In this document: positions 1 through 38,615 of the stretch, piece after piece | Layout of the letters: every line of letters starts with the position of its first letter | Position numbering within the stretch: the stretch's first letter is position 1 | Assembly (NCBI GenBank): GCA_023261485.1 | Contig: JAHFOY010000008.1 | Coordinates: forward strand, 1-38,615 | Source of the DNA: Planctomycetota bacterium | Lineage (GTDB): Bacteria; Planctomycetota; Brocadiia; Brocadiales; Brocadiaceae | Length of the DNA stretch: 38,615 nucleotides | Direction of reading: 5' to 3' | Notes under the pieces: model-generated | Told to the model about the DNA's origin: nothing | The model's input: the letters and a program-made list of their open reading frames with translations, nothing else | Databases searched by the model: none | Translations under genes and position numbers: made by a program

Positions 1-1572
1 TTTTCAAAAAATGCTTTTCTGCTAAGTCGGGCCAAGTTTATTTTTATATGTTCAATAATTTTTTATCTTACCTATATTTTAGTTTTCCAACTACTAAAAC
101 TACATACATTCAAATATTACGGTGACTTTGCCATCTGGCTCGAATTGTTTTCGAATATTGTCGACGGACGCGGCATTATTTCAACTTTACATCAAACATC
201 GTTTGGGTTCGGTGACACGCGGAACTATCTGGCGCTACATTTTGTGCCTTTAATATACATCCTTGCACTTCCACTTTATGTCATTAAAAACTATCCTGTA
301 TACCTAATCATATTGCAAACTCTCATTCTTGTTTCATCGGTTATCCCCATATATCTTTTTTCAAGAGATACCTTTCGTGAAAAAAAAATAGGTTACGTGT
401 TTGCGGCATCTTTTTTGTTTTTCCCGACAGTCCAGTATATTACTCTTTATGATTTCGAATTTTTGAGAATTTCCATTCCGTTATTATTATTCAGCTTTTA
501 TTTTTTACATAAGAAGAAATACACGATCTACTATATTTTTTTTACTCTATCAATCCTGGTTAGAGAGGAGGTAGCTTTAACTACATTCTTATTTGGATTC
601 TATATCCTTTTTGTTCTAAAAGAAAAAAGAATTGGAATAAGCACGTCTGCCATTTCAATTTTATATTTTCTTGTAGTGATCAAAATCATCATGCCATACT
701 TTGCTGGCAACTCAAATAGTATTCATCATCACCTGGCTTTTGGCAATTTTTCATATATGGGTAATTCTCCTTCTCAAATATTAATTTATATTATTTCACA
801 TCCATTAACTATTATTTCAAATCTGTTCGATAAAATAAAAATAGCCAATTTTTTAATGTACGTACTGCCACTTCTTTTTAGTCCCTTCTTTTCACCATCA
901 GTTTTTCTTATTTCTACCGCCAATTTATTACTCAATTTTTTAAGTGTTTCAATTTCTCATTATTCTTACATCCTCTATTATCTTTCTCCAAGTATTCCCT
1001 TTTTATTCCTATCTGCAATTAAAGGTGTAAAAAATATAAGTGACAGAGGGCTTCCTTTTCTTAAGGATAAGAATGTTTTGTCAAGGAAGTTTGATAATAA
1101 TAAATTTAGTTACGCCATTGTGAGTTGTATTTTTGTTGCCTGTGTATCATCAAATATCTTCTTTGGGCCATCTCCCCTATCTATCCAGTTTTGGAATAAT
1201 AATTATAAATTAGCGCCTTATAAAACTCATAATTTCCACTATTCCCAATATATTCCTACCGAGCATCATAAAAAGGCATTCTCTTTTTTACCTTTAATCC
1301 CAGATAATGTTTCTGTTTCTGCGGAACATTTTTTCTTACCATATCTTTATATGAAAAAAACCTTAATGGTATTTCCTATTTTTGAAGGGGCGGATTATGT
1401 TTTAATTGACAAAACACATCCCATCAAATTTGGCACCATAGGGGTTGATCCGATAGAAGCCCGAAAAAATCCGCAACAGTTTTATGATTTGGTAGAAAAG
1501 GACACAAATACCTGGGAATTGGTTAAAGAAGAAGATGGTATATTTTTATACAAAAAAAGACACTGGAATTAG
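1..1572 (+). CDS. DUF2079-type multi-spanning membrane protein (5' partial)
   Basis: The frame is open from base 1 to a stop at 1570-1572, so the N-terminus lies outside the window. A TTG at 145 would truncate the protein and lose the first membrane helix (about bases 34-100) and the segment before it. The visible 523 residues are almost entirely hydrophobic helices with short polar loops, and a soluble tail of about 120 residues ends the protein. The early stretch (aromatic/acidic segment, then an H-F-x-P motif followed by L-x-L-P-L-Y) resembles DUF2079 membrane proteins, a family related in architecture to GT-C/PMT-like glycosyltransferases. Its substrate is not evident. The neighbours are glycosyltransferases, and the next gene begins 9 bases downstream, so a role in surface-glycan assembly is likely but inferred. 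Base composition is very AT-rich, like the rest of this glycan block. Confidence 0.75.
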   Translation, partial: FSKNAFLLSRAKFIFICSIIFYLTYILVFQLLKLHTFKYYGDFAIWLELFSNIVDGRGIISTLHQTSFGFGDTRNYLALHFVPLIYILALPLYVIKNYPVYLIILQTLILVSSVIPIYLFSRDTFREKKIGYVFAASFLFFPTVQYITLYDFEFLRISIPLLLFSFYFLHKKKYTIYYIFFTLSILVREEVALTTFLFGFYILFVLKEKRIGISTSAISILYFLVVIKIIMPYFAGNSNSIHHHLAFGNFSYMGNSPSQILIYIISHPLTIISNLFDKIKIANFLMYVLPLLFSPFFSPSVFLISTANLLLNFLSVSISHYSYILYYLSPSIPFLFLSAIKGVKNISDRGLPFLKDKNVLSRKFDNNKFSYAIVSCIFVACVSSNIFFGPSPLSIQFWNNNYKLAPYKTHNFHYSQYIPTEHHKKAFSFLPLIPDNVSVSAEHFFLPYLYMKKTLMVFPIFEGADYVLIDKTHPIKFGTIGVDPIEARKNPQQFYDLVEKDTNTWELVKEEDGIFLYKKRHWN

Positions 1573-1581
1573 AGAGAGATT

Positions 1582-2373
1582 GTGAAAATTAGCGTCATTA
1601 TCCCAACCTTTAACAGTGCAAAAACGATAAAAGATACCCTCGAGAGTATAATCAGTCAGAACTGGCCTGATCTTCAAATTATTGTTCAAGACGGTGTATC
1701 TATAGACAGCACCAAAACCATCGTTGAAAATTACCCGGCAGCCATGTCGGGCTGGAAATCAGAAACAGACAAAGGTATATATGAAGCCATGAACAAGGGT
1801 ATTAGTCGCGCAAATGGAGAAATCATTGCCATCCTCAACAGCGATGATACATGGTTGCCAGGCACCCTGGAGCGAGTTGCATCAGCATTTTTTCGCAACC
1901 CTGACGTTGGTATAGTCTCTGGATCAATAGAAGTGTGGGAAGATTCTCAAAACGGAGCTATAGTAGTTTTGAAATCGAGTTTGCTTCATTTACATAAAGG
2001 GTTAACCGTGCAGCACCCTGCTACGTTCGTGCGTCGTAGTGTGTATGATAGCGTAGGGCTTTTCAATACTTTTTATCGTATAGGCGCTGACTACGATTTT
2101 ATCCTAAGATGCCTGAAGGCTAATGTCCCCTGGATTATTCTCGACGACGTTTTCACACGCATGCGGGCAGGCGGTAAAGGTGGTTCGACATTCACCCTTA
2201 ACGATTGGCAAATTCGCCGATCTTACAAACTCTCATCATTTATCTATGAAGCTGTTATCTGTGCAAACAGCTTTGTACGACATTTTGCCAGACAGGTAAT
2301 TTTGAAAATATTTGGGAAAAAAACGTTATCAACTTTTAGAAGTTATTTATGGCGCAAGCGTATATATCGATAG
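1582..2373 (+). CDS. Family 2 glycosyltransferase (WcaA/WcaE-like)
   Basis: A 263-residue GT-A fold glycosyltransferase. The N-terminus has the classic family-2 start (K-I-S-V-I-I-P-T-F-N), then Q-D-G-x-S-x-D-S-T at residues 36-44, the S-x-x-D-K-G-I-Y-E-A-M-N-K-G motif around 60-73, and the metal/nucleotide-binding N-S-D-D at 86-89. The acceptor half contains an H-P-A-T-F segment near residue 150, typical of enzymes that add sugars to lipid-linked exopolysaccharide or O-antigen intermediates. The start is a GTG preceded by an AGAGAGAG-type ribosome binding site, 9 bases after the previous stop, so it is probably co-transcribed with the DUF2079 gene. It should act at the cytoplasmic face of the inner membrane. 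Donor and acceptor sugars cannot be read from the sequence. Confidence 0.88.
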   Translation: MKISVIIPTFNSAKTIKDTLESIISQNWPDLQIIVQDGVSIDSTKTIVENYPAAMSGWKSETDKGIYEAMNKGISRANGEIIAILNSDDTWLPGTLERVASAFFRNPDVGIVSGSIEVWEDSQNGAIVVLKSSLLHLHKGLTVQHPATFVRRSVYDSVGLFNTFYRIGADYDFILRCLKANVPWIILDDVFTRMRAGGKGGSTFTLNDWQIRRSYKLSSFIYEAVICANSFVRHFARQVILKIFGKKTLSTFRSYLWRKRIYR

Positions 2374-2439
2374 ATGAACTGTTACTTAAAAACAGGCAGA
2401 AATTTTCCGATGTACTCGCTATCTTATAGAAACTTTAAT

Positions 2440-3576
2440 TTAAGAAATACTTTCAAATATTTTTAAAGTCCTTATCACTGTATTTTCCCATGAAAAGGTT
2501 TTTGCCCGTTCTATTGCATTTTTTCTCAATGAAGAGATTGCCTCTTGATCATTCAGTGTTTTACCTATCACATCAGCTATTGCAACCGGATCCATTGGGT
2601 CAAAATAGATAGCTGCATTTGCACAAATCTCTGGCATTGGCTCTACTTTAGAAGCAAGTATAGGGGTACCGCAGACCATCGCCTCTACTAAAGTCAATCC
2701 GAATGATTCACAGGTTGAAGGAAACACAAACAATACGCAGGCAGAGTATAAATATGGTAATTCTTCACAGGGAATGTTACCCAAAAAAATAACCCGATTT
2801 TCATAACCTTGCTTTACCAGAAAGGTCTTCATCTCTTCATAGTATTTCCTATCAAAACATTCTCCAGCAAAAACAAGCTGAATGTTATCCTCGACTTTGC
2901 CCGTTAGTAATACAAATGCCTTTATGAGTTCGAAGAAATTTTTATACCGCTGTATATTTGAAACATAAAGAATCCATTTATCTAAACCGTATTTTTTTTT
3001 AATTTGACGTAACAGGTTATCTTCACTGCAGGGATGAAATATTTCTCTATCGATGCCGTGGTACACAACTTCAGCATGTTTAATCAAAACCCCGGATTTT
3101 TCTATATCAATACGCGCCTTTGTAGATGGGAAAATAACTCTTCGAGCCTTTTTAATTGATAAAATTGTTAATAATTTTAATATTTTTAGCCTTACAAACT
3201 GAGCTAAGTCCTGATTTTCTGAAACACCATTGCGAAATGGCTCTATATTCTGTATCATAATGACATTTGGGATTTTAGTAAAAAGAGGGCATACATTTGC
3301 CGGAGAAAAAAGAATATCAACTTCTTTTCTTTTAAGTAATATAGGCAAAAACATTTGTTCCCAGCAAAGTCGTAATATCGAACTTCTTGAAGGTATTTTG
3401 AAAGACAGAAATTCAAAATTGGGATGCTGGAAATAAAATGTGTCTTTTCCTGCAAGTGTTGTAAATATTAAATATTGATGAGTTGTGTTTATTTTCGATA
3501 AATAATATAACAAGTTTTCTATGTATGTAACACCACCACCTGCTACGGCGGATGTTGCATTAATGGCTATTTTCAT
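2440..3576 (-). CDS. Glycosyltransferase family 4 (group 1)
   Basis: A 378-residue GT-B glycosyltransferase. The N-terminal Rossmann half has the glycine-rich A-G-G-G-V-T-Y loop (residues 12-18) seen in mannosyl/rhamnosyltransferases of capsule and O-antigen clusters. The C-terminal half carries the retaining-GT signature E-x7-E (E290 and E298, in C-E-S-F-G-L-T-L-V-E-A-M) and the following C-G-T-P. It is convergent with the upstream GT2 gene (66 bases between stops) and divergent from the O-antigen ligase gene, sharing a 93-base AT-rich intergenic promoter region. Its role is transfer of a nucleotide-activated sugar during surface polysaccharide synthesis in the cytoplasm; the sugar is unknown. 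Confidence 0.88.
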   Translation of the reverse strand: MKIAINATSAVAGGGVTYIENLLYYLSKINTTHQYLIFTTLAGKDTFYFQHPNFEFLSFKIPSRSSILRLCWEQMFLPILLKRKEVDILFSPANVCPLFTKIPNVIMIQNIEPFRNGVSENQDLAQFVRLKILKLLTILSIKKARRVIFPSTKARIDIEKSGVLIKHAEVVYHGIDREIFHPCSEDNLLRQIKKKYGLDKWILYVSNIQRYKNFFELIKAFVLLTGKVEDNIQLVFAGECFDRKYYEEMKTFLVKQGYENRVIFLGNIPCEELPYLYSACVLFVFPSTCESFGLTLVEAMVCGTPILASKVEPMPEICANAAIYFDPMDPVAIADVIGKTLNDQEAISSLRKNAIERAKTFSWENTVIRTLKIFESIS

Positions 3577-3669
3577 AATATTTATTCAAAAATTTAAAAA
3601 CTCTAAAAACATGGAACTAAATTCTTAAGAGCGATTGTATAAATTCTACTGGAAATAAAAATTGATTCA

Positions 3670-6543
3670 ATGAAAAACAAATTTAAAAACATTCCTGTAT
3701 GTTGTGATAAATCAATTATAGTTTTATTAATTGCAACTGTTGTTATTCTTCCTCTTTTCTTTGACATTCGTCTTTACAGTGTTTTTGACCTTAGCAAGGT
3801 AACGGCGCTATACTTGTTAACAATTGCCATTCTCGTAGTCTGGTCAATCAAATGTATCTTTAAACATGATTTTAAATTTTTTCATACCCCTTTAGACATT
3901 CCAATATTAGCTTATATATTCATCTTTATAATATCGTCTTCCATATCGATAAACCCCATTATAAGTCTTTTTGGTACCTATAAACGTTTCGAAGGTTTAA
4001 CTGCAACCTTGTGTTATATATTTATTTTTTACACTACAGTTAGTATCATAACTACGCAGAAGAGGCTTTATTTAATTACTATTGCAATTGTAGCTGGCGC
4101 TACCGTTTCATCAATTTATGGGATTGTGCAACATCTTGGATTTGATATATTCAAGTGGAGTAGTTTTGAGGCCAGGCGAGTATTTTCGACCTTCGGGAAC
4201 CCTGTTTTCTTCTCGGCATATCTTGTTATGATCCTCCCCTTGTCTGTTGTTCTATTTATTAATAATTCCACTCGATTAGAAGAAAGGTCAATTTCAAAAT
4301 ATTTCCATTTTTTATGGGTTTTTTTTATAATATCATCGATCATTTATGCTGCCTTCTGGCTCACCAATACACGAGCGTGTTTTGTGGCCCTTCTTGGGAG
4401 TTTGACTCCACTGCTCTTTCTGATTTTCAAGGAGCAAGTAACAGAAAAATACAAATTATTCATTTTGGTAATTTCTTTTGTTCTCATGGGAATATTCTTC
4501 AACGTGTATGAGACATCAATAATTAAGCGTTTTACGGAACGTTTCATAAGTGATAACCAGGCAACCAATAATCTCTCTGAATTTTCCTTTATTAAAGAGG
4601 ATGTAAAAAAAGTACCAATTTCTGATAAGATACAGATACTCAAAAGGCCCTGGATTGCTACCAAACTTCCTATTACTGAATCCACTTTTTCACGCATTTT
4701 TCAATATCTTGCAGCGATAGAGATTATCAAGAATCATCCTGTTTTAGGTACTGGACCTGATACGATTGGTATTGTTTATCAAGAAAATTTAGCAAAAGTG
4801 TTTTCAGTACATGAAAGTGATAACGGTTTCCAATTTCCTAGACAGGACAGAATTCATAACGATATCCTTGATACAACAGTTACGCGTGGTATATTTGGTC
4901 TCGGTACATATATATGGCTGCTAGTCGCCTTTGGAATATATGCTGGTAGAAATTTCAAGCAGTTGAATAGCCAAAATAAAATACTCATACTAGGACTCTT
5001 GGCTGGAATAGTATCTTATCTTATTCAAAATGAATTCAGTTTTGGGAATACACCTATTGTGACGCTTTTCTGGGTGATGATGGGACTGTGTATCTCCATA
5101 GTGAAAATAAACGAAGGAGAAGGGGCATTAAGTATAGAGGATAAAGGATTAAAGATTAAGAAGGGTGGGGAAGGGGAGAAGTCTAGAAATGCTCAACCTC
5201 CCAACCTCCCAACTTCTCAACTGCATCTTTTTTATAGATGGCTTTGTTGTGGCCTTGTGTTAATAGCAATAGGATTTGTTACCATATTTATTATTCGATT
5301 CTACAGGGCAGATGCTTATTTTGAATACGGAAGAAGAATCATGGAGTACGAAAAAGAAAACTTACCTGCTATTACAGACAAGGGTTTATTTTTTATAAGG
5401 CGTGCTATTCTCCTTAATCCATATGAAACATTCTATCGCGATGAACTTTGCAGGACATACATACAAATGGCATTTAAAACAAAAGAAGAGGCATGGTTAC
5501 AAAAGGCATACGTGGAAGCCAGTAATTCTCTAAAACTGATTCCTCAACACTACATGGGGTTTTTCCATCTTGGTATGATTCAGCAATTTTTGGCTGAGCA
5601 TTTTGGCCGTAATACGATGGATAGTGCTATTAGCTATTACAAAAAGGCTATTGAGTCCGACCCATTCCAAGCCCCGTTTCATAGCAATCTTGCGTCTTTG
5701 TATATGAACAGGGGAGATGTTGATCGAGCGATTGAAGAACTGTATAAAGCATATCTAATTCGACCAGAAGAATTAAATCATGTAGATCGTTTAGCCAATG
5801 CATATTTACAAAAAGGCGATCTGGAAAAGGCTTTGTATTTTTCAAGGAAGACCGTTGAGCTTAACCCTGCAGAATCTGGTTATTACAATAATCTCGGAGC
5901 AATACTCAGCAAAAAAGGCATGTATGAAGAAGCGATTCAGGCATTCAAAAAGGCTATAGAAGTAAATCCAAAAGAACCCATTTACCTGGATAACTTAGCA
6001 AGACTGTATCTGTCTTTAGGCAAGTATGATGAATTGATACCCTATTATAAAAAATTGATCGAACTTAATCCTTCTGATGCAGATTGCCACAATAATCTTG
6101 GCGCAGTTTATAAAAGGAAAAAACAACCGGAAGATGCGGCTGAGTCATTTCAAAAGGCTGTAACATTAAAACCCGATAATCCCATTTATACTCATAATTT
6201 GGCCAGTGCGTATGTTGACGAGGGTAATTATGCCCATGCCGGTGAGATACTTCAAGCATTTAACACGGCTTATCCAGATCACAATTATATAAACATTCAT
6301 TTGCTGCTGGCCGATTTATATTTAAAAAATGCCGATTGGGAAAAAGTTGTTTCTGCGGGCAAACAGGCCATTAAAATAGATGGGAAATCCATCGCAGCTT
6401 ACAAGATGCTTGGTGTTGCATATTATAATATGCATCAATACGAACTTGCAGAGAAAACATTAAATCAAACCCTTACACTAGATCCCAATGACCAAGTGGT
6501 AAAAGACTTGCTTGAGAAGATTTCTCATAAAATAAAAGGATAA
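3670..6543 (+). CDS. O-antigen ligase/polymerase (Wzy/WaaL family) fused to TPR domain
   Basis: A 957-residue fusion. Residues 1 to about 470 form a polytopic membrane region with a large extracytoplasmic loop and the L-G-T-G-P-D segment near residue 358, characteristic of the O-antigen ligase family (Wzy_C). A final helix at about 520-540 is followed by at least eight tetratricopeptide repeats (about 560-950; for example N-P-A-E-S-G-Y-Y-N-N-L-G and N-P-S-D-A-D-C-H-N-N-L-G). Family members polymerise or ligate lipid-linked glycans, or glycosylate proteins, on the periplasmic side; the TPR arm probably binds a partner or substrate. An odd, charged, proline-containing stretch at residues 480-519 (about 5107-5226) looks like an in-frame insertion of intergenic repeat DNA. 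The stop codon abuts the ATG of the next gene. Confidence 0.88.
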   Translation: MKNKFKNIPVCCDKSIIVLLIATVVILPLFFDIRLYSVFDLSKVTALYLLTIAILVVWSIKCIFKHDFKFFHTPLDIPILAYIFIFIISSSISINPIISLFGTYKRFEGLTATLCYIFIFYTTVSIITTQKRLYLITIAIVAGATVSSIYGIVQHLGFDIFKWSSFEARRVFSTFGNPVFFSAYLVMILPLSVVLFINNSTRLEERSISKYFHFLWVFFIISSIIYAAFWLTNTRACFVALLGSLTPLLFLIFKEQVTEKYKLFILVISFVLMGIFFNVYETSIIKRFTERFISDNQATNNLSEFSFIKEDVKKVPISDKIQILKRPWIATKLPITESTFSRIFQYLAAIEIIKNHPVLGTGPDTIGIVYQENLAKVFSVHESDNGFQFPRQDRIHNDILDTTVTRGIFGLGTYIWLLVAFGIYAGRNFKQLNSQNKILILGLLAGIVSYLIQNEFSFGNTPIVTLFWVMMGLCISIVKINEGEGALSIEDKGLKIKKGGEGEKSRNAQPPNLPTSQLHLFYRWLCCGLVLIAIGFVTIFIIRFYRADAYFEYGRRIMEYEKENLPAITDKGLFFIRRAILLNPYETFYRDELCRTYIQMAFKTKEEAWLQKAYVEASNSLKLIPQHYMGFFHLGMIQQFLAEHFGRNTMDSAISYYKKAIESDPFQAPFHSNLASLYMNRGDVDRAIEELYKAYLIRPEELNHVDRLANAYLQKGDLEKALYFSRKTVELNPAESGYYNNLGAILSKKGMYEEAIQAFKKAIEVNPKEPIYLDNLARLYLSLGKYDELIPYYKKLIELNPSDADCHNNLGAVYKRKKQPEDAAESFQKAVTLKPDNPIYTHNLASAYVDEGNYAHAGEILQAFNTAYPDHNYINIHLLLADLYLKNADWEKVVSAGKQAIKIDGKSIAAYKMLGVAYYNMHQYELAEKTLNQTLTLDPNDQVVKDLLEKISHKIKG

Positions 6544-7932
6544 ATGGAAACTTTCTTTAATCCCTCCTCGGTTGCCATCATAGGCGCCACTGAAAAGGCG
6601 GGCAGCTTGCCAGGTATCATCCTAAAAAACCTCCTCGATATGGGATTCAAAGGTAAAATGTATCCAGTAAACCCAAAATATAAAACCGTCTTTGGTTTGA
6701 GATGTTTTTCCTCGATACTTGATGTTCCAGACGAAACAGCCTTAACCGTGATCGCCATACCCGCCCCATTGGTACTGGATGTGATTAAACAACAGGCACA
6801 GAAACGAATTCGACATTCCATAATAATCAGTGCTGGTTTTCGGGAAATGGGTGCAGAAGGTATTGAAATGGAGGAAAAGATCAAACAGGTTGCAATTGAA
6901 AATAATATACGGATACTCGGCCCTAACTGCCTGGGCGTGTTGGATAATTATGCAAATTTCACAACATCCTTTTTGCCATGGGAAAGGGTAAGCAAACCTA
7001 AAAAAGGTGCATTATCAATCCTCTCGCAAAGTGGCGCCTTTGCTATTGCATTGTTAGACTTAGCAACGCAGGAAGGGCTGGGCATAGCAAAGATGATAAA
7101 TTACGGAAATAGAATTGATATTGGAGAATCTACCCTCTTGCCGTTTTTAATGGATGATATGCATACAAAGGTTATTGCGATATATATGGAGTCTGTAGAT
7201 CATGGGAAAAGGTTTATCGAGGTGGCGAAGGTCTGTTCAAAGAAAAAGCCTATTGTGGCGTTAAAGGTTGGGAAAGGTGCGGCTGGTATTGCAGCGGCTA
7301 AATCCCACACGGGCGCTATTGCAGGAAAATATGAAATCTACAAGGCTGCATTTTTAAAATCGGGCATAATTGAGGCCAATGGTCTGGAGGAATTTATCGA
7401 TGGTGTAAAGGCCCTTTCCATGCAAAATCCACCCAACGGGAATCGGATATTGATCGTTACGAATGGCGGAGGCTTTGGCGTTATTGTAGCCGATTATTGC
7501 TCAGAGAACGGCTTGGAGGTTCCACTGCCATCTCCACAATTAAAAGAAAAGTTAAAAAACAAATTCTCAAGATTTTATGTTGTTAATAATCCTGTTGATT
7601 TAACGGGAAGTGCATGCGATGAAGACTATCGAATAGCCTTAAATACGTGCATGATCGAAAGCGATGAATATGATGCCGCTATTATCATACCACTTATGTC
7701 ACCACAGGGAATGACGGAGAAAATAGTTGCTCTCGTTGTGTCCACGATGAGATTATCGGGAAAACCTGCGGTTATCTGCACGGTGGGTGGAACATTTACC
7801 ATGAAGATCAAGCAATTATTTGAAGATCAAATGTTTCCAGTCTATCCCTCTCCTGAACGAAGCGCGAGGGCAATGTCTATGCTGTTGAAAAGGAAAATAT
7901 TGCAGGAAGGAAACGTGTATCCGACACTATAA
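6544..7932 (+). CDS. CoA-binding / ADP-forming acyl-CoA synthetase alpha-type protein
   Basis: A 462-residue protein matching the alpha subunit of NDP-forming acetyl/acyl-CoA synthetases: an N-terminal CoA-binding Rossmann domain (I-I-G-A-T motif at 12-16), then two succinyl-CoA-synthetase-like flavodoxin domains (L-S-Q-S-G-A-F at 160-166). The phospho-acceptor histidine, H255 in K-S-H-T-G, is present. Family chemistry is acyl-CoA + ADP + Pi to acid + CoA + ATP via a phosphohistidine, but this normally needs an ATP-grasp beta subunit, and none is fused or adjacent. The start immediately follows the stop of the O-antigen ligase gene (TAAATG), so translational coupling is likely despite the unrelated function. 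It may pair with a beta subunit elsewhere, or act in another CoA-dependent process. Confidence 0.85.
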   Translation: METFFNPSSVAIIGATEKAGSLPGIILKNLLDMGFKGKMYPVNPKYKTVFGLRCFSSILDVPDETALTVIAIPAPLVLDVIKQQAQKRIRHSIIISAGFREMGAEGIEMEEKIKQVAIENNIRILGPNCLGVLDNYANFTTSFLPWERVSKPKKGALSILSQSGAFAIALLDLATQEGLGIAKMINYGNRIDIGESTLLPFLMDDMHTKVIAIYMESVDHGKRFIEVAKVCSKKKPIVALKVGKGAAGIAAAKSHTGAIAGKYEIYKAAFLKSGIIEANGLEEFIDGVKALSMQNPPNGNRILIVTNGGGFGVIVADYCSENGLEVPLPSPQLKEKLKNKFSRFYVVNNPVDLTGSACDEDYRIALNTCMIESDEYDAAIIIPLMSPQGMTEKIVALVVSTMRLSGKPAVICTVGGTFTMKIKQLFEDQMFPVYPSPERSARAMSMLLKRKILQEGNVYPTL

Positions 7933-7952
7933 AAATTACTTGCATTTACCCA

Positions 7953-7971
7953 GAATACTATTATAGTATTC
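7953..7971. repeat. 8-bp stem hairpin after the acyl-CoA synthetase gene
   Basis: A perfect inverted repeat, GAATACTA/TAGTATTC around a three-base loop, sits 20 bases after the stop of the upstream gene and is followed by CTTTAAA. It is AT-rich and lacks a proper U-run, so at best it is a weak terminator or processing site. Confidence 0.35.
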
Positions 7972-8022
7972 CTTTAAAAGTATTCGTATCTTCCATTAGA
8001 CAAACTCCTTTTCGGAGAAAAG

Positions 8023-9243
8023 ATGAGCGTAAAATGCGCCTTAAAGAAGGTAATACACGTTCTGATTCCTAGTCGTTTAGTAATATGCATTTTATCCATC
8101 TCAATCTTTTCTATCCTTATTCCTCAACTAAGTCATGGTCAGGAAGCAGATAAAATAGCTGAGACCTCCATCAATTTACAGCAGGAAAACACCTCTACAG
8201 AAAATCGTGATAAGCTGGATACCGTCGAGTCTCATCCCGCTACTATTACGGAACGTGTGAAAAAGATTGCAAAAAAAAGAGGTTTTAAAAAGACACTATC
8301 ACATACTCCTGCATTCGATAAAAGTGGTAATATTTATCTCGCCTCCTCTGATGGCAGGATTTCTGCCATTGACCCAGCCGGGAACACAAAATGGTATATC
8401 CAATTAGCCGATAAGATTAATACGGGCTTTGCAATAAGTTCTGACAATGTCCTTTATTTCAGTTCAGAAAAAACGCTCTATGCAATTGATTTAAACGGCA
8501 CGCTCAAGTGGATTTTTAATGCAGATAATACCATTGATTTTCCCTCTGTTATAGACAATAAAGGAAATATCTATGTCGTAACGAAAAGAGATGACTTTTT
8601 ATATGCGATCAGGCCTAACGGCAGTTTGTACTGGAAGGCTCATATAAATGGGCATATTTCAACCCCGCCTTCCATAACGATGGATGGTAGGATTTATATT
8701 ACAACACAAAACAACATACTCTATGCTATAAACGCCGATGGGTCTCTCCGGTGGCGGCGAGAAATATACTGCAGAAGCAAAGACAAGCCCATCTCTGGTG
8801 CGGAAACGGTTAGCGCTGGCGGCTCAAATAACACACCTCAGTCCAATGCAAAATCTGTCAGAGAATCACAGGAACAAAACCCTCCACAAGCACTCCGCAT
8901 TTCTTATGTAAAATCAGAAGAAATACACACTTCTTCAAAAGAGGCGGATAAACCTTCAATTACTTCTTTTACGGCGTCAACATTACAAGGCAACCCGCCG
9001 TTGTCTGTAAAATTTTCTGATACCTCTGCGGGTGAAATTATCAATAGATGCTGGGATTTCGGGGATGGAACACTGATAAATTCAGAACAGTCGCCTGTCC
9101 ATACGTATACAACACCTGGGAATTACGACGTGCGCCTTATTATAAGTCGGCACGACAGTACAGCAACCATCGTCAGGCGAAACTATATTACCCTATCAGA
9201 TAACGAAGCCCTTGTGTCTATTGCAAATGGTAATAATCCATAA
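8023..9243 (+). CDS. Secreted PQQ-like beta-propeller protein with PKD domain
   Basis: A 406-residue protein with an N-terminal basic segment and a hydrophobic stretch (about 18-40, ending S-H-G-Q) that looks like a signal peptide or anchor. Residues about 80-250 contain four to five repeats of the PQQ/pyrrolo-quinoline-like type (pattern G-x-I-Y-x-x-S-x-D-G-x-x-x-A-I-D-x-x-G-x-x-K-W). A low-complexity Ser/Gln linker follows, then a PKD domain (about 310-395) with the W-D-F-G-D-G motif. The propeller has fewer blades than enzymatic quinoproteins and no catalytic residues were recognised, so a structural, adhesive or assembly-scaffold role outside the cytoplasm is more likely than enzymology. 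The ATG at 8023 has a GGAG ribosome binding site at 8014-8017. The next gene is 193 bases away across a structured intergenic element. Confidence 0.8.
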   Translation: MSVKCALKKVIHVLIPSRLVICILSISIFSILIPQLSHGQEADKIAETSINLQQENTSTENRDKLDTVESHPATITERVKKIAKKRGFKKTLSHTPAFDKSGNIYLASSDGRISAIDPAGNTKWYIQLADKINTGFAISSDNVLYFSSEKTLYAIDLNGTLKWIFNADNTIDFPSVIDNKGNIYVVTKRDDFLYAIRPNGSLYWKAHINGHISTPPSITMDGRIYITTQNNILYAINADGSLRWRREIYCRSKDKPISGAETVSAGGSNNTPQSNAKSVRESQEQNPPQALRISYVKSEEIHTSSKEADKPSITSFTASTLQGNPPLSVKFSDTSAGEIINRCWDFGDGTLINSEQSPVHTYTTPGNYDVRLIISRHDSTATIVRRNYITLSDNEALVSIANGNNP

Positions 9244-9292
9244 TTTTTAAATTTTCATTCACAAACAGCCTGTTTTTTGGTAAAAGTAATAA

Positions 9293-9375
9293 AGCGTTGG
9301 TGTCGGGGAAAAGCCTTGGTAGTGACATGCTCAGTTTTGGGCTTATCTGAGCAGCTTCGACACCGACGCTCTTTT
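9293..9375 (+). ncRNA. Strongly folded intergenic element: candidate structured RNA / leader of moxR
   Basis: A 13-bp closing stem (9293-9305 with 9358-9370, one G-U pair) encloses a second perfect 7-bp hairpin (9328-9334 with 9347-9353, 12-base loop). Loop bases 9340-9344 (GGCTT) are complementary to 9311-9315 (AAGCC), allowing a pseudoknot. The outer stem is followed directly by CTTTTTG, as in an intrinsic terminator. It lies between the PKD protein and moxR, so it may be a terminator, a riboswitch/attenuator of the moxR operon, or a stand-alone small RNA. A short mobile palindrome with 13-bp terminal repeats is the main alternative. It does not match a riboswitch class I can recognise. Confidence 0.5.
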
Positions 9376-9436
9376 TGTTTACAAATTCTTATAACCACAA
9401 ATCCATTTTCAGTTGCGGCTATGCAACCCTATTGCC

Positions 9437-10447
9437 ATGACTTCCACAGAAATTGAAAAGACCGACCTTCAGGCTATTGATAAGATAGTCGCGGGACGTG
9501 CCAAAATAAAAAATGAAATCGCAAAGGTTATTGTCGGACAGGAGGAGGTTATTGACGACCTCCTTATAGCCCTCTTTTGCAAAGGACATTGTTTGTTTGT
9601 AGGCGTGCCAGGACTTGCAAAAACACTCCTCGTGAGTACTCTCGCAAACGTTTTAAACCTTAGGTTTAACCGCATACAATTTACACCCGATCTGATGCCT
9701 GCCGATATTACCGGTACGGATATATTGGAGCAAGATCACGCCTCCGGTAAGAGATTTTTTAAATTTATCAAAGGCCCTATCTTTTCAAACATCTTGCTGG
9801 CCGACGAGATTAACCGCACGCCCCCAAAGACACAAGCAGCGCTGCTCCAGGCAATGCAGGAATACAAAGTAACTGCCAGCGGCACTACCTATTCTCTCGA
9901 TCTTCCCTTCATCGTCTTTGCCACACAGAACCCCATCGAGCAGGAAGGTACGTATCCCTTGCCTGAGGCGCAGCTTGACCGATTCATGTTTCAGATAAAT
10001 GTTCAGTATCCTTCAAAAGAAGAAGAAGTCGAGATTGTAAGAACAACCACATCCACATATAAACCAACAATAAATAAAGCTTTCAGCCCTGAAGAAATAA
10101 CGAGCCTTCAAGACCTTGTTACAAGGGTGCCGGTTGCCGATTATGTGCTTGAATATGCCATAAAATTGGTACGGGCATCAAGGCCGTCGGATTCCAGTTC
10201 GCCTGATTTTATTAAAAAATGGATTAGCTGGGGGGCTGGTCCCCGTGCATCACAATATCTCATCCTTGGCGGCAAAGCACGCGCATTGCTGGACGGCAGG
10301 TATGCAGTTACCTGCAACGACGTACGGGCAATTGCCAAGCCTATCTTGCAACACCGCATTATTACTAATTTCCACGCCGAGGCCGAAGGGAAGACGTCTT
10401 TACACATCATTGACCAGTTACTCGATACCATAAAAGAACACACGTGA
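9437..10447 (+). CDS. MoxR-family AAA+ ATPase
   Basis: A 336-residue AAA+ ATPase of the MoxR type: Walker A G-V-P-G-L-A-K-T at 56-63, Walker B L-L-A-D-E-I-N-R around 120-127 followed by the diagnostic P-P-K-T-Q-A-A-L-L-Q-A-M-Q-E, and sensor-1 A-T-Q-N-P-I-E-Q-E-G-T-Y-P-L-P-E-A-Q-L-D-R-F. MoxR proteins act as cytoplasmic chaperones that insert cofactors or mature protein complexes, usually with von Willebrand A partners. The DUF58 and BatA-like VWA proteins directly downstream fit this. A TTG at 9413 gives a longer frame, but the ATG at 9437 begins where family members normally begin. Neither candidate has a clear ribosome binding site, so the start is uncertain by eight residues. Confidence 0.9.
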   Translation: MTSTEIEKTDLQAIDKIVAGRAKIKNEIAKVIVGQEEVIDDLLIALFCKGHCLFVGVPGLAKTLLVSTLANVLNLRFNRIQFTPDLMPADITGTDILEQDHASGKRFFKFIKGPIFSNILLADEINRTPPKTQAALLQAMQEYKVTASGTTYSLDLPFIVFATQNPIEQEGTYPLPEAQLDRFMFQINVQYPSKEEEVEIVRTTTSTYKPTINKAFSPEEITSLQDLVTRVPVADYVLEYAIKLVRASRPSDSSSPDFIKKWISWGAGPRASQYLILGGKARALLDGRYAVTCNDVRAIAKPILQHRIITNFHAEAEGKTSLHIIDQLLDTIKEHT

Positions 10448-10456
10448 TAAATTTAC

Positions 10457-10528
10457 AATTTCGGATTTACGATTTTAGATGTATAAATTTTTTTATCCAT
10501 CAAAATCGCAAATCGCAAATCCAAAATT
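10457..10528. repeat. Imperfect long palindrome between moxR and DUF58 gene
   Basis: AATTTCGGATTTACGATTTT (10457-10476) faces CGCAAATCCAAAATT (about 10514-10528), which is its near reverse complement. The 3' arm carries an extra AATCGCA unit and a 16-base AT-rich loop separates the arms. The form is that of dispersed REP/MITE-like intergenic palindromes; inside the operon it could also modulate mRNA stability. Confidence 0.5.
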
Positions 10529-10547
10529 ATTTGCTTACGGTTAGTCT

Positions 10548-11453
10548 ATGCCAGAAAATCCTTTTGATCCGGTAACACTGTCCAAGATTGCCAGTATGGA
10601 ACTCCGTGCGAGGCTTGTGGTAGATGGGGTCTTGTCGGGCATTCACAAAAGCCCTTACAAAGGTTCCAGCATAGAATTTCTGGAACATAAAGAATATTCA
10701 CCCGGAAATGAGATAAAACACATTGACTGGAAGGTGCATGCTAGGACGGATAAGTATTACATCAAGGAATTCGAGGAGGAAACAAATCTCAAATGCTATA
10801 TATTCCTTGATACCAGCGGGTCAATGGAATATAAATCGACAGGCATCAGTAAGTTTGAATATGCCGCTACCCTTGCTGCCTCTCTGGCCTATTTATTGTT
10901 AAAGCAGTCTGATATGGTGGGTCTGATCAGCTTCAGTGACAAGGTACTCCAGTACGTGCCACCGAGATCGCGCATTACTCACTTACACGCACTGCTCAAT
11001 ACCCTCACAGCATTAAAACCTGCGGGTAAATCAAATACCAGTGTTATCCTCAACGAATTCATCGAGAAGATCAGCCGTCGTTCCTTAATTATTCTCATAT
11101 CTGATTTTTTTGATGATACAAATAAAGTAATAAATCAATTAAAGTATTTTCAATTCAAGAAAAATGAGGTTATTTTATTTCACATACTCGATCCGTATGA
11201 ATTGACATTTCCTTTCGAAACGATTACATATTTTGAGTCCATGGAAGACGAGAGACGTATCCTGGCTGATCCAAAGTCCATAAAAGACCGATACCTTTCC
11301 GGGATTAACCGTTATCTTGAACAATTCAAACAAGCATGCTTTGAAAACCAAATAGATTACTGGCTCATCGATTCTTCTACTCCGATGGACCAGTCGTTGA
11401 TCAAGTTTCTGGCAAGAAGAGAAAGCGCCTCACGCCCACTCCACAAATCCTGA
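10548..11453 (+). CDS. DUF58 domain protein (VWA-like, MoxR partner)
   Basis: A 301-residue DUF58 protein. The family signature E-Y-x-P-G-x-E-x-x-x-I-D-W-K is at residues 49-62, and a von Willebrand A fold follows with an intact MIDAS motif D-T-S-G-S at 88-92. There is no signal peptide or membrane helix, so it is cytoplasmic. DUF58 proteins are nearly always encoded next to MoxR ATPases and are thought to bridge the ATPase to its client; in batch-type operons they precede BatA. It lies 100 bases after moxR (with a palindromic repeat between) and 51 bases before the BatA-like gene, same strand. Confidence 0.92.
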   Translation: MPENPFDPVTLSKIASMELRARLVVDGVLSGIHKSPYKGSSIEFLEHKEYSPGNEIKHIDWKVHARTDKYYIKEFEEETNLKCYIFLDTSGSMEYKSTGISKFEYAATLAASLAYLLLKQSDMVGLISFSDKVLQYVPPRSRITHLHALLNTLTALKPAGKSNTSVILNEFIEKISRRSLIILISDFFDDTNKVINQLKYFQFKKNEVILFHILDPYELTFPFETITYFESMEDERRILADPKSIKDRYLSGINRYLEQFKQACFENQIDYWLIDSSTPMDQSLIKFLARRESASRPLHKS

Positions 11454-11504
11454 TATCAAATCTTTTTCATTTAAACCGACGCAAATAAGTAGTAAAATAA
11501 TTTC

Positions 11505-13637
11505 ATGATCTCATTCCTTAATCCCCTGTTATTATTCGGTATTCTGGGTGCCATTATTCCCATTATCATCCATCTCATAAATAAGAAGAAGGCCGTCTCC
11601 CATAAATTTGCAGCCATCGACTTTATATTACAGACCAATAAGCGCATTTCGGTAAAATTCAAACTTCGCCAACTGATCCTGTTAATCCTCAGGGCTTCAT
11701 TGCTCGCCTTCCTCGCTATGGCCCTTGCAAGGCCATTTATGAAAAACTTTATCGGCGGAGCGCCCGAAAAGAACGTGCCGACCAGCAACGTTATTATCGT
11801 AGACGATTCGTACAGCATGCAGTACTCAGAGGATAATGAATCGTTTTTTATGTCTGCCAAGACAGCAGCGAGGGGGGTTATTAATAATTTAACGAAAAAT
11901 GACGATGCCGCTGTAATCACCTGCTCAAGTTTGGGATCACAAGTCCTCCCTGAACTTGATTATGACAAAAAAAATCTTTTAAACTTAATTGAACAATTAC
12001 AACCCGGTTTTGCTACCACGCATATTGTACCAGCACTGGATGCGGCAGTTGAGATATTAACTTCTGCTAAGGCATCTATTAAACGGATATTCCTGCTTAC
12101 AGACCTGACACGGAACGGCTGGGATATCGATTGGTTCAAGAGTGGAAATGAAAAACTCCGCAGCCATGTGTCAAATATCCATATCGTGGACTTATCGGAA
12201 GGCAGGGAACTCAAGAATATAGCCGTTACCCATATTGAACCACAGATTAACGTGTCAGAAAGAAGTGCAGAAAGTACCCTCAAGGTGGTCGTATCTAATT
12301 TTACACCCACGCGGGTCAAAAACCTCCTGGCACAAGTTTTTTTAGACCAAAAAAAAGTGGCTCAGGGATTTTTCAACATCGAGCCAAACGCATCGGAGAC
12401 AAAGGAATTTTACTTTAGCGTGGAAAAAGGGAAAGGGCACACCGGCTGGGTTGAAATTTCTGAGGACAATCTGAACACAGACAATAAACGATATTTTGCT
12501 ATCAATACATCGAACAAGCTGGATGCCTTATTGATTGACGGCGATCCCAAAACAAATATCTACGAGAGTGAAACGTTTTATCTGGAGAAGGCTTTAAATC
12601 CCGGACGGGAGCATGCATCCTCTATCAAACCTACGATATGTTCAATACACGAAGTTAAAAACTTCGACTTTGCCAATTTTGATATTGTCTTTTTGTGTAA
12701 TGTCGAAACCCTGCCGCCTGAAAAGATTCATGAACTTGATAAATTTGTCAAAGAAGGCGGATCGGTTATTTTTTCACTTGGGAATAAGGTGGACGCCAAT
12801 TACTACAATAATTCATTTGGCACACTGCTGCCGCATCGACTCCATACCACGAGGACTTTTTCCAGCGATAGTCCGCTATCGGAAGAACAACCACTTCACC
12901 TGAAAACCGCAGAACCTATACACCCCGCCTTACGCATTCTTTCTGAAACGAATATGAATACGTTGTCTTCCGTGAAATTTTATCGGGTATTTTATGTCGA
13001 CCCAACACCATTGGGTAATTGTAAAACCGTACTATCATTTTCAGATGATACACCAGCCATAATTGAAAGACAGGTTGACCGGGGAAGATGTGTGCTCTTT
13101 ACATCGTCGGTAGATAGAGACTGGACGGATATGCCAGTAAAACCCTTTTTTCTTCCATTAATGCAGCAACTGTGCAGATTTTCAACGGGAAATATTGCAG
13201 AAGAAATACAAAATGAAACGCTGGTCAGACACGATTGGCAGGTTCTCTGTCCAGAAGAGATTAACAGCCTGGAAATAACCAATCCGGAAGGCGCAAAAGC
13301 CGTCTTACAACCTCAACTAATTGATAACGAAAAATCATTTTTATACAGCGAGACAAACATTCCGGGGATTTATACCGTTACCGTGGATGAGAAGCCTCAT
13401 CCACAATTTCCCTCATATTTTCAAGTGAATGTAGACACCACAGAAGCTAATCTTGCAAAGATAAATCAAAAAGAACTTACCGCCATCCTGGGTGGTGTAA
13501 ACCTAACCATAACAACCTCTCCTGTCAGTGAAGGCAGTGAAGTACTCATGGGCGAGGCCAAAAAGACCCTCTGGGGCACACTCCTCTTCCTCGCCCTCTG
13601 CATCCTCTTTGTCGAATCCTTCGTTTCGAGAAAATAA
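11505..13637 (+). CDS. BatA-like membrane VWA protein (aerotolerance-regulator N-terminal domain)
   Basis: A 710-residue protein opening with the BatA N-terminal module: a first membrane helix with N-P-L-L-L-F-G-I-L-G-A (residues 6-16), a basic loop, and a second helix R-A-S-L-L-A-F-L-A-M-A-L-A-R-P (64-78). A VWA domain follows with MIDAS D-x-S-x-S at 100-104. A long extracytoplasmic region (about 290-680) with beta-rich and glutamine-amidotransferase-like segments precedes a final helix at about 688-706. It forms the likely membrane arm of the MoxR-DUF58-BatA complex implicated in envelope-stress tolerance and periplasmic protein maturation. The architecture matches long BatA-type proteins common in Planctomycetes and Bacteroidetes. 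It is the last gene of this plus-strand cluster. Confidence 0.88.
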   Translation: MISFLNPLLLFGILGAIIPIIIHLINKKKAVSHKFAAIDFILQTNKRISVKFKLRQLILLILRASLLAFLAMALARPFMKNFIGGAPEKNVPTSNVIIVDDSYSMQYSEDNESFFMSAKTAARGVINNLTKNDDAAVITCSSLGSQVLPELDYDKKNLLNLIEQLQPGFATTHIVPALDAAVEILTSAKASIKRIFLLTDLTRNGWDIDWFKSGNEKLRSHVSNIHIVDLSEGRELKNIAVTHIEPQINVSERSAESTLKVVVSNFTPTRVKNLLAQVFLDQKKVAQGFFNIEPNASETKEFYFSVEKGKGHTGWVEISEDNLNTDNKRYFAINTSNKLDALLIDGDPKTNIYESETFYLEKALNPGREHASSIKPTICSIHEVKNFDFANFDIVFLCNVETLPPEKIHELDKFVKEGGSVIFSLGNKVDANYYNNSFGTLLPHRLHTTRTFSSDSPLSEEQPLHLKTAEPIHPALRILSETNMNTLSSVKFYRVFYVDPTPLGNCKTVLSFSDDTPAIIERQVDRGRCVLFTSSVDRDWTDMPVKPFFLPLMQQLCRFSTGNIAEEIQNETLVRHDWQVLCPEEINSLEITNPEGAKAVLQPQLIDNEKSFLYSETNIPGIYTVTVDEKPHPQFPSYFQVNVDTTEANLAKINQKELTAILGGVNLTITTSPVSEGSEVLMGEAKKTLWGTLLFLALCILFVESFVSRK

Positions 13638-13683
13638 TTTTTATTGACATACCTGGATTTTTTAACTAATATTTTAATCTAAC

Positions 13684-13708
13684 TAACAATCATTATTTCT
13701 TATTGTTA
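13684..13708. promoter_or_regulatory. Dyad operator candidate at the Fur/PerR-like gene
   Basis: TAACAAT (13684-13690) and ATTGTTA (13702-13708) form perfect 7-bp arms around an 11-base AT-rich spacer, ending 9 bases before the ATG at 13718. Position and symmetry fit a binding site for the regulator's own product (autoregulation), as is common for Fur-family genes. It is not a match to the E. coli Fur box. Confidence 0.45.
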
Positions 13709-13717
13709 AAAATAAAT

Positions 13718-14134
13718 ATGGAAACGGTAGAAAAACTGACTGAAATACTGAGAAGCCACGGCATGAAGATCACCCCGCAGCGGTTGATGATCTTTAAAGT
13801 GCTGGAGAATAATACCTCACATCCGTCCGCAGAAGAGGTCTTTAGAAGGGTAAAAAGGATTTATCCTACCGTGTCGTTTACTACGATCTACAAAACCCTG
13901 GAAACCTTGCGGGATCTGGGAGAGGTGAAAGAACTCATAATTGACGAAGACCGCAAACACTACGACCCCAACATCAACACCCACCATCACGTTATCTGCT
14001 CTTCCTGCAAAAAAATTCATGACATCTTTGAGGATTTTTCACCGCACGTCAAATTACCCGATTCCCTGAAAAAGGATTACACTGTCTCCGGGTTTCAGAT
14101 ATCCTTCCACGGCACCTGCAAGGAATGCGCCTAA
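13718..14134 (+). CDS. Fur-family regulator, PerR-like
   Basis: A 138-residue Fur-family repressor. Residues 1-80 form the winged helix (K-I-T-P-Q-R at 17-22; S-F-T-T-I-Y-K-T-L recognition helix at 53-61). The regulatory metal site can be aligned with PerR: H35, D83, H89, H91 and D102, with Asp where Fur proteins usually have Glu. This favours a peroxide-sensing PerR role in which iron oxidises the histidines. Structural zinc cysteines are C94-x2-C97 and C134-x2-C137. The frame extends to a TTG at 13703, but the ATG at 13718 gives the family-typical N-terminus and leaves the upstream dyad outside the gene. PerR targets normally include peroxide defence genes; none is adjacent. It is convergent with the amidotransferase gene. 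Confidence 0.88.
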   Translation: METVEKLTEILRSHGMKITPQRLMIFKVLENNTSHPSAEEVFRRVKRIYPTVSFTTIYKTLETLRDLGEVKELIIDEDRKHYDPNINTHHHVICSSCKKIHDIFEDFSPHVKLPDSLKKDYTVSGFQISFHGTCKECA

Positions 14135-14157
14135 GGCATTTGCAACAAACCTGCTTT

Positions 14158-14219
14158 TTAACCACAGATTCTCGGGAATCAAAAAGTCCCCTCCTGGGAG
14201 GGGATAAAGGGGTGGGTTA
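14158..14219. repeat. Intergenic repeat with GC-rich hairpin (Fur/amidotransferase convergent gap)
   Basis: The gap between two converging genes holds an AACCACAGATT tract followed by CCCCTC (14188-14193) and GAGGGG (14198-14203), a perfect 6-bp stem with a four-base loop, then a G-rich tail. It resembles widely dispersed bacterial intergenic repeats of the ACCACAGA and CCCCTCC...GGGGTGGG types. It may act as a bidirectional transcription end, but no U-run is present. Confidence 0.4.
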
Positions 14220-14918
14220 TTCGGAGGCTTTGATAAGGGCATTGAATAAGGCCAGGTGGTATGGTGAGCCTGTCATGCGCTCTGGATGCCACTGGACGCC
14301 CACAAGAAATGGATAATCCCTACATTCGATAGCTTCAATAATACCATCCGCAGTATGCGCCGTATCTTTCAAGCCTTTGCCTAATCTCTTAATGGCCTGG
14401 TGATGTGTACTGTTGGCCTCGATACGGTCTGTTCCAATAATTTTATGGAGAAGAGAATCTTTTCTTATGGTAACAGTATGGGTGTATCGCTTGTTTTGTG
14501 AATCTTTGTGAATTATGGGAGTTTTTACTTCAGACGGAATGTCCTGTATTAACGAACCCCCCAGGGCGACATTTACAAGCTGAATACCATAGCAAATAGC
14601 CAGAATGGGTTTTTTCATCTGGATGGACGTTCCTACTAAAATAAAATCGGAGGTATCTTTATCGGGATGGACGCATACTGTTTTTTCTTGCCTTTCTTCT
14701 CCATAGCGTTGTGGTGGGACATCATTCCCTCCGGGGAGGAGCAATCCGGCTATTTTTTTCAGTAAGAGTTCCACGTCGCTTTTGTCCTTGATAATGGGCA
14801 ATAAGAATGGGATTCCGCCTGCCGCAACGACGGCCTCGCTATAGTCTCTATAGGTAAAAGAATAAGGCTGTTTTCCTTCCTCTTCATAGTCGCAGTTGAT
14901 GCCAATAATTGGTTTCAT
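14217..14918 (-). CDS. Class I glutamine amidotransferase-like, PuuD family
   Basis: A 233-residue peptidase C26 protein. The catalytic triad is visible: nucleophile C109 in A-I-C-Y-G-I-Q, and H211 plus E213 in V-Q-W-H-P-E. The oxyanion-strand motif L-L-L-P-G-G-N-D is at 59-66. The family hydrolyses gamma-glutamyl amides (for example gamma-glutamyl-GABA) in the cytoplasm. Its start overlaps the stop of the upstream aminotransferase by four bases (ATGA), so the two are translationally coupled. Since the partner belongs to the sugar-aminotransferase family, it may supply or process an amino group in nucleotide-sugar or glycan modification rather than polyamine degradation; that is inference. 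Confidence 0.86.
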   Translation of the reverse strand: MKPIIGINCDYEEEGKQPYSFTYRDYSEAVVAAGGIPFLLPIIKDKSDVELLLKKIAGLLLPGGNDVPPQRYGEERQEKTVCVHPDKDTSDFILVGTSIQMKKPILAICYGIQLVNVALGGSLIQDIPSEVKTPIIHKDSQNKRYTHTVTIRKDSLLHKIIGTDRIEANSTHHQAIKRLGKGLKDTAHTADGIIEAIECRDYPFLVGVQWHPERMTGSPYHLALFNALIKASE

Positions 14919-16099
14919 ATATAATGTTTTTCTGCGATCTTTTTTACCGCATTGATAACATCATCGGTATCTTCTTCTGTTAGTTTTGCCGAGAGCGGCA
15001 GGGAAATCGTCCTGTCTGAGACAAATTCGGCGTTGGGAAAATCACCGCGTTTAAATCCAAAGGTGTTTGCATAGTATGGATGCAGATGTAATGCCACGAA
15101 GTGGATACCCGTACCTATATTTTCATTGTGAAGCGCCTGCTGAAAGGCGTCCCTGCTTATTCCGATCTTATCAATATCTAGGAGTGGCGTATAAAGATGC
15201 CGTGCATGGATGGTGTCCTTCTCCGCAGGTGCTGGAATAATGAGTGGTAATTCCTGAAACGCCTGATCATATTTCTTCCATATCTTTTCACGTATCTTGT
15301 GATACTTGTTAATACGCTTTAATTGGTGGATGCCCAGGGCAGCCTGGATGTCCATCATGTTGTACTTGTAACCGGGAAAAACGACCTGATAGTGCTTAAA
15401 ACCTTTATCTGAATATCTATGCCATGCCCCCTTGCTCATACCATGCAATCCGTACATCTGCACCTTCTCTGCCCAGTCTTTGTTGTTTGTAGTTACCATT
15501 CCTCCTTCGCCTGTGCACACATTTTTTGTAACATAGAAACTGAATACAGTTATATCCCCGATATTACCCGCCCTTTGTCCCTTGTATACAGTTTCAATCG
15601 CATGGGCGGCATCTGTAATAACGAGCAGGTGATGTTTCTTCGCTATGGACATGATGGCATCCATGTCGCAAGGTCTTCCGGCAAAGTGGACGGGGATAAT
15701 GGCCCGGGTTCGTTTGGTGATGCTTTTCTCTATGAGGTTTGGGTCGATATTCATCGAGCGTTTATCAATATCAACAAATACCGGTTTAGCCCCGATATGC
15801 GTAATAACATTAGCCGTGGCGGCAAAGGTCATGGGTGTGGTAATAATCTCGTCACCGCGGCCGAGTCCCGATACGATCATGGCAAGGTGAAGACCTGCCG
15901 TACAGGAATGGAGCGCCATGGCGTATCTTGTCCCCATGTATTTTCTGAACATTTCCTCGAACCTGGCTACCTTTGGGCCTGTGGAAATCCAGCCTGAACG
16001 CAAGGTGTCAACGACTTCGTTTATTTCCGCCTCTTCTACCCTGGGACTGCCGAAAATGAGATAGTTTTTTCGTATGGGTTTATTTTTCTTTTGTGTCAT
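14915..16099 (-). CDS. DegT/DnrJ/EryC1/StrS family PLP aminotransferase
   Basis: A 394-residue type-I-fold PLP enzyme of the nucleotide-sugar aminotransferase class. Motifs include G-W-I-S-T-G-P-K-V-x-x-F-E at 36-48, H-S-C-T-A-G-L-H at 64-71, I-T-D-A-A-H-A with PLP-nitrogen Asp at D163, and the Schiff-base lysine K192 in F-S-F-Y-V-T-K-N with C-T-G-E-G-G following. Relatives (ArnB, PseC, spore-coat aminotransferases) transfer an amino group from glutamate to a keto-sugar nucleotide. The lysine-containing active site argues for aminotransferase and not the dehydratase sub-branch that has His. It lies 50 bases after the GT4 gene on the same strand and is coupled to the amidotransferase downstream. 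Confidence 0.9.
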   Translation of the reverse strand: MTQKKNKPIRKNYLIFGSPRVEEAEINEVVDTLRSGWISTGPKVARFEEMFRKYMGTRYAMALHSCTAGLHLAMIVSGLGRGDEIITTPMTFAATANVITHIGAKPVFVDIDKRSMNIDPNLIEKSITKRTRAIIPVHFAGRPCDMDAIMSIAKKHHLLVITDAAHAIETVYKGQRAGNIGDITVFSFYVTKNVCTGEGGMVTTNNKDWAEKVQMYGLHGMSKGAWHRYSDKGFKHYQVVFPGYKYNMMDIQAALGIHQLKRINKYHKIREKIWKKYDQAFQELPLIIPAPAEKDTIHARHLYTPLLDIDKIGISRDAFQQALHNENIGTGIHFVALHLHPYYANTFGFKRGDFPNAEFVSDRTISLPLSAKLTEEDTDDVINAVKKIAEKHYI

Positions 16100-16149
16100 G
16101 TAATTCCCAATTTGTTAATTGATCTTGGATAAACCTCCCGCGCTACGAG

Positions 16150-17304
16150 TTATTTCCGGATTAAAGTATCATATATATTTTCTAATTTTTCAACCTCTTT
16201 ATGAATATTATAATTCATTTCAACATGCCTTCTGCCTTCCCTGCCCATAGTTGGCCATTCTTCCGGGTGGTCAATGAGATATCCCAGGCGTTCTGCAAGT
16301 GCATCGGCATCCCGTTCCGGTACGAGAAATCCACTCTTCCCGTTGACTACGACTTCCGGTATATCTGCATGGTATGTCGAAAGTACTGGGACGCCCGATG
16401 CCTGTGCCTCTAAAAGGGTTGTAGGCGCTCCGCCTTCGCTATCACCATTCTGAGCGGTTGCGCTGGGTTGAATGTAAATGTGCGCCTTTTCTAATTCCTC
16501 TAAAAAAACACGGTGCGTTTGATAACCCAGAAGACAAACATACGGACTGAGATTGTTTTCGTGAATAAAAGCCCCAATATTATCCCTTAGTATACCATCA
16601 CCGATAATTCTGAATTCAATCCGTTGATTTTTTGGTATTAAAATATTTAATGCCTGTAAGGCATATATGAGTCCCTTTTTTTCAACAAACCTCCCGCAGA
16701 ACAAGATAACAATTCGCCCATCTGAAGGAGATACCCTTTCTTTGAAATGGATTTTTTCAATGTCAACCCCAATGTATTCTATGCTGATTTTTTCTTCAGG
16801 ACACCCAATTCCCATAAGCGCCCGTTTCATGTTATTCCCTTCCACAAGAAATAAGTCGCCTTCGTTAAACAGCCGCTGATATGCCTTATTCCACAGTTCT
16901 TCACGAGGCAGTTGGGTTACGTCGAATCCATAAAAAGTAGTGATAAGCGGCAGTTTAAGCCATCGTTTTATGGGAATCATTGCAACGCCCTGAGGCCCAA
17001 AGTGTGCATGTATGAGACGTGCCTGTTCTTGTTTCAAAACATATTTGAAGTACAGGATATGTTCGAAATATATTTTTTTATTGAGATACAGATAGTATCC
17101 CAAACGGTCTCTGAACCACCACCATGAATAACGTTTGATTATAGAACTATCGTATATGGGACGAAACGGGAACTGTTCTGAATGGGTTACCTGCGTGGTT
17201 AAAACAATCGGCTTATATCTCTTTATATTTGTGAGGTACGAATATATGAAGGTTTCGGATAGTCCAAGATAAGTTTGAATGGCATGGGCAATGATTGGTT
17301 TCAT
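16150..17304 (-). CDS. Glycosyltransferase family 4 (WcaL/AmsK-like)
   Basis: A 384-residue GT-B glycosyltransferase. The N-terminus (S-E-T-F-I-Y near residues 16-21) is typical of the colanic-acid/amylovoran branch, which begins with an E-T-F motif. The H-A-H-F-G-P-Q-G segment lies near residues 98-105. The donor-binding half has F-C-G-R-F-V-E-K-K-G (about 204-213) and E-G-G-A-P-T-T-L-L-E-A-Q-A-S-G-V-P-V, the conserved acidic pair of retaining family-4 enzymes. It probably adds a hexose to a lipid-linked exopolysaccharide intermediate at the inner membrane. It follows hslU by 71 bases on the same strand and precedes the sugar aminotransferase, suggesting a small glycan-modification set. Confidence 0.9.
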   Translation of the reverse strand: MKPIIAHAIQTYLGLSETFIYSYLTNIKRYKPIVLTTQVTHSEQFPFRPIYDSSIIKRYSWWWFRDRLGYYLYLNKKIYFEHILYFKYVLKQEQARLIHAHFGPQGVAMIPIKRWLKLPLITTFYGFDVTQLPREELWNKAYQRLFNEGDLFLVEGNNMKRALMGIGCPEEKISIEYIGVDIEKIHFKERVSPSDGRIVILFCGRFVEKKGLIYALQALNILIPKNQRIEFRIIGDGILRDNIGAFIHENNLSPYVCLLGYQTHRVFLEELEKAHIYIQPSATAQNGDSEGGAPTTLLEAQASGVPVLSTYHADIPEVVVNGKSGFLVPERDADALAERLGYLIDHPEEWPTMGREGRRHVEMNYNIHKEVEKLENIYDTLIRK

Positions 17305-17338
17305 CAGGGGAAAACGGCTTTTTTTATTTATTCATTCA

Positions 17339-17365
17339 TTTGTGCCATCTATGCAATCCGTGGTT
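17339..17365. repeat. Short dispersed-repeat fragment in the hslU-GT4 gap
   Basis: The segment containing GCAATCCGTGGTT is of the same kind as the ACCACGGAT (rc ATCCGTGGT) arm at 25842-25850. It looks like half of a degenerate intergenic palindrome family present several times in this window. Confidence 0.3.
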
Positions 17366-17375
17366 CCAGAGTCTT

Positions 17376-18710
17376 TTATAGAATATACCGGCTTAAATCC
17401 TCATCCTTTGCTATGGCTTGCAGCTTATCCTGTACATATTTCGCATTTATTATGACCTCTGCGCCATCCATATCGGGTGCGTCAAAGGAAGCGTCTTCAA
17501 CGAGCTTTTCCATTACCGTGTGTAATCTCCTGGCGCCGATGTTTTGTGTGCGTTTATTAACCTGTACGGCAATATCCGCAATGGCCTCGATGGCGTTATT
17601 TTCAAATCGTACCTTGATTCCTTCGGTCTCCAGAAGCGCCTTGTATTGTTTAATCAGGGCATTTTTAGGCTCAGTCAGGATGCGTAAAAACTCTTCTTTC
17701 CCAAGATCTTCCAATTCCACCCTGATGGGGAATCGCCCCTGAAGTTCAGGTATTAAATCTGATGGCTTGGATACATGAAATGCGCCTGCGGCAATAAAAA
17801 GGATGCGGTCAGTCCTGACCATTCCGTATCTTGTGTTTACCGTAGTACCGTCTACAATTGGCAAAAGATCTCGTTGTACTCCTTCCCGTGAAACGTCAGG
17901 GCCTTGAGAGCGTTCACGTCCTGCGATCTTATCAATTTCATCTATAAATATTATTCCGAATAATTCCGTCCTCCTGATCGCCTCCTGCATGACCTTTTCC
18001 TTGTCTATGAGTTTTTCCGCCTCTTCCTGTAACAAAATCCTTTTTGCCTCTGCAACAGAGACCTTTCGCGCCTGTGCGCGCGGGGGGATCACCTTCTCCA
18101 GCATATTCTGGAAGTCCATGCCAATTTCTTCAACTCCTGCTACGATCCCCTGCAATACATACGGTTTTTCATGGATAGTAATTTCCACGATACGGTTGGC
18201 AAGTTCTCCGTCGTGCAATTTTTTCCGGAATTTTTCCCGTGTGCTTAAACGCTGTTCCTCGGCTTCGACATTGGGAGGTTCGGCGCTTTTTGGCACAGGC
18301 GGCAGTAATAAATCCAGGAGCCTTTCCTCAGCCATCTTCTCGGCCTTTTCCTGAACGTCCTGGATCATCTCGGACTTCACCATATTAACACCGATCTCGG
18401 TAATATCGCGTATCATGGATTCCACATCGCGTCCATGGTAACCAACCTCGGTATATTTTGACGCTTCGACTTTGAGAAACGGCGCCCTGACGAGTGCGGC
18501 CATGCGCCTTGCGATTTCGGTTTTTCCAACGCCGGTAGGGCCGATCATGATGATATTTTTAGGTAAAACTTCTTCCCGTAATTCATCGGAAAGCTGTTGC
18601 CTGCGCCATCGGTTACGGATGGCAATGGCCACGGCACGTTTGGCGTTTTTCTGACCGATAATATATTTATCAAGTTCTTCAACGATCTTGCGCGGCGTCA
18701 GTTCCTTCAC
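17376..18710 (-). CDS. hslU: HslU (ClpY) ATPase subunit of the HslVU protease
   Basis: A 444-residue AAA+ unfoldase. The N-terminus [17 protein letters not shown] is diagnostic for HslU. Walker A G-P-T-G-V-G-K-T is at 57-64, Walker [10 protein letters not shown] lies near residue 255, the pore-loop region with G-Y-x-G-R-D-V-E-S follows Walker A, the intermediate domain spans about 110-240, and the C-terminal L-S-R-Y-I-L tail that activates HslV is intact. It unfolds substrates with ATP and threads them into HslV in the cytoplasm. The start is GTG and overlaps the hslV stop by one base (TAGTG), indicating coupled translation. Confidence 0.97.
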
Positions 18711-19249
18711 TACTTGATTTCCTCCACCTTGATATTTTTATTGGTGTAAATACAAATATCTGCCGCAACGTTGAGGGATTCTTCCACAATCTCCTTTGCA
18801 CTCAATGAGGTATGTTTTAATAATGCCCTGGCTGCCGCAATTGCGTAAGAACCGCCTGAGCCAATGCCGATAATACCGTCATCCGGTTCAATAACGTCAC
18901 CGCCGCCGGAGATCAAAAAGGAATGTTGTTTATCGACAACGATAAGCAGGGATTCCAGCCGCCTCAGCACTTTATCCGTCCGCCATTCCTTGGCCAATTC
19001 ATGGGCGCTGCGCAGGACATTTCCCTGGTATTGTTCGAGCTTGGCATCGAACCTCTCCATAAGGGCAAATGCGTCTGCAGACGAGCCGGCGAAGCCTACA
19101 ATAACCTTGTCATGGTAAAGCCTTCGAATCTTTTTGGCATCCTGCTTTACCACGGCGGCATTCATGGTAACCTGGCCGTCACCGCCAATGGCGACCTGCC
19201 CATCCTTTCGAACTGCCAGAATTGTTGTAGATATGATAACAGGGTTCAC
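18710..19249 (-). CDS. hslV: HslV (ClpQ) proteasome-like peptidase
   Basis: A 179-residue threonine peptidase subunit. The mature N-terminal catalytic Thr is T8 (I-S-T-T-I-L-A-V), so a seven-residue propeptide would be removed, as in Bacillus ClpQ. The G-D-G-Q-V-T motif follows at about 23-28, the lysine-rich K-K-I-R-R-L-Y segment comes after it, and [10 protein letters not shown] and I-G-S-G-G-S-Y-A are conserved. It forms two hexameric rings capped by HslU and degrades misfolded or regulatory proteins. The start is GTG with an AAAGGA ribosome binding site. It is the first gene of the minus-strand unit; upstream lies a 265-base divergent promoter region. Confidence 0.97.
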
Positions 19250-19295
19250 GTTTAAATCCTTTTTGATAGAAAATCAGCATTGAATTAGTTTTTTA

Positions 19296-19324
19296 ATGTT
19301 ATCAATTTACAGAAGAGTTATCAA
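19296..19324 (-). promoter_or_regulatory. Candidate hslV promoter with 8-bp direct repeats
   Basis: On the minus strand TTGATAAC occurs twice (19324-19317 and 19305-19298), 19 bases apart. The first copy supplies a plausible -35 (TTGATA) and, after 17 bases, TAACAT can serve as -10. About 45 bases separate it from the GTG. The repeat may also be an operator; no known regulator is assigned. Confidence 0.35.
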
Positions 19325-19346
19325 GGGTTTTCTCGTTTCTTGGTGT

Positions 19347-19374
19347 TTGACAAACAACGATTTGGCCGTATAAT
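19347..19374 (+). promoter_or_regulatory. Consensus sigma-70 promoter for the CBS-domain gene
   Basis: TTGACA (19347-19352) and TATAAT (19369-19374) match the consensus exactly with a 16-base spacer. The predicted start near 19381 gives a leader of about 135 bases before the ATG at 19515, which has a strong AAAGGAGGT ribosome binding site. Confidence 0.75.
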
Positions 19375-19514
19375 TAAGCCAGAATCACACCATACATGGG
19401 GAACAGTTTATACTTACTTATTATTTTGGTGTTTGAATGAAAACTATCCAAAGTATGAGTTTTTGTCCAGACAGTATTTATGTATGCAATAATTTTTGAA
19501 AGGAGGTATGCGTT

Positions 19515-19913
19515 ATGGTAGCCAAAGACATTATGAATAAGATTGTTACTGCTGCAAAGAAGAATACGATTGGCAGGGACTTGGCCATAAAATTATTGTC
19601 CGGTATGTATAGCGGATTGCCTGTCGTGGATGATAAAGGAAAGGTTGTTGGAGTAGTGAGTGAATTTGACCTTTTAAAGGCGATAAAAGAAGGAAAGAAA
19701 TTAGAACAGGTAACGGCTGAGGAAATTATGTCAAAGAAACCCATATGTGTAACTGAGAACACCCCAGTTGAAGAGATTATAGACCTTATGACGAAGCATA
19801 ATATTATCCGCGTGCCTGTAGTGAGAAACGATAACCTGGTGGGGGTTATATCCAGATGTGATATCCTCAGCAGTATTGTGGAACCTGAGTTTGTGACGGT
19901 ATTTGCTGATTAA
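19515..19913 (+). CDS. Tandem CBS-domain protein
   Basis: A 132-residue stand-alone pair of CBS domains. The first (about 1-62) contains A-K-D-I-M-N and [20 protein letters not shown]; the second (about 70-130) has A-E-E-I-M-S-K and [22 protein letters not shown]. Such Bateman modules bind adenine nucleotides and sense energy status or second messengers; the partner is not known. Its strong promoter and Shine-Dalgarno suggest high expression. The copper ATPase follows on the same strand after 145 bases occupied by an inverted-repeat element, so cotranscription is possible but not implied. Confidence 0.93.
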
Positions 19914-19955
19914 AATAACTATTTGGCCACGAATAAAAAATGTAGCAGTTCAACC

Positions 19956-20050
19956 CACCGCAGAGGCGCAAAGTACGCAAAGTTTTAATTCTTTTTCCCA
20001 TGTTTTTGTTACTTTGGGCATTTCTTTGCGTCCTCTGCGCCTTTGTGGTG
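19956..20050. repeat. 27-nt imperfect inverted-repeat element upstream of copA
   Basis: Arms 19956-19982 and 20024-20050 are reverse complements at 23 of 27 positions (the left arm begins CACCGCAGAGGCGCAAAG) around a 41-base loop. This is the CACAGAGG-type palindromic element dispersed through many bacterial genomes. Reading through it in frame creates a false 52-residue N-terminal extension of CopA rich in Q-S-T-Q and R-P-L-R-L. Confidence 0.7.
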
Positions 20051-20058
20051 AACTAACC

Positions 20059-22266
20059 ATGTCTGAACAGACGATAAAATTTAGAATTACCGGTATGCAT
20101 TGTGTAAACTGCGCCGGGACGATTGAACGAAGACTCAAGGATTTACAAGGAATTAAATCTGTTAGGGTCAATTTCTCCAGCGCAACCGGCATCGTCACCT
20201 ATGACTCTAATGTTACTAACAAATCCTCCATTACAAAATATGTAAAGGATATCGGTTACGAGGCAAAGGAACAGGCCCGACTTGATCAGACATCTAAGGC
20301 ATATATTCAGATGGGATGGCTTGTTTTTAGCATCATGGCATCTGTCGCCATGATGGTGTTTATGTATGTTCCCATGTTAAGCGCAATACACGCCTTTATG
20401 CCTTATATGCTGATGATCGTTGCTACGGTAACGTTGGTAGGTCCGGGAATGGATTTTTTTATCAGTGGTTACAAATCCATTAAGAATTTCTCTGCCAATA
20501 TGGATGTACTCGTTTCAATGGGCATTCTGGCTTCTTATCTTTACAGTACTTTAGCAGTTTTTGGTGTCTTCGGCATGTTTGGCCACGCATTCTTCGAAAC
20601 AGCAGTGATGCTAATTGCCTTTATCCGCATTGGAAAGTATCTGGAGGAGCGGGTGAAGGGAAGGGCAAGTCATGCGCTCCAAAAATTAATGAAACTCCGG
20701 TCCGATAAGGCACGGTTATTGTCACAGGAAGGAAAGGAGTTGGAGGTCATGGCCTCCTCCATTCACGTGGGAGACAAGGTCGTCGTCAGGGCTGGCGAAG
20801 TCATTCCAGTAGATGGTGAGGTTGTGGAAGGCCTCTCGTCCGTGGATGAATCCATGGTGACGGGTGAATCCATGCCGGTTGTGAAACAAAAAGGTGACAG
20901 CGTGGTTGGTGCAACTATAAATAAAACGGGTGTGTTAATAGTAAAGGCCGCAAGGATAGGCGAAGAAACGGTTTTATCGCAGATTATCAATATGGTTGAA
21001 GAGGCGCAGATGGATAAAGCCCCTGTTCAGCGGTTTGCAGACAGGGTATCGAACGTATTCGTTCCGGTGGTAGTTGGTTTGTCTCTTTTAACCTTTTTTT
21101 GCTGGTATTTTGTGTTTTATAATTTTGCAGGGCAGTTACCTTTTCTGTGGGCATTAAAAATGGCGATTGCAGTGCTGGTGATCGCATGTCCCTGCGCCAT
21201 GGGTCTTGCTACGCCAACGGCCATTATGGTTGGAAGTGGCGTGGGACTTGACCGTTCCATCCTCGTTAAACGAGCCAGCGCCCTCGAGGGAATTGCAAAG
21301 ATAAATACTGTAGTATTTGATAAGACGGGGACGATTACCGAGGGACATTTTGTCGTTACCGATATTATTACTTCGGGCGCTGTTAGTGAATCTGAGTTGG
21401 TTACATTTGCGGCTGCAGGGTGCTCCTTTTCGAATCATCCGCTCGCCCAATCGGTAGTGGAAGAAGCGAAGTCAAGAAAGTTAACGTGGGATGCCGTTAA
21501 GGATTTTCGCGAGGAAGCAGGCAGCGGTATTGCCTGTCAGTATCAGGGAAAGGATTTATTTATCGGAAATGAAGGGCTTATGACTGTCTACGGAATAAAA
21601 ATTGAGGCACATGATAAGATCAAAGAACTGTCTGCTCATGGGAAATCTCTGCTGTATGTCGCTTACGATCACACATATTTGGGTGTACTTGGTCTCGCGG
21701 ATAGAATAAAGCGAAATGCACGAGATGTTATATCGCAGTTAAAGCAAATGAACATAGGAGTTGTAATGATGACCGGCGATAACGAGCAGGTAGCGAAGTC
21801 CGTAGCGGCAGAAGTAGGTATTGATGAATATCGTGCAAAGGTACTCCCTGCTGAAAAGCGAGAAATTATAAAGGATTTTCAGAGACATGGCAAAAAGGTG
21901 GGGATGGTCGGAGATGGTATTAACGATGCGCCTGCCTTGGCTCAGGCCGATGTGGGAATTGCCATTGGCGCTGGAACGGATGTTGCAAAGGAGACAGGCG
22001 ATATTGTTTTAGTAAAAAATGACATGATGGATGTCGTCAGGTCGGTTCAATTGGGTCGGCAGACGTTATCCAAGGTCAGGCAAAATTTGTTTTGGGCCTT
22101 TTTTTATAATGTTATTGGGATCCCGATTGCAGCCGGAGTTTTGTATCCTCTTTTTGGAATAAGCCTGAAACCCGAGTATGCAGGATTAGCCATGGCTTTT
22201 TCTTCCGTGTCGGTGGTGACTAATTCCCTGTTGTTGAAACGTATGTCATTCCAAAAATTTCTTTAA
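20059..22266 (+). CDS. copA: Copper-exporting P1B-type ATPase
   Basis: A 735-residue heavy-metal P-type ATPase. One N-terminal HMA domain has the metal motif G-M-H-C-x-x-C (C15, C18). The transmembrane metal site C-P-C is at 377-379, the phosphorylation motif D-K-T-G-T at 421-425, the S-N-H-P-L-A nucleotide-binding HP motif near 461, and G-D-G-I-N-D at 618-623. The last two helices contain Y-N and M-x-x-S-S, the Cu(I)-specific class IB-1 signature. It exports Cu(I) from the cytoplasm using ATP. The ATG at 20059 is chosen because longer frames run through an inverted-repeat element. The 3' end overlaps the opposing GGDEF gene tail-to-tail by 21 bases. No copper chaperone or CueR-type regulator is adjacent. 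Confidence 0.95.
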
Positions 22267-24081
22267 GATGTCCACAACCTCGTTGCTGCTTGAAACAAGC
22301 TTTGCTCCAACAAGCTGTTTGTTATTCTTTTCCATAGCCCAAACTACCTGATAGAGCATCTTGACCTTTTTTGTTGTGGTCTTCTTCAGAGAGACCTTAA
22401 ACTCGATCATGGCATAGGTGCCGGGTTTTATTCTATTATCCGTTTCGAAACACAAGCCATTAATGCTAATATCTTTTGTAATACCTGATTCATGATCTTC
22501 GTTAATTTTCGGTAAAACGATATATTTTAATGGAAAATGAACCTTTACTCTGCGAAGTCCCCTTTTCTCTATAGGAATAGCGGCAGTATTTTTTGTCTTC
22601 GTTTCCCCGGAAGTGTAAATACAAACCCTGTTCTTGCCGGTTTTTTTTGCCAGGTACATTGCTGAATCTGCCTCTCGTATGAGTTTTTTCGCTGCGGTGA
22701 TGTGATGACCAAACAGAGAAGATAAACCAATACTCACAGTGAGTTGAATGTCATGACGTGTGATGGGGAATAAAGTTCCTGCAATTATGACCCTTAATCG
22801 TTCCATTACAATTATGCCTTCTTCAATATCAGTTAATGGCATAATAATACTAAATTCTTCACCTCCGTAACGCGCCAAAATATCTGTGTTCCTTATTGTT
22901 TCCATTACCCGATTGGCAAAGTGACGTAACACCTTGTCTCCTTCCGGATGTCCATAGGTGTCATTGATTGCCTTGAAATTGTCAATATCAATGAGGGCAA
23001 TGGAGAGGGGATGCTTATATCGATGTGCGCGGAGAAATTCTTTTTCTACGGCATCGTCAAAGTAGTGTCGGTTGTATATGCGTGTCAGGCTGTCCGTAAT
23101 TGACAGTTCCTTCGTTGATTGAAACAACCGGGCATTTCTCAGCGCAATGGCGAGTGAATAACACACGGGGAAAAACTGCTGAATAGCGTCGGCATCGAAG
23201 GCGTCAGGCTTGTGACTTACCATGGAGGCATATCCGAAGTCCTCGCTATTTGCAACGAGTGGAAGCGTAATAGCAGACTGAATCGATTCCGGTTTTGTTT
23301 TTGCCGATGTGTCGTTCGTCACATTGTTTTCTATAATCTGTTCAATATCTTTTGTGGAAACTCCCTTGCCCGAAGTGGCTGAAAATATTTTAAAGACATT
23401 ATGAACTGCCTGGTTGATAAAATGGCTGTCCACAGCATAATTCCGTAAAATATACAATGTTGGCTTTGTTTCAGCTAAGATGAGAATGAGCAACACAGAA
23501 TAATCAAATAATTGAGACATTTTGACCTTTACGTCCGTTATGATATCACGAATTTCCAAGGGAGAACAGGCATTGGTGTTTATTGTTCGCGGGACATTTA
23601 TCTCAAGGGTTTCTTTGTTTGCCAATGAACCTTTGCATATCCTGTGGGATTTCTCTTTTCTCTTAATGTCTTTCTTTTTGACCAGGGAAAGCAGTTCCGA
23701 GGTCTTTTGAAGAAATTCCCATTCGCAGAGGGCATTCTTGATAATCTGCTTCACGAGATCGATGTCATGAAATGGTGTGATGATGTATGCATAAATACCC
23801 CACTTTATGGATTCCTTGCCAAGGGATATTTCATTTTGATGAATCAAAAGTATTATACGGGTATTCGGGGAAACGGCTATAACGGAAGAGGCATATTGTT
23901 TGATCTTTTGCTTCGAAAACGTGCTATTAAGAATAAAGATGGCAGGTTTTCTCTTGTTTAATACGGACTTGAGTGGGGTAGCTATTTTGAGTGTTTTGAT
24001 GTGACAGGGGGGTAATACAAATTTCCTGAGCTTGGGCAGCTCGTGCTGATTGCTGTCACTAATGAGAAACAGAGGTTTCAT
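22246..24081 (-). CDS. Receiver-like/GAF/GGDEF/PilZ diguanylate cyclase
   Basis: A 611-residue multidomain signalling protein. Residues 1-125 resemble a degenerate response-regulator receiver lacking a clear phospho-Asp pocket; about 165-320 looks like a GAF sensor. The GGDEF cyclase (about 325-490) has L-T-R-I-Y-N-R, D-I-D-N-F-K and the intact G-G-E-E-F at 406-410, so it should make c-di-GMP from two GTP. The inhibitory I-site R-N-T-D at 397-400, exactly five residues before G-G-E-E-F, is present. The C-terminal PilZ domain (about 506-600) keeps R-x3-R (507, 511) and D-x-S-x2-G (537-542), so it can bind c-di-GMP. It therefore combines synthesis and reception in one cytoplasmic protein. It is convergent with copA. 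Confidence 0.9.
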
Positions 24082-24287
24082 AAAAGCCTTACTTCCACTT
24101 TTTTAGTAACGCAGGGCATTACACCTTTTTCCATGAGGGGATTAACACAACCTCTTTCTCCCCATTCTTAACGGAGAATTGGAGTGATAACTAAACAATC
24201 ATCCTGAATTTTCCTTTCCCTGGATTCCTCTTTGAAAAGTTTGTTGCGGCAGCTTTAATTATCATTTTTAGACAATACTGTCCTTGA

Positions 24288-24315
24288 ATTATACAAATTT
24301 GAGCAAAGATGTCCA
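24288..24315 (-). promoter_or_regulatory. Candidate promoter of the GGDEF/PilZ gene
   Basis: On the minus strand TGGACA (24315-24310) and TATAAT (24293-24288) lie 16 bases apart, a near-consensus sigma-70 promoter. It would leave a leader of about 200 bases before the ATG at 24081. No riboswitch I can recognise (including the c-di-GMP-I type) is visible in that leader. Confidence 0.55.
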
Positions 24316-24359
24316 CTAAATATTTTGTGGAAATAATATGTTCAGCGTAAGACTTTTAG

Positions 24360-25025
24360 CTAATACTTCGATACATTCATTTCTTCCATCCGCCCTGTAA
24401 CCATAAATACAATCCTTTCCGCTATATTGGTTACCCTGTCTGCAATCCGTTCCAAATTGTGGGATACCCATGTAAGATAGGTGGCTTGATGAATTATTTT
24501 TGGATTTTGTATCATCAGAAGCAGAAGCTCTCTGTAAATCTGATCATGAAGGGCGTCTACCCTGTCATCTTCATTACAAATACGTCTTGCTGCTTCTACA
24601 TCTCTATTGACAAACGCCCTAAGGCATTTTTCGAGCATGGATAGTCCTGCCTCAGTCATTATAGGGATATCAATGAGGGGTTTTACCAGAGGTTCGTCTC
24701 CTATCAATAAGCTTATTTTGGCAATTCCCTCCGCATGGTCACCCATACGCTCGAGATCGGTTACTATGCTTAATATGGAAGTTAATTCCCTTAAATCAAC
24801 AGCCATAGGCTGCTGTGTAGCGATAAGGGAAATACATTTTTCTTCAATCTCAAACCGCTTTTTGTTTATATGAATATCATTTGCTATGATTTCTCTGGAT
24901 GCGTCTTTGTTCCTTTTCTGAAGCGCTTCCACAGATTTCCTTATGGCATCCGTCACCATATTCCCCATCTTCAGCACTTCATCTTCAAGGTTTTTTAACG
25001 CCCTGTGATAAACTTCTCGTGTCAC
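24360..25025 (-). CDS. phoU: PhoU phosphate-transport regulator
   Basis: A 221-residue PhoU: two three-helix bundles with the conserved E-x-x-x-D motifs (for example E-R-M-G-D-H-A-E-G-I near residue 85 and a matching N-L-E-R-I-A-D-R-V-T-N-I-A-E-R near the C-terminus). PhoU restrains the Pst transporter and the Pho two-component system when phosphate is plentiful. The frame is open to a TTG at 25061, but the GTG at 25025 gives the family start T-R-E-V-Y-H-R and has an AGGGAG ribosome binding site 6 bases upstream, so that start is preferred. It is the last gene of the pst unit, 28 bases after pstB. Confidence 0.94.
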   Translation of the reverse strand: MTREVYHRALKNLEDEVLKMGNMVTDAIRKSVEALQKRNKDASREIIANDIHINKKRFEIEEKCISLIATQQPMAVDLRELTSILSIVTDLERMGDHAEGIAKISLLIGDEPLVKPLIDIPIMTEAGLSMLEKCLRAFVNRDVEAARRICNEDDRVDALHDQIYRELLLLMIQNPKIIHQATYLTWVSHNLERIADRVTNIAERIVFMVTGRMEEMNVSKY

Positions 25026-25053
25026 GTTTTTCTCCCTGTAAAAAAGAATCTTT

Positions 25054-25833
25054 CTACCCAAATCTTCCTGTAATATAGTCCTCCGTCTGTTTTTCGCGAG
25101 GATTGGTGAATATCTCCGTTGTGATGTTAAACTCTACGAGTTCTCCGAGCATGAAGAATCCGGTGTAATCTGATATTCTGGCTGCTTGCTGCATATTGTG
25201 GGTAACGATAATAACGGTGTAATCCCGTTTCAGTTCTACCAGCATATCTTCTATCTTGGATGTTGCAATGGGGTCCAGGGCAGAACATGGTTCATCCAAA
25301 AGTAAAATCTCCGGTTCGGTAGCCAGTGCCCGTGCAATACACATGCGCTGCTGCTGTCCGCCTGAAAGGTCGAGGGCGTTCATATGCAGCCTGTCCTTTA
25401 CCTCGTCCCAGAGTGCGGCTCTTTTTAAGGCATTTTCACAGATATCGTCCAGGGAGCTTTTTTTATTGATACCGAGGACTCGGGGGCCATACAACACGTT
25501 CTCGTAAATGGTTTTTGGAAAGGGGTTGGGTTTCTGGAAGACCATGCCCACCCTCTTCCTGAGTTCTGTAACATCGACGGAAGGCGCATAGATATCCTGT
25601 CCGTCTATTTGAATAGAGCCTTCAATAGTCACGCTTTCTATGAGATCGTTCAGGCGATTCAAACACCTGATTAATGTGGACTTCCCGCACCCGGACGGCC
25701 CGATAAAAGAAGTTATTCTCTTTTTCGAAATGTCAAGGTTGATTTCCTTCAGCGCCTTAGTCTTGCCATAGTAAAGGCTCAGGCCTATGATGTTAACAAT
25801 TGGGTCGGGGACTTCCATTCGCACCTTTTCCAT
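25054..25833 (-). CDS. pstB: PstB phosphate ABC-transporter ATPase
   Basis: A 259-residue ABC ATPase. Walker [10 protein letters not shown] is at 45-53, the Q-loop segment V-F-Q-K-P-N-P-F-P around 98-106 is diagnostic for PstB, the signature L-S-G-G-Q is at 156-160 and Walker B L-L-L-D-E-P at 177-182. The H-loop T-H-N-M-Q-Q-A follows. It powers inorganic phosphate import through PstCA. The gap to pstA (92 bases) carries a degenerate palindromic repeat, unlike the tight junctions elsewhere in this operon. Confidence 0.97.
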
Positions 25834-25841
25834 ATTAACTC

Positions 25842-25912
25842 ACCACGGATATTCACAGAATTACACAGATTTATTTACCTGCTATCAGTGCTACTCCGTG
25901 TTTTTCTGTGGT
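25842..25912. repeat. Degenerate palindromic repeat in the pstA-pstB gap
   Basis: The left end reads ACCACGGATATTCACAGAAT and the right end ACTCCGTGTTTTTCTGTGGT, which are loosely inverted copies of each other (outermost ACCACGG/CTGTGGT, one mismatch). It is another member of the CACAGA-type dispersed intergenic family. Inside an operon it could influence mRNA processing between pstA and pstB. Confidence 0.4.
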
Positions 25913-25925
25913 AAACCATTATTTC

Positions 25926-27524
25926 TTATAATGACGCCGTACTGTACCATTTTTTCAGCTTAGTTCTCACCACGATAGCGGTAAGGTTCAATACAAGCAC
26001 GGTAAAAAGCAACACAAGGGTTGTCGCGTAGACCATGGGAATGGCCGCCTCGACATTGGGAGATTGGAATCCGACATCATATATATGGAAGCCCAGATGC
26101 ATGAACTTCCTTTCCAGATGTATAAAAGGAAAATGCTGATCCAGGGGGAGGGAAGGCGCAAGCTTTACAACCCCCGTAATCATCAGGGGTGCAACCTCTC
26201 CGGCAGCTCGTGCTATGGCGAGAATTGCGCCGGTAAGTATCCCGGGGACTGCCTGGGGAAGCACCACTTTCCATAACGTTTCAAACTTTGTAGCGCCAAG
26301 TGCATATGCCCCCTCCCGTATGGACATGGGGACAGAAGAAAGCCCTTCTTCCGTCGCCACGACAACGACGGGCACTGTCAGGAGAGCCAGGGTGAGAGAC
26401 GCCCACAAGATACCGCCAGTTCCGAACGTAGGGGTTGGCAGCGCTTCTGAGAAAAACAGTTTATCGATACCTCCGCCTAAAAAATAGATGAAAAAACCAA
26501 GGCCAAAAATCCCGAAGACTATGGATGGAACTCCGGCGAGGTTACTGACCGATATCCTTACAAGCCGGGCGATACTGCTGTCACTTGCATATTCTCTGAG
26601 ATATACCGCAGTCAGAACGCCAAGCGGGACAACTGCAATACTCATGATCAGCACCATCATGACCGTTCCAAAAATAGCCGGGAATATCCCCCCTTCGGTA
26701 TTGGCTTCCCTCGGTTCATCCGACACAAACTCCCAGAACTTGGCCACGTAAAAACCAATTTTGGCAAAACTTCCCATGGTATTAGGTGCGTAGAGACGGA
26801 CGATCTGAAACACGGGTATGGTCTTTTCACTGCCGTCGGCCAGGAGCGCCACGACTTCTTTTTCCCTTGCCTTTTGGTGAAGCCCTGTCAGGATGTCCTC
26901 TTTTTCCCGGTAAGCCTTTTTAAGAACGTCCATTCTGGCGTTGACAGTTGCGATCTTTTTTTGAATCCCGGTAGTGGGTGGTAACGTTGACAGTCGTTTT
27001 AATTCAAGGCGATTTTTTTCCATCCGGTAATTTATATTACCAATCTCCTTTTTTTCCACAGACCGGATCTTTTTAAATAACCCCCAGCTTTCCTTTAGCA
27101 TGGCCGTCATTTCGGCAGGGCTTACCGGCTTTATATCATCTCCCTGTTTCCACCCTTTTAAAGAACCGTACATATTGCCCCACTCGCGTCTTTCGAACGC
27201 CAGGGCATCATGGGGAAGTTCGTGAGATACAATGTCTGCGTCGTCTATCCACCTGAAATCCATGCCAAAGACGTCCCTGTTCCCAACCTTCAATTTAGTC
27301 CGATAAGCGTCTTTTTTGTGGGGAATGGATTCCTTCTTTGCAATCTCTCCCAGGACTACTGCGCCATCCCGGAGCGTAAACCGGACAAGCTTGTGAGGCC
27401 AAAAGATGCCGAACCCGTTTATCAGGATGAGAGCGATCAGTCCGCATATCATCAATAGGCTGATGGTCAGCGTACCTGCCGTCAGCCAGATATAGGGATT
27501 GCCTGTTTTAAAAAGTTTCTTCAT
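25926..27524 (-). CDS. pstA: PstA phosphate permease, long form
   Basis: A 532-residue inner-membrane permease, nearly twice the usual PstA length (about 290). The first helix (about 13-38) is followed by a large soluble extracytoplasmic insertion (about 45-275, with a coiled-coil stretch around 150-215). The permease core then has about six helices, including the binding-protein-dependent transport signature (A-L-G-A-T-K-F-E-T-L-W-K-V-V-L-P-Q-A). The long form resembles the DUF3333-containing PstA proteins known in Pseudomonas and relatives. It pairs with PstC to form the phosphate channel. Its start overlaps the pstC stop by four bases. Confidence 0.93.
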   Translation of the reverse strand: MKKLFKTGNPYIWLTAGTLTISLLMICGLIALILINGFGIFWPHKLVRFTLRDGAVVLGEIAKKESIPHKKDAYRTKLKVGNRDVFGMDFRWIDDADIVSHELPHDALAFERREWGNMYGSLKGWKQGDDIKPVSPAEMTAMLKESWGLFKKIRSVEKKEIGNINYRMEKNRLELKRLSTLPPTTGIQKKIATVNARMDVLKKAYREKEDILTGLHQKAREKEVVALLADGSEKTIPVFQIVRLYAPNTMGSFAKIGFYVAKFWEFVSDEPREANTEGGIFPAIFGTVMMVLIMSIAVVPLGVLTAVYLREYASDSSIARLVRISVSNLAGVPSIVFGIFGLGFFIYFLGGGIDKLFFSEALPTPTFGTGGILWASLTLALLTVPVVVVATEEGLSSVPMSIREGAYALGATKFETLWKVVLPQAVPGILTGAILAIARAAGEVAPLMITGVVKLAPSLPLDQHFPFIHLERKFMHLGFHIYDVGFQSPNVEAAIPMVYATTLVLLFTVLVLNLTAIVVRTKLKKWYSTASL

Positions 27525-29848
27525 AATTTGCTGTACCTCCGCCTCATCCTCTGGCGTACCATTTCAGCGAGGGTATTGATGGTAAAGGTAGTTATAAAAA
27601 GGAGCAGGGCTGCGAGAAAAAGCACCCGGTAAAGTGTGCCTCCAAACGGGGCCTCTGGTATCTCAACTGCTATGTTTGCGGCAAGCGCCCTGAACCCGTT
27701 GAATAAATTCCAGTCCATTATGGGGGTATTGCCCGTTGCCATAAGGACGATCATGGTCTCGCCCACCGCCCTTCCAAAACCGATCATAACGGCCGAAAAA
27801 ATTCCCGGGCTGGCGGCGGGAAGCACCACCCTGACGGCCGTCTGCCACGGGGTTGCGCCAAGCGCCAGCGAAGCCGATACAAGGCTATTGGGGACGTTGC
27901 TGATGGCATCTTCAGATATGGTAAAAATAAGCGGTATTACGGCGAACCCCATTGCAAAACCCACGACAATGGCATTCCTCTGGTCATACTTCAAACCCAG
28001 AATATCGAAAAGCCATTGCCGGTAATCTCCCCCGAAAAAGACTGTTTCAAAAACGCCGCTGAGCTGTACGGATGCATATACGGCCCCGATAATAAAGGGT
28101 ATTAAAAATAAGGTTTCAGTTCCGTGCCTGTATCCGCCCTTTATGCGGGCAGGGATGGACTTCCAGATATAAAATGCAGCGGCAATAGCGAGTACGATAA
28201 AAAACGGCATAACAACCAGCGCCGGAAATATCCTTTCCATTAACGGCGCAAGCCATAATCCGGCAAGAAATCCGAGGATGACGCTGGGAAGCGCCGCCAT
28301 GACCTCAATAACGGGTTTTATTATTTTTAAGGAACTATGGAGAAACTGGGACGTATAGAGTGCAGCAAGAATGCCAATAGGCACTGCAATGAGCATGGCA
28401 TAGATCGTGCCCTTGATGGTGCCGAAGATTAACGGCACAAGGCTCAATTTCGGTTCAAAATCATCTGTCCCTCCGGTGGACTGCCATACAAACTCCGGTT
28501 TTTCATAACCCTCATACCATATCTTCCCAAACAGGGTTTTTAAAGTAGCTTCCGGGTGTGGATTTGAAATGTCCCATTGGCGCAGGTTTCCGTTTGAATC
28601 CATAACCAGAATACCATTTGCCTTTGGTGAAAAGGCAAGGGCGGCAGGGATAGATTTTATCTCAAGGTTTAATAGCGTTTGTTCAGAGGTTGCATGGTTG
28701 AGATGGATTGACCCGTCAGAGGCCGCCGTCACAAAACCTTTGTCCCTCAGAGATGAAGCAACCGCCGCAACCGGGGCATGGTGGGATTTGAGGGTATGCA
28801 CCTTTTTAAGAACCCATCCGGAAGGTGATGCCTCATCCCGTACCTGCATCCATACGTTTACACCGCCGCCGTAGTCGCCAACTACAAGCGAAACATCTCC
28901 AAGCAAAAAGCCCAGGGCAGTTACCGCCTTGTCAGACACCAATATCTTTTCGGCAAGAAAAGGGTTTTCCCTGTCCTTCACATTGATATGAAATATCTCA
29001 CCTGCGGATGTCCCGGCGTAGAGATTTTCCATAAAATGGTCAAGCGCCAGAGAAGTTATTTCGGCCTTGTTTTCCTGATTTGTTGAGCTATTGGCGGCAA
29101 GTATTCCCTCCCTTGTGTCCGTTCTTTCCGAAGGGAGCGGCGCTTGATTACCGGTTGTTGCTGTTTCTTCCTGCAACTGGGATGGAAATTGATTGAGGCT
29201 GTGTTGCGTTGTGAGGCTGGTAATATCCTTCCTGGTTTCTTTTCTTTCTTCCGCGCCAAAAAGTGTGCTTTTTGTTTCTGTGGATTTAAGTATGAGCCTG
29301 CCGTCTTTCGTACAGGCAACTGTAACTGTTGCGCTGTCATCTCTCCTGGCTGCAATAAAGGCAATCCCCTTCCCCTCGTCGCCAACCAGGGTGGGTTCTT
29401 CTTCGGATATTTCCGGGAGTATGGTTCTTTTTTCGTTTTCAAACGATTCGGAAAATTTGATGGAGACCGTTAAAACCTTTCCGTCGCTCGTGCCCAGAGC
29501 AAGAAGATTATTATCCCTATCGACCGATGTTATTGCAGAACCGTTAAGCCCTGTGATTGTATAGTTTTTAAAGACCTTACCGTCAGACAAAGAGACGAAC
29601 TCTACCTTGCCGTCCTGATAAACGGCATAGGCAACCCCCTGGTGCTCGTCCACGCCGATGGCAACCGCCTTGCCCTGAAGAGAATATGTGTTTTCCTTCG
29701 ATACCTTTGCGCCCTTAAGAAGCGGATAAACCTCCAGAAAAATAAATAAAAATAAGGCAAGTACAACAAAAACAGTGGCCGCACCACCAAATGTAATAGC
29801 CCAGTATGCGGCCCTGTCAGTAAACTTTCTTCTTTTTAAACTTTTCAT
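27521..29848 (-). CDS. pstC: PstC phosphate permease, long form with beta-propeller-like periplasmic domain
   Basis: A 775-residue permease, far longer than E. coli PstC (about 320). After the first helix (about 17-42) comes an extracytoplasmic region of about 420 residues built of WD40-like repeats (patterns such as T-S-V-D-R-D-N-N-L-L-A-L-G-T-S-D-G-K-V and A-A-V-A-S-S-L-R-D-K-G-F-V-T-A-A-S-D-G-S-I). It contains a Ser/Thr/Glu-rich low-complexity stretch near 205-260. The permease core (about 475-765) ends with the transport signature A-L-G-A-T-P-W-Q-T-A-V-R-V-V-L-P-A-A. The extra domain may regulate phosphate delivery from PstS or sense envelope state. It begins three bases after the pstS stop. 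Confidence 0.93.
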   Translation of the reverse strand: MKSLKRRKFTDRAAYWAITFGGAATVFVVLALFLFIFLEVYPLLKGAKVSKENTYSLQGKAVAIGVDEHQGVAYAVYQDGKVEFVSLSDGKVFKNYTITGLNGSAITSVDRDNNLLALGTSDGKVLTVSIKFSESFENEKRTILPEISEEEPTLVGDEGKGIAFIAARRDDSATVTVACTKDGRLILKSTETKSTLFGAEERKETRKDITSLTTQHSLNQFPSQLQEETATTGNQAPLPSERTDTREGILAANSSTNQENKAEITSLALDHFMENLYAGTSAGEIFHINVKDRENPFLAEKILVSDKAVTALGFLLGDVSLVVGDYGGGVNVWMQVRDEASPSGWVLKKVHTLKSHHAPVAAVASSLRDKGFVTAASDGSIHLNHATSEQTLLNLEIKSIPAALAFSPKANGILVMDSNGNLRQWDISNPHPEATLKTLFGKIWYEGYEKPEFVWQSTGGTDDFEPKLSLVPLIFGTIKGTIYAMLIAVPIGILAALYTSQFLHSSLKIIKPVIEVMAALPSVILGFLAGLWLAPLMERIFPALVVMPFFIVLAIAAAFYIWKSIPARIKGGYRHGTETLFLIPFIIGAVYASVQLSGVFETVFFGGDYRQWLFDILGLKYDQRNAIVVGFAMGFAVIPLIFTISEDAISNVPNSLVSASLALGATPWQTAVRVVLPAASPGIFSAVMIGFGRAVGETMIVLMATGNTPIMDWNLFNGFRALAANIAVEIPEAPFGGTLYRVLFLAALLLFITTFTINTLAEMVRQRMRRRYSKL

Positions 29849-29851
29849 GCA

Positions 29852-30826
29852 CTATTCTATTTTCTTCAGTTCCTCTTCAACAACAGATGCCGGTAAAGGT
29901 ACGAATCCGTCTTTTACCACTACATCCTGGCCTTCTCTGCTCAGAATGAATTTTACAAACTCCTTAACGAGGGGATCGAGGGGCTGACCGGGTTTTTTAT
30001 TGATATATACGTAAAGAAACCTTGCCAGCGGATAAGAACCGTTCAATACGTTTGCCATTTCGGCATCCTTATACGGTTCCCCCTCTTTAAATGAAAGAGG
30101 TACAGAGCGAACACCGGATGTCCTGTAACCAATACCGCTGTAACCTATGGCATAACGGTCCTCGGTAATCCCCTGCACCACTGAGGCAGAACCTGGTTGC
30201 TCTTTTACCGTACTCTTGTAATCGCCTTTATAGAGGGCGTGTTCTTTGAAAAAGCCATAAGTGCCAGATGCAGAATTACGGCCATAGAGGCTTACCGGCC
30301 GGCTCACCCACTCACCCGTTAAACCAAGCTGTCCCCACGTCTTAATATCCTCCTTGTATCCACCCTTCCGTGTCTTCGAAAAAATGGCGTCCACCTGAGG
30401 AAAACTCAAACCTTTTATTGAGTTGTCTTTATTTACATACACAGCAAGGGCATCCAGCGACGTCTTTATCTCCGTGGGTTTATACCCATATTTTTTTTCA
30501 AAGCCGTCAATTTCTGTCGGCTTCATTGCCCTGCTCATGGGGCCTATCTGTGCAGTTCCCGAAATTAGTGAAGGCGGAGCAGTGGTAGAGCCCTTTCCTT
30601 CAATCTGAATTTTCACATTTGGATATAACTTGTTAAACCCTTCGGCCCAATAGGTCATGAGGTTATTCATGGTATCTGAACCTATACTGTTCAGGTTCCC
30701 GGAGACGCCCCCGGTCTTGGCATAGGGCTTGATAACCGCGCCAGACCAAGCCGCCTTATTGGCAATGGCTGCACAGGCAAGGGTACAACTAAAAATTGCT
30801 ATTAACAGCCAGAATTTTTTTACCAT
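29852..30826 (-). CDS. pstS: PstS phosphate-binding protein
   Basis: A 324-residue periplasmic solute-binding protein with an N-terminal signal ([17 protein letters not shown]). Phosphate-binding motifs include G-S-D-T-M-N (about 48-53), G-K-G-S-T-T-A-P (about 77-84), S-R-x-x-x (S-R-A-M-K) and the S-G-T-Y-G-F segment near 190. It captures inorganic phosphate and hands it to PstCA. The ATG has an AAAGGAGA ribosome binding site. A 6-bp hairpin (GAGTAA/TTACTC, 30865-30880) lies in the 75-base upstream gap. I see no separate Pho box there, so expression probably comes from the promoter upstream of the porin. Confidence 0.95.
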
Positions 30827-30901
30827 AAACTTTTTTCTCCTTTTATTACCAGCATCATGTTTACGAGTAACATTTTACTCAAATTTATTATGGAAGTCGA
30901 C

Positions 30902-31438
30902 TTATTTTTGGACATGGTTTTGTGGATGACGATCGTCATATTCTTTAACCGCTTCGTCCGAGTCAAAGACAACGGTTTCACCATTCTGTCCATATCCTAT
31001 CTTCGTAATGCCCACGCCAAGTTCCCCTGATTTTTCAAAGTTCCCCTTCCGTGCAGGCGAGGTAAAGATGTACAATCTGCCATCCTTCTCAAATTCCCGG
31101 TAGGCCTTGATACCAACCTTTCCAAGTATCTCTTTTACAAGACGGCCTTCATACTCAATTACCGCATCTTCTGAATCAAAGACGACCGTTTCGCCGTTAC
31201 GTCCGTATCCTATCTTAATAATACCTTTGCCCAATTCTCCAGACTTTTCAAAATCTGCCTTCCGCGCGGGTGAAGCAAACACATATGTCCTTCCGTTGTT
31301 TTCAATCTCTTGATAAGTACTTTCTTCCTTGACTGATTCGGCAGTAGACACGGCCATTTGCGAAGCGGTACAAAATACCAAACCCGCAATACCCGTGGTA
31401 AAAAGAAAATGTAAAGTTTTTTTTGTTAACTTTTCCAT
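30902..31438 (-). CDS. Small secreted protein with two 58-residue repeats, in the Pho operon
   Basis: A 178-residue protein I cannot assign to a named family. A signal peptide (about 1-33) precedes two tandem copies of a 58-residue module at 42-99 and 113-170, identical at 41 of 58 positions. The shared core is S-P-A-R-K, F-E-K-S-G-E-L-G, K-I-G-Y-G, N-G-E-T-V-V-F-D-S and A-V-x-E-Y. No cysteine lies in the modules, so no disulfides or Cys-metal site there. The ATG at 31438 follows AAGGAGGT by 8 bases; a 15-residue longer frame would run into an inverted repeat and is rejected. It lies between the phosphate porin and pstS on one strand, so it is probably periplasmic and phosphate-regulated. It could be a phosphate or polyphosphate ligand carrier or a porin-associated protein; the function is unknown. 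Confidence 0.85.
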   Translation of the reverse strand: MEKLTKKTLHFLFTTGIAGLVFCTASQMAVSTAESVKEESTYQEIENNGRTYVFASPARKADFEKSGELGKGIIKIGYGRNGETVVFDSEDAVIEYEGRLVKEILGKVGIKAYREFEKDGRLYIFTSPARKGNFEKSGELGVGITKIGYGQNGETVVFDSDEAVKEYDDRHPQNHVQK

Positions 31439-31461
31439 GTCTTTCAACCTCCTTAAATTTT

Positions 31462-31491
31462 TGTAGGGGTTGAGCATGTTCAACCCCTACA
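31462..31491. repeat. Perfect 12-bp inverted repeat between porin and repeat-protein genes
   Basis: TGTAGGGGTTGA (31462-31473) and its exact reverse complement TCAACCCCTACA (31480-31491) flank a six-base loop. There is no U-run on either side, so it is not a standard intrinsic terminator. The sequence type is a common dispersed intergenic palindrome; in the transcript it would make a stable hairpin just after the porin stop and could stabilise the porin mRNA. Confidence 0.65.
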
Positions 31492-31506
31492 GAGAATTTC
31501 TAAATA

Positions 31507-32877
31507 TTAAAATATAATTTGATACTGCACCCGGACTCTGTTTTCTTCTTTATCCTGATCCTTCGTATCGGTCACGTAGTGTCCAACATCTGCCTGTATC
31601 TTGGAACGGTGGGCGCGGAAGTAATAGTTGATACCTGCCGTGTATTCCCTCTGGAGGTCATTCGATACATCCGTGTCGGGGTCAACCATAGAATAACGAG
31701 CCGCAACCTCAAGTTTTTTCGGCAACACGAAATAGCCGGTCTGTGTATAGAACCCGTCTGAATTTACCGTATCGCCATTGGATTCCGGATCCTCTGTCCT
31801 CAGAAAATACTCATTATTCCAGGATATACCCTTGTATTTTAAACCCGTGTCGACAACCCCTATAATCGTGTTGGTGTTCTTGATTTTTTCATCATTTGCC
31901 TTTCCATCAAAGGCTACAGAAGCGCCTATCGTTGCCTTCAATGTATCGGAATACTTCACATCTGTTTCATCGTAGTAATCATACTTTCCAAAGGGGTTGT
32001 ACCTTGCGTTCAGCACGTACATGAGTTTGTTGTCAATGTTGTCTCCGGAGTTTTTCTCACCCGCCCCCTGGAATACCGCGGCATGATACTCTATGTTTCC
32101 CTCGAAAGGTTTTCCGTAAATATCAAGACCGTAATCACGATCCTGATCAAATGCCTCACTGGCAATAGACCTGTCCTGTAAGAGAAGCTTCGAGGATGAC
32201 GAGACCCTTTGCCTGTTAAATGGCACTTTAAAATATCCAATCTTGGCATTTACTTCCTCAAGGGGTGTCCAGTACACATAAAAATCCCTCATACCCAAAT
32301 TAAATTTATCTGCATCAGCTTCCACATAATAGTGCAGGTTTTTGCCGTAGATATTGCCGCCCATGTAAACCCTCGCCCTGCGGAGATTGATACTGCTGGT
32401 GTCTACAGCGCCAAAATCTTCGTCATTGTCTTTGTACGTATATCGGAATTGCATCCTGCCACCCAAGTTTAATGAGTAGTTTTTATCGAGTGATTTAAAA
32501 CTGAGTGCGTATTTTTCATCGTCCGGAGTGTATTCGGCTTCAACAGCGTTTGGCAAACCAAGCCCCAATTCCTTTCGCGCCTCGGGAGTTGAAAGGTAGT
32601 TTTCGACAGCCTTTTTAACATCTTCCTTTGCAATTGGCGCAGTTTCAGTGTTAGCGGTATCCAAACGATTTTTTAAGGCCTGTATTTGCTCCTGCTGTTT
32701 TTGTACGGCCTCTTCCATCTGCTTCAATTGCCACTTTAAATCTTCCGTCTTGCTTCCGGACGCTTCAACTGGTTGTGCCTCCTGCTGTGCTGACACCTCA
32801 TGCACCATATCCCCTGCGTATGTACTACACAATATAATCACCGATGATAAAACATACTTATACCATTTACTTCGCAT
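31507..32877 (-). CDS. Phosphate-selective porin O/P-type outer-membrane protein
   Basis: A 456-residue outer-membrane porin of the OprP/OprO (porin_O_P) family. Signal peptide (about 1-30); a heptad-rich coiled coil (about 45-75, W-Q-L-K-Q-M-E-E-A-V-Q-K-Q-Q-E-Q-I) probably forms a periplasmic trimerising stalk. A beta-barrel from about 125 to the end follows, with alternating hydrophobic strands, the L-x-L-G-G-R-x-Q-F-R start and the R-R-A-R-V motif. The C-terminal residue is Phe, as required for Bam-dependent insertion. It should let phosphate or pyrophosphate cross the outer membrane. It is first in the unit porin-repeat protein-pstSCAB-phoU and lies just downstream of the Pho-box-like repeats. 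An AGGAGGG ribosome binding site precedes the ATG. Confidence 0.9.
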   Translation of the reverse strand: MRSKWYKYVLSSVIILCSTYAGDMVHEVSAQQEAQPVEASGSKTEDLKWQLKQMEEAVQKQQEQIQALKNRLDTANTETAPIAKEDVKKAVENYLSTPEARKELGLGLPNAVEAEYTPDDEKYALSFKSLDKNYSLNLGGRMQFRYTYKDNDEDFGAVDTSSINLRRARVYMGGNIYGKNLHYYVEADADKFNLGMRDFYVYWTPLEEVNAKIGYFKVPFNRQRVSSSSKLLLQDRSIASEAFDQDRDYGLDIYGKPFEGNIEYHAAVFQGAGEKNSGDNIDNKLMYVLNARYNPFGKYDYYDETDVKYSDTLKATIGASVAFDGKANDEKIKNTNTIIGVVDTGLKYKGISWNNEYFLRTEDPESNGDTVNSDGFYTQTGYFVLPKKLEVAARYSMVDPDTDVSNDLQREYTAGINYYFRAHRSKIQADVGHYVTDTKDQDKEENRVRVQYQIIF

Positions 32878-32926
32878 TTCAAAACCCTCCTTTTCTAAAA
32901 AGATAAACCATGCAAATCATGAAAGT

Positions 32927-32980
32927 AGAATAAACTTTGAGTATTAAGGTAATATTAAGAAATTGTTAATTTTGTGTTAA
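32927..32980 (-). promoter_or_regulatory. Pho-box-like array of four 11-bp direct repeats plus -10
   Basis: On the minus strand the hexamers TTAACA (32980-32975), TTAACA (32969-32964), TTAATA (32958-32953) and TTAATA (32947-32942) are each separated by exactly five bases. A TATTCT -10 candidate (32932-32927) begins nine bases after the last one. Eleven-base spacing of direct repeats with the -10 just behind is the layout of PhoB/PhoP-activated promoters, and TTAACA is the known Bacillus PhoP half-site. It heads the porin-pst operon, ending about 50 bases before the porin ATG. Confidence 0.75.
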
Positions 32981-33166
32981 GATTGAAAATGGTTTGTGGC
33001 TGGCGAAGAAGGGGTCTCGAAGCGTTAAAAAAATTTGAAATTACGGGTTTCACAGGGGCAAGAACGGATTCGTAATCCTGAATTATTGCAAGAACTTAAA
33101 GAGCGCATCGGTTAATGCTGGCATCCTGTCCGTCGCGATAATGGGCTTGAGCGACGCTCCCGGCGG
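32981..33166. other. Non-coding boundary between AT-rich Pho region and GC-rich TonB region
   Basis: No convincing gene is seen. A 28-codon frame from ATG 32989 and a short closed frame ending at a TAA near 33114 exist but have no recognisable product and no ribosome binding site. Base composition changes sharply near 33120, which marks the edge of the GC-richer block that follows. Confidence 0.5.
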
Positions 33167-34576
33167 TCAGCGCCGCGTTTTGGCGATGCGCTCGACTTGT
33201 TCGAGGTAGCGGGCGATGTCGTCGCGAGGTTTTACTTCCTGCGCCCGGCGCAATAACGGAACGGCTTCTGCGTATCTGCCCAACCCCACCAACACCTGCG
33301 ATTGACGGATCCTGGCGTTGACCTCGAAGGCCTCCAGACTCGCGGCGCGTTCGTAGTAGAAGATTGCCCGGTCGGGCTGGTTCTGCCGGGAATAGTGCTG
33401 GCCGAGCAGCATCAACGCTTCGCCGTCGAGCGGGTCAAGCTTCACAATCTCTTCCAACACGCTGGCTGTCTCGCCGTTGCTGCCACCTTCTGCCATGCTG
33501 AGGCGAGCTTCGAGCTTGAGCAGTTTCCGGCGATCAACCTCTTCCAGTTCGTTCTCCCAGACCTCGCGGATGTGCGTCGCGACTTGCCGGGCTTGAGTGA
33601 GCGCGCCGCGCGCTGCCAACAACTCGGCGGACTGCAGCGCCTGTCCGTGCGATTGATTTGCATCCACGTCAACGGCCCGCAGGTACGCACTGGCGGCCAG
33701 GTCCATCAGGTTTTCGCTGACGTAGATGTCGCCGAGCGTGTGCAGGCTGTCCACTGTCGATTTGCCGAGGCGGTCCACGGTTTCAAGGTCTACAGCGGCC
33801 TTGAGCGGTTGTTTCATGCCGAGGTAGGCCTGGGCCTGCAACAACCAGAAATCGGTTTTTTCCGGGTAGCGCCCGATGAGCACCTCCAGCAGGGTGGCCG
33901 CATCCTCGAACTTCTGTTGTTTAAAAACGCAGCGGGTGATGCCAAGCCGCCACTCGGTGTTTTCAGGCTGGAGCAGCAGGGCGTTGCGGTACGCTGCTTC
34001 TGAGGCCTGATAATCCTGTTTAGCGGCGTAGGCGAATCCGAGCAGGCCATACGAATAGGCGTCACCGCCGCCGAGTTGGATCATCCGGGTGAACGCGCTG
34101 ATTGCATCGTCGTACTTACCGTCTCGGACGTAGATCAGTCCGAGGTTGCGCCAGGCACGGCGGAAACTGGGGAATTTCTCCACGGCCTTTTGATAGTTGC
34201 CGAGCGCCTCGATCATCTTATCCTGTTGGAACTGAATGCCGCCCAGAGTGAAATCCAGGATCGCCGAACAATCCGGCTTCATCCGATTTATGAGCGTGCC
34301 CTCGGCCTTGGGCAGGTCTTCCGCCATTAGGGGACGTATCTTCTCGAGGATTGAGACTTCCTCGGGCGTGATGCGAGGTTCGACCTCGGCGTTAATACCG
34401 TAATATGCAACGAACTCCTTCTTAAAGACCGGATCATTCCAGATATCCGGTTCCGATTGGCTCAACTGAGACGCCCGGGTTTGCGTTGAAGAGCAGACGG
34501 TTATTCCGAGGAACAGAAAAAATAGAGTGAAGGGGAAATGTCTGAAAATTGTAATACGCAATTTTAATATTTTCAT
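33167..34576 (-). CDS. TPR protein of the TonB2-type system
   Basis: A 469-residue secreted tetratricopeptide protein. Signal peptide about 1-36, then a short conserved-looking segment (about 40-110) and at least eight TPR-like helical pairs to the end (for example A-L-G-N-Y-Q-K-A-V-E-K-F-P and A-I-F-Y-Y-E-R-A-A-S-L). In Vibrio/Shewanella TonB2 operons a TPR lipoprotein/secreted protein is encoded at the same place and is thought to assist TonB function in the periplasm. No lipobox cysteine is evident here. The ribosome binding site AAAGGA lies inside the TonB remnant upstream. The first 60 bases of the gene are AT-rich, while the rest is GC-rich. Confidence 0.85.
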   Translation of the reverse strand: MKILKLRITIFRHFPFTLFFLFLGITVCSSTQTRASQLSQSEPDIWNDPVFKKEFVAYYGINAEVEPRITPEEVSILEKIRPLMAEDLPKAEGTLINRMKPDCSAILDFTLGGIQFQQDKMIEALGNYQKAVEKFPSFRRAWRNLGLIYVRDGKYDDAISAFTRMIQLGGGDAYSYGLLGFAYAAKQDYQASEAAYRNALLLQPENTEWRLGITRCVFKQQKFEDAATLLEVLIGRYPEKTDFWLLQAQAYLGMKQPLKAAVDLETVDRLGKSTVDSLHTLGDIYVSENLMDLAASAYLRAVDVDANQSHGQALQSAELLAARGALTQARQVATHIREVWENELEEVDRRKLLKLEARLSMAEGGSNGETASVLEEIVKLDPLDGEALMLLGQHYSRQNQPDRAIFYYERAASLEAFEVNARIRQSQVLVGLGRYAEAVPLLRRAQEVKPRDDIARYLEQVERIAKTRR

Positions 34577-34578
34577 AG

Positions 34579-34662
34579 TTATTGTCCTTTCGGGAAGCTG
34601 ATGGGCACACGCAGCCGCACGGCATGGCCGCTCCGTGTGCCGGATTCAAATTTCCACTGTGT
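34579..34662 (-). pseudogene. C-terminal remnant of a second TonB
   Basis: Between exbB and the TPR gene a 27-codon frame reads T-Q-W-K-F-E-S-G-T-R-S-G then R-L-R-V-P-I-S-F-P-K-G-Q and stop. It aligns with the last residues of the intact TonB (K-Q-W-K-F-E-P-A, then K-M-R-V-P-I-R-F-Q-P-S), including the diagnostic Q-W-K-F-E and R-V-P-I. An in-frame stop (34663-34665) lies immediately upstream, only 12 bases after the exbB stop, and no start codon is available. It is therefore a leftover of a tonB gene whose remainder was deleted. The remnant DNA also forms an 8-bp hairpin (34604-34611 with 34634-34641). Confidence 0.7.
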
Positions 34663-34677
34663 TTAACCGTGCATGGT

Positions 34678-35514
34678 TCATGTCTTCCTTCCGCGTTGTC
34701 CGTGATGAGCGATTTGGGAGGCCGCTTTCAGAGTGTCCGCCGCCGGATGCATCAGCATCTTCACCTGTGTGCCAGCGGATTCGATTTCAAGTCTGACCTT
34801 TTCCACCCGCGTGTTTAGGATGTTGAACGGAATCAATGCCGTGATGGCGATGCCCAATCCGAACGCCGTGGCAATGAGCGCCTCGGCAATGCCGCCCGTA
34901 ATAGCGCCGGGTGCGCTGAGTTCTCCGCCGATCAGCGAAAAAGAACCCATCATGCCGGTGACCGTGCCGAGCAACCCTAGCAGCGGCGCGAGCGTAATTA
35001 CCGTGTCCAGAATTGGAATGCCGCGCCGGAATCGTTTCAGTTCCAGCTCTTGCGCATACAAGAGTGCGCTTTCGAGCGCTCTCTCGTCGTGCGTCAGCGC
35101 ATAACCCAGCACTCGCACAACGTAGAATTCCGACGCGTTGCTGATGCGGATCGCGCACTCCCTGTCGCCCTGTCGGAGCGCGGCTAAAAATTTCTCCATC
35201 GCTTGCGGATCGCGCTTGCGCTGCTCGTTGATCAAAAAAATGACACGCTCAATGACCGTGCCCAACGACAGATTCGAGGCGAATAATAACGGCCACATAA
35301 TAGGCCCGCCTTTCTTTAAAATGTGGATCAGGCTGACATTCTCCGGAAACGCCTTAAGCACGTTGGCGCGCCAGATAAAGACAAGAGCCAAAATAAGGAG
35401 ACAGGCAAAGAACGCTGCTTTCGCACGCGGTCCCAGCCTCACCCGGAACCGCCTGTACGACGGCGTTTCTGCGCCGGGGAAATTCCGAATGTGCCTGAAG
35501 AATTTTTCTTTCAT
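34678..35514 (-). CDS. exbB: ExbB/MotA/TolQ proton-channel protein (second copy)
   Basis: A 278-residue inner-membrane protein of the ExbB/TolQ/MotA family. A basic N-terminus and one helix (about 32-50) precede the K-K-G-G-P-I-M-W-P helix; the C-terminal helical hairpin contains T-L-A-P-L-L-G-L-L-G-T-V-T-G-M-M-G-S-F and G-I-A-E-A-L-I-A-T-A-F-G-L, the hallmark of proton-motive-force channels. From about residue 60 on it is about 83 percent identical to the C-terminal half of the TtpC-like protein encoded at 36664-38121, with 78 consecutive identical residues, so the two are recent paralogues or have undergone gene conversion. It starts five bases after the tonB stop. In Vibrio TonB2 systems two such proteins, TtpC and ExbB2, are both required. 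Confidence 0.92.
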   Translation of the reverse strand: MKEKFFRHIRNFPGAETPSYRRFRVRLGPRAKAAFFACLLILALVFIWRANVLKAFPENVSLIHILKKGGPIMWPLLFASNLSLGTVIERVIFLINEQRKRDPQAMEKFLAALRQGDRECAIRISNASEFYVVRVLGYALTHDERALESALLYAQELELKRFRRGIPILDTVITLAPLLGLLGTVTGMMGSFSLIGGELSAPGAITGGIAEALIATAFGLGIAITALIPFNILNTRVEKVRLEIESAGTQVKMLMHPAADTLKAASQIAHHGQRGRKT

Positions 35515-35519
35515 GATCG

Positions 35520-36242
35520 TTAGCTCGGTTGAAAGCGGATCGGCACGCGCATTTTGCAGGGCACGCGCTGGCCGCCTTTAATTGCCGGCTCAAACTTCCA
35601 TTGCTTGACGGCATCGAGAGCCGGTTTCTCGAATGCCGGGTGCGAGGACTTCACTACTCGCGGTTGGGCGACTTTTCCTGTCTGGTCCACGACGAAAAGG
35701 ACGGTGACGACGCCTTCGAGTTTTTTGCCGCGCAATTCGTTGGGAAAAACGGGCGCGGCCTGGAAAATGGCCCTCGGTTTCTGGTCAATTTCGCCGAGGC
35801 TGAACGCGTTTCCGAGTCTCTCGTCCATCGCGCCCGTTTTGCCCATGCCGCCGATACGGCCGCCGGACGAAAAACTGAGCGCCTCTGCGAAATCGCCGCC
35901 ACTGCCGGCTTGTCCGCTGAGCGCCGCCTCGATTGCGCTGAGGCTGGCGGCTTCCAACTCGGGTGCGCTGTCAGCGGCGGACAGTTCGAGATTGCGGACG
36001 ATCTCAGAGGCATCCGGAACTTGTTCGCTTTCGGTTTCCATCTCCTCTGTTTTCTCGGTCATTGTCTTCAAATCCTCAGCTTTCTCCTTTTCTGACGAGA
36101 CATCCTCATTGCTCAACAACTCTACCTGTTGCAATGTGCCATGATCCTTCTCGTGGCTGTTAAACAGCAATCCGCCGAACAAGATTATGACGGCGTGTAA
36201 CGCAAGGGCGCAGGAAATACCGAAAAACAGATTGATCTTCAT
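35520..36242 (-). CDS. tonB: TonB energy transducer
   Basis: A 240-residue TonB. A single N-terminal helix (about 8-28, with S-C-A-L-A-L-H-A-V, including the TonB-type conserved Ser and His that interact with ExbBD) anchors it in the inner membrane. The linker (about 30-150) is Glu/Ser/Ala-rich instead of the usual Pro/Lys-rich rod, which is unusual. The C-terminal TonB domain (about 155-240) has G-V-V-T-V-L-F-V-V-D, V-V-K-S-S-H-P-A-F-E and A-V-K-Q-W-K-F-E-P-A. It transmits proton-motive energy to outer-membrane receptors through their TonB boxes. It overlaps the exbD stop by four bases. No TonB-dependent receptor is in the window. Confidence 0.94.
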   Translation of the reverse strand: MKINLFFGISCALALHAVIILFGGLLFNSHEKDHGTLQQVELLSNEDVSSEKEKAEDLKTMTEKTEEMETESEQVPDASEIVRNLELSAADSAPELEAASLSAIEAALSGQAGSGGDFAEALSFSSGGRIGGMGKTGAMDERLGNAFSLGEIDQKPRAIFQAAPVFPNELRGKKLEGVVTVLFVVDQTGKVAQPRVVKSSHPAFEKPALDAVKQWKFEPAIKGGQRVPCKMRVPIRFQPS

Positions 36243-36661
36243 TTCTTGTCCGTGTTGATGCCGACCTTGGCAATGCCGATCTTGCGGACCTCGTCAAGGA
36301 CGGCGACCACATATTTGAAATCCGCGCCGGCATCGCTGTTGATGATGACCTTCGCGTCTTTGACAGTCGACCTGAGCGTCTGGAGCTTCAACGGCAACTG
36401 CGCGACAGTGATTTTCTCCTTGTTGTAAAACACATCGCCTTTGTCCGTGACGCTCAACGTGACGGCTTTATTTAACTCTTGCTGGTCACCGAGCGATGCG
36501 GCGCTGCCGGCGGTCGGCAATGCCACCTGCACGCCCTGGTTTTTCGTCATCGAAAGCGACACCATGATGAACGTCGCCAGCAGAAAGAAGATGATGTCAA
36601 TGAGCGGGATAATTTCAATCCGCGCTCTTTTTCCGGAACCGCCGCCAGATGAACTATGCAT
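36239..36661 (-). CDS. exbD: ExbD/TolR biopolymer-transport protein
   Basis: A 140-residue protein with a basic cytoplasmic N-terminus, one membrane helix (about 17-38) carrying the essential proton-binding Asp (D22 in I-P-L-I-D-I-I-F-F-L-L), and a periplasmic domain (about 45-138) with the usual ExbD fold (K-V-I-I-N-S-D-A-G-A-D-F-K-Y-V). It forms the stator core with ExbB and drives TonB. It lies two bases after the TtpC-like gene and overlaps tonB by four bases, so stoichiometric translation of TtpC-ExbD-TonB is likely. Confidence 0.95.
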   Translation of the reverse strand: MHSSSGGGSGKRARIEIIPLIDIIFFLLATFIMVSLSMTKNQGVQVALPTAGSAASLGDQQELNKAVTLSVTDKGDVFYNKEKITVAQLPLKLQTLRSTVKDAKVIINSDAGADFKYVVAVLDEVRKIGIAKVGINTDKK

Positions 36662-36663
36662 TG

Positions 36664-38121
36664 TTAATTCTCCTTATACGGGTTGACAGGGATGAACTGG
36701 GAGTCGTCCGCCACCGTGCTTGCCGGTGTATGCATCAGCAACTCCAACTGCGTGGCTGCTAGTTCGATTTCGCGTCTGGCCTCTTCCATCCGGGTGTTTA
36801 GAATGTTGAACGGAATCAGCGCCGTGATAGCGATGCCCAATCCGAACGCCGTGGCAATGAGCGCCTCGGCGATACCTCCCGTGATCGCGCCTGGCGCACT
36901 GAGTTCCCCGCCGATCAGCGAGAACGACCCCATCATGCCGGTGACCGTGCCGAGCAACCCGAGCAATGGAGCAAGCGTGATCACCGTGTCCAGAATCGGA
37001 ATGCCGCGTCGGAATCGTTTCAGATCCAGCTCCTGCGCATACAAGAGTGCGTTTTCGAGCGATGTCTCCCTGTGTGTCAGCGCGTAGCCTAACGAACGGA
37101 CGACGTGAAACCTCGACGCGTTGCTTACATGAATTGCGCCCTCTGTGTCGCCCTTGCTAACCGCGGCGAAGAATTTCTCCATCGCCTGTGGATCGCGCTT
37201 TCCCTGCTCGCTGATCAGAAAAATGACGCGTTCGATGACTGTGCCCAGCGCCAAGATCGCAGCGAATAACAACGGCCACATGATCGGTCCGCCCTTCTTA
37301 AAGATGTGGAACAGGCTGGTTTTCTGCACGAGTGCCTTGAGGGCGCCGCCGCGTGACGGGTCGAGCGGCATTAGTCCTTCACCCTTCTCCACCAGGTCTG
37401 CGATTCCGCCTTGCAGAGCGCCTTCCAGCGGACGAATCAGCGGGTTGGTCGAGCCGGACTGTGGGATGGACAGACCGGACACAGTGACGTTCCTTGCGCT
37501 GAACAAGGCCACTGGACCAATAATGACGTACTTGCCCAACACCACTGCTCCCTGCATATCCACACCGACGCCGGAGAAACGTATCCCTCCAATGGCATCA
37601 AACAACCGCTTCAGCGAGACGTCGGCCAGGGCAGTCTGCCGGCTGAATTTCTCCGGCATGGACAACGAGGGGTTTTCCGTTGCCTGCCTGGCGGTCTCGA
37701 TGGCTTCGCCGCAATACTGGAGTTCGCTGACGTTGACCTTCGATTCGAATGTGCGTGCATACTCGTTGAGCAGGTTGCCAATGTAGAGTAGCTCATCCTG
37801 ACGGGCTTTCATCTCGGCCTTAATGGTAATGATCTCGAGGTTGCCGGCATCCACCAGACGCGTGACCTTTTCGTTATCGCGCCGTAATTGCGCGAGTTTC
37901 TCCTCCATGACCGAGAGTTCTTGCGCGAGAGGCAGTTTTTCTGCCGAGATCTGCTCGCGCAGTTGGCTGAGTTCCTGAATGCTCCTTGCAAGTTCCTGCC
38001 CGGCGGAAAGGGACAATTGATTCATCGTCTCGTCGCTGGCAGCAGGCTTTTCAGAAAAACAGCAGACGGCGAGGCAAAAGATAAAAAAGATACCGGTGAG
38101 TGTTTTCATGAGAGTTTTCAT
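36664..38121 (-). CDS. TtpC-like ExbB with long N-terminal periplasmic coiled-coil domain
   Basis: A 485-residue fusion. A signal peptide (about 1-26) leads to a coiled-coil stretch (about 35-115) and a small globular region (about 120-265) in the periplasm. A MotA/TolQ/ExbB channel domain (about 270-470) with T-L-A-P-L-L-G-L-L-G-T-V-T-G and the F-G-L-G-I-A-I-T-A-L helix follows. This is the architecture of TtpC, the extra ExbB-like component of the Vibrio TonB2 system. The channel half is nearly identical to the ExbB downstream (34678-35514). Two in-frame methionines (M1 and M5, within M-K-T-L-M-K-T-L) are possible starts. It overlaps the upstream DUF3450 gene by four bases. Confidence 0.9.
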   Translation of the reverse strand: MKTLMKTLTGIFFIFCLAVCCFSEKPAASDETMNQLSLSAGQELARSIQELSQLREQISAEKLPLAQELSVMEEKLAQLRRDNEKVTRLVDAGNLEIITIKAEMKARQDELLYIGNLLNEYARTFESKVNVSELQYCGEAIETARQATENPSLSMPEKFSRQTALADVSLKRLFDAIGGIRFSGVGVDMQGAVVLGKYVIIGPVALFSARNVTVSGLSIPQSGSTNPLIRPLEGALQGGIADLVEKGEGLMPLDPSRGGALKALVQKTSLFHIFKKGGPIMWPLLFAAILALGTVIERVIFLISEQGKRDPQAMEKFFAAVSKGDTEGAIHVSNASRFHVVRSLGYALTHRETSLENALLYAQELDLKRFRRGIPILDTVITLAPLLGLLGTVTGMMGSFSLIGGELSAPGAITGGIAEALIATAFGLGIAITALIPFNILNTRMEEARREIELAATQLELLMHTPASTVADDSQFIPVNPYKEN

Positions 38122-38615
38122 TGGAGTTTCACCGGAACCCCCACGAAGGCCGGGCTTTGTTTACCATCGAGGATTTCCAGCGCCATCACAACGGAGCTAC
38201 CTACATCTTTTGATGGTTCCCATTTCCAACCGTTAGCTGTGGGGCGACCGATACCCGCTTCGCCGCCGGCGCTAACGTAGTAAGCCTGCGCGAGCCCGAC
38301 ATACATCGTTTTGACCTCGGAGGGTTTACCGTCAGCGAGGTTGTGGACTTCGTAGCTGACAGTGATTTCGTTGTTGGCCTTGTTGAGTTCGTTGAGAATG
38401 CCGAGAACGTTTTGAAACCGCTCGGCAACGGAGACGTTAGTCTTTGCCGTGTCTTCCGGTATCCGTTGATACAGGGGTTGAAGTTTCGTCCGTGTCGGCT
38501 CAGGGAGTAACTTGAACAGCCGGCGGATTTTACCTTCCATACTGATCACGTCCACGGTCAACTGCTCGCCGGCGGCCTTGAGTTGGTCGTTTTCAGCTAG
38601 CAGTTCGCTGCGTTT
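38118..38615 (-). CDS. DUF3450-type periplasmic protein (5' partial)
   Basis: The frame remains open to the window end, so the gene begins upstream of base 38615; a TTG at 38561 is not a credible start. The visible 165 residues begin with a heptad-like stretch (S-E-L-L-A-L-E-N-D-Q-L-K), followed by a helical part and a C-terminal domain with V-K-T-M-Y-V-G-L-A-Q-A-Y-Y-V and W-K-W, as in DUF3450 proteins. These coiled-coil periplasmic proteins are the first gene of TonB2-type operons (DUF3450-TtpC-ExbB-ExbD-TonB-TPR), which fits the four-base overlap with the TtpC-like gene. The signal peptide would lie outside the window. Confidence 0.75.
   Translation of the reverse strand, partial: KRSELLAENDQLKAAGEQLTVDVISMEGKIRRLFKLLPEPTRTKLQPLYQRIPEDTAKTNVSVAERFQNVLGILNELNKANNEITVSYEVHNLADGKPSEVKTMYVGLAQAYYVSAGGEAGIGRPTANGWKWEPSKDVGSSVVMALEILDGKQSPAFVGVPVKLQ

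Follow-up and report, generated by a model that had tools for sequence, protein, structure and literature searches.

A four-unit repeat array upstream of a porin-pst operon as a predicted Pho box of Brocadiales

The 38,615-nt stretch of DNA analyzed here (the window; contig JAHFOY010000008.1 of the Planctomycetota assembly GCA_023261485.1, family Brocadiaceae) contains a short array of direct repeats in front of genes for an outer-membrane porin and for phosphate transport. Is this array a Pho box, and if so, which regulator would read a half-site spelled TTAAYA? Anammox reactors are run with phosphate as one of the operating variables (PMC12727191). A literature search that covered few subscription journals turned up no account of a Pho box or its regulon in anammox-family bacteria. 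With a reliable motif, phosphate-starvation genes could be predicted for uncultured planctomycetes, and the list predicted here includes genes for lipid metabolism, surface proteins, and TonB-dependent transport.

The array and the operon behind it

On the minus strand, from 32980 to 32942, four TTAAYA units succeed one another at an exact 11-bp period and are followed, 9 nt later (CTCAAAGTT), by TATTCT (Table 1). From 5' to 3' on this strand, the spacers between units 1 and 2, 2 and 3, and 3 and 4 are CAAAA, ATTTC, and TTACC. The array is intergenic: the TPR gene on its upstream side ends at 33167, and on its downstream side, 64 nt away, is the porin start codon (32877). Rereading of the sequence reproduced the hexamers, their period, and the position of TATTCT exactly as given in the initial annotation. 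Dinucleotide shuffling of the window (100 replicates) produced no match to the array, even when 3 mismatches were allowed in the 24 specified bases. Pho boxes in general consist of at least two direct repeats at an 11-bp period; here there are four.

Table 1. Features of the array and the operon downstream
Feature	Position	Strand	Basis
Pho-box half-site 1, TTAACA	32975..32980	-	Read from sequence; alignment of 52 family sites
Pho-box half-site 2, TTAACA	32964..32969	-	Read from sequence; alignment of 52 family sites
Pho-box half-site 3, TTAATA, preceded by C	32953..32958	-	Sequence; 52-site family alignment
Pho-box half-site 4, TTAATA, preceded by C	32942..32947	-	Sequence; 52-site family alignment
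-10-like TATTCT, 9 nt after half-site 4	32927..32932	-	Sequence; 52-site family alignment
Shine-Dalgarno AAAAGGAGGG, porin gene	32885..32894	-	Read from sequence
Outer-membrane porin, Porin_O_P family	31507..32877	-	PF07396, 68 bits (cut-off 20.9); ATG at 32877
Secreted protein, YHS-like domain	30902..31483	-	PF04945, marginal (30.7 bits; cut-off 30.3)
pstS	29852..30826	-	TIGR02136, 253 bits
pstC with extra beta-propeller-like (WD40-like) part	27521..29848	-	TIGR02138; WD40-type matches
pstA	25926..27524	-	TIGR00974
pstB	25054..25833	-	TIGR00972
phoU	24360..25061	-	TIGR02135

The genes of the operon were called with Pfam and NCBIfam profiles. PstS, PstC, PstA, PstB, and PhoU all score above the curated cut-offs of their NCBIfam models, which bears out the pstSCAB-phoU set initially read downstream of the array. 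The porin had been described as OprP-type; its membership in the Porin_O_P family stands, and nothing narrower than the family is upheld. The closest relatives of PstS, at 74 to 98% identity, come from records labeled Planctomycetota, Candidatus Brocadia, Brocadiaceae, and Loosdrechtia, in line with a host from Brocadiaceae, the anammox family. Two of the transporter subunits are unusual in size: PstC (775 aa) carries its WD40/beta-propeller-like part ahead of the permease domain, and PstA (532 aa) is far longer than usual. Long PstS-PstC-PstA sets related to that of the window are present in several phyla.

Recurrence in the parent genome and across Brocadiaceae

The array was sought in the parent genome (2.79 Mb in 217 contigs) by pattern search, with the reversed pattern as a control. 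The exact three-unit pattern gave 7 matches, compared with 0 for the control, at four places: before the porin-pst operon, pstB2-phoU2 (contig C2), phoB2 (C168), and a cluster encoding a cNMP-binding protein and a secreted protein. With four units and at most 3 mismatches, 9 matches (0 for the control) were obtained at seven places, one of which precedes a 100-aa gene located just ahead of the latter cluster. On contig C39, a looser match lies before a paralog of the 100-aa gene, which is followed by PsiE (PF06146). Another looser match precedes the gene for an 825-aa protein, followed by genes for a phosphatidylserine decarboxylase, an Lgt-like protein, and a methyltransferase. The matches are thus enriched before the phosphate genes of the genome, as is generally the case for Pho boxes.

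The C39 region (L208:2226-8485) carries two Pho-box-like arrays, one before the PsiE-family gene and one before the gene for the 825-aa protein, which has no Pfam match; phosphate-controlled remodeling of membrane lipids is a possible role of this PsiE/phosphatidylserine decarboxylase cluster. The cNMP-binding/secreted-protein cluster adjoins the pst operon (L008:782-8976 on C168, and window positions 33167-38121). Behind the array, its cNMP-binding gene and the gene for the 657-aa secreted protein lead to a TonB-dependent receptor, and the cluster also includes an ExbB-ExbD-TonB set. The C terminus of the secreted protein matches an anammox S-layer glycoprotein model, and these genes possibly form a TonB-driven system for the uptake of a phosphorus source.

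Among the Brocadiaceae genomes searched, all 33 contain the array at 2 or fewer mismatches (103 matches and 4 control matches, summed). Enrichment at phosphate genes had been proposed as the check on the motif, and in the parent and 32 family genomes, the matches indeed concentrate at pst, phoU, phoB, psiE, and ACR3, with almost no control matches. About 38 of 53 sites stand before phosphate genes, namely, porin-pst (18 sites), pst2 or phoU2 (17 sites), and phoB2, PsiE, and ACR3 (one each); the others precede the secreted/cNMP cluster (8 sites) or genes without a clear phosphate role (7 sites). When 52 of the family sites are aligned by their final unit, the TTAAYA units prove nearly invariant and the spacers between them variable; the first spacer is A-rich, and a C precedes units 3 and 4. 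A TATAAT-like -10 element begins 9 nt downstream of the last unit, with its T and A at the same distance as in the window in 50 and 49 of the 52 sites, respectively. The array therefore occupies the place of a -35 element at about 10 bp from the -10, as Pho boxes generally do.

Restriction of the motif to a single family was considered and rejected, given that scans with the core found variant arrays in families f2 and f4. The strict pattern missed most of the loci in these families, where it is the third unit or the outer ones that depart from it (TTTATA, TTAACC). The f4 array reads TTAACC, TTAACA, TTTATA, and TTAACA, and in the f4 loci that were read, a TATTAT-like -10 also begins 9 nt on. 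In three relatives' loci (L132, L151, and L156), the Pho box is located before genes for small proteins of about 205 to 216 aa and a protein of about 1,030 to 1,070 aa.

PhoB, PhoR, and residue 201

The parent genome encodes three Trans_reg_C regulators, two of which are PhoB paralogs that are 82% identical to each other. The phoB1 gene (G000:C208:5732-6415, L209) adjoins the gene for the genome's best PhoR-like kinase; a four-unit genome search allowing up to 3 mismatches found no array at this phoB1-phoR operon. The phoB2 gene (G000:C168:47695-48378; L008:9696-10379, minus strand) has the array in its own promoter and lies beside ACR3 and an arsenate-reductase-like gene, with no adjacent kinase. 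The best NCBIfam match of the regulator is TIGR02154 (PhoB). Homologs of both PhoB and PhoR, expected wherever a Pho box operates, are present on C208 and C168; their scores (254 of 296 bits and 315 of 334 bits, respectively) are below the curated equivalog cut-offs, and the names therefore rest on best match, gene order, and regulon.

In E. coli PhoB, Arg201 forms hydrogen bonds with the guanine of the CTGTCAT half-site; thymines are touched by Thr194 and Val197, and bases lying between half-sites by Arg219 (PMC3973317). The change at 201 described next thus falls in the helix with which the regulator reads DNA. These contact residues were compared across 34 Brocadiales regulator rows, representing 33 distinct proteins. 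Position 201 is occupied by Ser in 31 rows and by Ala in 3; Thr194 is retained in 33 of the 34, and Val197, Arg203, Thr217, and Arg219 are retained in all. The f4 regulators have His or Asn at 201. In other phyla with related pstS genes, repeats with periods of 8 to 14 were sought, and a period of 11 was found in 25 of 264 upstream regions, compared with 1 to 6 for the other periods. When only the TAAY core was required and a locus with two regulators was counted twice, regulators with Arg at 201 went with a preceding G in 24 of 30 units, and those with Gly with a preceding C in 22 of 24; in four Brocadiaceae records, the base was T in all 11 units.

Across phyla, the identity of residue 201 thus tends to go with that of the base preceding TAAC. 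A more general rule can be put forward tentatively, with somewhat less than even confidence: PhoB residue 201 would set the base before the TAAC/TCAT core (Arg with G; Ser, Ala, His, or Asn with T; Gly with C), such that the Pho box of a lineage could be predicted from its PhoB, with Brocadiales in the T class and Desulfobulbales in the C class. There are exceptions, namely, L061 (Lys with T) and L057 and L059 (Arg with T), although the regulators of the latter two may not be PhoB. Because the residue classes are few and follow lineages, they are not independent, and given the exceptions, the match is a lead rather than a proof. Cyanobacterial SphR is described as sharing well-conserved contact residues with E. 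coli PhoB, even though SphR reads TTAAC (PMC1906773), which may count against the rule. At three Planctomycetota loci with Ala or Ser at 201 (L096, L114, and L123), no convincing upstream array was found. Desulfobulbales-type CCTAAY repeats with an 11-bp period are located upstream of pstS at L077, L079, L082, L088, L089, L091, L101, and L120, and the regulators near these loci have Phe-Gly in place of Arg-Arg at PhoB positions 200 and 201. The match between a PhoB residue and an operator base across phyla offers a cheap test of how a regulator family shifts its target.

Predicted mechanism, alternatives, and known Pho boxes

Taken together, the sequence evidence makes it very likely that the array is a Pho box, that is, the operator/activator site of a Brocadiales PhoB-family response regulator. 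Under phosphate limitation, PhoR would phosphorylate PhoB, and PhoB dimers would occupy the four 11-bp half-sites in head-to-tail orientation, at the position otherwise held by a -35 element. The bound dimers would bring sigma-70 RNA polymerase to the -10, located 9 nt further on, and switch on porin-YHS-pstSCAB-phoU. In parallel, pstB2-phoU2, psiE, the lipid cluster, and the secreted/TonB cluster would be turned on, and activation of the second phoB copy would provide positive feedback. Replacement of Arg201, the guanine contact, by Ser or Ala would explain why the half-site is spelled TTAAYA and not TGTCAT.

OmpR-family proteins generally bind direct repeats, and the genome encodes a third Trans_reg_C regulator (C48), so that another member of this family, responding to another signal, might bind the array and control the phosphate genes. 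This is very improbable: the array precedes pst, phoU, and PsiE genes and is also part of a PhoB paralog's promoter, and the C48 protein is only 37% identical to the PhoB pair. Slightly less credible still is the idea that the repeats act as a UP-like or bent-DNA element and boost basal transcription with no dedicated regulator. The array is indeed A+T-rich, helically phased (about 10.5 to 11 bp), and near a -10, but near-invariant TTAAYA units with variable spacers, a small set of genes, and the near absence of reversed-pattern matches favor a sequence-specific protein.

The least probable of the alternatives is gene transfer of both regulator and box from a PhoP system like that of Bacillus. 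The half-site letters do resemble the Bacillus PhoP site, as the initial annotation pointed out, finding this unexpected in a Gram-negative background. That surprise is lessened: cyanobacteria, which bear an outer membrane, also have TTAA-core boxes (PMC1906773, PMC11126600), and the recurrence of a related TAAC core in other phyla further weakens the notion that the half-site is unusual outside the Bacillus type. Moreover, PhoB is the best profile match of the regulator, which occurs throughout Brocadiales, and because the box grades into the f2 and f4 variants, vertical descent is favored over transfer. A Bacillus origin was set aside on the basis of this PhoB profile and vertical pattern.

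With a PhoB-type Pho box as the preferred reading, the array can be compared with known systems. The PhoP box of Bacillus subtilis consists of TTAACA-like hexamers with spacers of about 5 bp, upstream of pst and pho genes. Its letters fit the array, but the regulator here is planctomycetal and PhoB-like by profile, and the resemblance is shared with cyanobacteria. The repeats before pstS in Geobacteraceae and Nitrospira (TGTAACA) and in Desulfobulbales (CCTAAY) have the same 11-bp period, a TAAC core, and a related pstS; they differ in having G or C rather than T before TAAC and in PhoB residue 201, which is Arg or Gly. The E. coli Pho box (CTGTCAT) is likewise made of 11-bp direct repeats (7 conserved and 4 loose bases) and serves a PhoB/PhoR pair with pst-phoU as a target. 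In E. coli PhoB promoters, the activator sites replace the -35 element, with 10 bp to the -10 (PMC1906773), much as in the window. However, the E. coli half-site is not found here: the Brocadiales unit, TTAAYA, contains no guanine, and its PhoB has Ser or Ala in place of Arg201.

In the review literature, Pho-box consensus sequences are expected to vary by species (PMC4415409). Relative to the literature searched, the Brocadiales box with its predicted regulon, the four-unit layout, the placement of phoB2 under a box of its own, and the correspondence between PhoB residue and operator base are new here. The cyanobacterial SphR/PhoB box of Synechocystis resembles the array in its tandem direct repeats at an 11-bp period, its TTAA core, and its location before pst genes. 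It comprises three copies of CTTAACCT (PMC1906773), compared with four units in Brocadiales, a planctomycete host, and TTAA is followed by CCT rather than by C or T and then A (CTTAAYA); CTTAAY is present in units 3 and 4 of the array. Gel-shift (EMSA) data from Synechocystis support the TTAA-core Pho box and indicate that each TTAA is needed (PMC11126600). With TTAA-core tandem Pho boxes known from cyanobacteria, the array is probably the form that this established type of operator takes in Brocadiales.
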